Source: Polaribacter sp. Q13
GTDB taxonomy: Bacteria > Bacteroidota > Bacteroidia > Flavobacteriales > Flavobacteriaceae
Direction of reading: 5' to 3'
DNA length: 64,000 nucleotides
NCBI RefSeq assembly: GCF_016858305.2
Contig: NZ_CP074436.1
Location: 3,926,001-3,990,000 of the forward strand
Position numbers and translations under genes: made by a program. Position 1 is the first letter of the stretch. Each line of letters opens with the position of its first letter. Below are positions 1 to 64,000 of the stretch, in pieces. The notes under the pieces were generated by a model. The model was not told the origin of the DNA, did not search any database, and was given only the letters and a program-made list of their open reading frames with translations.

Positions 1-3000
1 GCTCAGTACTGGCTTCAATCCAATTAGTTCCATTTAACAATAATGCATACACCGCTTCAGAAGTTGCCTTGGTGGTATTCCAACTATTGGTTTGCTTGTT
101 TTTTAGCAACCAAATTTTTAGGTTGTCAATGGTTTCTGTATTGTTTTCTATTTCAGAAAATGTTTCAATCATTAATGCTTGAGTTTCTATAGGAGCTTGA
201 TAATAATAGTAACCAGCAGCGTTTTCTTTCCAATACATTCCTAATTCATCAGAAGTAATTGAATTTTCTTTTAAGGATTTTAAAATCTGACTTGCAGTTA
301 TTTTTTCATCGCTTCTAAAAAGCGATAAAGCAATTTGTCCTTTTGCATATAAATTATAGTCATTCCAATAGGTAACAGTTTGATTTCTGTAATAAGCAAC
401 CGCTTTTTGCAAGTTGTTATTCATAGAAATGGAAGAATAAAAACTACGCATATACAAATACTGAATGGTAAAATAGTTCAGATTGTTTTTAGCCAAATAG
501 TTGTCATAATCTTCTTTACCTTTTTTTTCTGTTTTGGCTTTCTGTTTAATTTCTTCTGCTCTTTCTATGAGTTTATTGTATTGTTCTAATAATTCTCCAT
601 CTAAATAATTAACAGATTTTTCTATTATTTTTTTAGTTGATGGTTCGAAATTTTCTGCACCTAATTTTGATAAATGTCCAAAACCAGTTGCAATATGTTG
701 TGTAATAAAATTACTTTCATATCGTCCGCCTTTAAACCAAGGAAATCCACCAGAATTCATCTGAATGTCTTCTAATTTATTGATGGCCTTTTCTTGATCA
801 TTTTTCATCTTATTCAAGTCGAATAATAAAGCGATTCTCTTTTTTTGCTCGGTTTCAGATTGCGCATCTCTTAACCAAGGAGTTTCTTGAATTATTAATG
901 ATTTTAATTCTTGATTCTTCTCTAAATTAGATAATAAAGCATCAGAAGATTTCCAAGCATTAAATACTTTTTGAATTCTAGGATTAGAATTTGCGACAAA
1001 ACTTGCCAAGGTATTTGCATAATATCTAGAGAAAACTTGTTCTGCACATTCATACGGATATTCCATTAAATATGGCAAAGATTGAATTGCATACCAAACT
1101 GGGTTTGACGTCATTTCTAAAGTCAATTTGTGGTTTTTTAAAGTAGAAGACGAGCCTGCACTGAGCGTAGACGAAGTGTTCTTTAACTTATCTAAGGTAA
1201 AAGTTTTTGTTTCGTTAGATTTTATCCACATTGGTAAGGTTTCTGTTACCAACATCCTGTTGGATAAAACGGGTAAAACATTTTGTTCACCATCAGAGAA
1301 ATCACCAGCTTTAGCCACAATTTTATATTGTACCGCTTGCACCGTTTCTGGAATTGATAATTGCCAAGATACATTGGTATTTCCGTCTTTATTTACTGTA
1401 AAGTTTTTAGTAGAATTAGTGTTTTCTAAATCAATATTAATTTCTTTGTTTGTAATTGCGTCCGTTAACATTAATTTTGCGAAACCACTTAATTGGTTAT
1501 TTGTTAAGTTGGTAATTTTTGCACTTAAAGTAATTTTATCTCCTTCACGTAAAAATCTTGGTGCATTTGGCACTATCATTAATTCTTTTTGCGTAACCGT
1601 TTCTAATGTTTTGGTTGCCGATTTTAAAGATTTAGTATGTGCTAGTAATTGTAATTTCCAACGTGTTAATGCTTCTGGCATTGTAAAAGAAAAACTGACT
1701 TGTCCGTTTTTATCTGTTCTTAATTGTGGAAAAAAGAAAGCGGTTTCTTTAAAGTTTTTTCGTGCTTCTATTTGTGATAATTGATTGTTTATAGCTTTTT
1801 TGGTATTAATTATAATTACGCCATTTAAACCTCTTTGTCCATATAAAGAAATGGCAGCAGCATCTTTTAGAATATCCATTTCTAAAATTTCATTAAGGTT
1901 TATACTTTCAACCTCTAATTTTGTCATTACTTTTCCATCAACCACATATAATGCCTCTGTAACGTTGTCTAAACTACCTATGCCTCTTATTAGAATATTT
2001 GCAGAGCCATTATCAACATTTATACCTGAAACTTGTCCTTGAAGAGCTTCTTCTAACTCAATTCCAGGAGCCATTTCGTTTGCTGTTTTTACACTCCATT
2101 TCATAACAGCGCCAGTCATGTCTTTTCTCTTCTGAGCTCCATAACCAATTATAACAACTTCGTCTAAAGAATTTAGGTTTTCCTTTAAGGCCACGTTAAG
2201 TATAGAAAAGTCTTCTACTTTTATATCTATATCATTAAAACCTAAATAATTAAACGTTAAAATATCTCCTTTTTTTATTTTAATGGAATAGTTTCCATCA
2301 AAGTCTGTTACTTTTCCTGTTAAACTACCTTTAACTGTAACATTAGCCCCTGGTATTGGTTCATTATATTTATCAGTTACAATTCCACTAATAGTACCAT
2401 TAAATTTACCCGATTTTTTAAATATAGCTTTGAATTTTATGTTTTTTAATTTATTAGTTATATCTCTTAAATATTGTTGATTTGTCCACCTATTATTTAG
2501 CAAACTAAACCCAAACCAGTTATAAGTATCATAAGAAATAGAAGGAAAACCGTAATAGCTACGTTGATTATTTCTGATATTAAAATTAATATTTCCAAAA
2601 CTATTACGAGCGTTACTTGTATTGTAAGAACTGTAAGTTGCTTTAGGTGTATTAGGGTTAAATTGCCAATTATGCGTCTTAAATTGATCTAAAGAAGCAT
2701 CGTACATAGAAGCTAAAACTTCCGCAGAAATTTTATCATCTTTGTCGTTTTTTATGGTGAAACTCCAAGTTTCATCTTGTCCTGGTTGTAATTTATCTCT
2801 AAAAATATTGGTTTCAATGGCTATTTTTGCTTGTTCTTCAATTACATTAATTAGTAAACTTCCACTTTTAAAATAATTGTAATTTACAAAGTGATATTTA
2901 ACAGCAAAACCACCAATATCTTCTTTGTTAACCGGTATTTTTAGTGTTTTTGTTTTATTATTTAAATGAATTAAATGTGTTTCTATAATTTTATGATTCT

Positions 3001-6000
3001 TTTCAATTTGTACAATAACCGTTATGTCTTTTGATGCAGAACCAATAGTTACTTCTGCAATATTATTAACAGTATAAGAAGTTTTGTTGGTATTAATAAC
3101 AAACAATTTATTGTCTGCAACTTTATTTTCTTTGGTATTAAAAAGAGAGAATTTTTGCTCATCTTTTACAGGGTTTCCAAATTTATCTTTACTTTCTAAA
3201 ACGGCAATATATTGTCCGGAAAACCATTTTTTAATGTTTTTAAGTTGCAGTTCTTTTGATGTTTCTGTATCAAAATCACTTAAAAAAACCATTTCACCTT
3301 TTTTCCACTCTTTTTCATCAGCTTCATTTTCAGAATAAGGATCATTAGGAAACAGTTTTCTAAATTCAGTAATAGAAATATCTTGATAATCTGGCGAGTT
3401 CCACGGACTTTTTCTCAGCGGATTCTTTGGTGAAATTAATTTGTATATTTTAATGTTTCCTTTTGCAGGAACAAACTCGCCGTTTAAATTCTTGGTAGCA
3501 ATAGTTAAAGTGGTTTCTTTTTGGTTTTTATCAATTTTATCATCTAAAGAAATAGTTGCTAATAAAGAATGGTAACCTACTTTAACATTGGTTGTAACGC
3601 TGTGGCTTTCTCCATTTACATCCGTAATATCTGCCGTAACTTCATACGTAAAAATGGGTAAATCTTCTTTAGAAACATTTTCATCTGGCATCGCTTTAAA
3701 TATAATTTTAAAAGCACCATTTTCATCCGTTTTGCTTTCTCCGTGTGTAATTTCTTGCGGACTAGAAGTAGTATTTGGTCTTCTCCAATAATACCAACTC
3801 GGGTATTGTACTTTTCTGTGGACACGGTACACCACTTTTGCATCTGTAATATTTGCACCAGAAAAGGCTTTTGCAAAACCATTTACCGTAATAGAATCGT
3901 TAATTTTAAAACTTTCGGTAACGGGTTTAAATTGGGCTTCAAATTTTGGTCTTTTGTATTCTTCTACAGAAATGTGTGTTCTGCGAGTATGAAAATCATA
4001 ATCTTTATTGTCATAAAATTTACTGTCATGCTCTGTACTTTCATTAATTTGGATACTAAATTTACCTGTTAAACCATTGCTAGGTAAAATAAACTCCCCT
4101 GCTACAGAACCAAACTCGTTGAGTATTAAATTAAGTGTTTTTACTTTTTGATTATTAACATCTCTTAAAATAATTTCTATATATTCATTTTTAAAAACTT
4201 CAGATTTTTTTCCTTGTTTTTTAATAACAATTGTTTTAAAATAAACGGTTTGTCCTGGTCTATAAATACTTCTATCTGTAAAAATAAAAGGGACAAGACT
4301 TTCTTCGACTTCTTCAATAGATTTTCTATTGTTTTTATGTAAATAAAAATTACCAAAACGGGCAAAATCAGTATCCGTTTTTACGGTGATTTCTACCTTA
4401 CTATAATTAGTGTCGCTTTTAAAAGAAGCAAAACCATTTTTGTCTGTAATTAGTTTTCTATTGATAGATGAACCTCTGTTATTTTTTTTGCTTTTTAAAT
4501 GAATCTCTGCATTTTTAATTGGTTTTCCGTTATTTCTATCAACAATTTGATAATTATGTTTGTTGTCAAAATTGTTTTCAATAATTGTTAAATTTGTTAC
4601 TTGAAAAGAGGTAGTTCCAAAGAGTTCATTTTCTTTTAAAACAGTGTTTTCTGAAGTTATAATTAAGTAAGTTCCTTTATTAGCTTTAGGTACAATTACT
4701 TCGGTAGAATGTTGTAAGTAATCATTTTCGTTACGTAATTTTGAAGTCCAATTACTTACGTTTTCTAACGTATTTATTAATTTTATTTTTTCTTTTAATT
4801 GATAGACTTTGTTAAATTGATACAACTGCTTATTGGTTATTTTATAGACCTTAAAATTTAAAGTATCAATATTTTTATAGTTGATTAATAATCTAGAGTT
4901 TTTCTGAATTGGAATACTTTTTTCTGCCGTAATAAATAGTGTTTTTTCTAAAATTTGATTTTTAAGTATTGTGCATTTTTTAGCACCTAAACTTTTTGGA
5001 AAACGTTTAATTATTGAATTGCAAATTTCTAAAGCTTCCTTATTTTTATACCTGTCTTTTTCTGCTGTGTTAGCAAGATAAGAATTGGCTTTGTTATTGT
5101 ATGTTTTAGCAATTTCAAAAGCATATAAACCACTAGCTTCATTTGTTTTAGTTTTTTCTTTTGATGCTTTTAAGGTTGATACTAAAATTGCTTCTTTATC
5201 ATTAAAAGTAGCATGATTATTTACAAAGTTTAATCTATGAATATCAATATCTACCAACGCGTCTAAATTGTTGTTTTTTAAATGAAACAGTATTAGTTCT
5301 TGATAAATTTTTAGGGCATTAAATTCTAAAGATAAAGTGTCTTTTGAAGTAATATTTAGTTTAGAAAAAGTGTTATAATTCCCTAAAAAATCAGGGTTAT
5401 CAATACTGAATTTATAAGACGGTCTTGTAATAGAGGTTTCTGAAGATTTATAGAATTCTAAAGCATTGTTTGCAAGAAAATCATATAAAGTAGGTCTGTA
5501 TGTTTTAGACTCTTTAGAGATTTGTAAAATATCTGAATAATCATAAATACCTGTTTTCTGTAATTCTTCTACATTCTCTAAAGAACTCTCAAAATGACAA
5601 TGTATTTCTTTAAAAAGCGTTTCTAAATCCCAAGTTCTAAAGTCGTTATTATCTACTTTGTTCGCTGTTTTTGTTCGGTTGTAAAACTTGTATCTATTTC
5701 CATTGAAATATTGCCAATACAAATTAGCTAAAACATTTTCTAACACGTTTTTTGTTGGAAATGTACTAGTAGCAATCTGTTTTTTTAAATTTTCTATTAC
5801 TTTTAATTGAGCATCTTCTTCTAGCGTTAATGAAAATTTACTTTTATAAAAAAGTGATTTAATTAGCTGAGAAGAATTATGTTCTTTCTCTGCCTCTGTG
5901 TAAATTTTGTCTACAATTTTTAAAGCAGACTTTGGTAAATTGTCTATTTCGAAACCTTCTACTTGTAACCAAAGGTTCTCAAAAGAGTTTTGGGCGTTAG

Positions 6001-6052
6001 AAATAGAAGCGAATGCTAGAATCATTATTAATGTTGATGTAATTTTTTTCAT
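1..6052 (-). CDS. Alpha-2-macroglobulin family protein with inserted TonB-plug module (3' end outside window)
   Basis: The frame is open from ATG at 6052 to the window edge, at least 2017 codons. An in-frame ATG at 6058 is an alternative start. Residues 1-21 form a Sec signal peptide ending SNAQ. Residues 22 to about 560 look helical and repetitive. The MG2-type signature DRSIYRPGQ starts at residue 593 and macroglobulin-like beta domains follow. Residues about 1219-1300 are a carboxypeptidase-regulatory-like fold (ISGIVTDKYNEPIPGANV), followed to about 1417 by a TonB-plug-like stretch (SLDEVVIIGYG, LQGQVSGINV, ILIRGIGSL, GVIIINTKK). The thioester motif C1669-A-E-Q keeps the reactive Cys and Gln and opens the alpha/alpha thioester domain. 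Known bacterial A2Ms are periplasmic protease traps or envelope guards. The plug insertion suggests an outer-membrane or transport link, which is inference. Family call firm, exact role unknown. Confidence 0.9.
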   Translation of the reverse strand, partial: MKKITSTLIMILAFASISNAQNSFENLWLQVEGFEIDNLPKSALKIVDKIYTEAEKEHNSSQLIKSLFYKSKFSLTLEEDAQLKVIENLKKQIATSTFPTKNVLENVLANLYWQYFNGNRYKFYNRTKTANKVDNNDFRTWDLETLFKEIHCHFESSLENVEELQKTGIYDYSDILQISKESKTYRPTLYDFLANNALEFYKSSETSITRPSYKFSIDNPDFLGNYNTFSKLNITSKDTLSLEFNALKIYQELILFHLKNNNLDALVDIDIHRLNFVNNHATFNDKEAILVSTLKASKEKTKTNEASGLYAFEIAKTYNNKANSYLANTAEKDRYKNKEALEICNSIIKRFPKSLGAKKCTILKNQILEKTLFITAEKSIPIQKNSRLLINYKNIDTLNFKVYKITNKQLYQFNKVYQLKEKIKLINTLENVSNWTSKLRNENDYLQHSTEVIVPKANKGTYLIITSENTVLKENELFGTTSFQVTNLTIIENNFDNKHNYQIVDRNNGKPIKNAEIHLKSKKNNRGSSINRKLITDKNGFASFKSDTNYSKVEITVKTDTDFARFGNFYLHKNNRKSIEEVEESLVPFIFTDRSIYRPGQTVYFKTIVIKKQGKKSEVFKNEYIEIILRDVNNQKVKTLNLILNEFGSVAGEFILPSNGLTGKFSIQINESTEHDSKFYDNKDYDFHTRRTHISVEEYKRPKFEAQFKPVTESFKINDSITVNGFAKAFSGANITDAKVVYRVHRKVQYPSWYYWRRPNTTSSPQEITHGESKTDENGAFKIIFKAMPDENVSKEDLPIFTYEVTADITDVNGESHSVTTNVKVGYHSLLATISLDDKIDKNQKETTLTIATKNLNGEFVPAKGNIKIYKLISPKNPLRKSPWNSPDYQDISITEFRKLFPNDPYSENEADEKEWKKGEMVFLSDFDTETSKELQLKNIKKWFSGQYIAVLESKDKFGNPVKDEQKFSLFNTKENKVADNKLFVINTNKTSYTVNNIAEVTIGSASKDITVIVQIEKNHKIIETHLIHLNNKTKTLKIPVNKEDIGGFAVKYHFVNYNYFKSGSLLINVIEEQAKIAIETNIFRDKLQPGQDETWSFTIKNDKDDKISAEVLASMYDASLDQFKTHNWQFNPNTPKATYSSYNTSNARNSFGNINFNIRNNQRSYYGFPSISYDTYNWFGFSLLNNRWTNQQYLRDITNKLKNIKFKAIFKKSGKFNGTISGIVTDKYNEPIPGANVTVKGSLTGKVTDFDGNYSIKIKKGDILTFNYLGFNDIDIKVEDFSILNVALKENLNSLDEVVIIGYGAQKRKDMTGAVMKWSVKTANEMAPGIELEEALQGQVSGINVDNGSANILIRGIGSLDNVTEALYVVDGKVMTKLEVESINLNEILEMDILKDAAAISLYGQRGLNGVIIINTKKAINNQLSQIEARKNFKETAFFFPQLRTDKNGQVSFSFTMPEALTRWKLQLLAHTKSLKSATKTLETVTQKELMIVPNAPRFLREGDKITLSAKITNLTNNQLSGFAKLMLTDAITNKEINIDLENTNSTKNFTVNKDGNTNVSWQLSIPETVQAVQYKIVAKAGDFSDGEQNVLPVLSNRMLVTETLPMWIKSNETKTFTLDKLKNTSSTLSAGSSSTLKNHKLTLEMTSNPVWYAIQSLPYLMEYPYECAEQVFSRYYANTLASFVANSNPRIQKVFNAWKSSDALLSNLEKNQELKSLIIQETPWLRDAQSETEQKKRIALLFDLNKMKNDQEKAINKLEDIQMNSGGFPWFKGGRYESNFITQHIATGFGHLSKLGAENFEPSTKKIIEKSVNYLDGELLEQYNKLIERAEEIKQKAKTEKKGKEDYDNYLAKNNLNYFTIQYLYMRSFYSSISMNNNLQKAVAYYRNQTVTYWNDYNLYAKGQIALSLFRSDEKITASQILKSLKENSITSDELGMYWKENAAGYYYYQAPIETQALMIETFSEIENNTETIDNLKIWLLKNKQTNSWNTTKATSEAVYALLLNGTNWIEASTE
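1159..1178. repeat. GAGCGTAG-type short repeat inside the A2M coding region
   Basis: The 20-mer CACTGAGCGTAGACGAAGTG has CACT/AGTG ends. It is GC-richer than its surroundings and differs by one base, from memory, from a CACTGAGCGTAGTCGAAGTG-type repeat common between genes of Flavobacteriaceae. It lies in codons for a Ser/Thr-rich linker (TSSTLSAGSSS) upstream of the thioester domain and keeps the frame open. Repeat identity is recalled, not searched. Confidence 0.35.
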
Positions 6053-6096
6053 TATCATAAGATTTAATGCTGTAAAGCACGTTTAAATCGATTTTA

Positions 6097-6129
6097 AAAA
6101 CAACCTAAAATTAGTTAACGGGTTGTTTT
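6097..6129. promoter_or_regulatory. Inverted repeat in the A2M/mpl divergent region
   Basis: AAAACAACC (6097-6105) and GGTTGTTTT (6121-6129) are perfect 9-bp arms around a 15-nt loop. An outer GCAC/GTGC pair at 6077-6080 and 6131-6134 could extend it. It sits between two divergent genes without a U-tract on the A2M side, so an operator or 5'-UTR hairpin is more likely than a terminator. Function unknown. Confidence 0.35.
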
Positions 6130-6179
6130 AGTGCGTAAAACTATTTTTTAATTGAGTTTAGTTATAAAGATACTTTATA

Positions 6180-6209
6180 TTGTGTAAAGCTTTTGTATTT
6201 TTACTTTTC
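6180..6209 (+). promoter_or_regulatory. Probable promoter of the Mur ligase gene
   Basis: TTG at 6180-6182, a 19-bp spacer and TACTTTTC at 6202-6209 match the Bacteroidota -33/-7 pattern (TTG, TAnnTTTG) except for the last base. Transcription would start only a few bases before ATG 6223, which argues against the TTG at 6193 being the start codon. Confidence 0.45.
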
Positions 6210-6222
6210 TAAATTTTGTTCG

Positions 6223-7575
6223 ATGAAAATTCACTTTATTGCTATTGGCGGAAGCGCAATGCACAACTTAGCAATTGCTTTACACCAAAAAGGATACCAA
6301 GTTTCTGGTTCTGATGATACAATTCACAATCCTTCTAAATCTAGATTAGAAAAATATGGTTTGTTACCAGAAGAATTTGGCTGGTTTCCAGAAAAAATAG
6401 CGTCTAACCTAGATGCAATTATTTTGGGAATGCATGCTAAAATTGACAATCCAGAGTTGTTAAAGGCACAAGAATTAGGTTTAAAAATTTATTCTTATCC
6501 AGAATTTTTATACGAACAATCTAAAGATAAAACGCGAGTTGTTATTGGAGGTTCTCATGGAAAAACAACCATTACTTCTATGATTCTACATGTATTAAAT
6601 TATCATGAAAAAGAAGTAGATTACATGGTTGGTGCGCAATTAGAAGGTTTTGAAACCATGGTGCATTTAACTGAAGAAAACGATTTTATTGTTTTAGAAG
6701 GTGATGAGTACTTGAGTTCGCCAATAGATATGAGACCAAAGTTTCATTTATACAAACCAAATATTGCGTTATTAAGCGGGATTGCTTGGGATCATATTAA
6801 TGTTTTTCCAACATTTGAAGGGTATGTAGAGCAGTTTAAAATCTTTACAGATTCTATGGTAAACGGAGGAAGTATGGTTTATAATGAAGAAGATGCAATT
6901 GTAAAAGAGGTTGTAGAATCATCAGAAAATCATATTAAGAAGTATCCTTATACGACACCTAAACATTTTATTGAAAACGGAATTACCTATTTAGAAACAT
7001 CAGAAGGAAACTTACCATTAGAGGTTTTTGGAAAACACAATCTTCAAAATTTAGCAGGAGCAAAGTGGATTTGTCAGCACATGGGAATTGATGAAGATGA
7101 TTTTTATGAAGCCATTGCTAGTTTTGCAGGAGCAAGCAAGCGATTAGAGAAAATTGTAGAAACTCCATCAACAGTAATTTTTAAAGACTTTGCACACTCA
7201 CCAAGTAAAGTGGAGGCAACTACAAAAGCCGTAAAAGAACAATATTCTGAGAGAACTGTTTTGGCTTGTTTAGAATTACATACCTATTCTAGTTTAAATG
7301 CTGAGTTTTTAGCAGAATATAAAGGAGCCTTAGATGCAGCTGACAAAGCGGTGGTGTTTTATTCTCCGCATGCCGTGAAAATTAAACAATTATCAGCCGT
7401 TACTGCGGAACAAATTGCAAACGCTTTTGAAAGAGATGATTTGGTTATTTATACGAATCCCGATGAATTTAAAGCATTCTTATTTAGTCAGAATTTAGAG
7501 AAAACAGCAGTTGTTTTAATGAGTTCTGGTAATTATGGAGGTTTAGATTTTGAAGAGGTTAAAGGTTTGGTTTAG
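6223..7575 (+). CDS. mpl: Mpl-type Mur ligase (UDP-MurNAc:tripeptide ligase family)
   Basis: A 450-residue cytoplasmic Mur ligase. Enzymes of the Mpl branch attach recycled murein tripeptide to UDP-MurNAc in ATP-dependent peptidoglycan recycling. The N-terminal Rossmann-like domain begins MKIHFIAIGGSAMHN. The ATP-binding loop GSHGKTT is at about residues 110-116. The central domain has LEGDEYLSS, and the C-terminal ligase domain contains FKDFAHSPSKVEAT. ATG 6223 is preferred over the upstream in-frame TTG 6193 because MKIHFIAIGG is the conserved family start and the TTG lies within the predicted promoter. The last 17 bp overlap the convergent nucleotidyltransferase gene. The alternative is a MurC-like ligase; AIGGSAMHN and the absence of other mur genes favour Mpl. 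Confidence 0.85.
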   Translation: MKIHFIAIGGSAMHNLAIALHQKGYQVSGSDDTIHNPSKSRLEKYGLLPEEFGWFPEKIASNLDAIILGMHAKIDNPELLKAQELGLKIYSYPEFLYEQSKDKTRVVIGGSHGKTTITSMILHVLNYHEKEVDYMVGAQLEGFETMVHLTEENDFIVLEGDEYLSSPIDMRPKFHLYKPNIALLSGIAWDHINVFPTFEGYVEQFKIFTDSMVNGGSMVYNEEDAIVKEVVESSENHIKKYPYTTPKHFIENGITYLETSEGNLPLEVFGKHNLQNLAGAKWICQHMGIDEDDFYEAIASFAGASKRLEKIVETPSTVIFKDFAHSPSKVEATTKAVKEQYSERTVLACLELHTYSSLNAEFLAEYKGALDAADKAVVFYSPHAVKIKQLSAVTAEQIANAFERDDLVIYTNPDEFKAFLFSQNLEKTAVVLMSSGNYGGLDFEEVKGLV

Positions 7576-8671
7576 TTTTTTTTAGACCAAGTTGAATAAG
7601 TTTTATTTGTATCCAATGTTTATCCGTTACTCTATTTAATAGCCACTTCCTATAAGCTTTGTCAAAAAATGATTTATAAATAATGCTCAATCTCTTTTTT
7701 ATAAAAAGAATATTTTCTGTTTTTTTATGCCTTTTAACTTTTAAAACATTATTATTTAGTTGCTTATAAAAAATGTTTAGATAACTTTCTATTTCTACAG
7801 TAGAATTATATTTTAAAGAAGTTGGTCTATTAAAAACTTCAAAACAACTTGCATAAAAACAATTTAAAGGGGTTTTTAATTTTTGAAATTCATCAAAACC
7901 TTTATTTGAATTTATTTTTTTAGAAAGTAAAAAAACATCGTATGCATTTCTTAAAGAAATATTTTTGAAGTGAAATCCATTATCATTTATTTGAGTAGCA
8001 ATAATTGATAAAGCTAGTTGATTTTCAAAACTAATTACATTTATTTTATTTATTATTTGCGAGTTTTTCTTTACAATATTATAATTAAACTCATCGGCAT
8101 ATTTTTCAATTAATAATTCTTTATGAATTTCTACAGCAGCAATTTTTTTTAACTTTTGTAGTCTTGGATGGTGTTTAAATTGAGGGAAATCGTATGTAGT
8201 TTTATGTACTTTAGAATATTCATTATTTGTTAATAATTTGATTGCTTTTGTATAATCTTCTTCGGAGAAAATAAAATCAATATCGCCAACCATTCTTTCA
8301 CCAATATCTTCGTATAATCCTTCAAGTAAGTTTCCGGTTCCTTTTAAGAAAATTGGAGTAATATTGTTTGTTAATAAAAGTTCATTTATTTCTTTAGCCT
8401 GCTCAATAATTTGCTCATTTCTCTCTCTATTTAAATTAGTAATATGAATCATATAATTCACTAATTCTTCTGGTAAATAATGCAAGAAATTGGCTCTTTT
8501 AAGATTGCAATACAAAGCAGGGAATACAAAATGACCAGTACTTACTTTTACAACGGAATCCCAATCTATTTCTGTAGTTTTTAATTGTATTTCTATCTCT
8601 TGTTTGTTTTTTTCTTCCGAAGAAATTGTTAAACATTTAGCTACAAAAAAGAGTGTTTCTTTATAATTCAT
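7559..8671 (-). CDS. Nucleotidyltransferase family protein (PF14907-like)
   Basis: A 370-residue protein with the hallmarks of the 'uncharacterised nucleotidyltransferase' family PF14907: ITPIFLKGTGNL followed by ERMVGDIDFIF at about residues 105-135, where the D-x-D pair would bind metal, then a helical C-terminal half. No transmembrane segment or signal peptide is visible. The start codon overlaps the end of the upstream PqqD/HPr-kinase-like gene by 11 bp, so the two are surely co-transcribed and probably translationally coupled. Its end overlaps mpl by 17 bp, tail to tail. Relatives occur in some lasso-peptide and capsule clusters (established for the paeninodin type), but the substrate here is unknown. 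Family call good, role open. Confidence 0.8.
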   Translation of the reverse strand: MNYKETLFFVAKCLTISSEEKNKQEIEIQLKTTEIDWDSVVKVSTGHFVFPALYCNLKRANFLHYLPEELVNYMIHITNLNRERNEQIIEQAKEINELLLTNNITPIFLKGTGNLLEGLYEDIGERMVGDIDFIFSEEDYTKAIKLLTNNEYSKVHKTTYDFPQFKHHPRLQKLKKIAAVEIHKELLIEKYADEFNYNIVKKNSQIINKINVISFENQLALSIIATQINDNGFHFKNISLRNAYDVFLLSKKINSNKGFDEFQKLKTPLNCFYASCFEVFNRPTSLKYNSTVEIESYLNIFYKQLNNNVLKVKRHKKTENILFIKKRLSIIYKSFFDKAYRKWLLNRVTDKHWIQIKLIQLGLKKTKPNL

Positions 8672-9800
8672 TTTTAAATATTTTCGAAACCGCTTTTATC
8701 ATTTCTTCATTATTAGAGTAGGTTAGTTGGTAACAGTTTAAAGTACTAAACCAATCTAAAAATATTTGTGCATTTTCTTTTTTTGGAGAGATCCAAGAGT
8801 CTGGAATTAATTGCTGAAAAGCAGTTAATTTAGAAATTTTCTCACAAGTTAAATCAGCATCTTTTTCATATTTAATAAAGACCAAATCATTACATGGTAA
8901 ATGATTAAAGTAATTAGTATTGTTGGGTTTTAAATATCGTACAACCTTGTTTAATCGGGTAAAGTTATATTCTGCGGATGTTTCTAATTCAGGATAAATA
9001 GGAAGCAACGTTTCTAAACTGTTTTGTTTGATGGATATGGATGCAGGAAAACTGTACACTTCTCTTTTTTCGATATCTATAGGTACAAAATCGTCTGCTA
9101 AACACGTAAAACCGTGTGCTTGTAATAGTGCTAATGAGGTACTTTTTCCGTTGCCTGAATCACCTAGAAATAAGATTGATTTCTTTTCATCGCTTACAGC
9201 GGATGCGTGAAAAACCCCCATCCATTTATCTTCTTCTTTCTGATGAATTTTCTGAATAAATTGCATAGAAAACTTTCCTTGAAAATAATGAATATCATTA
9301 TGACTCCAAGCTCCTATTAGGTTTTTATCAACTATAAGAAAGATGAATTTATTGTTTATAAAAACATCAAATTCATAGTCAAATTTGGTGGTATCATTAA
9401 TCACTAGATGAGCAAACTTTGGATGCACTAGAGAAAGCTCTTTTTCGCTTAAATAAGAAACTTTAAAAACAACGTTGTTAACTTTGTAATACTTTATAAA
9501 TTCAAATGAAGTAGGCGTTTTAAGGTCTTTGTAATCTTGGAGTATTTCGGACTCAATATCATTTTTTGTTTCGTAGAATTTTTCTTCTAAATCGATAATA
9601 AAATCGATAGTACTATCTGCGGGCACTCCTAGTTTTTTAGATAAACCTTGTGCTATGTCATTAACAGATATGCCTTCATTTAACCTTTTTAAAATATCGG
9701 CTGTTTTATTTTCTAAAATTAGATATTCATTATTGTTTTCAAACCAAACAATAGTTTTATCTTCTGCTGTCTTGTATAAGAAATTTGATTGTTTTTTCAT
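8661..9800 (-). CDS. PqqD-like (RRE) domain fused to HPr-kinase-like domain
   Basis: A 379-residue protein. Residues about 15-75 (EYLILENKTADILKRLNEG...) resemble PqqD, the fold that binds RiPP leader peptides. Residues about 190-379 resemble HPr kinase/phosphorylase: WMGVFHASAV at 193-202, Walker A GDSGNGKST at 213-221 and LADDFVPI at 234-241. True HPr kinase is shorter and has no PqqD domain, so this is not the carbon-catabolite regulator. HPr-kinase-like enzymes in lasso-peptide clusters phosphorylate the precursor. Here no lasso cyclase, B1/B2 protease or precursor is adjacent. It has its own promoter and overlaps the downstream nucleotidyltransferase. The function, perhaps phosphorylating a peptide or glycan, is inference. 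Confidence 0.8.
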   Translation of the reverse strand: MKKQSNFLYKTAEDKTIVWFENNNEYLILENKTADILKRLNEGISVNDIAQGLSKKLGVPADSTIDFIIDLEEKFYETKNDIESEILQDYKDLKTPTSFEFIKYYKVNNVVFKVSYLSEKELSLVHPKFAHLVINDTTKFDYEFDVFINNKFIFLIVDKNLIGAWSHNDIHYFQGKFSMQFIQKIHQKEEDKWMGVFHASAVSDEKKSILFLGDSGNGKSTSLALLQAHGFTCLADDFVPIDIEKREVYSFPASISIKQNSLETLLPIYPELETSAEYNFTRLNKVVRYLKPNNTNYFNHLPCNDLVFIKYEKDADLTCEKISKLTAFQQLIPDSWISPKKENAQIFLDWFSTLNCYQLTYSNNEEMIKAVSKIFKNEL

Positions 9801-9806
9801 AAAGAA

Positions 9807-9835
9807 TAAAAGTAGTTATTTTATTACTTATACAA
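9807..9835 (-). promoter_or_regulatory. Candidate promoter of the PqqD/HPr-kinase-like operon
   Basis: On the minus strand TTG (9835-9833) is followed after about 18 bp by TACTTTTA (9814-9807), close to the Bacteroidota TAnnTTTG -7 element. The start codon at 9800 is only 6 bp downstream, so the transcript would be nearly leaderless. Confidence 0.4.
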
Positions 9836-9844
9836 AACAAAAAT

Positions 9845-9860
9845 GCCTCAAAATTGAGGC
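9845..9860 (-). terminator. Terminator of trkA-trkH
   Basis: A 7-bp stem GCCTCAA/TTGAGGC with a tight AA loop is followed on the minus strand by ATTTTTGTTTTG. It lies 64 bp after the trkH stop and separates this operon from the next minus-strand unit. Confidence 0.6.
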
Positions 9861-9923
9861 GTTTGTTATTTAAAAATAATTATGGTTATCAAATATTTTT
9901 TTTAATAAAAGTATACCTTAAAC

Positions 9924-11426
9924 TTAATTTTTACGCCAAAAGAAAGGGGTAAATAAAATTAGTACAGTAAAAAGTTCTAAACGACCAATAAGCATTAAAA
10001 AGGAACAAAACCATTTGGCGGCATTAGATAAATGCGCATAACTATTTACCGGACTCACACTTTCAATAGCAGGGCCAATGTTTCCTAAAGAAGAAGCGGC
10101 TGCACCTAGTGCAGACATAAAGTCTAACCCAAATAAAGTAAGTATTACAGAGGCCAAAACAAAAATAAGCATGTAAATAATAAAAAAAGATAATATATTA
10201 AATACAATAGTAGGTGGTACTGATTTTCCGTCTAATCTTACAGGTATAATGGCGTTTGGGTGTAAGGCTTTCTTAAATTCTAGAAAACTACTTTTAAGCA
10301 TAACAATATGTCTTACTATTTTTATACCACCACTTGTAGATCCTGCAGAACCACCTGTAAAAAATAAAGCAAAGAAAATACCTGTGGCAAAGAAGTTCCA
10401 CATAGTAAAATCTGCACTTACAAAGCCTGTTGTTGTTACTACAGAGATCACCATAAATAGAGAATGTCTGATAGCGCTTTCTACTTTTCCATAGACCATT
10501 GGATGTACTATGGTTGTTTGTAAATTTGGGTCTTGAAAAAAGATGATGATAATAGCTATTAACATCGAAACACCTATGATTCCAAAAAAGTAATATTTAA
10601 ATTCTTCGCTTTCAAATACTCTACGAACTTTTCCTTTTAAGGCAAAATAAGTCAGTACAAAGTTTGTTCCTGCTACAAACATAAAAAATATAATAATGTA
10701 TTGTACTAAAGGAAGGTTGTTATAGAAAGCTACACTAGTATTTTTTGTAGAAAAACCACCTGTACTCATTGTTGCCATGGCATGATTAATAGCGTCAAAC
10801 CAAGTCATACCCGCAACTTTTAATAAAAAAAATTGAGCAAACGTTAGTGCTATATAAATTAAATACAGTCGTTTTGCCGTATCTGTAATTCTTGGGTGTA
10901 ATTTATCTGCAGAAGGGCCTGGAGCTTCAGCCATAAAAAGTTGCATTCCTCCAATACCTAAAAGAGGTAAAATTGCAACAGTAAGAACGATTATTCCCAT
11001 TCCTCCAATCCAATGCGTAGCACTTCGCCAAAATAAAATTCCTTTTGGCATGGACTCTATGTCTGTTAATATAGAAGAACCTGTGGTAGAATACCCAGAA
11101 ATGGTTTCAAAAAAAGCATCTGCAACACTTGGTATGGTTCCAGAAAATAAATAAGGCAACATTCCTGTAAGTGTGAGTATTAGCCATCCTAAGGATACTA
11201 TTAGGTATCCTTCTTTTTTTTTAATATTGGTGCTTTTGGGTTTGTTTAAAAAATAAAGTAAAAGCCCAATAATTATCGTTACAATTCCTGCATTTAAAAT
11301 GCCCCATTTAGCGTCTTCATTATGAAACACGCTAAACGGATACGCGATAAACATGAAAATTCCGTTTAATACTGCCGTAATACCTAAGAATCGAAATATT
11401 ATTTTGGTGTTTAAACTACTGGTCAT
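9924..11426 (-). CDS. trkH: TrkH family potassium uptake protein
   Basis: A 500-residue inner-membrane K+ translocating subunit with about ten hydrophobic segments in the fourfold M1-P-M2 arrangement. Pore-loop-like stretches include ETISGYSTTGSSIL (first), NHAMATMSTGGFST (second), VISVVTTTGFVS (third) and AAASSLGNIGPAIE (fourth). The length is normal for TrkH. It starts 2 bp after the trkA stop, so both are made from one transcript; the RCK protein TrkA gates the pore with nucleotide binding. The assignment is secure. A KtrB-like label is the only alternative, and the length and the long TrkA favour Trk. Confidence 0.93.
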   Translation of the reverse strand: MTSSLNTKIIFRFLGITAVLNGIFMFIAYPFSVFHNEDAKWGILNAGIVTIIIGLLLYFLNKPKSTNIKKKEGYLIVSLGWLILTLTGMLPYLFSGTIPSVADAFFETISGYSTTGSSILTDIESMPKGILFWRSATHWIGGMGIIVLTVAILPLLGIGGMQLFMAEAPGPSADKLHPRITDTAKRLYLIYIALTFAQFFLLKVAGMTWFDAINHAMATMSTGGFSTKNTSVAFYNNLPLVQYIIIFFMFVAGTNFVLTYFALKGKVRRVFESEEFKYYFFGIIGVSMLIAIIIIFFQDPNLQTTIVHPMVYGKVESAIRHSLFMVISVVTTTGFVSADFTMWNFFATGIFFALFFTGGSAGSTSGGIKIVRHIVMLKSSFLEFKKALHPNAIIPVRLDGKSVPPTIVFNILSFFIIYMLIFVLASVILTLFGLDFMSALGAAASSLGNIGPAIESVSPVNSYAHLSNAAKWFCSFLMLIGRLELFTVLILFTPFFWRKN

Positions 11427-11428
11427 AA

Positions 11429-12775
11429 TTATTTAAATAAACGCTCTACAGCAGTTATAGCTTCTGGCAAACAGAATACAATTACTTTATCACCAGTCTT
11501 AATCTGCATATTTCCGTCAGGTAAAATTGCTTTTTTATCTCTAATAACGCCACCAAAAACAGCCGCTCTTGGAACACGTAAATTTTTAATAGGAAATTCA
11601 GAAACTTTGGCACCTTCTTGAACCTCAAATTCAAAAACTTCGGCATCTACATTATGTAAATTGGCTAGATCTAAAATTTCACCTTTTCTAATATGTCTAA
11701 AAATGTTGCTTGCTGCAAGTAATTTTTTGTTAATTAAAGATTGAATTCCAATGGTTTGAGAAATATCAATATAATCCATATTTTCAACTAAAGCCACCGT
11801 TTTTTTAACTCCTTTAGATTTTGCAACTAAACAAGACATAATATTGGTTTCAGAGTTTCCTGTAACTGCAATAAAAGCATCTGTTTCTCTAATGTTTTCT
11901 TCTTCTAATAGTTCTAAATCTCTTCCATCTCCATGAATAACTAAAGTATCGCTTAGTTGCTCTGCTAGGAACTCCGCTTTATCTTTTTTCTTTTCAATTA
12001 GTTTTACTCTAAAGTTATCTTTACAAAGCTTTCTTGCTGTTTTTTCTCCAATACTACCACCTCCAAGAATCATTACATTTTTAATATGAAGTCGCTTTTT
12101 ACCTGTAATAGGATATAGATCTTTCATACTGTAATTAGGGACACAAAAATAGACTTGGTCGCCTATTTCATAAACAACATCTCCTCTAGGAATAATGGTT
12201 TGAGATTCTCCTTGTCTTTTAATGGCAATGGTTATAAAATCTACATCAGAAAATTTTTGTTTGGCCTCTTTAACTGTTAAATTTACAATGGGAGATTTAT
12301 AGGTTAATGGCGTTCCTAACACATTAAAAATACCACTTTCAAAGGCTACAGTGTCATTAAAAGAAGATTGATTTAACAACATTTTAATTTCGTTTGCGGC
12401 TAATTCTTGCGGAGAAATCATAAAGTCTAAACCAAATTGGGTAAAGTCTACTTCACAATTATTTAGAAATTCTGGATTGTCTATTCTTGCAATTGTTTTT
12501 TTAACCCCTAATGATTTACCAATCACAGAAATTGTAAAATTGGTATTCTGGCTATCGGTAACGGCAATTAATAAATCAGCAGAATCAATACCAATTTCTT
12601 TTAATAATTTTATGGATGTAGCATCTCCTTTTTTAGTAATAACGTCTAAATGACTGTTAAGATATTCTAGTTTTTCACCATCAAAATCTATGATATAGGT
12701 GTCTTGAGATTCGTAAGAAAGAAGTTTAGCTAAGTGAAAACCAACGTCTCCAGCTCCTGCTATGATAATTTTCAT
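11429..12775 (-). CDS. trkA: Trk system potassium transporter TrkA
   Basis: A 448-residue cytoplasmic regulator with two tandem RCK units. Each has a Rossmann NAD-binding domain (MKIIIAGAGDVGFHLA at the N terminus; VMILGGGSIGEKTA near residue 235) followed by a TrkA-C domain (residues about 140-220 and 370-448). The acidic ends of the Rossmann beta2 strands (YIIDFD and KLIEKK) fit NAD(H) binding. The double-RCK length is typical of TrkA rather than single-RCK KtrA. It is the first gene of the trkA-trkH operon. A TATATTTG -7-like element lies 24-31 bp upstream of the start. Confidence 0.94.
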   Translation of the reverse strand: MKIIIAGAGDVGFHLAKLLSYESQDTYIIDFDGEKLEYLNSHLDVITKKGDATSIKLLKEIGIDSADLLIAVTDSQNTNFTISVIGKSLGVKKTIARIDNPEFLNNCEVDFTQFGLDFMISPQELAANEIKMLLNQSSFNDTVAFESGIFNVLGTPLTYKSPIVNLTVKEAKQKFSDVDFITIAIKRQGESQTIIPRGDVVYEIGDQVYFCVPNYSMKDLYPITGKKRLHIKNVMILGGGSIGEKTARKLCKDNFRVKLIEKKKDKAEFLAEQLSDTLVIHGDGRDLELLEEENIRETDAFIAVTGNSETNIMSCLVAKSKGVKKTVALVENMDYIDISQTIGIQSLINKKLLAASNIFRHIRKGEILDLANLHNVDAEVFEFEVQEGAKVSEFPIKNLRVPRAAVFGGVIRDKKAILPDGNMQIKTGDKVIVFCLPEAITAVERLFK

Positions 12776-12798
12776 AAATTAAATATAGGGATAATGGG

Positions 12799-12806
12799 CA
12801 AATATA
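12799..12806 (-). promoter_or_regulatory. Candidate -7 element upstream of trkA
   Basis: The minus-strand TATATTTG matches TAnnTTTG exactly, 24 bp before the trkA start codon. No TTG was found at the ideal distance, so only half of the promoter is supported. Confidence 0.4.
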
Positions 12807-12969
12807 GAAAGAGTTTTCATGGAAAAGAGAAATAAAATAAAGTTTTCAGTTTTAATGAAAGTTAGAAATGAATTATAATTCATTTTTTTCTATAAAAAAC
12901 TGATAAATATCTTTTTTTCTATAAAATAGAAACTTTAGATTTACCACTCAAAAATATAAAACACATTTT

Positions 12970-15234
12970 GTGAAATTAAATCATTTACGCTCATCAGTCC
13001 TTTTAAAAGCAAGTTTTTATTCAATCATATTTTTCTGTATTATTTCTTTTTCTTCTTGTGATAAAAAAGTTGAATACAAGGAAGTTACTAAAGATGATGG
13101 TGTTTTCCTTTCGGGTAAAATGATTCCTGATGATCATTTTTTAGGAGATCAAAAATGTAAAGAATGTCATCAAGATCAGTTTAAAAAATGGAAAGGATCA
13201 GATCATGATAAAGCCATGCAAATTGCAGATAGTGTTTCTGTTTTAGGTGATTTTAATAATAAAAAATTCGTAAGTCAAGGAGTTACTTCTCACTTCTACA
13301 AAAAGGATACGGATTTTTATGTAAATACAGAAGGACCAGATGGTGAAAATCATGATTATAAAATTGTTTATACTTTTGGTGTTACACCTTTGCAACAATT
13401 CATTGTGCAATTTCCTAATGGACATTATCAATGTTTAAGAACTGCTTGGGATTCTGTTAAAAATAAATGGTTTGATTTATATCCAGATTTTAAGGTTGTG
13501 CACTCAGAATGGTTGCATTGGTCTAGAGGCGGTTTAAATTGGAATAATATGTGTGCCGACTGTCACTCTACAAATGTTCGTAAAAATTACGAAGAGAAAA
13601 CGCATAGTTATGATACTAAGTTTGCAATTATTAATGTAAACTGTGAAGCTTGTCACGGACCAGGAAAAAAACATGTTGCCGATGTAGAGGAGCTTGGTGA
13701 AAAATATGTTGCAAGCGGAACTTTTCAAATGACTACAGATACTGCGCCAAGAGAATTGGTAGATGAATGTGCCCGTTGCCACATGAGAAGAGAGCAGTTT
13801 TCTGAGTTTTTTAATTTTGAAGGGACACTTTTAGATCATTATTATCCACAATTATTAGAAGCCCCTTTGTATCAAGCAGACGGACAAATTTTAGATGAAG
13901 ATTATGTGTATGGTTCTTTTTTACAGAGCAAGATGTATAATAATGATGTTACTTGTACGAATTGCCACGATGCACACACGTTAAAACTAAAGTTTGATGG
14001 GAATAAATTGTGTGCCCAATGTCATGCACCAGAAACATTTGATACACCAGAACATCATTTTCATCAACCAAATACAGATGGTGCAAAATGTATAAATTGC
14101 CACATGCCTGGTAGATTTTATATGGGAAATGATTTTAGAAGAGACCATAGTTTTAGAATACCTAGACCAGATTTAAGTGTTAAATACGGAACGCCAAATG
14201 CATGTGCAGGCTGTCATAAAGATAAAGACGATGTTTGGGCGGCCAAAAGCTTTAAAAAACTATTTGGAGAAGTAGATTCTATTCATTTTTCAGATAAATT
14301 AGCACCAGGAATTACCATGCAACCTAACGGACATGTAGGGCTAATTGAATTGATGCATGACAAACATCAACCAGAAATAGTAAGAGCTTCTGCCACAAAA
14401 GTATTGTCTAATTATAATGCGCAAAATTTTGTGCAAGATTATATTTCTCTTTTAAATGATGATTCTGCCTTAGTAAGAGGTGCTAGTGTAGATGTTTTAA
14501 GTAGTGTAAATAGCACAGACTATACGGCATATTTTTTACCACTTTTAGAAGATCCAAAAAGAAGTATTAGAATTAAAGCTTTTTATGGATTAGGAGGCGT
14601 AAAAGAAGCAGATATTCCTGAAGTTTACAAAGAGAGTTATGCTAAAGTAAAGAAAGAGTTCTACTTAAATTTAAAAACAAATGCAGATTTTGTAGGATCA
14701 AGAATGAAAAGAGGAGATTATTATCTGAAACAAGGTAATATGGCAAAAGCTATAGAAAGTTTTGAAAGTGCCTTGTCAATTGATAATATCAATAATCAAA
14801 TCAGAATAAGTTTAGCTACATTATATTACAATAATAAAGAGTACAAGAAGGCAGAAGATGCTTTTAAAATTGTTATTGAACAAGAACCAAAATATGGGCC
14901 TGTTTATTATTCTTTAGCTTTAATGTATGCAGAATTAAATAGAGTAGATGAAGCAATTGTTCAGCTTAAGAAGGCATCGAAAATAATGCCAGATAATATT
15001 CGTGTTTATTATAATTTGGGTTTATTATATGATAAAAAGAAAGATTATAAAAATGGAGAAAAAGCCTTGGTTTCTGGTCTTAAGGTAGAAGGTACAAATG
15101 AAGGTTTATTGTATGCGTTGGCTTATTTATATTCTAAGTCTGATCAAAATGAAAAAGCGAAAAATATTGTACAAACATTAATTGATTTGTATCCAAACAA
15201 TCAGCAATATAGAAATTTTTTAAATCAATTATAA
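12970..15234 (+). CDS. Octaheme c-type cytochrome lipoprotein with TPR repeats
   Basis: 754 residues starting at GTG 12970. A lipoprotein signal ends in FSSC (Cys30), so the protein is probably membrane-anchored outside the cytoplasm. Eight CXXCH haem motifs begin at Cys63, 195, 225, 267, 329, 348, 374 and 412. Residues about 440-550 look HEAT-like (ATKVLSNYNAQ, GASVDVLSS, RIKAFYGLG). From about 570 to the end there are at least four TPRs (MKRGDYYLKQGNMAKAIESF, VYYSLALMYAELNRVDEAI and so on). The haem part resembles the cytochrome c554/multihaem cytochrome c3-like group. An electron-transfer or redox-enzyme role is likely, but donor and acceptor are unknown. The TPRs suggest assembly with partners. 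It stands alone, upstream of radC. Confidence 0.85.
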   Translation: MKLNHLRSSVLLKASFYSIIFFCIISFSSCDKKVEYKEVTKDDGVFLSGKMIPDDHFLGDQKCKECHQDQFKKWKGSDHDKAMQIADSVSVLGDFNNKKFVSQGVTSHFYKKDTDFYVNTEGPDGENHDYKIVYTFGVTPLQQFIVQFPNGHYQCLRTAWDSVKNKWFDLYPDFKVVHSEWLHWSRGGLNWNNMCADCHSTNVRKNYEEKTHSYDTKFAIINVNCEACHGPGKKHVADVEELGEKYVASGTFQMTTDTAPRELVDECARCHMRREQFSEFFNFEGTLLDHYYPQLLEAPLYQADGQILDEDYVYGSFLQSKMYNNDVTCTNCHDAHTLKLKFDGNKLCAQCHAPETFDTPEHHFHQPNTDGAKCINCHMPGRFYMGNDFRRDHSFRIPRPDLSVKYGTPNACAGCHKDKDDVWAAKSFKKLFGEVDSIHFSDKLAPGITMQPNGHVGLIELMHDKHQPEIVRASATKVLSNYNAQNFVQDYISLLNDDSALVRGASVDVLSSVNSTDYTAYFLPLLEDPKRSIRIKAFYGLGGVKEADIPEVYKESYAKVKKEFYLNLKTNADFVGSRMKRGDYYLKQGNMAKAIESFESALSIDNINNQIRISLATLYYNNKEYKKAEDAFKIVIEQEPKYGPVYYSLALMYAELNRVDEAIVQLKKASKIMPDNIRVYYNLGLLYDKKKDYKNGEKALVSGLKVEGTNEGLLYALAYLYSKSDQNEKAKNIVQTLIDLYPNNQQYRNFLNQL

Positions 15235-15266
15235 TGACCCTTTACTAGCTTTCGTTAGTGTTGTTT

Positions 15267-15286
15267 AGGTTCTAAATTTAGAACCT
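15267..15286. repeat. Perfect 20-bp palindrome upstream of radC
   Basis: AGGTTCTAAATTTAGAACCT equals its own reverse complement. It lies 33 bp after the cytochrome stop and 47 bp before radC. No U-tract follows, so it may be a weak terminator, an RNA processing hairpin or a dimeric repressor site. Confidence 0.5.
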
Positions 15287-15332
15287 ATCAAAATAGTTAA
15301 CTTTCAATTTTGTATTTTTATAAAAAAAGAAG

Positions 15333-16019
15333 ATGGAAAAGTTAACTATTAAATCTTGGGCTTTAGATGATAGACCAAGAGAAAAACTGTTGGCAAAAGG
15401 AAAGGCAGCACTTTCTGATGCAGAATTAATAGCAATCCTTATTGGTTCTGGTAATAGACAAGAAAGCGCAGTAGCTCTTTCTAAAAGAATTTTACAAGCT
15501 GTAGATGGCAACATAAACGAGCTTGCAAAATTATCCGTAGAAAAATTAACAACATTTAAAGGCATAGGAGAAGCAAAGGCAATTGCTATTATTACGGCTT
15601 TAGAAATAGGAAAAAGAAGGCAATTAGAAATTGCCTTAGAAAAACCTAAGATTACCAGTAGTAAAGATGGTTTTAATGTAATGCAACCTGTTATTGGAGA
15701 TTTAGAGCACGAAGAATTTTGGGTGTTGTTTTTAAATAATTCGAACAAAGTTTTAGCTAAAAGTCAGATAAGCAAAGGAGGTTTAACAGCTACTGTGGTA
15801 GATGTTAGATTGTTGTTTAAAAGAGCCTTAGAATTGGCTTCTGTAGCAATGATTGTATGTCATAACCATCCTTCAGGGAAATTGCAACCTAGTAATGCCG
15901 ATAAACAACTTACTCAAAAAATTAAAGAAGCAGGAAACACTTTAGATATAAAACTCTTAGATCATTTAATAATTACTGAAAAAGCGTATTTTAGCTTTGC
16001 AGATGAAGGGTACTTATAG
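15333..16019 (+). CDS. radC: RadC family JAB-domain protein
   Basis: 228 residues, the normal RadC length. The N-terminal UPF0758/HhH part (WALDDRPREKLLAKG, GIGEAKAIAIITALE) is followed by the JAB/MPN metalloprotease-like domain. That domain carries the JAMM motif HNHPSGKLQPSNAD at about residue 176, with both His and the Asp kept, plus an upstream acidic residue in EEFWVLFLN. RadC is conserved near mobile and repair genes, but its biochemical role is unsettled; the old radiation-repair role was not upheld. The ATG follows an A-rich leader. A heptad-phased repeat starts 5 bp after the stop codon. Confidence 0.93.
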   Translation: MEKLTIKSWALDDRPREKLLAKGKAALSDAELIAILIGSGNRQESAVALSKRILQAVDGNINELAKLSVEKLTTFKGIGEAKAIAIITALEIGKRRQLEIALEKPKITSSKDGFNVMQPVIGDLEHEEFWVLFLNNSNKVLAKSQISKGGLTATVVDVRLLFKRALELASVAMIVCHNHPSGKLQPSNADKQLTQKIKEAGNTLDIKLLDHLIITEKAYFSFADEGYL

Positions 16020-16023
16020 TCCA

Positions 16024-16086
16024 CAGTCTTCAGTAGACAGTTTTCAGTCAGTACATCACTGAATACTGAGGACTGAAAACTGCCAA
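16024..16086. repeat. Heptad-phased inverted repeat after radC
   Basis: CAGTNNN occurs four times in strict 7-bp steps (16024, 16031, 16038, 16045). After one TACATCA unit, CTGNNNN occurs four times at 16059, 16066, 16073 and 16080. The halves are reverse complements: CAGTTTTCAGTC (16038-16049) pairs with GACTGAAAACTG (16071-16082), and 16024-16035 pairs with 16064-16075 with one mismatch. It could fold as a long hairpin between radC and the deacetylase gene. Its role is unknown. Confidence 0.75.
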
Positions 16087-16097
16087 CTAAATAAATC

Positions 16098-17402
16098 ATG
16101 ATACTAGTTTACACACATAAAATTACACCGAGAGTTCGTTATATTTTTAAGCACATTCTTACAAGAACTTTATTAATTCCTGTAGATTTTACTTCTAAAG
16201 TTGAAGAATTTGTGGCATTTAATGGGCCTAAAATGACCTATACAAAAACACCATTAGGGAATGAGTTTTTTGTAAAAAGTAACAGTTTATTATTTGAACA
16301 AGGTGTTAATGATATGGAGATTTCTATTCAAAAATGGGATGAAGTTCCTTGTTTCTTTAAAACCGGGCCAAAATCTTCTATTCCTTTTGATGTTTTTGCG
16401 GCAAGTTTCTATCTAATTACTAGATATGAGGAGTATTTACCACATGTAAAGGATATTCATGGACGTTATACTGCAGACCAAAGTTTAGCGTATAAGCATC
16501 GTTTTTTAGAAAAGCCAGTAGTAGATATTTGGGCGTATAAATTATTAGATGCTTTAAAAGAAAAGTTTCCAGATTATGAATATAAAAAACGTGAATACAA
16601 ATTTATTTCTACGATAGATATAGACAATGCTTACGCTTATAAATATAAGAGTTTAGTAAGAAGCGTAGGTGGTTTTTTAAATGATTTAGTTCATTTAAGA
16701 ATACTTAATGTTTGGAATCGTTTTGCTGTGACTTTTAATATTAAAAATGATCCTTTTGACACTTTTCATAGAATTTTAAAAGTTAGAAGAGAACAAGATG
16801 TTAAAACTATTTTTTTCTTTTTAATTGGAGATTATACTACTTTTGATACCAATGTCTCTGCATCTAAAAGAAAGTACAGATTACTAATTAAAGAAATGGT
16901 AGATTATGCCAAAGTTGGTTTGCATCCTTCTTATTTTACGATGAACAATGCTCCTTTATTAAAAAAAGAAAAACACAGATTAGAAGAAATTATTAATTCA
17001 CCAATTCAAAGATCTAGACAACATTATTTACGCTTTAGTTTACCAGACACCTATCAAAATTTAATAGATTTAGAAGTAGAAGAAGATTATTCTATGGGGT
17101 ATGCAAGCAATGTTGGTTTTAGGGCAAGTACATGTACTCCTTTTTATTTTTACGATTTAGATTTCGAAATTCAAACACCTTTAAAAGTATTTCCTTTTGC
17201 CTTAATGGATACTACTTTAAATGATTATATGAAACTAACTCCTAAACAATCTTTAGGTAGAATTAGAGATATAAAAAACGAAGTAAAAGCGGTTAATGGC
17301 TGTTTTATTACTTTATTTCATAATGAAAGTTTAAGTGATTATTTACGTTGGAAAGGTTGGAAAAGATTGTATGAATCTATGGTTAAAATAGCAGTTTCGT
17401 AA
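16098..17402 (+). CDS. Polysaccharide deacetylase family protein
   Basis: 434 residues, no signal peptide. An N-terminal domain of about 160 residues typical of Bacteroidota members precedes a NodB-like region. Its motif 1 is STIDIDNAY (Asp174, Asp176) and its metal-site motif 2 is GLHPSYF (His276, Ser278); the second His of classical HxxxH/S motifs is absent, as in this subfamily. Related enzymes remove N- or O-acetyl groups from envelope polysaccharides. The stop codon overlaps the next start by 1 bp (TAATG), so it forms an operon with the GNAT/FemAB-like gene. A role in lipopolysaccharide or capsule tailoring is inferred from the neighbours. Confidence 0.8.
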   Translation: MILVYTHKITPRVRYIFKHILTRTLLIPVDFTSKVEEFVAFNGPKMTYTKTPLGNEFFVKSNSLLFEQGVNDMEISIQKWDEVPCFFKTGPKSSIPFDVFAASFYLITRYEEYLPHVKDIHGRYTADQSLAYKHRFLEKPVVDIWAYKLLDALKEKFPDYEYKKREYKFISTIDIDNAYAYKYKSLVRSVGGFLNDLVHLRILNVWNRFAVTFNIKNDPFDTFHRILKVRREQDVKTIFFFLIGDYTTFDTNVSASKRKYRLLIKEMVDYAKVGLHPSYFTMNNAPLLKKEKHRLEEIINSPIQRSRQHYLRFSLPDTYQNLIDLEVEEDYSMGYASNVGFRASTCTPFYFYDLDFEIQTPLKVFPFALMDTTLNDYMKLTPKQSLGRIRDIKNEVKAVNGCFITLFHNESLSDYLRWKGWKRLYESMVKIAVS

Positions 17403-18307
17403 TGATTCGATATGTTAAAAGGAAAGATTTAGAAGTAGTAAAATATGATGCTTGTATTGATAATTCTTTGCAGTCCAATATTTACGGATATTCTTGGTAT
17501 TTAGATATTGTTGCAGATAATTGGGATGTTTTGGTTTTAGATGATTATAAAGCGGTAATGCCAATTCCTTGGAAAAAAAAGCTATTTATTAAATATGTGT
17601 ATCCCCCTTTTTGGTTAATTCAATTAGGTGTTTATTCTATAGAGGTTGTAGATGAAAATGAATTTTTAATTGAATTGTTTAATGATTTTAAATTTGCAGA
17701 AACTAGAACAAATACCTACAATTCTTTTTCTATGTTTAAGGCTTATGAAAGAGAGAGTGAATTGCAGATTTTATTAATGGAAAATGATTATGCAGCTCTT
17801 TTTAATAACTATAGAAAAGATAGAAGAAAAGATGTAGCCAAAGCAAAAAAGTTAGATTTAATAGAGAAATGGAAAGATAATTCTGAAGAGTTAATTGAAC
17901 TTTTTAAAAATAATGTAGGTAAAAGAACTCCATATATTGTTGAGAAAGATTATGATGTTCTTAAAAAACTAATTACTGTTTGTTTAGAAAAAAAGGTAGG
18001 AGAAATTCTTTCTATTTATGATAAAGATGATCATTTGGTGGCATCAGGTTTTTTTCTGAAATATAAAAAAAAGGTTACAATTTTGGTGTCATCTACAGAT
18101 TTTAAAAACCGAAAAAATGGTGCGAATACTTTTTTAATTGATCGTGCAATTTATAAGTTTGAAAAGAATTTTAGTGTTTTTAACTTTGGAGGATCATCAC
18201 TACAGACTATTGCAAAATATTTTTTAAGTTTTGGAGCTTCTACTTTAAAATATCCACAGATAAAATACAATAACCTACCTTTTTTATTAAAACTTTTTAA
18301 GAAGTAA
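17402..18307 (+). CDS. FemAB/GNAT-like acyltransferase
   Basis: 301 residues, soluble. The region YRKDRRKDVAKAKK (about residues 140-155) followed by a GNAT-like fold (HLVASGFFLKYKKKVTILVSS, NFGGSSLQTIAKYFLSFGA) resembles the acyl-CoA or aminoacyl-tRNA dependent FemAB/GNAT acetyltransferases found in surface glycan loci. The 1-bp overlap with the deacetylase gene suggests coupled translation and a shared substrate, perhaps acylation of the amine the deacetylase exposes (inference). Its 3' end overlaps the convergent hexapeptide acyltransferase gene by 11 bp. The donor and acceptor cannot be told from sequence. Confidence 0.7.
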   Translation: MIRYVKRKDLEVVKYDACIDNSLQSNIYGYSWYLDIVADNWDVLVLDDYKAVMPIPWKKKLFIKYVYPPFWLIQLGVYSIEVVDENEFLIELFNDFKFAETRTNTYNSFSMFKAYERESELQILLMENDYAALFNNYRKDRRKDVAKAKKLDLIEKWKDNSEELIELFKNNVGKRTPYIVEKDYDVLKKLITVCLEKKVGEILSIYDKDDHLVASGFFLKYKKKVTILVSSTDFKNRKNGANTFLIDRAIYKFEKNFSVFNFGGSSLQTIAKYFLSFGASTLKYPQIKYNNLPFLLKLFKK

Positions 18308-18908
18308 TATTGATGAACCTTTCAAATTGTTTGGGTATTTTTTTATTGAAAATTAATTTAGAAAAATCTTCTGAATAGCTCTTTTTTTCTTTAATTACTT
18401 TACAAGGATTCCCAACAGCAATAGAATTAGAAGGGATGTCTTTTACAACTACAGAGTTTGCTCCAATAATTACATTATTACCAATTTTTACTTCTGGTAA
18501 AATGGTAGTATTTGCACCAATCCAAACATTATCACCAATAATAATTGGATTCCCCTTTATATGATTTGTTAAATTATCACCATCATGATTAGAGGAAATA
18601 ATAGAAACACCTGGAGCTAGTTCTATATTACTACCAAAAATAATTCCGTTACTCGCTTGAATGTAGTTGTGAATATTATCACCTGGATCACAAAGAATTC
18701 CTTTTGATATTTTTTCTGGAGAATGTACTTTTGAAGTAAAATGAACAGGCCATTTTACTTTTGGATTTAATCTAAATAGTTTCTGAGGTATTAAGTAATG
18801 AAAAAATAAAATATAATAACGTTGGTAACCATATTTAGGTCTGTAATATTCTGGATATAAAAAATTTATAATCCATCCAAAAAAGAAGAAATCTAGTTTT
18901 TTAAACAT
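18297..18908 (-). CDS. Left-handed beta-helix (hexapeptide) acyltransferase
   Basis: 203 residues. The C-terminal part has the hexapeptide pattern (IIIGDNVWIGANTTILPEVKIGNNVIIGANSVV) and ends with the LbH signature SIAVGNPCKVIKEK. The N-terminal half (FHYLIPQKLFRLNP..WPVHFTSKV) matches the colanic/O-antigen acetyltransferase type that acetylates glycans with acetyl-CoA. A catalytic His is plausible in SSNHDGDN at about residue 110. It overlaps the flippase gene upstream by 8 bp, so they are one operon on the minus strand. Confidence 0.85.
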   Translation of the reverse strand: MFKKLDFFFFGWIINFLYPEYYRPKYGYQRYYILFFHYLIPQKLFRLNPKVKWPVHFTSKVHSPEKISKGILCDPGDNIHNYIQASNGIIFGSNIELAPGVSIISSNHDGDNLTNHIKGNPIIIGDNVWIGANTTILPEVKIGNNVIIGANSVVVKDIPSNSIAVGNPCKVIKEKKSYSEDFSKLIFNKKIPKQFERFINITS

Positions 18909-20163
18909 TATTTTTTACAAGCTGTTTTAAATGATTTAAAAAATAGGCGAGTAATACTAAATAACCTATTCCACCAAAAATAGCAAGAATTATAATTGTT
19001 ATGGTAATATCTGAATAAAAATATCCAACATAAATTGCAATTATATTAATTACAAACAAATAACTATTAAAAATTAAACTTTCTAAATTTTTATTTAAAA
19101 CCACAATTAAACTACTTATGGGGTTAAAAGAAGCTCTTGCAAAGATAAGTATAGATAAAATTAAAGTATAAGTTTTTAAGTTAAGCCATTTCTCTCCTAA
19201 ATACAGTTCTAAAATGTATAGTCCAATTGTATTTATTAGAACAAGAAACCCAAACATTATAATAAGATTTGTACGTACAATTCTTTTAGTAAGTTTATAC
19301 AATTCATTTTTATTTTCTTTAAAAAGTTCAGAAGATTTTTGAAAGAAAACTTGAGAAATAGAAGTAGAAATTAGAGATAAGGGAGTTCCTAAAATTTTGA
19401 TGCTAAAAAAGTAAACTCCTGCTTCTTTTGCTCCGAAGAAACTAAGGATTAAGATAGGCATTAAATTAGTTGCTAAACCATTAATAGTGTTAGAAGGTAG
19501 CAAATATTTTACAATGGAGGCATTAGAATTGATGCCTTTTCTTATTTTTCTAAAATTTGGTATCGAAAACTCACTTTTATTTCTGAATAAATAATAAACT
19601 AATAAAAGCAGTTGAGAAATTAAAAAACCAATGATTAAACCTAATAGATTATAAAAACTATAAAGTAACATTTGTAAGGCTACATTGCTAATTGTAAAAA
19701 AAACCCTTGCATTAGAAATGGTCGAAAATTCTTTTTTAAAGGTGAAAAAACTTTCGTTAACGAGGTTATATGCAAACAATAAGGCACCAACTATAGATAT
19801 AAAAATAATATGTATAGAAAGTTTTTCTTCAAAAAAGTAATTTGATGTAAGAAGTAGAATAAGTATGATAAATATTGATAAAAATGGAATTAAAATCAAT
19901 AAAAAATTATACCAATTTATACTTTCGTTTTTATCTTTAGCAATAATAATACATTTATCTAATTGTAATGTTGTAATTATAGATACAATACCAACAATAC
20001 TTATAAAAACGCCAAAAAATCCATAGGCTTCTTCTCCATACATTTTTGCTAGAAAAACTGTTCCAATAACCGCTATAATTTGTGCAATTATAGTTCCTCT
20101 AAACATTATAAGAATGTTTTTATAAAAAAAAGATAATGGGTTTTTGTGTATTTTAGCTTTCAA
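18901..20163 (-). CDS. Oligosaccharide flippase family protein (Wzx-like)
   Basis: 420 residues with about twelve hydrophobic helices in the MATE/MOP-type arrangement. The opening KNILIMFRGTIIAQIIAVIG and the segment LPSNTINGLATNLMPILILSFFGAKEAGVYFF are typical of polysaccharide biosynthesis flippases, which move lipid-linked repeat units across the inner membrane. The start is TTG at 20163; the first ATG would be codon 20 (20106) and would trim the first helix. A promoter at 20178-20206 fits the TTG. It forms an operon with the hexapeptide acyltransferase. No glycosyltransferase or polymerase lies nearby, so the rest of the pathway must be elsewhere. Confidence 0.85.
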   Translation of the reverse strand: MKAKIHKNPLSFFYKNILIMFRGTIIAQIIAVIGTVFLAKMYGEEAYGFFGVFISIVGIVSIITTLQLDKCIIIAKDKNESINWYNFLLILIPFLSIFIILILLLTSNYFFEEKLSIHIIFISIVGALLFAYNLVNESFFTFKKEFSTISNARVFFTISNVALQMLLYSFYNLLGLIIGFLISQLLLLVYYLFRNKSEFSIPNFRKIRKGINSNASIVKYLLPSNTINGLATNLMPILILSFFGAKEAGVYFFSIKILGTPLSLISTSISQVFFQKSSELFKENKNELYKLTKRIVRTNLIIMFGFLVLINTIGLYILELYLGEKWLNLKTYTLILSILIFARASFNPISSLIVVLNKNLESLIFNSYLFVINIIAIYVGYFYSDITITIIILAIFGGIGYLVLLAYFLNHLKQLVKNNV

Positions 20164-20177
20164 ATAGTTTCTTTGTT

Positions 20178-20206
20178 CAAATATAATGTAAATGAAAAAT
20201 ATACAA
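20178..20206 (-). promoter_or_regulatory. Candidate promoter of the flippase operon
   Basis: On the minus strand TTG (20206-20204) is followed after 18 bp by TATATTTG (20185-20178), an exact TAnnTTTG match. The -33 element lies inside the first codons of the divergent HAD gene. The TTG start codon sits 14 bp further on. Confidence 0.5.
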
Positions 20207-20878
20207 CACGTCTTTTTCGATTTAGATCACACTTTATGGGATTTCGAAAAAAACTCAGATTTAGCTTTTCAGAAAGTTTTTACCAAACATAGTATTTTGG
20301 TAAGTATCGATTCTTTTTTAACTGTTTATAAACCTCTAAATTTTAAATATTGGAAATTATATAGAGAAGAAAAAGTAACTAAAGAAGAGTTAAGATATGG
20401 CAGATTAAAAAAAAGTTTTGATGCTTTAAATTATACAATTTCAGATGATTTAATAGATGAAATTGCTATAAATTATTTAGAATTTCTACCTCATTTTAAT
20501 CATCTTTTTGATGGAACATTTGAGATTTTAGATTATTTAAAAAGAAAGTATACATTACATATTATTACCAATGGTTTTGACGAAGTACAGCATAAGAAAA
20601 TGATGAGTTCTAATATATATCATTATTTTGATAAAATTATTACTTCAGAATCTGTAGGGGTTAAAAAACCAAATGCAAAAGTGTTTAACTATGCTTTAGA
20701 ACTTGCAAATGCAGATAAAAGCAATTCAGTTATGATTGGCGATAATTTAGAGGCAGATATAGAAGGAGCTATAAATGTAGGGATGCAAGCTATTTATTGC
20801 AATTTTGAGAATAATTCATTTAATAACAATGAGTTAATTTCTGTAAAAACACTTTTAGAAATTAAACAATATCTTTAG
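20192..20878 (+). CDS. yjjG: YjjG family HAD nucleotidase
   Basis: 228 residues with all four HAD motifs: DLDHTLWDF near residue 10 (nucleophile Asp and acid Asp), ITNGF near 127, the Lys of VKKPNAK near 155, and MIGDNLEADIEGA near 180. The LDHTLWDF form with a cap domain after motif I is characteristic of the YjjG noncanonical pyrimidine nucleotidase group, which dephosphorylates dUMP/dTMP-like and modified pyrimidine nucleotides (house-cleaning). It is divergent from the flippase with only 28 bp between the starts. A generic HAD phosphatase is the alternative. Confidence 0.82.
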   Translation: MKNIQHVFFDLDHTLWDFEKNSDLAFQKVFTKHSILVSIDSFLTVYKPLNFKYWKLYREEKVTKEELRYGRLKKSFDALNYTISDDLIDEIAINYLEFLPHFNHLFDGTFEILDYLKRKYTLHIITNGFDEVQHKKMMSSNIYHYFDKIITSESVGVKKPNAKVFNYALELANADKSNSVMIGDNLEADIEGAINVGMQAIYCNFENNSFNNNELISVKTLLEIKQYL

Positions 20879-21015
20879 CTTAAATAACGTTTTCTATTTA
20901 ATATAAAGAAAAGTTAATTTATACAGAATAACCTAAAATATCATACAATTTAGCGATATTGCATCAGCAAATAATAGATCTCTTCAATGAGAAATTAATT
21001 TAACATTCAATTAAA

Positions 21016-21762
21016 ATGATTAAAAAAATAATATGTAGTTTTTTGTTTTTAATAACAATATCAGCATTTAGTCAACAAGAAAAAATAAATAATTACAAAT
21101 ATGTAATTGTACCAGAACGTTTCGATTTTTTAAAGACTGCAGATCAATATCAAACAAGTTCTTTAACAAAGTTTCTTTTAAAGAAAAAAGGGTTTGATGT
21201 TTTTTTAAGTAATGAAAAATTACCTCAAGATTTAATGCTAAATAGATGCAAAGCATTAACTGCAATTGTTATTGATGATTCTAGCATGTTTACAGTTAAA
21301 AGTAAAATAGAAATGCAAGATTGTAATGGAAACGTTTTATATAGTTCTGAACTAGGTAAAAGTAAAGAGAAAGATTATAAAAAATCCTATCAAGAAGCTA
21401 TTAGAGATGCTTATGATTCTATGGTAGATTTAGAGTATAATTATACTCCATTACAAGAAAAATCTATTAAAGATGCAGGTTTAGAGGTAGAAGAAGTATT
21501 GCTTGTTCAAAAAATGGTTTCTAAAGAAATTGCTGTTCCAAAAGGTAGTTTAGAGGTTTTGTATAGTCAAGCTAAAAAGAATGGTTTTCAGTTAGTAGAT
21601 ACTACTCCTGCAGTTGTTTTTCAGATTTTAAAAACAAATGTAAAAGATGTTTTTGTGATAAAAGATAAAAATGGAATTATCTACAAAAACGGTAATAACT
21701 GGGTAGCGGAATATTATGAAAATGAAGAATTAGTAATAAAACATTACGCTATTAAGTTTTAA
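21016..21762 (+). CDS. Secreted hypothetical protein
   Basis: 248 residues beginning with a Sec signal peptide (MIKKIICSFLFLITISAFSQ). I do not recognise a named family. The mature part starts NNYKYVIVPERFDFLKTADQYQTSSLTKFLLKKKGFDVFLS, reads as alternating beta strands and helices to about residue 140, and has a second small domain at about 170-248 with short strands (VFVIKDKNGIIYKNG). The Gln after the signal and the soluble character fit a periplasmic or outer-membrane-peripheral protein. It stands alone, ended by a strong bidirectional terminator shared with rarA. Confidence 0.7.
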   Translation: MIKKIICSFLFLITISAFSQQEKINNYKYVIVPERFDFLKTADQYQTSSLTKFLLKKKGFDVFLSNEKLPQDLMLNRCKALTAIVIDDSSMFTVKSKIEMQDCNGNVLYSSELGKSKEKDYKKSYQEAIRDAYDSMVDLEYNYTPLQEKSIKDAGLEVEEVLLVQKMVSKEIAVPKGSLEVLYSQAKKNGFQLVDTTPAVVFQILKTNVKDVFVIKDKNGIIYKNGNNWVAEYYENEELVIKHYAIKF

Positions 21763-21821
21763 TAGTCCATAACAAATTTAAATTCAATAAAATTTGGTTT
21801 TTTAAAACCCCATTTTATTGT

Positions 21822-21871
21822 AAAAAAAAAGATGTCATCTGGAAATAATTTCTGATGACATCTTTTTTTTT
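21822..21871. terminator. Bidirectional terminator between the secreted protein gene and rarA
   Basis: A 10-bp stem AGATGTCATC/GATGACATCT (21830-21839 with 21854-21863) has a 14-nt loop. It is flanked by an A-tract on the left and a T-tract on the right, so it can end both converging transcripts. Confidence 0.85.
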
Positions 21872-21894
21872 GCAAATAATAAATCTATTATTAT

Positions 21895-23166
21895 TTAATA
21901 TTTATAACTGTCTTTCCATCTATTCTTTAAGGTTTCTCTAAATTGATTTTCTCTTGCGTTTTTGCCTGGTTCATACAATTTTGTTCCAGCTATTGCATCG
22001 GGTAAAAATTGTTGTTCTATAAAGTTATTTGGGTAGTTGTGCGAATATTTATATTCTTTACCATAATCTAAATCTTTCATTAATTTAGTAGGAGCATTTC
22101 TTAAATGAAGTGGAATAGATAAATCTCCTGTTTTTTGAACCAAACTTTGCGCTTCATTAATGGCCATATAAGAAGCATTACTTTTAGCGGAATTTGCTAA
22201 ATAAATGGCACATTGACTTAATATAATTCTAGATTCTGGATGACCAATAACAGAAACTGCTTGAAAAGTATTATTTGCTAAAATTAATGCAGTTGGGTTG
22301 GCATTACCAATATCTTCCGAAGCTAAAATTAATAGCCTTCTAGCAATAAATTTTACATCTTCACCACCTTCAATCATTCTAGCCAACCAATAAACAGCGG
22401 CATTTGGGTCACTACCTCGTATAGATTTTATAAAAGCAGAAATAATATCATAATGTTGCTCACCCGTTTTATCGTACCTAACGGTATTTTTCTGGATTTT
22501 TGCTAGCACTAAATCGTTAGTTATTTCAATTTCATCATCAGCAGAAACTAATAATTCGAAAATATTTAAAAGCTTTCTGGCATCTCCTCCAGAAACTTGT
22601 AATAATGCATCCGTTTCCTTTAAAATTATTTTTTTGGTTGATAAAAGGGCATCTTTTTCCATTGCTCTATGCAAAAGAGCAATGAGATCGTTTTTATCAA
22701 AAGAATTTAGAATATAAACCTGACAACGAGAGAGTAGGGCGGGAATCACCTCGAAACTAGGGTTTTCTGTAGTAGCACCAATTAAGGTTACCCAACCTTT
22801 TTCTACAGCTCCTAAAAGAGAGTCTTGTTGAGATTTACTAAATCTATGAATTTCATCAATAAAAAGAATCGGATTTTTAACAGTGAATAAACCGCCGCTT
22901 TTTTTAGCCTTTTCTATTATTTCTCTTACATCTTTTACACCAGAACTAATAGCACTTAAAGTATAAAATGGACGTTTAGATTCTGTAGCAATAATATTGG
23001 CAAGTGTTGTTTTTCCAATTCCAGGAGGTCCCCATAAAATTAACGAAGGAATAATTCCTTTTTTTATTAAGTTGGTTAAAATACCCGTTTTACCTACTAA
23101 ATGTTGCTGACTGATATAGTCTTCAAGAGTTTTGGGTCTAATTCTTTCTGCCAAAGGTTCATTCAT
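21895..23166 (-). CDS. rarA: Replication-associated recombination protein A (RarA/MgsA)
   Basis: 423 residues of the clamp-loader-like AAA+ ATPase family, which acts at stalled replication forks. The opening [22 protein letters not shown] is the family signature. Walker A is GPPGIGKTT near residue 47, Walker [10 protein letters not shown] near 100, sensor 1 IGATTENPS near 130. The C-terminal tetramerisation domain contains [14 protein letters not shown] and [11 protein letters not shown]. Length is normal. A divergent rhomboid gene begins 77 bp upstream, with an ATTTCTG/CAGAAAT inverted repeat between them. Confidence 0.95.
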
Positions 23167-23184
23167 TCAGTAAAAATAATAAAG

Positions 23185-23199
23185 ATTTCTGACAGAAAT
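23185..23199. promoter_or_regulatory. Inverted repeat between rarA and the rhomboid gene
   Basis: ATTTCTG-A-CAGAAAT is a perfect 7+1+7 dyad. It lies within the divergent promoter region and its right end overlaps the rhomboid -33 TTG, the position expected of a repressor operator. No regulator can be named. Confidence 0.4.
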
Positions 23200-23228
23200 T
23201 GTAAAAATCTAAATTGGTTCTATTTTTG
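23199..23228 (+). promoter_or_regulatory. Promoter of the rhomboid protease gene
   Basis: TTG (23199-23201), a 19-bp spacer and TATTTTTG (23221-23228) match the Bacteroidota consensus exactly. The upstream in-frame TTG at 23214 lies inside this promoter, so the real start is ATG 23244. Confidence 0.65.
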
Positions 23229-23243
23229 TTATTTTTATGCTTG

Positions 23244-23930
23244 ATGAAAGAACAGAATCAATTAAAAATATCTAAATCAATTTTCTTAATTCCGGTTGCA
23301 TACATTGTAACAATTTGGTTTATTTATTGGATTGAAATTCAATTTGATTTAAATTTTAATAAATACGGAGTTTATCCAAGGACTTTGGTGGGGTTTAGAG
23401 GTGTTTTCCTAACACATTTTATACATAGCAATGTTAGTTACCTTTTTAATAATTCTATTCCTTTATTTGTACTTTTAAGTAGTCTTTTTTATTTTTATAA
23501 AGATGTAGCGTATAAAGTATTACTTCTTGGTGGTTTTTTTACAGGTTTTCTAACTTGGTGTATTGCTAGAGAATCGTATCATATTGGAGCAAGTGGAATT
23601 GTATACCTCCTTTTTAGTTTTGTTTTTTTTAGTGGAATTATTAAAAGACACTATAGATTGGTGGCCTTATCTTTAATAATTATATTTCTTTACGGAAGCA
23701 TGATTTGGTATGTGTTTCCTATAAAAGAAGGTATTTCTTGGGAAGGGCATCTATCTGGTTTTCTAGTAGGTGTTATTTTTGCAATTCTTTATAGACATAA
23801 GGGAATTGTAAAAGAAGATCATCAATTTACAGAAACAGAATTTGATACTTTGTTTGATGAACATGGTAATTTTGCTCCGCCAAGAATAGAGGAGGAGTTA
23901 GGTGATGAAAGAATTGAGGATAATTTATAG
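23244..23930 (+). CDS. Rhomboid family intramembrane serine protease
   Basis: 228 residues from ATG 23244. Six hydrophobic helices are visible. The catalytic Ser lies in HIGASGIVYLLFSF (GASG, TM4) and the catalytic His in WEGHLSGFLVGVIFA (TM6). The L1-loop-like stretch HFIHSNVSYLFNNSIPLF is also conserved. Rhomboids cut single-span membrane proteins inside or near the bilayer; the substrate is unknown. A hydrophilic acidic tail (about residues 195-228) extends into the cytoplasm. It is divergent from rarA and convergent with rlmB through a strong shared terminator. Confidence 0.9.
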   Translation: MKEQNQLKISKSIFLIPVAYIVTIWFIYWIEIQFDLNFNKYGVYPRTLVGFRGVFLTHFIHSNVSYLFNNSIPLFVLLSSLFYFYKDVAYKVLLLGGFFTGFLTWCIARESYHIGASGIVYLLFSFVFFSGIIKRHYRLVALSLIIIFLYGSMIWYVFPIKEGISWEGHLSGFLVGVIFAILYRHKGIVKEDHQFTETEFDTLFDEHGNFAPPRIEEELGDERIEDNL

Positions 23931-23940
23931 ATTAAAATAA

Positions 23941-23975
23941 AAAATCACTTTGATAAAATGTATCAAAGTGATTTT
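23941..23975. terminator. Bidirectional terminator between rhomboid and rlmB
   Basis: A perfect 15-bp stem (AAAATCACTTTGATA with TATCAAAGTGATTTT) has a 5-nt loop. A and T ends on both sides allow termination of both converging genes. Confidence 0.85.
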
Positions 23976-23983
23976 ATTATTTT

Positions 23984-24004
23984 GCTAACTGCTAACTGCT
24001 AACT
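23984..24004. repeat. Heptanucleotide tandem repeat at the rlmB 3' end
   Basis: GCTAACT occurs three times in a row, then GCTATTC. The rlmB stop codon (23992-23994) lies within the repeat, so the last residues of RlmB (IAVSS) are encoded by repeat DNA. It is one of four 7-bp-period repeats located at gene 3' ends in this window. Confidence 0.75.
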
Positions 24005-24753
24005 GCTATTCTTTGTCTAACCGTTTCATATAAGAAAACACCGCAAGCTACAGACACATTTAAAGAAGCTATTTCACCTAGCAAAGGTAATTTTGCTTTA
24101 TAATCTACCATTTTTAAGATGGAAGGATTTACTCCTCTATGTTCAGATCCCATAATAATTGCCATGGGTTGTTTAAAATCAACATCATATATAGAATCTT
24201 CAGTTTTTTCAGTGGCAGCAACTGTTTTAATTTCTGATGCTTGTAATAAAAATATTGCATCTTTAATGTGGTCTACTTTACAAATAGGAATTTTAAAAGC
24301 GGCACCTGCTGAGGTTTTTATGGTTTCAGCATTTACGGGAGCACTTCCGTTTTTCTGAATAACAATTCCATTAACTCCAGAACATTCTGCCGTTCTAATA
24401 ATGGCACCAAAATTACGTACATCAGATACTTGATCTAATAATAAAAACAAAGGAGTTTTTCCTTCTTCTACAGTTTTTTCAATCAATTCTTCTAAATCGT
24501 AAAACTCTACTGGAGATATTTGAGCAACAGCACCTTGATGATTACTGTTTTTAGATAATCTGTCTAATTTTTCTACAGGAACCATACTTGTAGTAAGGTT
24601 GTTTGTTTTAATTAACGTATTCAGTTCGTAAAACAATTCTCCTCTTAGTCCTTTTTGTAAGTATATTTTATTAATTGAAGAACCACTTTCTATGGCTTCA
24701 ATTATGGCTCTAATACCAAAAATATTGGTAGTTGGTGTAGTTTCTGTTGTCAT
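23992..24753 (-). CDS. rlmB: 23S rRNA (guanosine-2'-O)-methyltransferase RlmB
   Basis: 253 residues of the SpoU/TrmH class of SPOUT methyltransferases, which use SAM to methylate the G2251-equivalent of 23S rRNA. Motif 1 is DVRNFGAIIRTAE near residue 111, motif 2 IIMGSEHRGV near 200, motif 3 LNVSVACGVFLYE near 232. An N-terminal substrate-binding domain (FGIRAIIEAIE) is present, as in RlmB and not in TrmL. The C terminus runs into the GCTAACT repeat. TrmH-family paralogues are the only alternative. Confidence 0.9.
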   Translation of the reverse strand: MTTETTPTTNIFGIRAIIEAIESGSSINKIYLQKGLRGELFYELNTLIKTNNLTTSMVPVEKLDRLSKNSNHQGAVAQISPVEFYDLEELIEKTVEEGKTPLFLLLDQVSDVRNFGAIIRTAECSGVNGIVIQKNGSAPVNAETIKTSAGAAFKIPICKVDHIKDAIFLLQASEIKTVAATEKTEDSIYDVDFKQPMAIIMGSEHRGVNPSILKMVDYKAKLPLLGEIASLNVSVACGVFLYETVRQRIAVSS

Positions 24754-24787
24754 AGTGCAAAGGTATGTTAATTATTGAAAATATTAG

Positions 24788-24820
24788 ACAAAAAAAAACC
24801 ACCTCTTTAAGAGGTGGTTT
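24788..24820 (-). terminator. Terminator of the downstream SusCD operon
   Basis: AAACCACCTCTT and AAGAGGTGGTTT form a near-perfect palindrome (24796-24820). A T-tract follows on the minus strand, 24 bp past the last gene of the operon. Confidence 0.85.
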
Positions 24821-24843
24821 AAAATATTTCTTAATCTAATTCC

Positions 24844-25515
24844 TTAATGATCATCAGCTGCAAATCCAGTTTTTCTATGACCAGATATCACATATGTTTC
24901 ATCTTTTGAATTATCATAAGTTACACTGTTATATTCCCAAGCAAATTCTTCTACTTCTGGGTCAGCTCTTAACTCAACAGGCACAGCTTTACTCGTAAAT
25001 TTTACAGTACCACTGTATAGTTTAATTTTAATATATAAACTATCTACAGGGTTACCACTTACGGTAGTGGCTGCATCTGGTAGGATTTTACCTTCTAGAA
25101 TAGTATTTCTAATGTAATCTCTATCTTCTATTACTTCTTGCCCTAATGCTGTAGGCTTAGTACTAGGGTTAGTAATTGCAAGAACATTATTATCCAAATC
25201 AGCAAAAGTAGTACTTTTAGATTCAAATGCTGATGATGTACCTTCTAATGAGAATTTACTTTTAAAAGGAAATATACCATCTGTATCCTCCATCCATACT
25301 TCATTAGAAATATTTTCTGCAGTATTATATATTAAAAGTTGTACATCATGATCGTACGCAACCAAATTACTAGTCATATCTTCGTTATATAATTCCCAAA
25401 AATAAGTACCAGAATAATCTAGTGTATTGCTATCCCAAATCTCAATATCTTCATTACAAGAGGATAGTGTCATTACTACGGCTAGCAATAATGTTTTTAT
25501 TATATTTTTTTTCAT
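24844..25515 (-). CDS. SusCD-associated lipoprotein (PF12888-like lipid-binding family)
   Basis: 223 residues with a lipoprotein signal ending LSSC (Cys20), then a beta-rich domain. The pattern DYSGTYFWELYNEDM near the start of the mature protein and the end ISGHRKTGF resemble the 'lipid-binding putative hydrolase' family found downstream of SusCD pairs; this is recognition by pattern, not by search. No catalytic triad is evident. It is the last gene of the operon, 4 bp after the DUF5011-like gene. It is probably a surface lipoprotein that helps capture the same ligand. Confidence 0.65.
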   Translation of the reverse strand: MKKNIIKTLLLAVVMTLSSCNEDIEIWDSNTLDYSGTYFWELYNEDMTSNLVAYDHDVQLLIYNTAENISNEVWMEDTDGIFPFKSKFSLEGTSSAFESKSTTFADLDNNVLAITNPSTKPTALGQEVIEDRDYIRNTILEGKILPDAATTVSGNPVDSLYIKIKLYSGTVKFTSKAVPVELRADPEVEEFAWEYNSVTYDNSKDETYVISGHRKTGFAADDH

Positions 25516-25519
25516 TTTT

Positions 25520-26197
25520 TTAGTTTTTTGTTAAAGTTACAGTAAAGCCAAATGTTGGCGAGTTATTTACCTTAAAGTTAAGTTTGTTTTCAGTTACAGA
25601 ATAGGCTGTATTTGTTAAACTCCAAATTACTCCAAATGGTTTTGTTTGTGCATCCAATAATGTAATAGTGTTGTCTAGGTTTAAAAGAAAAATTAGTTTA
25701 TAAGCATATGCAGGGCCATAACCAGCTGTTTTTTCATAATGCCCAGCAAAAAAGTCTGAAGCTAAAAATACACCTTCAGAAAGTTTTGTTATTACACAAG
25801 CCTCGTTATAATGAGTTTTTCCATCTCGTTCTCCATTATAAACACCTTCTAAATTAATGGTTGACGTATTTGTAGGTGCTACTACAACTGTTCTTGTAAC
25901 TCTTTTTTCAAAACCATCCTGGTTTAAAGCAGAGTAACTTACTGTATATGCTCCAAGTGTAGATGTATCAACATTTCCATCAATCATAACGTCTACTTCT
26001 TCACCATCTTCTAAACCTATAGCTCCTTGTTCATTATAAGTATCATTTAATCTTATAACTTCAATTGATGGTCCGTTTAATTCTAAATCAACATATGAGG
26101 TAATTCTAGATAGATTGTCTGAACTATCACTGTCTTCACAAGAAATAAAACTTGTAGTTATTAATATAGTAAGTATTAAATTAAATATTTTTTTCAT
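25520..26197 (-). CDS. DUF5011-like Ig-fold lipoprotein
   Basis: 225 residues. The signal peptide ends in FISC (Cys20). Residues about 40-108 look like a DUF5011/HYR-type immunoglobulin fold (GPSIEVIRLNDTYNEQGAIGLEDGE...GAYTVSYSALNQDG). The C-terminal 100 residues form a separate beta-rich domain (YNGERDGKTHYNEACVITKL). Such proteins are commonly encoded after susD as accessory surface glycan- or peptide-binding lipoproteins. It lies 11 bp after susD and 4 bp before the next gene. Ligand unknown. Confidence 0.75.
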   Translation of the reverse strand: MKKIFNLILTILITTSFISCEDSDSSDNLSRITSYVDLELNGPSIEVIRLNDTYNEQGAIGLEDGEEVDVMIDGNVDTSTLGAYTVSYSALNQDGFEKRVTRTVVVAPTNTSTINLEGVYNGERDGKTHYNEACVITKLSEGVFLASDFFAGHYEKTAGYGPAYAYKLIFLLNLDNTITLLDAQTKPFGVIWSLTNTAYSVTENKLNFKVNNSPTFGFTVTLTKN

Positions 26198-26208
26198 AAT
26201 ATATGGTT

Positions 26209-27729
26209 TTAATCATTAGATTTTTTGTTCCACCAAACTTTTTCAGCCATATTCGCTTTTTGAGATGGTGCATTTACATTTCTGGTAAGTATACTTGCAG
26301 GGTATGTAGCCGATTCTGGCAATTTATCATTTAATAAAACTCTACCAGCTACGGATAGTGTTAGTTTTCCTATAGGAAATGCAATGTTTACTGCATTTCT
26401 ATCTGCTTTTATATCTACTTTATCTAATGCAGGATATCTAGTTCTATTTCTTTCAAGAAAAGATTCAATATGTTGGTATTTAGCATTGGCAACCCATTTT
26501 TGCATTGCTATTTGCTCTATATTTTCTTCAATAGTTTTACCAGTTTTCCAATCTAAGTCAGTTGGTACTGGTGTTGTTATTTTGTGTTGAGTATAAGATT
26601 GTTGCACACCTTTTTCATAACTAAGTTTGGCTGCTGCCTCGTTACTATTTCTTGCATTAATTTCTGCTATAAAAAAGCTAACTTCCCAGTTTGATAAAAG
26701 AATAATATCTGTATCTGCCTCAAATTTAGGGATACTATATTCTTCTTTATCATCATCTGTTCCATTTGAATTTGAGTCTTTTTTTGAATTAAAGTCACCA
26801 AAATATGCTCCTACGTAAGCACCATCAACATCTGTAAATAACGTTTTTTCTCTTTCATCATTTTTTGATGATAAATAATCGGTAAATGTTCTACATGCAA
26901 TTGTTGCCTTAGAAACGTAAGCAGCTTCACCTTCTTCAAACTCTCTCATTGGGTGGCGTTTACCTTCCTGACCATCGCTCCAAACGTCTCCAGATATTTT
27001 TGCGCTTTCTTCTAAAAATGAATTAGAAGCTACAAAATTAACCATATCTGCATTGTTATATAAGTCTGTTTCAGAAGTTCTCATCATTAATTTTAGTTTT
27101 AATGAATTTACAAATAATTTCCATTGACCAAAATCTCCATCAAAAATAAAATCACTACTATTTTTTGAAATTGAATAGTCGGATACGTTTACTGCACTTA
27201 ACTTATTAATTCTTACTAATAAATCTGTATATATAGATTTTCCATCATCAAATTTTGGGCTATATATTCCTTCATCTCCTTTAATTGCTTCAGTGTAAGG
27301 AATATCTCCCCAAACATCTGTCATAATTTGCCAAGTATAAATAGACAATGCTTCTGCGATATAAGCGTATCCTTTATATTCTTCATTTACTGATGAAAGT
27401 TGGTCTATCTTTTTTAAATCTGTTAATACGCCTCCTGTTAAATTTAAATATGCAGTAGACATACTTACTGGCTCATACTGGCAAGCAGATTTAAATTGTG
27501 CGTGAGTATAAGCTGCTGTCCAATATTCAGAATAGAAGGCTCCATTAAACCCAAATTCCCATCCCATTATTGTATTTGCTAAGTTTAATTCAGCTGCAGG
27601 TAGAATAGCTCTAGGGTCAGTAATCTGTTCAGCTGCTACGGTATCTGGATCCGTATTCACGTCCAAATAATTATTACAGCTGGTAGTAATAACCAAAGTT
27701 AATATTAGTATTGTTATATATTTTTTCAT
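26209..27729 (-). CDS. SusD/RagB family nutrient-binding lipoprotein (SusD-like_2 type), copy A
   Basis: 506 residues. The lipobox ITTSC (Cys18) is followed by NNYLDVNTDP, typical of the SusD-like_2 branch. TPR-like helices occur in AYIAEALSIYTWQIMTDVWGDIPYTEA, and the C-terminal WVANAKYQHIESFLERNRTRYPAL matches the family. It caps the SusC barrel at the cell surface and binds the imported ligand. It follows susC by 11 bp. No glycoside hydrolase or peptidase gene lies in the operon, so the ligand cannot be predicted. Confidence 0.9.
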   Translation of the reverse strand: MKKYITILILTLVITTSCNNYLDVNTDPDTVAAEQITDPRAILPAAELNLANTIMGWEFGFNGAFYSEYWTAAYTHAQFKSACQYEPVSMSTAYLNLTGGVLTDLKKIDQLSSVNEEYKGYAYIAEALSIYTWQIMTDVWGDIPYTEAIKGDEGIYSPKFDDGKSIYTDLLVRINKLSAVNVSDYSISKNSSDFIFDGDFGQWKLFVNSLKLKLMMRTSETDLYNNADMVNFVASNSFLEESAKISGDVWSDGQEGKRHPMREFEEGEAAYVSKATIACRTFTDYLSSKNDEREKTLFTDVDGAYVGAYFGDFNSKKDSNSNGTDDDKEEYSIPKFEADTDIILLSNWEVSFFIAEINARNSNEAAAKLSYEKGVQQSYTQHKITTPVPTDLDWKTGKTIEENIEQIAMQKWVANAKYQHIESFLERNRTRYPALDKVDIKADRNAVNIAFPIGKLTLSVAGRVLLNDKLPESATYPASILTRNVNAPSQKANMAEKVWWNKKSND

Positions 27730-27740
27730 TTTATTATATA

Positions 27741-30700
27741 TTATAAGTTAAGATTTAAACCAATTGTAAAGGTTTGATTTGGTGCATTTGCAGAAAACTC
27801 TCCAAATTTTGCTCCAATGTCATTTCCAAAAGAGGTAGTTTCAGGGTCGATATATTTATTTTCTGCCGGAGTCCATAATAGTATATTACTAGCGCTTAAT
27901 GAAAGTGAAAGTGATTTAACATTTATTTTTTCTGTTATACTAGTAGGAAATTGGTATCTTAAATTAACATTTCTAAGTTTTAAATAGGATCTATCTATGA
28001 TTGCATATTCCTCTCCTGTTAATCCTCCTTGACTGTAGAAGTCATTTAATTTTGTATTGTCTACAGGTGTGTGGTTCTCACTAAATGATCCATCTGAGTT
28101 TTTAGTAACAGAGTTTTCTATAATAAATGGTTTTCTATCATTTAATACAGTTTCTATTCCTCCACCGGTCCATCCTCCCATGTATGCTTTTGTTCCTGAA
28201 TAGATGTACCCTCCATTTCTATAATCTAAAGTACCTGCTAAAGAAAAGCCTTTCCATGTAAAAGTATTTGTTAACCCTAATCTGTAGTCTTCATTAATGT
28301 CTTTTCCAATATATTCTGTATCTACAGTTGCTATCGGCATTCCAGATCCATCTACGATAGTCTGTCCTGTATCTGTTGTTTGAATTTTGGCAACCTTAAA
28401 TTGTCCCATTGATTTTCCTTCAACAGCATAAATTCCAGCACCTCCTAAACCAGCAAGAAAAACTTCATCTTGTAATTTTTCTACCATATTGTCATTGGTA
28501 GAAAAATTTGCATTAACTTTCCAACTAAAATCTTTTATTACTACTGGTGTTGCGTTAAAATTAATCTCAAGCCCCTTGTTTCTAACATCACCTAAGTTTG
28601 TTGTTTGAAACGTATAACCAGATGAAGGGTCTATTGGTCTATCGTCTATAAGACCTTCTGTGAATCTATTATAGTAAGAAACTTCAAAACCTAACCTGCT
28701 GTTAAAAAATTGAGCTTCTACTCCTACTTCAAATTCGTTTGTTAACTCTGGAGCTAAATCTGGATTCGGTAATCTGTTTGATGCTGAGTATGCATTTACT
28801 CCATTAAGTGGGAAATCTAAATCATCTATCTGAGGAAAACCTGGATTTGTAGATGTAGCAGATACATATCTATCTGCAATAGAATATGGGTCTGCATCAT
28901 TACCAGTAGTACCGTAAGCTACCCTTAATTTTGCAAAATTCATTATTCCTGTATTCACATTTTTAGCTTCTAAAAAATCTGAAAGAATAAAACTTAAAGT
29001 CTGTCCTGAATAAAAATAAGAATTATTTTTTTCTGGTAACGTAGAAGACCAGTCATTTCTACCTGATAAAGTTAAGTATAGGTAATCATATATTGAGAAG
29101 TCTAAGTTATAGTATAATCCCATTAGTCTTCTTTTACTAGAGGTTTGTGAAGATGTAGAAGGAGCTAAAGAATTTGATAAATGATAATAATTCGGTAAAT
29201 CTAGAGAGTTAATGCTTCCTTTTAATTCATCACTTTGTCTTTCATTTACATTTAGTCCAACGATTGCATCTAAATTAATACCTTTAAATAATTTGGTGTT
29301 ATAGATAGTTTTAAAGTCATGATTCATTTGTAAACTGTTTCTTCTTGTTTCAGAATATGAACCTGGATCTAATGATGTTGCAGTTGAAGATTCTATAATT
29401 GCATGATGAACATCAGAAGTAGATGTTTCAAAATCTCCACCAAAAGCATATTGTAATTTTAAGTTATCTAAAAGTTTATAATCTAACTGAAATTTACCAT
29501 AAAATTTATATTTCTGTTGCTCAGCCCCATTTTCATTTAGAATATAATAAGGGTTTATTCCATAAGGAGTAAAATAGTTGTCTAAGTTATTAAATTTGTT
29601 TTTATAGTCTTTTAATTCTAAAAGAGAAATGTCGTTTGAAATTTCATATAAAGATCTAAGAACAGAAGAGCCTTGTCCAGATTCAACAGCGTTTGTTTTT
29701 TCTGATGCAACATTAATTGATCCTTGAATTTTTAATTTTTCACCTTGATGCGATCCTTTCATAGAAATGGTATATCTATTATAAGAATCATTATCTGTTG
29801 GTATTGGACCATCTACACTGTTTTCAGATAAAGACAGGTAGAAGTTAGTGGTTTCGTTACCACCACTAAGTGCTAATGAATTACTATGAGATTCTCCTAA
29901 ATCGTAAAAATCTCTAATTCTATTTTCTACAAAATTATAAGGTTTAATTCTTTGGCTATTGTCTATAACTCTTCCCCAAACTCTATCTAAACCATCATAT
30001 GCAGCTCCCCAGTTTCCATTTTCATCTAGTGCGCGATCTCCGCTCCAACCTTGGCCAAATTGTTTTTGTTCTTCTGGTAAATAACCAACTCTTGTAAAAG
30101 CAAAAGTATTGTTATAACTAATATTTACTTTTCCATCCGTATTTTTCCCAGATTTGGTAGTTATCATTATTATCCCGTTGGCTGCTCTAGAACCATAAAG
30201 TGCAGTTGCAGCAGCTCCTTTAAGTACAGTCATGTTCTCAATATCGTCAGGGTTAATTGCATTAATTCCCGAACCAAAATCAACTTGGTTGTTTAAACTA
30301 CTACCTGATCTATTTTGACTATTTGTAATTGGAATACCATCGATAATATATAATGGTTGATTATTACCAAACGAAGATGAACCTCTAATTATCACGTTTT
30401 GAGTAGATCCAGGTCCAGGTCCTGCAGAAATATCTACACCCGATACTTTTCCTTGCAATGCATCCATTGGGTTGGAGGTTTTAGAGATCGTGAAATCTTT
30501 TTTACCTAATGAGGCTGCAGAATAACCTAAAGCTTTTTTTACTTTTTGACCACCTGTAGCTGTTACCACTATTTCATCTAAAACTTCACCACCTTCTTCT
30601 AAGGTTACATTTAAGATATTATTACTTCCAATAGTTTTTTTGGTAGTTTTGTATCCAAGATACCTGAAAATTAAAACATCTCCATTGTTTGTTTTGATAG

Positions 30701-30881
30701 AGAATTTTCCATCAAAGTCACTTTCTGTACCTTTTTTAGTGCCTTTAATGACTATACTAACTCCAGGTAATACTCCTGATTTATCAGAAACAGTACCGGA
30801 AATAGTTTTTGTTTGTGCAAACGAAATTTGCACGACTAACGCTAAGAGTAGCGTCAAAAATCCATTAAACTTTGTCTTCAT
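27741..30881 (-). CDS. SusC/RagA family TonB-linked outer-membrane protein, copy A
   Basis: 1046 residues from ATG 30881. The upstream in-frame codons to 30950 are the transcribed leader, and MKTKFNGFLTLLLALVVQIS is a clean signal peptide. After it come a carboxypeptidase-regulatory-like domain (about 25-105), the SusC box LDEIVVTATGGQ, a TonB plug (about 125-240: LQGKVSGVDI, NVIIRGSSSFG, PLYIIDGIPI, SRAANGIIMITTKSG) and a beta barrel ending in an aromatic-rich strand (FTIGLNLNL). It imports a SusD-bound ligand with TonB energy. It is first in a four-gene operon with SusD and two lipoproteins. Signal peptide and leader are nearly identical to copy B. Confidence 0.93.
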   Translation of the reverse strand: MKTKFNGFLTLLLALVVQISFAQTKTISGTVSDKSGVLPGVSIVIKGTKKGTESDFDGKFSIKTNNGDVLIFRYLGYKTTKKTIGSNNILNVTLEEGGEVLDEIVVTATGGQKVKKALGYSAASLGKKDFTISKTSNPMDALQGKVSGVDISAGPGPGSTQNVIIRGSSSFGNNQPLYIIDGIPITNSQNRSGSSLNNQVDFGSGINAINPDDIENMTVLKGAAATALYGSRAANGIIMITTKSGKNTDGKVNISYNNTFAFTRVGYLPEEQKQFGQGWSGDRALDENGNWGAAYDGLDRVWGRVIDNSQRIKPYNFVENRIRDFYDLGESHSNSLALSGGNETTNFYLSLSENSVDGPIPTDNDSYNRYTISMKGSHQGEKLKIQGSINVASEKTNAVESGQGSSVLRSLYEISNDISLLELKDYKNKFNNLDNYFTPYGINPYYILNENGAEQQKYKFYGKFQLDYKLLDNLKLQYAFGGDFETSTSDVHHAIIESSTATSLDPGSYSETRRNSLQMNHDFKTIYNTKLFKGINLDAIVGLNVNERQSDELKGSINSLDLPNYYHLSNSLAPSTSSQTSSKRRLMGLYYNLDFSIYDYLYLTLSGRNDWSSTLPEKNNSYFYSGQTLSFILSDFLEAKNVNTGIMNFAKLRVAYGTTGNDADPYSIADRYVSATSTNPGFPQIDDLDFPLNGVNAYSASNRLPNPDLAPELTNEFEVGVEAQFFNSRLGFEVSYYNRFTEGLIDDRPIDPSSGYTFQTTNLGDVRNKGLEINFNATPVVIKDFSWKVNANFSTNDNMVEKLQDEVFLAGLGGAGIYAVEGKSMGQFKVAKIQTTDTGQTIVDGSGMPIATVDTEYIGKDINEDYRLGLTNTFTWKGFSLAGTLDYRNGGYIYSGTKAYMGGWTGGGIETVLNDRKPFIIENSVTKNSDGSFSENHTPVDNTKLNDFYSQGGLTGEEYAIIDRSYLKLRNVNLRYQFPTSITEKINVKSLSLSLSASNILLWTPAENKYIDPETTSFGNDIGAKFGEFSANAPNQTFTIGLNLNL

Positions 30882-30960
30882 TGTATAATTATTTGAATTA
30901 ATTAACCCCAAAAATCTTAAATTAATCTTAATAAAACAATTTTTTAACACAAATACTTTG
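30814..30960. repeat. Promoter-leader-signal-peptide cassette, copy A
   Basis: This stretch matches 36277-36423 with about ten mismatches in 147 bp, counted by eye. It holds the promoter, the 5' UTR and the first 22 or so codons of susC copy A. Within it GTGCAAA/TTTGCAC (30815-30833) can form a 7-bp stem with a 5-nt loop in the mRNA. Identity falls sharply in the mature coding region. Confidence 0.8.
30909..30939 (-). promoter_or_regulatory. Candidate promoter of SusCD operon A
   Basis: On the minus strand TTG (30939-30937) is followed after 20 bp by GATTTTTG (30916-30909), one mismatch from TAnnTTTG. The same elements and spacing recur in copy B. The susC start codon lies 28 bp downstream. 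Confidence 0.45.
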
Positions 30961-31440
30961 CAGTGTTGTATATTAAACTAACAATCTTATAGTTAATAAA
31001 GACGTTTTTTTATTCTTTTTGGGGGTATAGTGAGTGCTTTTTTGTTCTTTTTTTATTTATTGTGTTAGTTTTTTATTGATTTTTTATTTATTGCTCTTTT
31101 TAAAACGAATTCTGTTTTATTGATAAAATGAGTGAAAAAGAATTGATTTAGCTATAATTATTATGGGTATTATATTCTTAATCCTTTTTTAACCACTACT
31201 TCCTTTATTTTATTGATGCTCTTAGGTGAGGTTTAAAACTCTTTTTGAAGTGTGTTTTGGTGCAGAGGATTTATAAGGAAACGATTGCTTAGTTTTTTTT
31301 TACTAATATCAAATACAACGCAAAAAGAATGATGTAGTTTGTTCTATTAATTTCAAGTGTTATTTAATAATTTATTGGTGTTGTTTTAAAATCTTTATAG
31401 TATTAGATTGTTTTTAATAATAAAAATAGTTCCTGTTTAT
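30961..31440. other. Gene-free AT-rich spacer between the two SusCD operons
   Basis: About 480 bp without a credible reading frame, RNA gene or repeat. It contains T-rich runs on the plus strand and no clear promoter beyond the one at 30909-30939. An extracytoplasmic-function sigma/anti-sigma pair, often found beside such operons, is absent. Confidence 0.6.
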
Positions 31441-31464
31441 TTATTATTTTCTTAACACAATAAA

Positions 31465-31494
31465 AAAGAGACTGCCTTTTTAGACAGTCTCTTT
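31465..31494 (-). terminator. Terminator of SusCD operon B
   Basis: AAAGAGACTG (31465-31474) pairs with CAGTCTCTTT (31485-31494) around a 10-nt loop. A T-run follows on the minus strand, about 40 bp past the susD stop. It separates the two SusCD operons. Confidence 0.85.
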
Positions 31495-31533
31495 AAAATT
31501 TATTAAAATAAGATTATTTCATTAGATAAATAC

Positions 31534-33102
31534 TTAGTTTTTATCCCAAAATAATTTTTGTTCTGCTGTGTCTGAGCCAATGGCTGCAGAGGCAGAAGTA
31601 TAGTTTGCTCTGTTTAATGTTTGTTCTATTACAGGATAAGTATATTTATTTGGGTATCCAGATAATGCATCAGATGGAGTTTTCATTTCTGGAAAATCTA
31701 AAAGTCTGATTGAAGTCCAAGCCTCAAAACCTCTATTGTATAAAGCTAACCATTTTTGAGTACCAATAACTTCTTTCCATGGCATTGCAGCAGTACTTGT
31801 TGCAATTGCTGTTAGGTAACTAACAGTTGGTTGAGCAAGGTATGTCGTTGCTTCAGCAGCAGTTCCACCCCAATTTAAAATTGAAGCTTCAATAGCAGTA
31901 TTATAATGGCTTGCAGTAGTTCCTCCTACGGAGAAAGTTCTTGCGCTAGCTTCTGCTAAAAGAAATTCTACTTCTGCGTAATCTAAAATTACTCCTGGAG
32001 CATCTGCTGCTTCTACTTTTGCAGATACTTGTGTGTGTGATGCAAAGCTAGAGGTGCTACCAATTATTCCGCCTAGATAAACGGTTTGAGAAACGGTTTT
32101 ATCAGCGTCATAGTTGTCTGAGAAAAAGTATTTCATTCTAGGGTCTGTTACAGTTACAGATCCTGGTACCACAGTTTTATCATCTTTACTATCTATAGTT
32201 CCATCCTCATTTGTGTCTTCCAAATACTCATATGATCTAGGTTGCATAATTTCTACAATTGTTTCAGCTGCAACAAAATCATGTCTGCCGCTTAAAACTA
32301 AATTAGCGTGTACAGGGTGCGTGTTAGGATCTGCTGGCAGATACTTAAAGTTAGCATTGTCTGCATTGCTTGTAAATACACCAGTTGCAACAGCAGATTC
32401 TACAGTGCTTTTTGCGAATGCATTATCTACGTCAGATAATAAAATACCCATTCTTAATTTTAATGAAGCTGCAAACTTTTTCCAGCTTGTAACATCACCT
32501 GCATAAATATTATCAGCGGTGTCAAAACTACCTTTAGAGGTGTCTAGTGCGCTAATTGCAGCAGTTAATCTTGTTACTAAGTCTTTATAAACTGTAAGAC
32601 CGTTATCGTATTTAGGTAATAAATTGTCTATGTCTAAAGATTCAGAATAAGGAACATCACCAAAAGTTTCTACTAAAATACTATAAGTATATACTTTTAA
32701 TATTTCTATTACTTGTAGTTTATTCGATTTTAGTTCGGCATCAGAAGCTAAAGGGTATGTTGTTGCTTCAATAACTTTAGCTGCTTCGTCCAAATCTTTT
32801 AATACATCTTTATAAAGAACACTCCATTGTGTACCAGGAATTGTACGAGTTACTTGATCGTAATTGCTTTCATCTGTATACGTAGTTTCCTGCAAGTACT
32901 GAGACCAAAGTTTGGTATTATTATTGTTTACATTTAGATCAACTATTTGGTCTACTAAATTTTTCTGTGCTCCTGTAAATAAACTTTCTCCAGGAACGGC
33001 AGAAGGATCTTTTATGTTCTTGTTAAGACCTTCTAAATTGTCTGAACAAGATGTAATAATTACTGCCGCAATTAATATTAATATTTTTTTCATTTTTTTC
33101 AT
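31534..33102 (-). CDS. SusD/RagB family nutrient-binding lipoprotein (SusD-like_2 type), copy B
   Basis: 522 residues with lipobox VIITSC (Cys19). The mature start SDNLEGLNKNIKDPSAVPGE, the helical core KVYTYSILVETFGDVPYSESLD and the C-terminal WKEVIGTQKWLALYNRGFEAWTSIRLLDFPE are diagnostic of SusD-like_2 proteins. It lies 2 bp after susC copy B, and the operon ends here with a terminator. Unlike operon A there are no accessory lipoproteins. Ligand unknown; the two SusDs are clearly paralogous but diverged, implying different cargo. Confidence 0.9.
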   Translation of the reverse strand: MKKMKKILILIAAVIITSCSDNLEGLNKNIKDPSAVPGESLFTGAQKNLVDQIVDLNVNNNNTKLWSQYLQETTYTDESNYDQVTRTIPGTQWSVLYKDVLKDLDEAAKVIEATTYPLASDAELKSNKLQVIEILKVYTYSILVETFGDVPYSESLDIDNLLPKYDNGLTVYKDLVTRLTAAISALDTSKGSFDTADNIYAGDVTSWKKFAASLKLRMGILLSDVDNAFAKSTVESAVATGVFTSNADNANFKYLPADPNTHPVHANLVLSGRHDFVAAETIVEIMQPRSYEYLEDTNEDGTIDSKDDKTVVPGSVTVTDPRMKYFFSDNYDADKTVSQTVYLGGIIGSTSSFASHTQVSAKVEAADAPGVILDYAEVEFLLAEASARTFSVGGTTASHYNTAIEASILNWGGTAAEATTYLAQPTVSYLTAIATSTAAMPWKEVIGTQKWLALYNRGFEAWTSIRLLDFPEMKTPSDALSGYPNKYTYPVIEQTLNRANYTSASAAIGSDTAEQKLFWDKN

Positions 33103-33104
33103 TT

Positions 33105-36100
33105 TTAAAATTGAAGTTTAACATTGAAACCGAAATCTCTTGTTGTAGGTAAAGAACCAACTGAGTAACCTTGTAAGTTACCTGCTCCTAAACCACCTTC
33201 AGGATCTTCATGAGGTGTGTTTTTATGGATTATCCATAAGTTAGTTCCAACAAAACTTACTGTTGCGTTAGATAAGAATGTTTTGTCTAAAACCTTTTGT
33301 GGGAAGTTAAAAGTAACTGCTAATTCACGTAATTTCACATAACTAGCGTCGTAAACAAAAGCTTTATTTGGTAAACCTCTTCTATAACCGAAAGCACCAA
33401 ATCTATTAGCATCGATTCTAGTGGTATTTGTAGAACCATCAGCATTTACACCAGGGTTGATAAATCCACCTCCGTCTGCAATTGTGTTTCTTACAGGGTT
33501 TCCAAGATCATTTGTAAAAGCAGTTTCTGCATATAAACCAGTTGCAAGACCGTAATATTGATCTAAAGAAAATATACTTCCTCCTTTTTGAATGTCAATT
33601 AAGAAACTTAAAGAGAAGTTTTTGTATTGGAAATTATTAGAAATACCCATATTCCATTCTGGGTTAATGTCTCCAATTACTTGGTCTGATGTAGCAGTGG
33701 CAACATATTGTCCGTTAGATGCATCTACTACTTTTTCTCCATCTATATAAGTGTAATCACTTCCTTGAATAACTCCATAAGGTTGTCCAACTCTAGCATT
33801 TAAAGTAACACCTCCTTGAAAATCTCCTAATTGTAAGTTTTCGATACCGTCTACTAAAGAAACCACTGTGTTTTCATTTTTAGACCAGTTAACATTCATG
33901 TTCCAAGTAAAGTCTTCCGTTTTAATTGGGCTACCATAAAGAGAAAGTTCAATACCTTTATTTTCAATTTCACCAGCATTTAGTATCTTAGAAGTAAATC
34001 CTGTAGCTTTAGATACAGGTACACCAAAAATTTGGTCAACTGAATTATTTTTGTAATAAGCTGCATCAAAACCAACTCTGTTATCTAAAAATTTCATTTC
34101 TAAACCAAGTTCCATACTTTTTGTAGTTTCTGGTTTTAAATTTGGGTTTTTCTTAATGTTACCAACAGATGTGCTAGCACTACCTATAGGAGTGTTTACA
34201 ACAAAACTATCATATAAGAAATCGAACTCAGCACTGTTACCAACTTCAGCATAATTTGCTCTCACTTTACCAAAGGAAATCCAATCTTTTTCTATTAATT
34301 TATTGAATACAAAACTTCCTGAAACAGATGGGTAACCAAAAGTACTATGGTCTGCAGGTAAAGTTGATGAATGGTCTCTTCTATACGTTGCGTCTAAAAA
34401 CAACATGTTGTCATATCCTAAAGATCCACTAATATAAACACCGTCTACTCCAATTTTTTCTGCTCTTTCGTAAGGTAAGGGTAGGGCATTTACACTATTT
34501 TGTAATGAGTATAATTTAGGTACACTTAATCCACCTGCTGTAGATACATGAATTAAATTTAAGTCATTTCTTCTAATGTTAGTACCTAAGATACCTTTTA
34601 AGTTTACTTTATCGCTAATGTCTTTATTAAAATTAAACATTAAATCGTAGTTTGTTTCTGTGTTTTGAATATTTTTTCTAGCATAACCAGAATCTACATT
34701 TCCTCTACTAACGCCAAAACTACTTGCAACACTACCGTTTGCTCTTCTTTCTTCTTGTAATTCAGAATAAGTATCAGTTGCAATTCTACCGGTAACGCTT
34801 AACCAGTCTTTTAATTCATAAGTTAAAGAGATGTTACCAATAAAACGATTTCTTGAATCATTTTGGTAGTTTTCATATCTATTCCAATAAGGGTTATCCC
34901 AGAAAATAGGAGCAGAACCTGCGTCTGTAGTTGCGGGATTCCATGTTACGTTTCTTCCTGTTGCAAAATAAATATCTTTTTGTTGTTTAAGGTCAACATT
35001 TGTTTGCCACCATTGTTTAAAGTTGGCAACAACATTATCTCCATATCCAGTAGAGTTACGCCCTTTACCACCACTTTTAATATAGTTAGCGTAACTAGTA
35101 ACAGTAAGTTTATCGTTTAATTTATAGTTACCACTAAAAGAAAAATTATGTTTTTTAATTGAACTGTTTGGCATTAAACCAGTTTGATCAAATTGTGTAT
35201 AGTTTAATCTATAAGACCCTTCATCCATACTCTTGTCTAAAGAGATAGAATTCGTTATTGTTACTGGAGTTTCAAAGAAAGAAATTGGACCATTTGCAGC
35301 GTTAACCCATGGCGTTGATTTTTGGTAATTAGGAGAATCAGGGTCAAAAGAATCCCATTGGTAAACTAAGCTACCATCAAAAGGAGCTCCGTAAGAACCG
35401 TCTTCTGTATAAACAACAACTTGGTCATTGCTTCCGTTTCCGTTAATATCTTCTTCGTACCAATAACCACCTGGACCATCATAATAAGCACCATAACCTG
35501 CTCCGTATTTTGTTTGGTATTTGGCAAAAGTACTTTTATCTATTTGACCAAAAGACATTCCTGAATTAATAGTTACACCAATTCCTTTAGCATTTTTACC
35601 TTTTTTTGTGGTAATCATGATTACACCATTTGCAGCTCTAGACCCATATAATGCAGATGCAGCAGCCCCTTTAAGAATGTTTAAGGATTCTATATCATCT
35701 GGATTAATGTCTGATGCAGCATTACCGTAATCATAATACCCTCCATTTGCTTGTGCTTGACCAGCAGAGTTTGTGTTTGTGTTATTAATTGGTACACCGT
35801 CAATTACAAATAAAGCTTGATTACTACCAGTCATAGAAGCGTTACCTCTAATAACAACATTTGTAGATCCACCTAAGTTATTGTTCTTTTTAATCTGAAC
35901 ACCAGATGCTTTACCAGAAAGAGCATTTACGAAGTTACCACTTTTGTTAGTGGTTAATTCTTCTCCACCTACTTTTTGTGTAGAATACCCTAAAGACTTT
36001 TTGTCTCTAGATATACCTAATGCGGTGACAACAATTTCATCTAAAACACTCGAGTCTTCTATCATAGAGACATTAATAGTGCTTGAATTTGTAACCTTTT

Positions 36101-36344
36101 TCTGAATGGTTTTATATCCTACATAGCTAAAACTAAGCACATCGCCTTGTTTTACGTTAATGGAATACTTTCCGTTAAAATCAGTTTGAGTTCCATTGTT
36201 TGTGCCCTCAATAGCGACACTTACTCCAGGTAGTGTACCAGATGAGTCTGATACAGTCCCAGAAACTTTTTTTTGTTGTGCAAACGAAATTTGCACGACC
36301 AACGCTAAGAATAGCGTTAAAATTCCATTAAACTTTGTCTTCAT
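33105..36344 (-). CDS. SusC/RagA family TonB-linked outer-membrane protein, copy B
   Basis: 1079 residues from ATG 36344. The longer frame to 36413 is untranslated leader, as in copy A. After signal peptide MKTKFNGILTLFLALVVQIS come a carboxypeptidase-regulatory-like domain, the LDEIVVTALGISRDKKSLG linker, a plug (SGKASGVQIKKNNNLGGSTN, QALFVIDGVPINNT, SRAANGVIMITTKKG) and a barrel of about 22 strands ending RDFGFNVKLQF. It is an active transporter partnered with the SusD directly downstream. The plug and barrel differ clearly from copy A although the first codons are almost the same. Confidence 0.93.
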   Translation of the reverse strand: MKTKFNGILTLFLALVVQISFAQQKKVSGTVSDSSGTLPGVSVAIEGTNNGTQTDFNGKYSINVKQGDVLSFSYVGYKTIQKKVTNSSTINVSMIEDSSVLDEIVVTALGISRDKKSLGYSTQKVGGEELTTNKSGNFVNALSGKASGVQIKKNNNLGGSTNVVIRGNASMTGSNQALFVIDGVPINNTNTNSAGQAQANGGYYDYGNAASDINPDDIESLNILKGAAASALYGSRAANGVIMITTKKGKNAKGIGVTINSGMSFGQIDKSTFAKYQTKYGAGYGAYYDGPGGYWYEEDINGNGSNDQVVVYTEDGSYGAPFDGSLVYQWDSFDPDSPNYQKSTPWVNAANGPISFFETPVTITNSISLDKSMDEGSYRLNYTQFDQTGLMPNSSIKKHNFSFSGNYKLNDKLTVTSYANYIKSGGKGRNSTGYGDNVVANFKQWWQTNVDLKQQKDIYFATGRNVTWNPATTDAGSAPIFWDNPYWNRYENYQNDSRNRFIGNISLTYELKDWLSVTGRIATDTYSELQEERRANGSVASSFGVSRGNVDSGYARKNIQNTETNYDLMFNFNKDISDKVNLKGILGTNIRRNDLNLIHVSTAGGLSVPKLYSLQNSVNALPLPYERAEKIGVDGVYISGSLGYDNMLFLDATYRRDHSSTLPADHSTFGYPSVSGSFVFNKLIEKDWISFGKVRANYAEVGNSAEFDFLYDSFVVNTPIGSASTSVGNIKKNPNLKPETTKSMELGLEMKFLDNRVGFDAAYYKNNSVDQIFGVPVSKATGFTSKILNAGEIENKGIELSLYGSPIKTEDFTWNMNVNWSKNENTVVSLVDGIENLQLGDFQGGVTLNARVGQPYGVIQGSDYTYIDGEKVVDASNGQYVATATSDQVIGDINPEWNMGISNNFQYKNFSLSFLIDIQKGGSIFSLDQYYGLATGLYAETAFTNDLGNPVRNTIADGGGFINPGVNADGSTNTTRIDANRFGAFGYRRGLPNKAFVYDASYVKLRELAVTFNFPQKVLDKTFLSNATVSFVGTNLWIIHKNTPHEDPEGGLGAGNLQGYSVGSLPTTRDFGFNVKLQF

Positions 36345-36423
36345 TGTATAATTATTTGAATTAATTAGAACCAAAAATCTTAAATTTATCTTAATAAAAC
36401 AATTTTTTAACATAAATAGTTTG
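36277..36423. repeat. Promoter-leader-signal-peptide cassette, copy B
   Basis: Partner of 30814-30960. It includes the same GTGCAAA/TTTGCAC stem (36278-36296), the same -7/-33 arrangement and the same initiation region. Such short high identity in front of divergent genes suggests gene conversion or shared regulation. Confidence 0.8.
36372..36402 (-). promoter_or_regulatory. Candidate promoter of SusCD operon B
   Basis: TTG (36402-36400), 20 bp, GATTTTTG (36379-36372) on the minus strand, identical in sequence and spacing to operon A. Confidence 0.45.
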
Positions 36424-36764
36424 GATTTATGGTAGTATAAGTTGTGGTTTTTTTTGTTTTATCATCACTTTACTGAGTGTTTTTAGTTTTAAATAATTGA
36501 CAATGTGTTATTTATGATTGTTGTTTGTTTTAGGGGTGCTTGTTTTTTTTATGTAAAATAAATTATTATATTTTTATTATTTTAGTCAAATCGTTAGTTT
36601 ATTTAGAAATTTTGATCTTTTTCTCTGGTTCTAGTTGTGGAATATTTAATGATTTTAATGTTTTGGAATAATATTAATAATTGATTTTTAGTAGTTGTTA
36701 TCCGTATTTATTCCTAACTATAATATAATGTTTTAATTTGTTGGAAAAATATTGAAAGATTATG
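36424..36764. other. Gene-free AT-rich spacer upstream of SusCD operon B
   Basis: About 340 bp with T-rich plus-strand runs. I see no reading frame with coding character, no hairpin with U-tract for the Omp85 gene that ends at 36765, and no repeat. Read-through from that gene into the SusCD operon is possible. Confidence 0.5.
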
Positions 36765-38429
36765 TTAAAAATAGTTTTTCCAGTTGATGATGAACTTAAT
36801 ACTTTTATAGTCAATATTTTGTTGGTTTGTTTTACCTACGGAAACATTAAGGTTAATTTGAGAATTATTTGTATTGAATAAATAACCCAATCCTAAACCT
36901 AATAGATTTTCGTTTTTAGAATTTAGCTTAATTCTTCCCAGGTCGGTTAAAGTGTATAAATATGATTTTTTAGATGTTAGGAATCTATATTCTATGTTAA
37001 AATAAGTGTAATTGTTGGTGAATATGCTTTGCTCATTAAACCCACGTATGCTATTTGCTCCTCCAATTCTATATAGTTCATTGTCTATAAATGTGTCTGA
37101 GTTTAAATAACCTGTTTTATTTTTGATAAAAATACTATTGCGTATATTTAAATCCCATAGGTATGAAATGGTAGATTCTATTTTAAATTGATTTGTGGTG
37201 TTTTTATCTGTTGTTCTTTTACCATAGCTAGGATTTAGATCTACGTAAAATTTGTTGTTTAAAAAAAAATCATTTTTAGGTACGTTGTATTTAAATTGAA
37301 ATCCTAAAAAATAATTGCTATAACTCTCTATATTGTTTTTTAGGTTTTCTTTTAGGTTCTCCGAGGTTTCAGAATTGTAAGTGAATGACAGTTCTGCTTT
37401 AGAGTTAATGTGATACGCTATTCTAGTATCAAATTTTGAGTTTAGAAATGTAGAATCTTGTTTATAGATGTTAAAAGCCATTTCTGGACTAAATTTCGAG
37501 TTGAAAATATAGGGTATTTGGGTAGATAATTTTAATTCTTGTTTTTCTTCTCCAATACTATTCCAAAATAAGCCAAACTTTTCGCCTGTGTTTAGAATGT
37601 TGTGTAGTTGTATGTCGATATTTCCATTAAATAATACGTCTCCATTTTCTTTAGAAGCAAAACTTACAATTCCATCAAAACTATTATTTGGATGTTTTCT
37701 TAAGTACATATATAATAAGGTAGAATCTTTTGTAAATAATATTTCTGGAGATTTAATTTCTTTAATGAAGTCTAAACTTTTTGACGCTTCAGATATTTCT
37801 TTAATTTTTGTTTGATTGAAAACACTAGAAGGTTTTATGTTGAAGTAATTTTTTAAATACGATTTTGGGAAGTTAGCATACCCTTTTACAATCACCTTAT
37901 TAATGGTTCTTTTTTTAGAAGGGTTAATAATTAAATCAGCAAATAATGTTTTGTCTTTAATTATAATGTTTTTTAATCGTACTGTAGAAAAAGATTTTCC
38001 TTCGTTATCTAATTTTTTGGAAATATTGGAAAGGGTGGATGATAACTTTTCAATCGGAATAGTAACGGTGTTTTCTTTTTCTGTTGATGTTTTTAAATAA
38101 TTATTTGTTGTTTGGTTTATGTTAATAATGGCATTCTCTATCTTTTTGTTTAGGTTGATGGAGATAATGTATTTGTTTTTTGCTTTTTTTATGCTTTCTA
38201 TGTTGCTTGTAAAATAACCTATGTTTTTTAAATATTCAGTTACTCTAACTATTTCTTTATTTATGGTAATAGTGTCTTTGTGAAGTTTTAGATAGTCAAT
38301 TTTATTTAAAACTTTTTTTTCAATTTTATTTTTAGAAGTTAAATCTAAAGTGAATTCCTGAGCAAAGATTCCATTAATGGAGTATAAGGTGAGTAATATA
38401 TATATATAATGAGTGGTTCTTTTTTTCAA
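36765..38429 (-). CDS. Compact Omp85-family outer-membrane protein
   Basis: 554 residues. Signal peptide MKKRTTHYIYILLTLYSING..FAQ. Residues about 25-230 contain POTRA-like segments (RTINKVIVKGYANFPKSYLKNYFNI). The C-terminal half is a 16-strand-type barrel with the Omp85 L6 motif in GGANSIRGFNEQS near residue 465; the RGF core is kept. The size is between FhaC/TpsB and TamA and smaller than BamA, so it is not the essential BamA. It probably inserts or secretes outer-membrane or surface proteins; the substrate is unknown. It has its own perfect promoter and is divergent from the ribosomal superoperon. Confidence 0.8.
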   Translation of the reverse strand: MKKRTTHYIYILLTLYSINGIFAQEFTLDLTSKNKIEKKVLNKIDYLKLHKDTITINKEIVRVTEYLKNIGYFTSNIESIKKAKNKYIISINLNKKIENAIININQTTNNYLKTSTEKENTVTIPIEKLSSTLSNISKKLDNEGKSFSTVRLKNIIIKDKTLFADLIINPSKKRTINKVIVKGYANFPKSYLKNYFNIKPSSVFNQTKIKEISEASKSLDFIKEIKSPEILFTKDSTLLYMYLRKHPNNSFDGIVSFASKENGDVLFNGNIDIQLHNILNTGEKFGLFWNSIGEEKQELKLSTQIPYIFNSKFSPEMAFNIYKQDSTFLNSKFDTRIAYHINSKAELSFTYNSETSENLKENLKNNIESYSNYFLGFQFKYNVPKNDFFLNNKFYVDLNPSYGKRTTDKNTTNQFKIESTISYLWDLNIRNSIFIKNKTGYLNSDTFIDNELYRIGGANSIRGFNEQSIFTNNYTYFNIEYRFLTSKKSYLYTLTDLGRIKLNSKNENLLGLGLGYLFNTNNSQINLNVSVGKTNQQNIDYKSIKFIINWKNYF

Positions 38430-38449
38430 AATGGATAAAATAATTGGTT

Positions 38450-38478
38450 CAAAAGTAATAGAAAATCACAAAATTCAA
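38450..38478 (-). promoter_or_regulatory. Promoter of the Omp85-family gene
   Basis: On the minus strand TTG (38478-38476), 18 bp, TACTTTTG (38457-38450): exact Bacteroidota consensus, 20 bp before the start codon. Confidence 0.6.
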
Positions 38479-38517
38479 TATAAAAATCATCATTAAGAAA
38501 AAATAACTTGCTGATAC

Positions 38518-38547
38518 TTGAATAATTAGAAAAAAATTGTACATTTG
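38518..38547 (+). promoter_or_regulatory. Promoter of the str operon (rpsL)
   Basis: TTG (38518-38520), 19-bp spacer, TACATTTG (38540-38547), an exact match, followed by C-G. It leaves a leader of about 50 nt before rpsL. A TTAAAAAA/GAGT-rich leader follows with no strong hairpin. Confidence 0.7.
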
Positions 38548-38605
38548 CGGACTCTTAAAAAAGAGTAAAGGTTTAATTATAAACGAAAAACAGTAATAAT
38601 TTAGT

Positions 38606-38980
38606 ATGCCAACTATTCAACAATTAGTTCGTAAAGGAAGAACCAAAATAACTAAGAAGAGTAAATCGGCTGCTTTGTCGTCTTGTCCTCAAAGACGTGG
38701 AGTGTGTACTCGTGTTTATACTACAACACCAAAAAAACCTAATTCAGCAATGCGTAAAGTTGCCAGAGTTAGATTGACAAATGGTAATGAGATAAACGCA
38801 TACATTCCAGGAGAAGGACATAACTTACAAGAGCACTCGATAGTATTAGTTAGAGGTGGAAGGGTAAAAGATTTACCAGGTGTTAAATATCACGTAGTAC
38901 GTGGTGCATTAGATACAGCGGGAGTTGAGGGTAGAACCCAGAGACGTTCAAAGTATGGTGCAAAACGCCCAAAGAAGTAA
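38606..38980 (+). CDS. rpsL: 30S ribosomal protein S12
   Basis: 124 residues, normal length. S12 sits in the decoding centre. The conserved [11 protein letters not shown] loop holds Lys43 and GGRVKDLPG holds Lys88, the two positions whose change gives streptomycin resistance in E. coli; both are wild type here. First gene of the str operon rpsL-rpsG-fusA-rpsJ. Confidence 0.98.
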
Positions 38981-39117
38981 GAGTTATCGGTAAAGAGTTG
39001 TAAAGCTTTTAGAGTAGTAGTTAATTGTTTGAGAATTTTCTTGAGTTTTTACTATTGTTTTAATGTTTTGTAGCGAAGAGCTAATAACAAATTAATTAAC
39101 TTTTTTAATGTAAAGAC

Positions 39118-39597
39118 ATGAGAAAAAGAGCAGCAAAAAAAAGAGTCTTATTACCGGATCCAAAATTTAACGATCAGTTAGTAACACGTTTTGTGAATAA
39201 CTTAATGTGGAGCGGTAAGAAGTCTGTAGCATTTAAAGTGTTTTATGACGCTTTAGAGCTAGTAGAAGAAAGAAAAGGAGAAGACGAAGAAAAATCGGCT
39301 TTAGAAATTTGGAAAGATGGTTTGTCAAATGTAATGCCTCACGTAGAAGTAAGATCTCGTCGTGTTGGTGGTGCAACATTCCAAATACCAATGCAAATTA
39401 GACCAGACCGTAAGGTGTCTATGGCTATTAAATGGATGATTTTATATACTCGTAAGAGAAATGAAAAAACCATGGCACAGCGTTTAGCAGCGGAAATTTT
39501 AGCAGCAGCTAAAGAAGAGGGTGCAGCAGTAAAAAAACGTACTGATACTCACAAAATGGCAGAGGCTAATAAAGCTTTCTCTCACTTTAGATTTTAA
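39118..39597 (+). CDS. rpsG: 30S ribosomal protein S7
   Basis: 159 residues. It nucleates assembly of the 30S head by binding the 3' major domain of 16S rRNA. It opens [20 protein letters not shown], has the conserved [16 protein letters not shown], and ends with [19 protein letters not shown] 137-bp gap after rpsL, unusual within str operons, may hold the S7 autoregulatory site; no clear hairpin was identified. fusA follows after 5 bp. Confidence 0.98.
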
Positions 39598-39602
39598 TAG
39601 AG

Positions 39603-41720
39603 ATGGCTAGAGATTTAAGATATACAAGAAATATAGGTATTGCCGCACATATTGATGCTGGTAAGACTACTACAACAGAACGTGTGTTGTTCTATACGGG
39701 TGTTTCTCACAAGATTGGTGAGGTGCATGATGGAGCAGCTACAATGGACTGGATGGAGCAAGAGCAGGAAAGAGGTATTACAATTACTTCTGCTGCAACT
39801 ACTTGTGAATGGCAATTTCCTATGGAAAACGCTAAAGTTCTTCCAGATACTAAAGATTACCATTTCAATATTATTGATACTCCAGGTCACGTTGATTTTA
39901 CTGTAGAAGTAAATAGATCATTACGTGTCTTGGATGGTTTAGTTTTCTTATTTTCTGCAGTTGATGGTGTTGAGCCTCAGTCAGAAACTAACTGGAGACT
40001 TGCTGATAATTATAAAGTGCCAAGAATTGGTTTTGTTAATAAGATGGACCGTCAAGGATCTGATTTTATGATGGTTTGTGACCAGGTAAAAACAATGTTA
40101 GGTTCTAATGCAGTTCCAATTGTTTTAAATATTGGTGATGAAGAGAACTTTAAAGGTATTGTAGATCTAGTTAAAAACAGAGCTATTATATGGCATGAAG
40201 AAGGAATGGGTGCAACATTTGATGTTGTAGATATTCCTGATGATTTAAAAGAAGAAGCGAAAGCATTACGTGCTAATCTTATTGAAGAAGTAGCTAGTTA
40301 TGATGAAAATCTTTTAGAGAAATTCATGGAAGATGAAAATTCTATTACGGAAGATGAAGTGCATCATGCACTGAGAGCTGCTGTTATGGATATGGCTATC
40401 ATTCCTATGATTTGTGGTTCTGCATTTAAAAATAAAGGTGTTCAGTTTCTTTTAGATGCTGTTTGTCGTTATTTACCTTCTCCTATGGATAAAGAAGGTA
40501 TTGTAGGTATAAACCCAGATACAGAAGAAAAAGAATTACGTAAACCAAGTGTAGATGAGCCTTTTGCTGCTTTAGCTTTTAAAATTGCAACAGACCCTTT
40601 TGTTGGTCGTTTAGCATTTTTTAGAGCATATTCTGGTCGTTTAGATGCTGGTTCTTATGTTTTAAATAACCGTTCAGGTAAAAAAGAACGCATTTCTCGT
40701 ATTTATCAAATGCATGCGAATAAGCAAAATGCAATTGATTATATCGAAGCTGGAGATATTGGTGCTGCTGTAGGTTTTAAATCTATTAAAACAGGAGATA
40801 CTTTAACTGCTGAAAAATTCCCTCTTGTATTAGAGTCTATGGATTTTCCAGACCCAGTAATTGGTATTGCTGTTGAGCCTAAAACAAAAGCGGATGTAGA
40901 TAAATTAGGTATCGGACTTGCTAAGTTGGCAGAAGAAGATCCAACGTTTACAGTACGTTCAGATGAAGCTTCAGGACAAACTATTATTTCTGGAATGGGA
41001 GAGTTACATTTAGATGTACTTGTAGATCGTTTAAGACGTGAGTTTAATGTTGAAGTAAATCAAGGTCAACCTCAAGTTGAATATAAAGAAGCTATTACTG
41101 CTGAAACAGATCATAGAGAAGTTTATAAAAAACAATCTGGTGGTCGTGGTAAATTTGCTGATATTGCATTTACAATAGGGCCTGCAGATGAAGGTGTTCA
41201 AGGATTACAATTCGATTCTGTTATTAAAGGTGGTAATGTTCCTAGAGAATTTGTTCCTTCTGTAGAGAAAGGATTCAGAGAAGCTATGAAGAATGGTCCT
41301 TTAGCTGGATACGAAATGGATTCAATGAAAGTTACTTTAAGAGATGGGTCTTTCCACGCAGTGGATTCTGATGCATTATCTTTTGAGTTAGCTGCAAGAA
41401 TGGGGTATAAAGCTTCTGCAAAATCTGCAAAAGCAAAAATCATGGAACCTTTAATGAAGGTAGAAGTGTTAACTCCTGAAGCAAACATGGGTGATATCGT
41501 TGGAGATTTAAATAGAAGAAGAGGTCAAGTGAACGACATGAGTGATCGTGCTGGATCTAAAGTTGTAAAAGCAATTGTTCCATTATCTGAAATGTTTGGA
41601 TATGTAACAGCTTTAAGAACTATGTCTTCTGGTAGAGCAACATCTACTATGGAATTTTCACATTATGCAGAAACTCCTTCTAATGTATCGGAAGAAGTAA
41701 TCGCAAAATCTAAAGGATAA
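39603..41720 (+). CDS. fusA: Translation elongation factor G
   Basis: 705 residues, a full five-domain EF-G that drives translocation by GTP hydrolysis. The G-domain motifs are [13 protein letters not shown] (G1), DTPGHVDFT (G3) and NKMDRQG (G4). Domain IV carries GGRGKFADI, and the end is SHYAETPSN. It starts 5 bp after rpsG and precedes rpsJ by 19 bp. Confidence 0.98.
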
Positions 41721-41739
41721 TCTACTTAATAATTACAAG

Positions 41740-42045
41740 ATGAGTCAAAAAATTAGAATTAAATTAAAATCTTACGATTACAATTTAGTAGATAAATCTG
41801 CTGAAAAAATCGTTAAGACGGTAAAAAGTACTGGTGCTGTTGTAAACGGACCAATACCATTACCAACACATAAAAAGATTTTTACTGTTTTACGTTCTCC
41901 ACACGTAAACAAAAAATCTAGAGAGCAATTTCAATTAGCTTCTTACAAAAGATTATTAGACATTTATAGTTCTTCTTCGAAAACTATTGATGCTTTAATG
42001 AAACTTGAGTTACCAAGCGGTGTTGAAGTAGAAATTAAAGTTTAA
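41740..42045 (+). CDS. rpsJ: 30S ribosomal protein S10
   Basis: 101 residues, head of the 30S subunit; also NusE of the antitermination complex. It starts [20 protein letters not shown] and contains [25 protein letters not shown]. Here it is the last gene of the str unit: a GAAA-capped hairpin (42065-42078) and a strong terminator follow, so it is transcriptionally separated from rplC. Confidence 0.98.
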
Positions 42046-42064
42046 TTAAACTTTAATGGTAGTT

Positions 42065-42078
42065 CTCACGAAAGTGAG
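42065..42078 (+). other. GNRA-capped hairpin in the rpsJ trailer
   Basis: CTCAC-GAAA-GTGAG, a 5-bp stem with a stable tetraloop, lies 20 bp after the rpsJ stop and before the terminator. It could protect the mRNA 3' end or bind a protein; no U-tract follows directly. Confidence 0.45.
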
Positions 42079-42106
42079 GATCTCTAAAAAAAAGTAATTT
42101 TATATT

Positions 42107-42143
42107 AACTTTCGGTTTAATTTTGTTAAACCGAAAGTTTTTT
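42107..42143 (+). terminator. Terminator between rpsJ and rplC
   Basis: A 14-bp stem AACTTTCGGTTTAA / TTAAACCGAAAGTT with loop TTTTG is followed by a T-run. Its loop and right arm form the -33 element and spacer of the next promoter. Confidence 0.85.
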
Positions 42144-42152
42144 ATACTTTTG
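42123..42152 (+). promoter_or_regulatory. Promoter of the S10-spc block (rplC onward)
   Basis: TTG (42123-42125, in the terminator loop), 19-bp spacer (the hairpin right arm plus T-run), TACTTTTG (42145-42152), an exact consensus, followed by CA. It gives an rplC leader of about 225 nt. Confidence 0.7.
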
Positions 42153-42252
42153 CAACCCGAAATAGAGTAGGGTGACGCTATTTTTTGAGTAAAATTAAGA
42201 AATAGTAACATGTCCAGAGCGTTTCGCGAAGGAAAAACGGAAAAAACAAAAT

Positions 42253-42283
42253 CAGCGTTGAATTTGTTTGCGCTGTTTTTTTT
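42253..42283 (+). promoter_or_regulatory. Attenuator-like hairpin in the rplC leader
   Basis: CAGCG (42253-42257) pairs with CGCTG (42271-42275) and eight T follow, as in an intrinsic terminator, inside the leader. A second CGCTG at 42347-42351 offers an alternative pairing partner. This arrangement fits ribosomal-protein autoregulation by attenuation, by analogy with the S10 operon of E. coli; the sequence differs, so it is inference. Confidence 0.45.
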
Positions 42284-42305
42284 GGTCGAAATTTAAAGGA
42301 CGAAA

Positions 42306-42338
42306 ATGAAACAATTGTTTCAAAAAATAAATTATTAA
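42306..42338 (+). CDS. Possible ten-codon leader peptide upstream of rplC
   Basis: ATG plus nine codons (MKQLFQKINY) and TAA, preceded by AAAGGA at 42295-42300. The first codons overlap the perfect palindrome TGAAACAATTGTTTCA (42307-42322). It lies between the attenuator-like hairpin and rplC. Translation here could change folding of the leader. Very short, so it may be chance. Confidence 0.25.
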   Translation: MKQLFQKINY

Positions 42339-42385
42339 TATAGACGCGCTGGATAATTAAATCTATCGTCTAAAATTTTAACTAA

Positions 42386-43003
42386 ATGTCTGGGTTAATA
42401 GGAAGAAAGATTGGGATGACCAGCTTATTCGATGAGAACGGGAAGAATATTCCTTGTACAGTAATCGAAGCAGGTCCTTGCGTTGTCACTCAGGTCAGAA
42501 CCGAAGAGGTTGACGGCTATAGTGCGTTACAGCTTGGTTTCGATGACAAAAAAGCAAAAAGTTCTAACAAAGCGTTAGATGGCCACTTTAAAAAAGCTGG
42601 TACCACTGCTAAAAGAAAAGTTGTTGAATTTCAAGGATTTGAAGAGCAGTTTAAATTAGGAGATTCTATTACTGTAGATCACTTTGAAGAAGGCGAATTC
42701 GTTGATGTTTCTGGTGTATCTAAAGGTAAAGGTTTTCAAGGTGTTGTAAAACGTCATGGATTTGCTGGTGTAGGTCAAGCTACTCACGGTCAACATAACC
42801 GTTTAAGAGCTCCGGGTTCTATCGGTGCTGCGTCATATCCTGCAAGAGTATTCAAAGGAATGCGAATGGGAGGCCGTATGGGTGGAGATAAAGTGAAAGT
42901 ACAAAACTTAAGAGTATTAAAAGTAGTTGCTGAAAAGAACTTACTTGTTGTTAAAGGAGCAGTTCCTGGACACAAAAATGCTTTTGTAACTATTCAGAAA
43001 TAA
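42386..43003 (+). CDS. rplC: 50S ribosomal protein L3
   Basis: 205 residues. L3 binds domain VI of 23S rRNA and reaches the peptidyl-transferase centre with its long loop, seen here as [20 protein letters not shown] followed by [15 protein letters not shown]. It begins the second ribosomal transcription unit after a long leader. The stop overlaps the rplD start by 1 bp. Confidence 0.98.
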
Positions 43004-43632
43004 TGAAAGTAGCAGTTTTAGATATTACAGGAAAAGATACAGGTAGACAAGTTGAACTTTCTAGCGATGTATTTGGGATAGAGCCTAACGATCATGCGAT
43101 TTATTTAGATGTAAAGCAGTATTTGGCAAATCAACGTCAAGGAACGCATAAATCTAAAGAGAGAGCTGAAATTACAGGTTCTACAAGAAAGATAAAAAAA
43201 CAAAAAGGAACTGGTACTGCAAGAGCAGGTTCTATCAAGTCTGGTGTTTTTAGAGGTGGTGGACGTATGTTCGGACCAAGACCAAGAAGTTATTCTTTTA
43301 AATTGAATAAAAACTTAAAGCGTTTAGCACGTAAGTCTGCTTTAAGTATTCAAGCAACAGATAAAAACTTGGTAGTGATAGAAGATTTTGACTTTGAAAC
43401 ACCAAAGACAAAAAACTTTACAAACTTATTAGATGCTTTAGCTTTAGATGCTAGAAAATCTTTATTTGTTTTAAATGGATTAAATACGAATGTGTATTTA
43501 TCTTCTAGAAACTTAAAAGGTTCTACAGTAATTAACGCTTCAGATTTAAATACTTATGGTATTTTAAATGCAAGTAAGATCGTTATTACTGAAGGTTCTT
43601 TAGAAGGAATTAATACAATTTTAAATAAATAG
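43003..43632 (+). CDS. rplD: 50S ribosomal protein L4
   Basis: 209 residues. It lines the exit tunnel; the tunnel loop region is [15 protein letters not shown] followed by [15 protein letters not shown]. In other bacteria L4 represses its own S10 operon. Together with the leader hairpin at 42253-42283 this makes L4-type feedback worth testing, though the E. coli-type target is not visible. Overlaps rplC by 1 bp. Confidence 0.98.
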
Positions 43633-43641
43633 GGATTCATA

Positions 43642-43932
43642 ATGAGTATTTTAATAAAACCTATTATCACGGAAAAAGCAACTAATGATAGCGAATTATA
43701 TAATCGTTTTACATTTGTTGTAGATAAGAAAGCTAATAAAGTTGAAATCAAGGGAGCTGTAGAAGCGGCTTATGGAGTTTCTATTTTAAGCGTTAAGACT
43801 TTAAACTATCCAATTCAAAGAAATACTAAGTTTACTAAAAAAGGTTTAGTAACTGGTATTAAAAGTGGATACAAGAAGGCTATCGTTCAAGTAGCAGAAG
43901 GAGAAAGCATTGATTTTTATAACAATCTTTAA
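43642..43932 (+). CDS. rplW: 50S ribosomal protein L23
   Basis: 96 residues. It lies at the tunnel exit as the docking site for trigger factor and SRP. Conserved features are ILIKPIITEKATNDSE at the start and TFVVDKKANKVEIKGAVE. Nine bp after rplD. Confidence 0.97.
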   Translation: MSILIKPIITEKATNDSELYNRFTFVVDKKANKVEIKGAVEAAYGVSILSVKTLNYPIQRNTKFTKKGLVTGIKSGYKKAIVQVAEGESIDFYNNL

Positions 43933-43944
43933 GAAAAGACAAAA

Positions 43945-44769
43945 ATGTCAGTTAGAAAATTAAAACCAATAACACCAGGTCAGCGTTTTAGAGTTGTAAA
44001 TGGGTTCGACACCATAACAACTGATAAGCCGGAGAAAAGTTTACTTGCTCCGAAAAAACGATCTGGAGGTCGAAACAGTCAGGGAAGAATGACAACTCGT
44101 AATATCGGAGGTGGTCATAAACAAAGATACCGTATTATCGATTTTAAAAGAGAGAAAGCAGGTATTCCCGCAACAGTTAAAACTATAGAGTACGATCCAA
44201 ATCGTACTGCATTTATTGCTTTACTTAGTTATGCTGATGGAGAAAAGCGTTATGTGATTGCACAAAACGGTTTAACAGTAGGTCAAACTATTGTAGCAGG
44301 TAGTGGTGTTGCTCCAGAAATTGGAAATGCAATGGCATTAAGCGAAATTCCTTTAGGAACTACAATATCTTGTATTGAATTACGTCCAGGTCAAGGAGCA
44401 GTTATGGCTCGTTCTGCAGGTTCTTTTGCACAGTTAATGGCAAGAGATGGTAAGTACGCAACTGTAAAGTTACCTTCTGGTGAAACAAGATTAATCTTGT
44501 TAACGTGTATGGCAACTATTGGAGTTGTATCTAATTCAGATCATCAATTATTAGTATCTGGTAAAGCAGGTAGAAGAAGATGGTTAGGTAGAAGACCAAG
44601 AGTTAATGCAGTAAGAATGAATCCTGTCGATCACCCAATGGGTGGTGGTGAAGGTCGTGCTTCTGGAGGTCATCCAAGATCTAGAAATGGTATTCCTGCT
44701 AAAGGATTTAAAACTAGATCTAAGACTAAAGCTAGTAATAAGTACATTATTGAACGTAGAAAGAAATAA
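43945..44769 (+). CDS. rplB: 50S ribosomal protein L2
   Basis: 274 residues, needed for subunit joining and peptidyl transfer. The C-terminal [20 protein letters not shown] contains the conserved His important for activity. The opening [20 protein letters not shown] is typical of Bacteroidota L2. The basic C-terminal tail penetrates the 23S rRNA. Confidence 0.98.
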
Positions 44770-44776
44770 TTAAGTT

Positions 44777-45055
44777 ATGGCAAGATCATTAAAAAAAGGA
44801 CCTTACATTCACTATAAATTAGAGAAAAAAGTGTTAGCTAATGTAGAAGCTGGAAACAAAACTGTAATCAAAACTTGGTCTAGAGCAAGTATGATTTCTC
44901 CAGATTTTGTTGGACAAACAATTGCTGTTCATAACGGACGTCAGTTTGTACCAGTTTATGTTACAGAAAACATGGTAGGGCATAAGTTAGGCGAATTTTC
45001 ACCAACTCGTTCTTTTAGAGGACACGCTGGTGCAAAAAATAAAGGAAAAAAATAG
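44777..45055 (+). CDS. rpsS: 30S ribosomal protein S19
   Basis: 92 residues. It forms the head complex with S13 near the A site. Signatures: [40 protein letters not shown] and [18 protein letters not shown]. It follows rplB by 7 bp. Confidence 0.97.
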
Positions 45056-45061
45056 TAGGAT

Positions 45062-45466
45062 ATGGGAGTTCGTAAAAAAAACATGGCAGATCAGTTAAAA
45101 GCAGATAGAAAGCAACGTGCTTTCGCGAAGCTTACTAACTGTCCTACATCACCGAGAAAAATGCGTTTAGTCGCAGATCAGATAAGAGGAGTAGAAGTTG
45201 AAAAAGCTTTAAAAATCTTAAAATTTAGCCCAAAAGAAGCTTCAATTAATTTAGAGAAATTGTTGTTGTCTGCAATTGCAAACTGGCAAGCTAAAAATGA
45301 AGAAGCGTCTATTGAAGAAGCTAAATTGTTTGTAAAAACAATTTGTGTTGATAGCGCAGGAATGTTAAAGAGATTAAGACCAGCTCCACAAGGGCGTGCT
45401 CATAGAATTCGTAAGCGTTCTAATCACGTAACTTTAGAGTTAGGTAGTAAAAATTTAAGCAATTAA
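45062..45466 (+). CDS. rplV: 50S ribosomal protein L22
   Basis: 134 residues. Tunnel-lining protein; the beta hairpin that reaches the tunnel is around [22 protein letters not shown]. The N-terminal [18 protein letters not shown] is longer than in E. coli but usual in this phylum; an internal Met at codon 8 is the alternative start. Confidence 0.96.
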
Positions 45467-45477
45467 TTAAAGTAGAA

Positions 45478-46203
45478 ATGGGACAAAAAACAAATCCAAT
45501 AGGGAATCGTTTAGGAATCATCAGAGGTTGGGAATCTAACTGGTATGGTGGTAATGACTACGGAGATAAATTAGCTGAAGATTTTAAAATAAGACAGTAT
45601 GTAAATGCTAGATTATTTAAAGCAAGTGTTTCTAGAGTAATTATAGAGCGTACTTTAAAACTTGTAACCGTTACTATCACAACTGCACGTCCAGGTATCA
45701 TTATTGGTAAAGGAGGTCAAGAGGTAGACAAGTTAAAAGAGGAGCTTAAAAAAATTACAGGTAAAGAGGTTCAAATTAATATTTTTGAAATTAAACGTCC
45801 AGAATTAGATGCAAAATTAGTTGCAGTTAGTGTTGCTCGTCAAATTGAAAATAGAATTTCTTATAAGAGAGCTACTAAAATGGCTATTCAGGCTACTATG
45901 CGTATGAACGCTGAAGGAATTAAAATTCAAATTTCAGGTCGTTTAAATGGAGCTGAAATGGCACGTTCAGAACATTATAAAGAAGGAAGAATTCCACTTT
46001 CTACTTTTAGAGCTGATATTGATTATGCACTTGTAGAAGCACATACTCAATACGGAAGACTAGGTGTTAAAGTATGGATTATGAAGGGTGAGGTATATGG
46101 TAAAAGAGAATTGTCTCCATTAGTTGGTTTGTCTAAAAAACAAGGCGGTAATAAAGGTGGTGGTGATAGATCTAAACGTCAACAACCTCGTAGAAGAAAA
46201 TAA
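45478..46203 (+). CDS. rpsC: 30S ribosomal protein S3
   Basis: 241 residues. It has a KH type-2 domain ([20 protein letters not shown]) and a C-terminal domain ([20 protein letters not shown]), and lines the mRNA entry channel. The tail [19 protein letters not shown] is basic and probably disordered. Opening [20 protein letters not shown] is diagnostic. Confidence 0.98.
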
Positions 46204-46225
46204 TTTTTAAAATTAGAAATTAAAA

Positions 46226-46657
46226 ATGTTACAGCCAAAAAGAGTAAAATACCGTAAGGTACAGAAGTCGAAAGGAAATATGACTGGTATTTCTGGTAGA
46301 GGAAATCAACTTTCTAATGGAATGTTTGGTATCAAATCTCTAGACCAGAACTTATTAACTTCTCGTCAAATAGAAGCAGCTCGTATCGCGGCAACTCGTC
46401 ATATGAAAAGAGAAGGGCAGTTATGGATTAAAGTATTTCCAGACAAGCCTATCACTAAGAAACCTTTAGAGGTACGTATGGGTAAGGGAAAAGGAGCACC
46501 AGATCATTTTGTTGCAGTTATTAAACCGGGTAGAATTTTGTTTGAAATTGGTGGAGTATCAATGGATGTGGCAAAAGAAGCTTTACGTTTAGCAGCTCAG
46601 AAACTTCCAGTGAAAACGAAGTTTGTAATAGCAAGAGATTTTGATATTAACGCATAA
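46226..46657 (+). CDS. rplP: 50S ribosomal protein L16
   Basis: 143 residues. It helps to position A-site tRNA. It starts [18 protein letters not shown] and contains [21 protein letters not shown] typical late-assembly protein; 22 bp after rpsC and 11 bp before rpmC. Confidence 0.97.
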
Positions 46658-46668
46658 TTCTAAATAAA

Positions 46669-46860
46669 ATGAAACAATCTGAAGTAAAAGAATTATCTAC
46701 AGCTGATCTTAATGAGAAGCTTGGAGCGTTGCAAAAGAATTATACTGATCTTAAAATGGCTCATGCAATCACTCCATTGGAGAATCCATTGCAATTGAGA
46801 GGTTTAAGAAGAACTGTAGCAAGAATTGCAACAGAATTAACAAAAAGAGAATTACAATAA
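46669..46860 (+). CDS. rpmC: 50S ribosomal protein L29
   Basis: 63 residues. A two-helix coiled protein near the tunnel exit; ELSTADLNEKLGALQKNYTDL and NPLQLRGLRRTVARIATELT fit the family. Confidence 0.96.
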   Translation: MKQSEVKELSTADLNEKLGALQKNYTDLKMAHAITPLENPLQLRGLRRTVARIATELTKRELQ

Positions 46861-46880
46861 TTCTATAGTCAGTTTTAAAG

Positions 46881-47138
46881 ATGGAAAAAAGAAATCTTAG
46901 AAAAGAGAGAATTGGTGTTGTTTCTAGTAACAAAATGGAAAAATCTATTGTTGTTGCTGAAACTAAGAGAGTAAAGCACCCAATGTACGGTAAATTCGTA
47001 TTAAAGACGAAAAAGTATGTTGCACACGACGAACAGAATGATTGCAACGAAGGAGATACTGTTAGGATCATGGAAACAAGACCTATGAGTAAATCTAAAC
47101 GTTGGAGATTAGTAGAAATCCTAGAAAGAGCTAAATAA
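46881..47138 (+). CDS. rpsQ: 30S ribosomal protein S17
   Basis: 85 residues. An OB-fold early-assembly protein of the 30S body: [19 protein letters not shown] and [20 protein letters not shown]. One base separates it from rplN. Confidence 0.97.
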
Positions 47139-47139
47139 T

Positions 47140-47508
47140 ATGTTACAGACAGAATCAAGATTAAAAGTCGCAGATAACACTGGAGCAAAAGAAGTTTTAG
47201 TGATTAGAGTTTTAGGAGGAACAAGAAAACGTTACGCAAGTATTGGAGACAAGATTGTAGTAGCTGTTAAATCTGCAACTCCAAACGGAACTGTAAAAAA
47301 AGGTCAAGTATCTAGAGCAGTTGTTGTAAGAACGAAAAAAGAAGTAAGACGTAAAGACGGATCATACATCAGATTTGATGATAACGCTTGTGTACTTTTA
47401 AATCCTACAGAGGAAATGAGAGGAACACGTGTATTTGGTCCTGTTGCTCGTGAGCTTCGTGAGAAACAATTCATGAAAATAGTATCATTAGCACCTGAAG
47501 TGCTTTAA
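47140..47508 (+). CDS. rplN: 50S ribosomal protein L14
   Basis: 122 residues, at the subunit interface and target of RsfS silencing. [20 protein letters not shown] and [20 protein letters not shown] are conserved. It follows rpsQ directly. Confidence 0.98.
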
Positions 47509-47521
47509 ATCATTATATAAG

Positions 47522-47824
47522 ATGAAGAAGTTCAAATTAAAATCAGGAGATACTGTAAAAGTAATTGCAGGAGATCATAAAGGATCTGAAGGAAAGGTTT
47601 TACAAATCATTAAAGACAAGGATAGAGTTTTAGTAGAAGGTGTTAACTTAGTTTCTAAGCACACAAAACCTAGCGCTCAAAATCCTCAAGGTGGTATTGT
47701 AAAGAAAGAAGCTTCACTTCACATATCTAACTTAATGTTAGTTGAAGATGGTGTAGCTGTGAGAGTAGGTTATAAGGTTGATGGAGATACTAAGACTAGA
47801 GTCTCTAAAAAAACTAAAAAATAA
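47522..47824 (+). CDS. rplX: 50S ribosomal protein L24
   Basis: 100 residues. It contains the KOW motif ([20 protein letters not shown]) and starts 50S assembly at the 5' end of 23S rRNA. Spacing to rplE is 8 bp. Confidence 0.97.
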
Positions 47825-47832
47825 GGATAATC

Positions 47833-48384
47833 ATGAGTTACGTACCAAGATTAAAAGCAGAATACAAAGAAAGAGTAATAAAAGCTCTTACTGAAGAATT
47901 CAGTTACAAGAATGTAATGCAAGTACCTAAATTAGAAAAAATAGTTGTTTCTAAAGGTGTAGGTGCTGCAATTGCAGATAAGAAATTAATAGATTATGCT
48001 GTAGAAGAGTTGACTAAAATTACAGGTCAAAAAGCAGTTTCTACAATGTCTAAAAAAGATATCGCAGCATTTAAATTGCGTAAAGGGATGCCAATTGGTG
48101 TTAAAGTTACTTTACGTGGAGATAAAATGTATGAGTTTTTAGATAGATTAGTTACAGCTTCTTTACCTCGTGTAAGAGACTTTAACGGTATAAAAGCTAA
48201 TGGTTTTGATGGAAGAGGTAATTACAATTTAGGAATTACTGAACAAATCATCTACCCAGAGATTAATATTGATCAAGTTAAAAAGATTAGTGGAATGGAT
48301 ATTACTTTTGTAACATCTGCAGATACTGATAAAGAAGCAAAATCATTATTAGGAGAATTAGGTTTACCATTCAAAAAAAATTAA
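47833..48384 (+). CDS. rplE: 50S ribosomal protein L5
   Basis: 183 residues. It binds 5S rRNA and contacts P-site tRNA. Features: [35 protein letters not shown] and [18 protein letters not shown]. rpsN follows after 3 bp. Confidence 0.98.
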
Positions 48385-48387
48385 GAA

Positions 48388-48657
48388 ATGGCTAAAGAAT
48401 CAATGAAAGCGCGTGAGCGTAAGAGAGCAGCAACAGTTGCAAAATATGCAGAAAAGAGAAAAGCTTTAAAAGAAGCTGGAGACTATGAAGCTTTGCAAAA
48501 GTTGCCAAAGAATGCTTCACCAGTTAGAATGCATAACAGATGTAAATTAACTGGACGTCCAAAAGGATATATGAGACAATTTGGTTTATCTCGTGTTACT
48601 TTTAGAGAAATGGCAAATCAAGGTTTAATACCTGGTGTTAAAAAAGCATCTTGGTAG
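48388..48657 (+). CDS. rpsN: 30S ribosomal protein S14 (zinc-free type)
   Basis: 89 residues. The long C-minus form: in [20 protein letters not shown] only one Cys remains and the CxxC zinc sites of the short 61-residue type are missing. It ends the first part of the spc block; a terminator follows within 30 bp. Confidence 0.97.
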
Positions 48658-48682
48658 AAAATTTTAAATAAAGCTCAAATAT

Positions 48683-48721
48683 AAAAATAGAATGTGTATC
48701 TTTGCACGCTCTATTTTTTTT
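48683..48721 (+). terminator. Internal terminator between rpsN and rpsH
   Basis: AAAAATAGA (48683-48691) pairs with TCTATTTTT (48710-48718), with an inner TGTG/CACG stem after one mismatch, and a run of T follows. The loop contains TATCTTTG, the -7 element of the next promoter. Confidence 0.7.
48697..48704 (+). promoter_or_regulatory. -7 element of an internal promoter before rpsH
   Basis: TATCTTTG followed by CA is an exact TAnnTTTG match and resembles the sites before rplC (TACTTTTGCA) and rpsL. No TTG lies at the ideal upstream position, so the -33 half is weak. It would give a 117-nt rpsH leader. Confidence 0.5.
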
Positions 48722-48821
48722 GAGTATAAGAATTTTAACTGATTATAGGTTCATTTATCACAGAGCAATCTGTAGCATAAATAGAGATATTTGAAAACCG
48801 TAATCGCAATTTTAAATAAAT

Positions 48822-49220
48822 ATGTATACAGATCCAATCGCGGATTTTCTTACTAGAGTAAGAAATGCAATCGCAGCAGGACACAGAGTAGTGGAAATTC
48901 CGGCTTCAAATTTGAAGAAGGAAATGACTAAAATTTTGTTTGATCAAGGGTATATTTTAAGCTACCAGTTCAATGACGATAAAGTTCAGGGGACAATTAA
49001 GATAGCTTTAAAATACGAAAGAGACACAAAAGAGTCAGTAATTAGAAAAATTCAACGTATCAGTACACCAGGTTTACGTAAATATGTTGGCTCTACAGAG
49101 ATGCCAAGAGTATTAAACGGACTTGGAATTGCTATTGTTTCTACATCTAGAGGTGTAATGACAAACAAAAAAGCACGTCAAGAAAATGTTGGAGGAGAAG
49201 TTTTATGTTACGTTTATTAA
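48822..49220 (+). CDS. rpsH: 30S ribosomal protein S8
   Basis: 132 residues, binds the central domain of 16S r[23 protein letters not shown] and the C-terminal [20 protein letters not shown] are diagnostic. In E. coli S8 represses the spc operon. Here rpsH follows a terminator/promoter composite and a 117-nt leader, so feedback at this leader is possible (inference). Confidence 0.98.
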
Positions 49221-49229
49221 TCTAAGGAA

Positions 49230-49775
49230 ATGAGTAGAATAGGAAAAAATCCCGTTAGCATTTCACAAGGTGTAGATGTAAACATAAAAGACAATGTTGT
49301 AACCGTTAAAGGAAAATTAGGTGAGTTAACTCAGACTATTTCTAATGGTATTACAATTAAGATTGAAGATGGAACTATCACATTAGATAGAGCATCTGAA
49401 AGTAAAGACCATAAAGCACAACATGGTTTAATGAGAGCTTTGATCGCAAATATGATTGAAGGTGTAAGTAAAGGTTGGACTAAAGATTTAGAATTGGTAG
49501 GTGTAGGTTATAGAGCATCTAATCAAGGACAAAAATTAGATTTAGCTTTAGGTTTCTCTCATAATATTGTTTTAGAAATAGCTCCAGAAGTTAAAATTGA
49601 AACAATATCTGAGAAAGGGAAAAACCCGATCATTAAATTATCTTCATTTGACAAACAATTAGTTGGTCAAATTGCTGCAAAGATTCGTTCTTTCAGAGCT
49701 CCAGAGCCTTATAAAGGTAAAGGTGTTAAGTTTGTTGGTGAAATATTAAGAAGAAAAGCAGGTAAATCTGCATAA
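49230..49775 (+). CDS. rplF: 50S ribosomal protein L6
   Basis: 181 residues with two related domains next to the sarcin-ricin loop. [17 protein letters not shown] and the C-terminal [20 protein letters not shown] are conserved. Confidence 0.98.
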
Positions 49776-49786
49776 TATATAACATT

Positions 49787-50137
49787 ATGGCATTATCAAA
49801 GCTTCAAAGAAGAGCTAGAATTAAGCGTAGAATTAGAAAGATTATTTCTGGTACAGCTGTTAAACCAAGGTTAACGGTTTATAGAAGTAACAAGGAAATT
49901 TACGCTCAATTGGTAGACGATGTAAACGGAGTAACATTAGCTTCAGTTTCATCTAGAAATAAAGAAATAAAAGCAGATACTAAATCAGATGCTGCAATAG
50001 CTGTTGGAAAAGCAATCGCTGAGAAAGCAACTAAAGCTGGTATAGAAACAGTATCTTTTGATAGAAACGGATATTTATATCACGGTAGAGTTAAAGTATT
50101 AGCAGACGCTGCAAGAGAAGCTGGTTTAAAATTTTAA
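49787..50137 (+). CDS. rplR: 50S ribosomal protein L18
   Basis: 116 residues. A 5S-rRNA-binding protein: [40 protein letters not shown] and [20 protein letters not shown]. Confidence 0.97.
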
Positions 50138-50143
50138 GAAATT

Positions 50144-50665
50144 ATGCAAGGATATAAAAACGTAGAAAGAGTTAAGCCTAGTGGGTTAGATCTTGTAGAT
50201 AGATTAGTTGGTGTACAACGTGTTACTAAAGTAACAAAAGGTGGTAGAGCATTTGGTTTCTCTGCAATTGTTGTTGTAGGAGACGGAAGTGGTGTTGTTG
50301 GTCATGGATTAGGTAAATCTAAGGATGTTGCATCTGCTATTGCTAAAGCAATTGAAGATGCTAAGAAAAACTTAGTAAGAATTCCTATTTTAGAAGCAAC
50401 TTTACCTCATGAACAAAAAGGTAAATTTGGTGGAGCTAAAGTGTTTTTAAAGCCTGCATCTCATGGTACAGGAGTTATAGCCGGTGGTGCTGTAAGACAC
50501 GTGTTAGAGGCTGTAGGTATACATGATGTATTATCAAAATCTCAAGGATCTTCAAATCCTCATAATGTAGTAAAAGCAACTTTTGATGCTTTATTACAAT
50601 TAAGAAGTGCAGCATCTATTGCTAAACAAAGAGGTATTTCTTTAGAGAAAGTATTTAACGGATAA
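50144..50665 (+). CDS. rpsE: 30S ribosomal protein S5
   Basis: 173 residues, at the back of the 30S near the mRNA entrance and spectinomycin site. The dsRBD-like part contains [20 protein letters not shown], and the C-terminal part [21 protein letters not shown]. Confidence 0.98.
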
Positions 50666-50676
50666 ACCTAAGAACG

Positions 50677-50859
50677 ATGGCAAGAATTAAAGTTACACAA
50701 GTAAAAAGTCAAATCGGACGTCTACAAAGTCAAAAAAGAACTTTAGAGGCATTAGGTTTACGTAAAATGCACCAAACTGTAGAGCATGAGGCTACGCCTT
50801 CTATAGTTGGTATGGTAAATACAGTTAAACACTTAGTTTCTTTCGAAGAAATTAAATAA
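50677..50859 (+). CDS. rpmD: 50S ribosomal protein L30
   Basis: 60 residues: MARIKVTQVKSQIGRLQSQK, then LGLRKMHQTVEHEATPSIVG. A small peripheral protein, absent in some phyla; the length is normal. Confidence 0.96.
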   Translation: MARIKVTQVKSQIGRLQSQKRTLEALGLRKMHQTVEHEATPSIVGMVNTVKHLVSFEEIK

Positions 50860-50872
50860 GACATATAGAAAA

Positions 50873-51322
50873 ATGAGTTTACATAATTTAACACCAGCAG
50901 AAGGTTCCATTAAAAAAGGAAAAAGAATTGCAAGAGGTGAAGGATCTGGAAAAGGTGGTACCGCTACAAGAGGACACAACGGACAGAAATCTCGTTCTGG
51001 TTATTCTAAAAAGATTGGTTTTGAAGGTGGGCAAATGCCACTTCAAAGACGTGTACCAAAATTTGGTTTCACAAACATTAATCGTATTGAATATCAAGGT
51101 ATCAATTTAGATAAATTACAATCTTTAGTAGATAGTGGAAAGATAACAGATACAGTAGATTTAGATTCTTTAATAGCTAATAGATTGGCAAGAAAAAACG
51201 ACTTAATAAAAATATTAGGTGGTGGAGAATTAAAGGCTAAATTAAATATTACTGTACATAAATTTACAGCATCAGCAAAAGCAGCTATTGAAGCGGCTGG
51301 AGGAGAAGCTGTTACTTTATAA
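50873..51322 (+). CDS. rplO: 50S ribosomal protein L15
   Basis: 149 residues. Opens MSLHNLTPAEGSIKKGKRIA; the Gly-rich extended N-terminal segment GEGSGKGGTATRGHNGQKSR penetrates the rRNA. It lies 10 bp before secY, coupling ribosome and translocon synthesis. Confidence 0.97.
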   Translation: MSLHNLTPAEGSIKKGKRIARGEGSGKGGTATRGHNGQKSRSGYSKKIGFEGGQMPLQRRVPKFGFTNINRIEYQGINLDKLQSLVDSGKITDTVDLDSLIANRLARKNDLIKILGGGELKAKLNITVHKFTASAKAAIEAAGGEAVTL

Positions 51323-51332
51323 CATCCCGTAA

Positions 51333-52658
51333 ATGATGAAATTAATAAATAGATTAAAAGAAATTTTCAGTATTGAGGAGTTGAAAAATAAAATTCTTCT
51401 TACAATCGGTTTAATTGCTGTATATCGTTTTATGGCGGCTGTTCCTTTACCTGGAATAGATCCCTTACAACTTACAGCTTTAAAAGAGAGTACTTCTGGA
51501 GGTCTTTTAGGTTTATTAAATGCATTTACAGGAGGAGCATTTGCTAGAGCGTCAGTAATGGCACTTGGTATTATGCCTTATATTTCAGCATCTATTGTAG
51601 TTCAGTTAATGGGAATTGCGGTTCCTTATTTACAAAAACTACAAAAAGATGGAGAAAGTGGACGTAAAAAAATTACACAAATAACTAGATGGTTAACGAT
51701 AGGTATTACTTTGGTTCAAGCACCAACGTATATTACGGCTATTAAAACACAATTTGGTTTAGGACCAGAGGCTTTTTTAGTAACTGGACCTACTTTTTGG
51801 ATATCATCTATTATCATTTTAACTGCAGGAACGGTTTTTGCTATGTGGTTGGGAGAGCGTATTACAGACAAAGGTGTTGGTAATGGTATATCATTATTAA
51901 TAACAGTAGGTATTTTAGCTAAATTTCCAGCAGCATTTTTACAAGAATTTGTTGCAAAAACAACAAATGCAGGTGCGGGTGGTATTATGATGGTTTTAAT
52001 AGAAATCATTGTTTGGTTTGTAGTAATTTTATTAACTGTGCTATTAGTTACTGCTGTTCGAAAGATCGCGGTGCAATATGCTAGAAGAACAGTTGTGGGA
52101 AATGTACAAAATGTTGCAGGTTCAAGAGATTATATTCCTTTGAAATTAAATGCAGCAGGTGTAATGCCAATTATCTTTGCACAAGCAATTATGTTTTTAC
52201 CAGTTGCTTTAGCTCAGAGATTTCCAGCAATTGCTAGTTTACAAGATATGAATGGTTTATGGTACAATGTTATTTTTGCATTGTTAATTGTCATCTTTAG
52301 TTATTTCTATACTGCTATTACTATTCCTACGAATAAAATGGCAGATGATTTAAAAAGAAGTGGTGGTTTTATACCAGGAATTAGACCAGGAAAAGACACA
52401 GCAGATAGATTAGATTCTGTTTTATCTAGAATAACGTTTCCAGGATCGTTGTTTTTAGCGGCATTATCAATCTTACCATCAATTGTAGTTCAGTTTGGAG
52501 TACAACATAGTTGGGCCATGTTTTTTGGTGGAACATCATTAATAATTATGGTTGGGGTTGCAATTGATACGTTGCAACAAATTAATTCGTATTTGTTAAA
52601 TCGTCATTATGATGGTTTAATGAAAGCGGGGAATAGCAACAGAAAATCGAATAAATAA
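51333..52658 (+). CDS. secY: Preprotein translocase subunit SecY
   Basis: 441 residues with ten transmembrane helices forming the protein-conducting channel. The plug region is near [20 protein letters not shown]; the cytosolic loop contains [20 protein letters not shown] followed by [15 protein letters not shown]. The start is ATGATG; the second ATG (51336) would give [11 protein letters not shown] and is equally likely. It sits between rplO and infA, the standard place. Confidence 0.97.
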
Positions 52659-52659
52659 T

Positions 52660-52875
52660 ATGGCTAAACAATCAGCAATTCAACAAGACGGAACAATTAC
52701 AGAAGCATTATCTAATGCGATGTTTCGTGTAGAATTAGAAAACGGACATATTGTTACGGCTCACATTTCAGGTAAAATGCGTATGCATTATATTAAATTA
52801 TTACCAGGAGATAAGGTGAAATTAGAAATGAGCCCATACGATTTATCAAAGGCAAGAATTACTTACAGATACTAA
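52660..52875 (+). CDS. infA: Translation initiation factor IF-1
   Basis: 71 residues, an OB-fold protein that blocks the A site during initiation. [20 protein letters not shown], then [20 protein letters not shown] and [11 protein letters not shown]. One base follows the secY stop. Confidence 0.97.
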
Positions 52876-52888
52876 AAAAACAAAACAG

Positions 52889-53005
52889 ATGAAAGTTAGA
52901 GCATCAGTTAAAAAAAGAAGTGCCGACTGCAAAATAGTTCGCAGAAAAGGTAGATTATACGTGATTAATAAACAAAATCCTAGATTTAAACAAAGACAAG
53001 GGTAA
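52889..53005 (+). CDS. rpmJ: 50S ribosomal protein L36 (zinc-free type)
   Basis: A 38-residue gene in the infA-rpsM gap ([20 protein letters not shown], ending RFKQRQG). The Zn-type L36 has three Cys and one His; here only one Cys is left, the others being Ser, Asn and Phe, so this is the C-minus form. The stop codon overlaps the rpsM start by 1 bp (TAATG). Confidence 0.95.
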
Positions 53006-53370
53006 TGGCAAGAATAGCAGGTATTGATATTCCAAAGAATAAAAGAGGTGTTATCGCATTAACTTACATCTTTGGTATAGGAAGCAGCAGAGCTCAAAAA
53101 GTTCTAGCAGAAGCAAAAGTAGATGAGAGCATTAAAGTTCAAGATTGGACAGATGATCAAATCGCAGCAATTAGAGAACAAGTAGGATCTTTCACTATTG
53201 AAGGAGAATTACGTTCTGAGGTACAGTTAAACATCAAACGTTTGATGGATATCGGTTGTCAAAGAGGAATTCGTCATAGACTTGGTCTTCCATTAAGAGG
53301 ACAAAGAACTAAGAATAACTCTCGTACAAGAAAAGGTAAGAGAAAAACTGTAGCTAACAAGAAAAAATAA
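53005..53370 (+). CDS. rpsM: 30S ribosomal protein S13
   Basis: 121 residues, contacts P-site tRNA and bridges to L5. [20 protein letters not shown], the HhH-like [11 protein letters not shown] and the basic tail [18 protein letters not shown]. First of the alpha-operon proteins. Confidence 0.98.
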
Positions 53371-53447
53371 GTTAGATAAAGTAATCAAGATCTAATAATA
53401 GTATTTACTATAAGGTTAGAAAACTAAATTACTAAAACTGAAAAATT

Positions 53448-53831
53448 ATGGCAAAAGCAAGTTCAAAAAAGCGTAAGGTAATAATTGATGCTGTTGGAGA
53501 GGCGCACGTAACTGCATCTTTTAACAACATCATTATTTCTTTAACAAATAAAAAAGGAGACGTTATTTCTTGGTCATCTGCAGGTAAAATGGGTTTTAGA
53601 GGTTCTAAAAAGAATACTCCATATGCAGCTCAATTAGCAGCAGAAGATTGTGCAAATGTTGCAAAAGAAGCAGGTTTACGTAAAGTAAAAGTTTATGTAA
53701 AAGGACCAGGTAATGGTAGAGAATCTGCAATTAGATCACTTCATAATGCAGGTATCGAAGTAACAGAAATTATTGATGTTACACCAATTCCTCATAATGG
53801 ATGTCGTCCACCTAAGAGAAGAAGAGTATAA
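53448..53831 (+). CDS. rpsK: 30S ribosomal protein S11
   Basis: 127 residues, platform of the 30S near the mRNA exit. [39 protein letters not shown] and the C-terminal [17 protein letters not shown] are conserved. The 77-bp gap before it shows no clear signal. Confidence 0.98.
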
Positions 53832-53913
53832 TTAAATATTTTAATTTGATGGGAATAAGATTATCGAAGGAGAAAGCCTTAATTCATAATCCCTATCTAT
53901 AACAACAAAAGAA

Positions 53914-54519
53914 ATGGCAAGATATACAGGACCAAAAACTAAAATTGCTCGTAAATTTGGCGAGGCAATTTTTGGAGAAGATAAAAACTTCGAAAAAAGA
54001 AACTTTCCTCCAGGACAGCATGGAAATGCAAGAAGAAGAGGAAAAAAATCTGAATATGCAACTCAATTAATGGAGAAGCAAAAAGCGAAATATACTTATG
54101 GTATTTTAGAGCGTCAATTCAGTAACTTGTTTAAACAAGCACAAGCTGCTTCGGGTATTACAGGTGAAATTTTATTACAATTATGTGAATCTCGTTTAGA
54201 TAACGTGGTTTATAGAATGGGTGTTTCTAATTCTAGAAGTGGAGCTCGTCAATTAGTTTCTCACAGACATATTACTGTTAATGGTGAAATCGTTAATATT
54301 CCTTCTTATAGTTTACAAGATGGAGATGTTGTTGCTGTAAGAGAAAAATCTAAATCTTTGGTAGCTATCGAAAATGCATTAGCTTCTAATAGCAATGTTT
54401 TTGAATGGTTAACTTGGAACACGGATACTAAAACTGGAACTTTTGTAAAAGCACCAGAAAGATTACAGATTCCAGAAAACATTAAAGAACAATTAATCGT
54501 AGAATTATATTCTAAGTAA
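53914..54519 (+). CDS. rpsD: 30S ribosomal protein S4 (zinc-free type)
   Basis: 201 residues; initiates 30S assembly with S7. It starts [20 protein letters not shown] without the CxxC...C zinc knuckle of some S4 proteins. The S4 RNA-binding domain is [20 protein letters not shown] and onward. In E. coli S4 regulates the alpha operon; the hairpin after this gene could be a related control point (inference). Confidence 0.98.
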
Positions 54520-54549
54520 TCAATTAATCATATTGAAATTCGGCCAAAG

Positions 54550-54581
54550 GGTTTATAAATATTTCTTCACATTTATAAACC
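54550..54581 (+). promoter_or_regulatory. Hairpin between rpsD and rpoA
   Basis: GGTTTATAAAT (54550-54560) pairs with ATTTATAAACC (54571-54581), an 11-bp perfect stem with a 10-nt loop. No U-tract follows. It lies 31 bp before rpoA and may set RNA processing or the ratio of r-protein to RNA polymerase synthesis. Confidence 0.5.
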
Positions 54582-54612
54582 GCGCAACCGGATAACAATT
54601 AAAACGAAGAAA

Positions 54613-55605
54613 ATGGCAATTTTAAATTTTCAAAAACCAGATAAAGTTATAATGATTGAATCTACTGATTTTAAAGGTAGATTTGAGTTTAGACCTTTAG
54701 AACCAGGTTTTGGTTTAACCGTAGGAAATGCTTTAAGAAGAGTACTTTTATCTTCTTTAGAAGGATTTGCTATTACATCATTAAGAATTGATGGTGTAGA
54801 GCATGAGTTTTCAACAGTTCCTGGAGTTGTAGAAGATGTTACAGAAATTATTTTAAACTTAAAACAAGTTCGTTTTAAGAAACAAATAGAAGAAACTGAT
54901 AGAGAAACTGTATCTGTTTCATTATCTGGTCAAGAGCAATTAACTGCTGGAGATTTACAGAAATTTATCTCTGGTTTTCAAATTTTGAATCCAGATTTAG
55001 TAATCTGTAATATGGATAAATCTGTAAAATTAAATGCAGAAATTACTATAGAAAAAGGTAGAGGATTTGTACCTGCAGAAGAAAATAAAAAGGCTTCAGC
55101 ACCAATAGGAACAATCTTTACAGATTCTATATACACACCAATTAAGAATGTAAAATATGCAATCGAAAATTATCGTGTAGAACAAAAAACGGATTATGAA
55201 AAATTAGTTTTCGATATAGATACTGATGGATCAATAAATCCTAAAGAGGCATTAACTGAGGCTGCAAAAATATTAATTCACCACTTTATGTTATTCTCTG
55301 ATGAGCGTATCACTTTAGAGGCTGATGAAATTGCACAAACAGAAACGTATGATGAAGAATCATTACACATGCGTCAGTTATTAAAAACTAGATTAATCGA
55401 CATGGATTTATCTGTAAGAGCTTTAAATTGTTTAAAGGCTGCAGAAGTAGATACATTAGGAGATTTAGTTTCTTTTAACAAAAGTGATTTAATGAAATTT
55501 AGAAACTTTGGTAAAAAATCATTAACAGAACTAGAAGAATTAGTTATTGTTAAAGGTTTAAGTTTTGGAATGGATTTGACAAAATACAAATTAGATAGAG
55601 ATTAA
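54613..55605 (+). CDS. rpoA: DNA-directed RNA polymerase subunit alpha
   Basis: 330 residues. The N-terminal dimerisation domain ([40 protein letters not shown]) is joined by an acidic linker (about 232-248) to the alpha-CTD ([15 protein letters not shown] sequence [20 protein letters not shown], then [16 protein letters not shown]), which contacts UP elements and activators. Ninety-three bp after rpsD, 60 bp before rplQ. Confidence 0.98.
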
Positions 55606-55665
55606 TTTTTCATAATTTGCTCCTCATAGTGAGTTGATGCAAGATGAAATAATAAAACAAAGGTC

Positions 55666-56139
55666 ATGAGACACGGAAAAAAGCATAATCATTTAGGAAG
55701 AACTACTTCACACAGAAAGGCAATGTTAGCTAATATGACATGTTCTTTAATAGAACATAAACGTATTAACACTACAGTGGCAAAAGCAAAAGCATTAAGA
55801 GTTTTTGCAGAACCATTAATAACAAAGTCTAAAAGTGATACTACTCACAACAGACGTGTTGTATTTTCTCACTTACGTGATAAATATGCAGTTACAGAAT
55901 TATTCAAAGAAATTTCTGTAAAAGTAGCAGATAGACCAGGAGGTTATCTTCGTATTATTAAGTTAGGAAATCGTCAAGGAGATAATGCTCCTATGGCAAT
56001 GGTAGAATTAGTTGATTACAACGAAATTTACAATCCTAATGGTAAAAAAGCTAAGAAAACTACACGTAGAGGAAGAAGCAAAAAAGCGGATGCTCCACAA
56101 GTAGAAGGAACGGCAACAGAAGAAAAATCTGAAGAATAA
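55666..56139 (+). CDS. rplQ: 50S ribosomal protein L17 with C-terminal extension
   Basis: 157 residues. The core ([40 protein letters not shown]) is the usual 120 or so residues; about 35 more ([20 protein letters not shown]...EEKSEE) form a basic then acidic low-complexity tail common in this phylum. Last gene of the superoperon; a strong terminator follows. Confidence 0.97.
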
Positions 56140-56165
56140 AAAATGAAAATTTTTTAAATTATATA

Positions 56166-56200
56166 AAAGGGATAAGCGTTTACGTTTATCCCTTTTTTTT
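56166..56200 (+). terminator. Terminator of the ribosomal superoperon
   Basis: AAAGGGATAAGCG (56166-56178) pairs with CGTTTATCCCTTT (56183-56195), with one G-T wobble and a 4-nt loop, followed by T's. It also serves as spacer for the carA promoter. Confidence 0.85.
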
Positions 56201-56209
56201 ATATTTTTG
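56180..56209 (+). promoter_or_regulatory. Candidate promoter of carA
   Basis: TATTTTTG (56202-56209), an exact -7 match followed by CA, directly after the terminator T-run. TTA at 56180-56182 in the hairpin loop stands at the -33 distance (19-bp spacer). It overlaps the terminator. Confidence 0.5.
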
Positions 56210-56233
56210 CATTAAGAAACACAACAACTATCA

Positions 56234-57352
56234 ATGAAATATCAAACACGAAAAAAGGCGCTTGTTTTATTAGCAGATGGAACAATTTTTTATGGTAAAT
56301 CCGTAGGAATAGAAGGAACATCAACTGGTGAAATCTGTTTCAATACAGGAATGACAGGTTATCAAGAAATATTTACTGATCCATCTTATTTTGGTCAGTT
56401 AATGGTGGCAACAAATGCTCATATTGGTAATTACGGGGTAAATGATAATGAAGTAGAATCTGACGGAATTAAAATTTCTGGTTTAATTTGTAGAAATTTT
56501 AGTTTTACACATTCTAGAGTTGATTCTAATGGAAACTTAAAAGATTGGTTTACAAAACATAATCTTGTGGCTATTTCTGATGTTGATACCAGAGCATTAG
56601 TAGCATATATTAGAGACAATGGTGCAATGAATGCAATTATTTCTACTGATGTAGAAAATATTGATGCTTTAAAGAAACAATTAGCATCTGTACCAAGTAT
56701 GGAAGGATTAGAATTGGCTTCTAAAGTATCTACTAAAGAATCTTATTTTGTTGGTGATGAGAATGCAAAAATTAGAATTTCTGCTTTAGACATTGGAATT
56801 AAAAAGGATATTTTAAGAAACTTGGCAAAAAGAGGGGCTTATATTAAAGTTTTTCCATTCAATGCTAAGTTTGAAGATTTATTAGATTTTAATCCTGATG
56901 GTTATTTTATCTCTAATGGACCTGGAGATCCAGAACCATTAATTGAAGCACAAGAACTAGCACAAGAAATTATCAAAAGAAATTTACCTTTGTTTGGTAT
57001 CTGTCTAGGACACCAAGTAATTGCATTGGCTAATGGAATTTCTACTTATAAAATGCATAATGGTCATAGAGGAATTAATCATCCTGTTAAAAACTTATTG
57101 ACGGGTAAAGGAGAAATTACTTCACAAAATCATGGTTTTGCTATTAATAGAGAAGAAACAGAAGCTAATGACAATGTAGAAATTACACATGTTCATTTAA
57201 ATGATCATACAGTAGCTGGAATTCGTATAAAAGATAAGAATGCGTTTTCTGTTCAATATCACCCAGAAGCAAGTCCAGGACCACATGATTCTGAATATTT
57301 ATTTGATCAATTTATTGAAAATATTATAGCAGCAAAAAAAGTTTTGTCTTAG
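56234..57352 (+). CDS. carA: Carbamoyl-phosphate synthase small subunit
   Basis: 372 residues. The glutaminase subunit supplies ammonia for carbamoyl phosphate (arginine and pyrimidine synthesis). The N-terminal CPSase_sm_N domain begins RKKALVLLADGTIFYGKSVG; the class I glutamine amidotransferase domain has ISNGPGDPEP, the nucleophile Cys in FGICLGHQ near residue 257, and the catalytic His-Glu in SVQYHPEASPGPHDS. carB is not adjacent, so the two subunits are encoded apart. A clear terminator follows. Confidence 0.96.
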   Translation: MKYQTRKKALVLLADGTIFYGKSVGIEGTSTGEICFNTGMTGYQEIFTDPSYFGQLMVATNAHIGNYGVNDNEVESDGIKISGLICRNFSFTHSRVDSNGNLKDWFTKHNLVAISDVDTRALVAYIRDNGAMNAIISTDVENIDALKKQLASVPSMEGLELASKVSTKESYFVGDENAKIRISALDIGIKKDILRNLAKRGAYIKVFPFNAKFEDLLDFNPDGYFISNGPGDPEPLIEAQELAQEIIKRNLPLFGICLGHQVIALANGISTYKMHNGHRGINHPVKNLLTGKGEITSQNHGFAINREETEANDNVEITHVHLNDHTVAGIRIKDKNAFSVQYHPEASPGPHDSEYLFDQFIENIIAAKKVLS

Positions 57353-57470
57353 TTTATAGGTTATATGTAGTAGCTTTAATGTTGATGAACAATTGTTAAA
57401 GTATCTATAACTTTTAAATATTATTTTTGAGTTGTGACGTAAAAATCACATTCTTTTTCATATCAATTTT

Positions 57471-57497
57471 CCCACTCATTTTATGAGTGGGTTTTTT
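57471..57497 (+). terminator. Terminator of carA
   Basis: CCCACTCAT / ATGAGTGGG with a TTT loop (57471-57491) and then six T. It lies 118 bp past the stop; the stretch between has a weaker GTGA..TCAC hairpin at 57434-57449. Confidence 0.85.
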
Positions 57498-57614
57498 ATT
57501 TTATCTAGAATTATTTTAGCAAACGTTTTCGTAATTAATTGGGCTCAAATTATTAAATACATAAGACATTTCGTAATTTAGCCAAAGCAAGTAAAAAGAT
57601 TTTAAATTAATTAA

Positions 57615-58913
<1,299 letters not shown>

Positions 58914-58938
58914 TTAAATATTTTTTTAAAAATAATTG

Positions 58939-58968
58939 AACCTCATAAGAAATTATGAGGTTTTTTTT
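58939..58968 (+). terminator. Terminator of eno
   Basis: AACCTCATA / TATGAGGTT (9 bp) with a 6-nt loop, then a T-tract through 58968, 26 bp after the stop. Confidence 0.9.
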
Positions 58969-59090
58969 GCGGTATTCTTACATAAATTAAGATTATCTTA
59001 AAATATCTAAAATCTATTAGAACAACCTTTTAAAATGTCTTAAAATTTGGTATCTTCGTCAAACTTAACAATACTAAAAAATCATCATTA

Positions 59091-60377
59091 ATGTCAGATA
59101 TAGCTAAATTAACAATTGGAGAAGATTCATATGAATTTCCACTTATAAAGGGAACAGAAAATGAGGTTGCCATAGATATAAAAACCCTAAGAAGTGCAAC
59201 TAATGGAGTAATAACTATTGATCCTGGATTTAAGAACACAGGTTCTTGTGAAAGTGCTGTTACTTTTTTAGATGGAGAAAAAGGGATTTTACGTTATAGA
59301 GGTTATTCAATAGAAGAATTAGCAGAAAAAGCAGACTTTTTAGAAGTTTCTTACGCTTTAATATTTGGAAACTTACCTAATAAAGAACAATTAGATAAAT
59401 TTCAAAATGACATTAGAGATCATTCTTTAGTAGATGATGATATTAGAAAGATTATGGAAGCATTTCCAAAAACTGCGCACCCTATGGGAGTTATATCTTC
59501 TTTAACAAGTGCGTTAACTGCTTTTAACCCTTCTTCTGTAAATGTTGAGTCTAGAGAGGATATGTATAATGCTATTGTACGTATTATGGCTAAATTCCCT
59601 GTTTTGGTGTCTTGGACAATGCGTAAGAAAAAAGGGATGCATTTAAATTATGGAAAAAAATCTTTAGGGTATGTAGAGAACTTGATGTTTATGATGTTTA
59701 AACAACCTAACGAAGATTTTATCATTAATCCAATTGTTAAAGATGCATTAGATAAGTTGTTAATTTTACATGCAGACCATGAGCAAAACTGTTCTACATC
59801 TACAGTAAGAATTGTGGGTTCTTCTAAAGCGGGGTTATTCCCTTCTCTTTCTGCTGGGATTTCTGCACTTTGGGGTCCATTACATGGTGGGGCTAATCAA
59901 GCAGTTTTAGAAATGTTAGAAGCTATAAAAGCGGATGGAGGAGATACTAAAAAATACATGGCAAAAGCAAAGGATAAAGAAGATTCTTTCCGTTTAATGG
60001 GCTTTGGTCATAGAGTTTATAAGAATTTTGATCCAAGAGCTAAAATTATTAAAGCTGCAGCAGATGAACTTTTAAATGATTTAGGTGTTGAAGACCCTAT
60101 TTTAGATATTGCAAGAGCCTTAGAGGAAGAAGCTTTAAGTGATCCTTATTTTGTGGAAAGAAAATTATATCCGAACGTAGATTTTTATTCTGGTATTATC
60201 TACAGAGCTATGGGAATCCCTACTGAAATGTTTACAGTAATGTTTGCTTTAGGACGTTTACCTGGTTGGATTGCTCAATGGAAAGAAATGCGTCTTAATA
60301 AAGAACCAATAGGTAGACCACGTCAAATTTATACAGGTGAAAATTACAGACCATTTGTTGGTATAGAAAAAAGATAA
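59091..60377 (+). CDS. gltA: Citrate synthase
   Basis: 428 residues, type II (NADH-sensitive-length) citrate synthase, the first step of the TCA cycle. The N-terminal beta domain starts MSDIAKLTIGEDSYEFPLIK. Catalytic region: HADHEQNCSTSTVRIVGSS, LWGPLHGGANQAVLEMLEAI, FGHRVYKNFDPRAKII and the Asp in NVDFYSGIIYRAMGIP. The terminator follows closely, 23 bp after the stop. Confidence 0.97.
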   Translation: MSDIAKLTIGEDSYEFPLIKGTENEVAIDIKTLRSATNGVITIDPGFKNTGSCESAVTFLDGEKGILRYRGYSIEELAEKADFLEVSYALIFGNLPNKEQLDKFQNDIRDHSLVDDDIRKIMEAFPKTAHPMGVISSLTSALTAFNPSSVNVESREDMYNAIVRIMAKFPVLVSWTMRKKKGMHLNYGKKSLGYVENLMFMMFKQPNEDFIINPIVKDALDKLLILHADHEQNCSTSTVRIVGSSKAGLFPSLSAGISALWGPLHGGANQAVLEMLEAIKADGGDTKKYMAKAKDKEDSFRLMGFGHRVYKNFDPRAKIIKAAADELLNDLGVEDPILDIARALEEEALSDPYFVERKLYPNVDFYSGIIYRAMGIPTEMFTVMFALGRLPGWIAQWKEMRLNKEPIGRPRQIYTGENYRPFVGIEKR

Positions 60378-60400
60378 ATTTTATTACATTTACAAAATCA

Positions 60401-60429
60401 AAGCTTCATAAATTTATGAAGCTTTTTTT
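60401..60429 (+). terminator. Terminator of gltA (perfect 24-bp palindrome)
   Basis: 60401-60424 equals its reverse complement (arm AAGCTTCATAAA) and a T-run follows. It contains an in-frame ATG at 60416, which therefore is not the start of the next gene. Confidence 0.9.
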
Positions 60430-60442
60430 ATCCATTTTATCT

Positions 60443-61357
60443 ATGTTAAAATTAAATATCAAAAACGAAACATCACGATTAAGAGCTGTAATTTTAGGAA
60501 CAGCCAAAAGTAATGGTGGCATACCTAGGTTAGAAGATTGTTATGATCCTAAAAGTATTAAACATGTTTTGGCAGGTACTTATCCGAAAGAATCTGAAAT
60601 GATTGAGGAGATGGAAATGTTCGCAGAAGTTTTTAAAAAGTATGATGTACAGGTATTTCGACCAGATATAATTGAAGACTATAATCAAATATTTTCTAGA
60701 GATATAGCCTTTGTAATTGAAGACACTTTTATTGAAGCAAATATCCTTCCAGAAAGAGAAAAAGAGTATAAGGCTATAGGTAAAGTGATCTCACAAATTA
60801 ATAAAGAAAAGGTAGTTGTTTTACCTAAGGAATGTCATATAGAAGGTGGTGATGTAATGCCTTGGAATGAGTATATTTTTATAGGTACTTATTCTGGAAG
60901 TGATTATGCTGATTATATTACTGCTCGTACTAATATAGATGCTGTAATTGCACTTCAAGAATTATTTCCTCAAAAGAAGGTTAAATCTTTTGAATTAAGA
61001 AAATCAAATACCAATGCAAAAGAAAACGCATTGCATTTAGACTGTTGTTTTCAACCCATCGGGAAAGACAAAGCTATTCTTCATAAAAATGGTTTTTTAA
61101 TTGAAAGAGAATATGAATGGTTGGTTAATTTTTTCGGAGAGGAAAATATTTTCGAAATTACCAAAGAAGAAATGTATAATATGAATAGTAATATTTTTTC
61201 TATTTCTGAAGAAGTTATTGTTTCTGAAAAAAACTTTACCAGATTAAATACTTGGTTAAGAGAAAATGGTTTTACAGTAGAAGAAGTAAGTTATGCAGAA
61301 ATAGCGAAACAAGAAGGATTGCTTAGGTGTTCTACATTGCCTTTAATTAGGGATTAA
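60443..61357 (+). CDS. Amidinotransferase/DDAH-family hydrolase
   Basis: 304 residues from ATG 60443; the ATG at 60416 lies inside the gltA terminator. The guanidino-modifying fold is shown by FRPDIIEDYNQIFSRDIAFV, HIEGGDVMPW, the catalytic His in ENALHLDCCF, and the catalytic Cys in LLRCSTLPLIRD, near the C terminus. Members hydrolyse or transfer amidino groups of arginine-type substrates (dimethylarginine, citrulline, arginine). The exact substrate cannot be read from the sequence; a role in arginine metabolism is inference. Confidence 0.82.
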   Translation: MLKLNIKNETSRLRAVILGTAKSNGGIPRLEDCYDPKSIKHVLAGTYPKESEMIEEMEMFAEVFKKYDVQVFRPDIIEDYNQIFSRDIAFVIEDTFIEANILPEREKEYKAIGKVISQINKEKVVVLPKECHIEGGDVMPWNEYIFIGTYSGSDYADYITARTNIDAVIALQELFPQKKVKSFELRKSNTNAKENALHLDCCFQPIGKDKAILHKNGFLIEREYEWLVNFFGEENIFEITKEEMYNMNSNIFSISEEVIVSEKNFTRLNTWLRENGFTVEEVSYAEIAKQEGLLRCSTLPLIRD

Positions 61358-61667
61358 ACCAGAAGTCCTAAAAGTATTTTTGCTAGATTTGGTTAAAAGA
61401 TATTTAGATGGTTTATAAGTAGGTGATTTTTTAGTTTAATATGTTGAATCTATATTTTTTGAAGAATATCTGATATATAATAGGATTATTTTTTTTCGAG
61501 TTTTATTGTTTTGTTTAGGTACATCTTAAAGATTTTTATTTAGATAAAAGATAAATAATTATAAATTTTGTGAGCAACTTTAAATCTTAGTAAACTTCTA
61601 ACAAATTCCATTTCGTCATTCTTTTTAAAGTGTCTATCTTTATCGGTTGTAATTAGTCACTTATTTA
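61358..61667. other. Gene-free AT-rich spacer before cysS
   Basis: 310 bp. TATCTTTA at 61635-61642 is a -7-like element 25 bp before cysS without a good TTG partner. No strong terminator for the preceding gene and no reading frame with coding character were seen. Confidence 0.5.
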
Positions 61668-63146
61668 ATGGAACTCTACAAAGAAAATCAACTTAAAGTA
61701 TACAACTCTTTATCAAAGAAAAAAGAGAATTTTAAAACCATAACAGACGGATACGTAGGTATGTATGTTTGTGGTCCAACCGTTTATAGCAACGCGCATT
61801 TAGGTAATGTTAGAACCTTTATGTTTTTTGATGTTGTGTATCGTTATTTATTGCATTTAGGTTATAAAGTACGTTATGTGCGTAATATTACAGATGCGGG
61901 GCATTTAGAAAATGATGCAGATGAAGGGGAAGATAAAATTGCAAGAAAAGCACGTTTAGAACAAATTGAACCGATGGAAGTTGTACAACGTTACACGGTA
62001 GATTTTCATGATGTTTTAAAAAACTATAATTTTTTACCACCAAGTATAGAGCCAACTGCCACAGGTCATATTGTAGAGCAGATAGAAATGATTAAAGAAA
62101 TCATAGAAAAAGGTTTTGGATATGAAGTAAATGGTTCTGTCTATTTTGATGTACATGAGTATAACAAAAAAGAAAATTACGGAATTCTCTCTGGTAGAAA
62201 AGTAGAAGATTTATTACATAATACCAGAACTTTAGACGGACAATCTGATAAGAAAAACCCACAAGATTTTGCACTTTGGAAAAAAGCAGATGAACGTCAT
62301 ATTATGCGTTGGCCTTCTCCTTGGTCAGACGGTTTTCCGGGTTGGCATTTAGAGTGTTCTGTAATGAGTACAAAATATTTAGGCGAAAGTTTCGATATTC
62401 ATGGAGGTGGAATGGATTTAAAATTTCCACATCACGAATGTGAAATTGCACAATCTAAAACATGTAGCGGTGTAACGCCTGTAAATTACTGGATGCACAC
62501 AAATATGCTTTCTTTAAACGGCCAAAGAATGGCAAAATCTACAGGTAATTTTATTTTACCGAATGAGATTTTATCTGGAGAAAATAACATTTTACCAAAA
62601 CCATTTTCTGCAAGTGTAGTTCGTTTCTTTAACATGCAAGCTAATTATAGAAGTATTTTAGATTTTTCTGGAGATGCTTTAGAAGCATCAGAAAAAGGAC
62701 ATTCTAAATTAATGGAAGCTGTAAATTTCTTAGAAAAAATTGAAGCAGGTAAAACATCTACTTTCAATGTTCAGGAATGGAAAAAAGCTTGTTATGCTGC
62801 TATGAACGATGATTTTAACACGCCAATGTTAATTCCGCAATTATTTGAAGCTGTAAAAGTGATCAATCAAATAAAAGAGCATAAAGCAAGTTTAACTGTA
62901 GATGATTTAGCCGAATTTAAAACAACAATGAATGCATTTGTTTTTGATGTTTTAGGGTTGATGAATGAAAATTCTCAAGACAATTCAGAAAAAATAAATG
63001 GAGTTGTAGAATTGCTAATAAAGTTAAGAAAAGAAGCAAGAGAAAATAAAGATTGGGCATTGTCAGACCAAATTAGAGATGAACTAATTGCATTAGGAAT
63101 TCAATTAAAAGATGGTAAAGAGGGTACCACATTTTTAATCAATTAA
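61668..63146 (+). CDS. cysS: Cysteinyl-tRNA synthetase
   Basis: 492 residues, class I synthetase. The zinc ligand Cys and HIGH motif are in [19 protein letters not shown] (HLGN form) near residue 30; WHLECSVMS and HHECEIAQS supply further zinc ligands; KMSKS appears as RMAKSTGNF near residue 285. The C-terminal anticodon-binding DALR-type helical part ends [21 protein letters not shown] heptad repeat starts 7 bp after the stop. Confidence 0.97.
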
Positions 63147-63152
63147 AAAGAA

Positions 63153-63194
63153 AATTACGAATTACGAATTACGAATTACGAATTACAAATTATG
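63153..63194. repeat. Heptanucleotide tandem repeat after cysS
   Basis: AATTACG four times (63153-63180), then AATTACA and AATTATG, six units in strict 7-bp register. It begins 7 bp after the cysS stop codon. Confidence 0.85.
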
Positions 63195-63218
63195 AATTTT
63201 CAAGTTTTTGAGTGTGAT

Positions 63219-63253
63219 TGTCATTTCGAAAGAGGAACGATTGAGAAATCTCA
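63219..63253. repeat. Dispersed-type intergenic repeat with GTCATTTCGA and GAGAAATCTC
   Basis: TGTCATTTCGAAAGAGGAAC begins it and GAGAAATCTCA ends it. From memory, close variants are spread between genes in many Flavobacteriaceae. Only this copy is seen in the window, so membership of a family is from recall. Confidence 0.45.
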
Positions 63254-63292
63254 GAATCAAGATGTATTCATTTAATTTTTAATAAATAATCA

Positions 63293-63529
63293 TTGAAAAA
63301 AATACTTTCATATCCATTTATATTGCTAGTTCGCTTTTACCAAGTGGCAATTTCTCCATTTACACCATCAACTTGTAGATACAGTCCAACGTGTTCACAT
63401 TACACAATTGAGGCTTTACAAAAACATGGATTGTTTTCGGGAGGTTGGTTGGCATTAAAAAGAATTTTTAGTTGTCATCCTTGGGGAGGAAGTGGTTATG
63501 ATCCGGTACCGGATAAAAAGGAAGAATAG
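63293..63529 (+). CDS. yidD: Membrane protein insertion efficiency factor YidD
   Basis: 78 residues starting at TTG 63293 ([20 protein letters not shown]), which gives the normal family length; no ATG is available upstream. The conserved core is [20 protein letters not shown] with its Cys residues, then [20 protein letters not shown]. It aids YidC in inserting inner-membrane proteins. It lies between cysS and lgt, with repeats on both sides. Confidence 0.94.
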
Positions 63530-63538
63530 AAAAAAAAA

Positions 63539-63570
63539 GACATAAGACATAAGACGTTTTGACTTTTGAC
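63539..63570. repeat. Heptad-phased repeat after yidD
   Basis: GACATAA twice in tandem (63539-63552), then GAC at 63553, 63561 and 63568, so GAC recurs at steps of 7, 7, 8 and 7 bp. It starts 10 bp after the yidD stop. Confidence 0.6.
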
Positions 63571-63586
63571 TAAAACAAATATAAAT

Positions 63587-63657
63587 GTCATTACTAGGAA
63601 AAATGACGAAGTAATCTGCTATTTGGTAAGAGATTGCTTCTTTTTATTATTAATGAC
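63587..63657. repeat. 71-bp inverted-repeat element between yidD and lgt
   Basis: Ends GTCATTA (63587-63593) and TAATGAC (63651-63657) are perfect inverted repeats. An inner stem GAAGTAATCT (63608-63617) / AGATTGCTTC (63631-63640) has one G-T wobble and is followed by five T, so it can also terminate yidD. It resembles a degenerate copy of the 'GTCATTGCGAGGAACGAAGCAATCT' class of repeats, recalled from memory. Confidence 0.55.
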
Positions 63658-63675
63658 AAAAAAACATAAAAAAAT

Positions 63676-64000
63676 ATGAGCTTTTTAGCAATTACATGGA
63701 ATCCTTCAATAGGAATAGATTTAGGTTTTTTTACCGTTCGTTGGTACAGTTTAATGTTTGTAGCAGCATTTTTATTGGGGTTAAGACTAATGAAAAAAAT
63801 CTATGTTGAAGATAAAATTCCTGAAGAAAAATTAGATGTATTATTTATGTATGTCTTTGTTTCTATGCTTGTAGGGATGCGTTTGGGAGATGTGTTTTTT
63901 TATAGTTGGTCTTATTATCAGAATCATTTATTAGAAATATTTTTACCAATAAAAGAAAGTGCAACCGATTCTTTATTTGGTATTATAAAAGGGTGGAAAT
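63676..64000 (+). CDS. lgt: Prolipoprotein diacylglyceryl transferase (3' end outside window)
   Basis: 108 codons are visible. MSFLAITWNPSIGIDLGFFT is followed by TVRWYSLMFVAAFLLGLRLM, the first transmembrane segment, and by GMRLGDVFFYSWSYY, which corresponds to the conserved GxRxGHVLFY signature (here Asp instead of His). Lgt transfers diacylglycerol to the lipobox Cys of prelipoproteins such as the SusD and cytochrome lipoproteins of this window. The frame is open to the edge. Confidence 0.93.
   Translation, partial: MSFLAITWNPSIGIDLGFFTVRWYSLMFVAAFLLGLRLMKKIYVEDKIPEEKLDVLFMYVFVSMLVGMRLGDVFFYSWSYYQNHLLEIFLPIKESATDSLFGIIKGWK

Follow-up and report, generated by a model that had tools for sequence, protein, structure and literature searches.

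A kinase–nucleotidyltransferase gene pair without a neighbouring substrate

On what substrate does a kinase–nucleotidyltransferase pair act when no precursor gene lies beside it? The question is raised by two genes, here termed KIN and NT, of Polaribacter sp. Q13, found in a stretch of 64,000 nucleotides (contig NZ_CP074436.1, positions 3,926,001 to 3,990,000; hereafter the window). In window coordinates, the locus comprises:

8661..9800, minus strand: KIN, a fusion of an RRE (PqqD-like) domain and an HprK-like kinase, 379 aa (sequence and predicted structure)
9561..9800, minus strand: KIN residues 1-80, predicted RRE/PqqD-type winged helix (AlphaFold2 model, sub-threshold PqqD HMM matches)
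8664..9230, minus strand: KIN residues 191-379, HprK/PEPCK-type kinase domain
9138..9164, minus strand: KIN residues 213-221, P-loop GDSGNGKST (alignments)
9090..9095, minus strand: KIN residues 236-237, DD, invariant acidic pair after the P-loop (alignments of 22 and 72 sequences)
7559..8671, minus strand: NT, PF14907 nucleotidyltransferase, 370 aa (profile match)
8276..8344, minus strand: NT residues 110-132, KG...R...DxD motif (alignment)
9801..9923, no strand: gap between KIN and TrkH, 123 bp

The first-pass annotation had described a fusion of a PqqD domain and an HPr-kinase-like domain, with a PF14907 nucleotidyltransferase gene overlapping it by 11 bp, and our analysis bears out this description. 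NT scores 122.9 bits against PF14907 (cut-off 31.2), and K110, G111, R126, D130 and D132 are invariant in an alignment of 21 sequences. Structure comparison and alignments find the HprK fold, the P-loop and the acidic pair all present in KIN; P-loop residues G213, S215, G216, G218, K219, S220 and T221 are invariant (n = 22 and n = 72), and the DD at 236-237 presumably resembles the HprK active site. Among families, the kinase part comes closest to TIGR04352 (HprK-related kinase A; 2.3e-17), a match that leaves out the N-terminal RRE-like part of KIN, and KIN scores below the curated cut-offs of TIGR04352 (63 of 200 bits), PF07475 (14.6 of 33.3) and TIGR00679 (14 of 240).

A PqqD fold in residues 1-80 is favoured by the predicted topology and by weak PqqD matches; the structure comparison to the PDB spanned mainly residues 81-379, so that the lack of a PqqD chain in its VIA-align list does not speak against the fold. 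The AlphaFold2 model of the N-domain (pLDDT 92.3) places strands at 7-12, 15-20 and 25-30 and helices at 31-41, 46-57 and 61-76. PF05402 matches 7 of 23 KIN N-domains (best E 6.8e-4), the window copy scoring 14 bits, below the cut-off of 23.4; the NCBIfam PqqD models reach 9.2e-5 at best, also below cut-off, and the window copy scores 14.6 bits (cut-off 70) and 14.1 bits (cut-off 110). Used singly as queries, the KIN and NT sequences matched no solved structure, and searches with the N-domain and NT profiles gave weak matches only (best E 0.042 and 0.75). According to PMC12710340, the binding partners of RRE domains are short leader or follower peptides; neither 'kinase' nor 'HPr' occurs in the main text of the RRE papers PMC12710340 and PMC7470986.

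As also first described, no macrolactam cyclase or B2 protease is found among the genes flanking the pair (Mur ligase, TrkH and TrkA), and the 123-bp gap upstream of KIN contains no peptide ORF; in many relatives, the c1-peptide cassette described below occupies this gap.

A conserved small peptide is encoded next to type-IX-secreted proteins

In most of the relatives fetched, a conserved gene for a peptide of ~55 aa lies near KIN, just downstream of the gene for c1, a large type-IX-secreted protein with a conserved C-terminal module. The peptide consists of a signal-like leader (consensus I[TS]RKEA[LI]KK...GKYAALTAxGTY...LNP) and a core of ~10 aa such as QSPEAPGTGF, with a near-invariant Ser as the second residue after the KAQA site (core position 2; 98% conserved among 143 distinct peptides). 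Conservation extends past the cut site into the core, which is much alike across genera, and up to 17 copies occur per genome. None of 24 peptides tested matched a Pfam or NCBIfam family, and the family has 3293 non-redundant members, for which the names among the 120 matches listed are hypothetical protein, uncharacterized protein or none. The Tat signal motif is a twin arginine, [ST]RRx[FL]; it is found in 0 of the 143 distinct peptides, 135 of which carry [ST]R[KN][EDQ]A[LIMV] in its place.

Searching the Polaribacter genome with peptide and c1 profiles built without its own sequences, we obtained strong matches to the peptide at four genes and no more (E from 4.3e-28 to 2.5e-24), all far from KIN and NT. 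Their coordinates in this genome (G000:C1) are 606955, 1188544, 3292201 and 4218560. The four best c1-module matches each immediately precede one of these genes, with gaps of 24-41 nt; these four c1 matches have E values of 1.4e-111 to 2.3e-88, and the fifth of 45 stands at 1.2e-34. The peptide genes are under protein-level constraint: 94 of the 126 pairwise differences among the four copies fall at third codon positions. The same c1-peptide pairing is seen across 84 fetched loci, where a c1 match ends less than 400 nt upstream of 80 of 87 peptide matches, five of these c1 matches being weak (31-50 bits).

All four own-genome c1 proteins exceed the PF18962 cut-off, and three of three from relatives exceed both the TIGR04183 and PF18962 cut-offs; the part before the sorting tail has no clear match to any single family. 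Unlike T9SS type A cargo as defined by TIGR04183 and PF18962, the c1 gene is often followed by the peptide gene, and strong matches to a profile of 324 positions (module plus tail; threshold 1e-55) are found almost only in genomes with KIN (28 of 30).

KIN, the peptide and the c1 module co-occur

Across 299 Flavobacteriaceae genomes, KIN is present in 28, the peptide in 30 and a strong c1 module in 30, with all three together in 28 (Fisher 2e-37, a statistic that ignores shared ancestry and linkage). KIN never occurs without the peptide or strong c1, and these each occur without KIN in two genomes: in the two with a peptide and no KIN, the peptide copies are interrupted by stops or a frame break, and the c1 module is found without KIN in G163 and G340. 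G179, with a KIN match restricted to residues 140-264 (E 8.2e-6), was dropped from the count. Joint inheritance explains part of the pattern, because the genes are linked in many of the co-occurring genomes.

Within the genus, KIN was found and no peptide in G019 (93% complete) and G032 (75%), and peptides and no KIN in G010 (90%) and G012 (67%). A split KIN in G032 was ruled out, both matched segments lying in one 378-codon frame, and this genome was counted as having KIN. A peptide match in G002 sits within a 2260-codon frame and resembled a fusion to c1, a reading that we set aside since withheld sequence makes up most of the frame. Of 40 fetched KIN neighbourhoods, 32 contain the peptide and 8 do not; among 80 named loci, 49 have it no more than 600 nt upstream of KIN, and 56 have c1 within 4 kb. 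Where enough downstream sequence was available (73 named loci), 7 loci have a broken or partial NT and 12 show no trace of it nearby.

Phylum-wide (392 genomes), KIN matches were obtained in 46 genomes at 1e-6 and at full length in only 6; the other matches, which cover part of the kinase only and mostly surround the P-loop, were not counted. The peptide profile matched 10 of the 392 at 0.01, and the six strong matches are in the six full-length-KIN genomes. The four weak ones, N-termini of longer proteins resembling Tat signals, were set aside.

The seven recurring neighbours scanned in relatives are YqeY, an M90 peptidase, an epimerase, FtsA, FtsZ, FtsQ and a UDP-sugar dehydrogenase; the M90 peptidase is a recurrent neighbour in some relatives, encoded on the opposite strand. 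Sugar-nucleotide genes adjoin KIN in some loci, but the recurring partner is the peptide gene, so such pairs do not sit with capsule genes only. The locus had been proposed to modify a peptide or glycan with a distant substrate. It is the peptide half of this proposal that the co-occurring family supports, and a distant peptide substrate agrees both with the presence of the peptide in 28 of 28 KIN genomes of the 299 and with the four own-genome copies far from the pair.

Relation to known systems

The closest counterparts are the linear polyphosphorylated peptides (LPP) of Bacillota. According to PMC13381572, these are encoded by an lppAKBSDN cluster, in which the machinery acting on a linear precursor (acceptor Ser3) consists of an HprK-like kinase, an NTP transferase without known function and an RRE; the RRE is discrete, the cluster includes an SpI-like peptidase and an MsbA-like transporter, and the precursors, described from Bacillota only, have a YxxP leader motif and variable C-termini. 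Here too, a kinase and an NTP transferase accompany a small precursor, a likeness of sequence, fold and co-occurrence only, and the acceptor Ser near the core start has its parallel in the near-invariant Ser at core position 2. By comparison with the LPP system, however, the RRE-like domain is fused to the kinase, the leader motif [YW]xxPx[LVIAFY] is found in 0 of 143 distinct peptides and the core varies little. Furthermore, the precursor genes are dispersed and paired with genes for T9SS proteins, and the hosts are Flavobacteriaceae. Neither an SpI-like peptidase nor an MsbA-like transporter was seen among the window neighbours or the seven recurring neighbours scanned in relatives.

A second parallel comes from lasso peptides: as described in PMC8498205, an HPr-kinase homologue phosphorylates a core Ser of paeninodin-type peptides, and the Ser phosphate of pseudomycoidin receives one or two hexoses from a nucleotidyltransferase. 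The same three elements, HPr-kinase homologue, core Ser and nucleotidyltransferase, recur here, whereas the cyclase and B2 protease are absent from the flanking genes scanned beside the window pair, and the conserved Ser lies at the core start instead of the core C-terminus. The fused RRE, the different leader, the proposed action in trans and the T9SS link set the system apart from both the LPP and the lasso kinds.

A model for peptide maturation in trans

We consider it probable that KIN and NT act in trans as the common maturation enzymes for a RiPP-like peptide system linked to type IX secretion. Starting from the domain architecture, the c1-peptide pairing, the co-occurrence of KIN, peptide and c1, and the four cassettes unlinked to the pair, we infer enzyme chemistry and leader binding along the following lines. 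The RRE domain of KIN would grip the conserved leader of the ~55-aa precursor, and the HprK-like domain would phosphorylate the near-invariant Ser at core position 2, much as LppK modifies Ser3 of its own peptide and paeninodin kinases modify a core Ser. In a less secure step, NT might add a nucleotidyl or phosphosugar group to the Ser phosphate; its absence next to KIN in some loci suggests that NT may be optional. The precursor would leave the cytoplasm by a Sec or Tat-like route, cleavage after A-Q-A would free a decapeptide such as QSPEAPGTGF, and this product would serve the large T9SS-exported c1 proteins encoded directly upstream of most peptide genes.

As to its role, we tentatively suggest that the modified peptide, carrying phosphate or a phosphosugar, could be dedicated to type-IX-secreted proteins as their prosthetic group, ligand or surface linker, bound or joined to the c1 module after export. 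A little-varying peptide of ~10 residues would then, equally tentatively, be supplied by one to seventeen scattered genes and served by one enzyme pair in trans.

That KIN and NT instead modify the c1 C-terminal module, with the small peptide as an unmodified chaperone, escort or membrane anchor, seems unlikely to us. The c1 module does co-occur with KIN as tightly as the peptide (28 of 30 genomes), and some genomes have more c1 modules than peptides (at least six against one in G100, at least seven against one in G191, these being lower bounds from at most seven candidates scored per genome), but RRE domains take short leader or follower peptides as their binding partners (PMC12710340), and it is the peptide that has a leader-like conserved N-terminal part and a conserved core Ser. 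Since c1 carries a T9SS tail and is presumably exported, its modification in the cytoplasm would also be less likely.

We give a similarly low probability to a diffusible antimicrobial or signalling RiPP, with c1 merely an operon neighbour. Against the occurrence of RRE, kinase and NT in lasso and LPP clusters (PMC8498205 and PMC13381572) and the proximity of some loci to sugar-nucleotide genes, reminiscent of LPP clusters in or near capsule loci, stand a core that is alike across genera and present in up to 17 copies per genome, in contrast to the variable LPP C-termini, the position of c1 directly upstream of 80 of 87 peptide matches, and the fact that no exporter was seen among the seven recurring neighbours scanned. 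Less credible still is that the peptide derives from a Tat signal, as a degenerate or modified fragment conserved for export only, and that KIN and NT travel with the cassette while acting on an unrelated substrate. TatC is present, and all four weak peptide-profile matches inspected in the phylum look Tat-like at their N-termini; yet the peptide accompanies KIN in 28 of 28 sampled genomes even where unlinked to it, its core is conserved past the cut site, and the twin-arginine motif occurs in 0 of 143 peptides.

Implications

In the open library searched, no paper was found that joins T9SS with a RiPP precursor peptide and a kinase, or PqqD with T9SS, and none on twin-arginine RiPP leader peptides in Bacteroidota or on Polaribacter type IX secretion with a small peptide. 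With the present results, an orphan enzyme pair becomes a testable system with named enzymes, precursors and likely partner proteins, and genome miners are cautioned that precursors may sit hundreds of kilobases from their enzymes. If the proposed maturation system is correct, HprK/NTP-transferase RiPP chemistry would extend from Bacillota and lasso clusters to Bacteroidota, a new precursor family would be described, and peptide maturation would be linked to type IX secretion. Should the modified peptide prove to be a prosthetic group, ligand or linker, this would represent a new use of RiPP chemistry, as part of a secretion and display system rather than as a free natural product.

A kinase-nucleotidyltransferase pair at a distance from its candidate substrate

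The reverse strand of the window encodes a fusion of a predicted PqqD-like recognition element with an HprK-like kinase (KIN, 379 aa), followed by a PF14907 nucleotidyltransferase (NT, 370 aa):

8661-9800, (-), KIN
7559-8671, (-), NT

The arrangement is as described in the first-pass annotation, with 11 bp common to both genes. On the genome, a single contig (C1) of 4.42 Mb, the pair occupies 3933559-3935800, with TrkH and TrkA genes upstream on the same strand and a convergent Mur ligase gene, probably mpl, downstream. A P. sejongensis protein is 88% identical to KIN, and the best-named relatives of the window proteins come from Polaribacter. Elsewhere in the window, an alpha-2-macroglobulin-like protein (MG2, A2M bait region, A2M; 2-6058, (-), running off the window) contains a carboxypeptidase-regulatory-like domain at residues 1223-1303, followed by a stretch that, in our reading, resembles a TonB receptor plug, and an S4-Flavobacteria ribosomal protein leader RNA (Rfam RF03141) lies at 53859-53891 (+).

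Within the genus, KIN turned up in 31 of the 36 genomes compared, in G031 only as a fragment; 29 of 299 sampled family genomes matched (G179 with a partial match only), and none of 23 genomes from other families of the order did. Genome G023 holds two KIN genes (loci L066 and L067), one with neither NT nor peptide found beside it and the other accompanied by NT, with c1 and a short-leader-type peptide (both families described below) about 3.5 kb upstream; at L069:7240-9447 KIN and NT are fused in one 735-aa ORF.

A precursor-like peptide and a predicted secreted protein accompany KIN in most relatives

Comparison of 40 KIN neighbourhoods fetched from relatives showed two recurrent genes upstream, on the same strand as KIN. 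A small peptide gene, mostly of 50-66 codons, is present in 32 and missing from 8, and usually just upstream of it lies a gene for a large protein, c1, of about 500-1450 aa (its cluster has members in 31 of the 41 loci when the window's own is counted). The c1 proteins share a conserved C-terminal region, and all three tested score above the cut-off for a type IX secretion system (T9SS) type A sorting domain. Neither gene lies beside the window's own pair, where the gap upstream of KIN is 123 bp.

Across 84 loci (40 selected for KIN, the 4 own cassettes of c1 and peptide, and 40 selected for peptides), a c1 match ends less than 400 nt upstream of 80 of 87 peptide matches, mostly by 10-40 nt, five of these c1 matches being weak (31-50 bits); for the other seven, c1 is 409 nt away in one, farther in two and not found in three, and one borders the edge of the sequence covered. 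Among the best 80 of 142 confirmed named loci (Polaribacter, Tenacibaculum and others, some on contigs that end early), 49 have a peptide gene no more than 600 nt upstream of KIN, 56 have c1 at a distance of up to 4 kb, and 61 have NT downstream. Where at least 2.5 kb of downstream sequence was available (73 named loci), 7 loci have a broken or partial NT and 12 show no sign of it near KIN. Five Tenacibaculum loci (L245, L246, L251, L253, L257) contain tandem c1-peptide-c1-peptide-KIN-NT arrays.

In 12 of the 13 loci L079-L097, NT is immediately followed by a co-directional gene for a ~190-aa protein (cluster c3; opposite strand in L097), two members of which matched no Pfam family above cut-off. 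Outside Polaribacter, the cassette is often near ftsQ-ftsA-ftsZ-yqeY, an M90 peptidase gene and sugar-nucleotide genes (several loci of L080-L098).

Searched against Pfam and NCBIfam at 0.01, 24 peptides gave no match. Among 143 distinct peptides, conserved model positions include R14 (98%), K15 (95%), A17 (98%), K23 (97%), Y24 (97%), T28 (97%), T32 (97%), L36 (99%), P38 (99%), Q42 (95%), S45 (98%) and G50 (90%). An A-Q-A motif, the putative signal peptidase site, is most commonly followed by 10 residues, as in QSPESPGTGF and QSPEAPGTGF; some members of the family end in long tails, and one of the 143 contains Cys. The leader is signal-peptide-like and begins in a Tat-like manner, T-R-K-E-A-L-K-K. 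TatC is present, and the weak matches in the rest of the phylum, all four of them, resemble Tat signals in our reading; a twin-arginine motif occurs in none of the 143 peptides, and export through Sec is as possible as a Tat-like route.

Four cassettes lie elsewhere in the genome

A profile built from 24 peptides, all of other genomes, identified four strong genes in the own genome:

C1:606955-607122, (+), own peptide gene 1
C1:1188544-1188711, (-), own peptide gene 2
C1:3292201-3292359, (-), own peptide gene 3
C1:4218560-4218706, (+), own peptide gene 4

A degenerate copy with a stop codon at C1:1015948-1016073 (E 0.0075) is probably a relic, and one further match is weak (E 1.1). A c1-region profile from 10 proteins of other genomes gave 45 matches at 0.01, of which the four best (1.4e-111 to 2.3e-88; the fifth, 1.2e-34) lie directly 5' of the four peptides with gaps of 24-41 nt. 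All four c1 proteins have the T9SS tail above cut-off. In the first cassette (L126:7801-9934), the signal-peptide part of c1 is not in frame with the remainder, so this copy may be damaged or misread. When the four peptide genes are compared in pairs over the leader stretch, 94 of the 126 differences fall at third codon positions, which points to a constrained protein. On the genome map, the nearest cassette is ~280 kb from KIN-NT.

KIN, peptide and c1 occur in the same genomes

In the same 299 family genomes, with G179 left out of the KIN count, a c1 module threshold of 1e-55 and at most seven candidates per genome scored, we found KIN in 28, the peptide in 30 and a strong c1 module in 30, all three coinciding in the same 28 (Fisher's test, 2e-37 for each pair, ignoring relatedness and linkage). 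The peptide occurs without KIN in G307 and G325, where the copies have stops or a frame break; G163 (partial) and G340 have the c1 module but lack KIN. Within the genus (36 genomes, the own included), 29 have both KIN and peptide and 3 have neither; KIN was found without peptide in G019 (93% complete) and G032 (75%), and peptide without KIN in G010 (90%) and G012 (67%). The highest number of peptide matches in one genome is 17 (G015). At the level of the phylum (392 genomes), the 6 genomes with full-length KIN are also the 6 with strong peptides. A single peptide accompanies at least six c1 modules in G100 and at least seven in G191, which suggests that c1 needs the peptide product and not the gene pair as such.

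The association of KIN-NT, peptide and c1 is strong. The pair, regarded in the first-pass annotation as an orphan that might form a two-step peptide or glycan modification system with a distant substrate, is probably not an orphan in function. KIN-NT would act chemically on the peptide, which in turn may have a role in the display of c1, and the pair is best read as trans-acting maturation enzymes of a new peptide family in the Flavobacteriaceae, similar to the linear polyphosphorylated peptides of Bacillota and tied to T9SS cargo.
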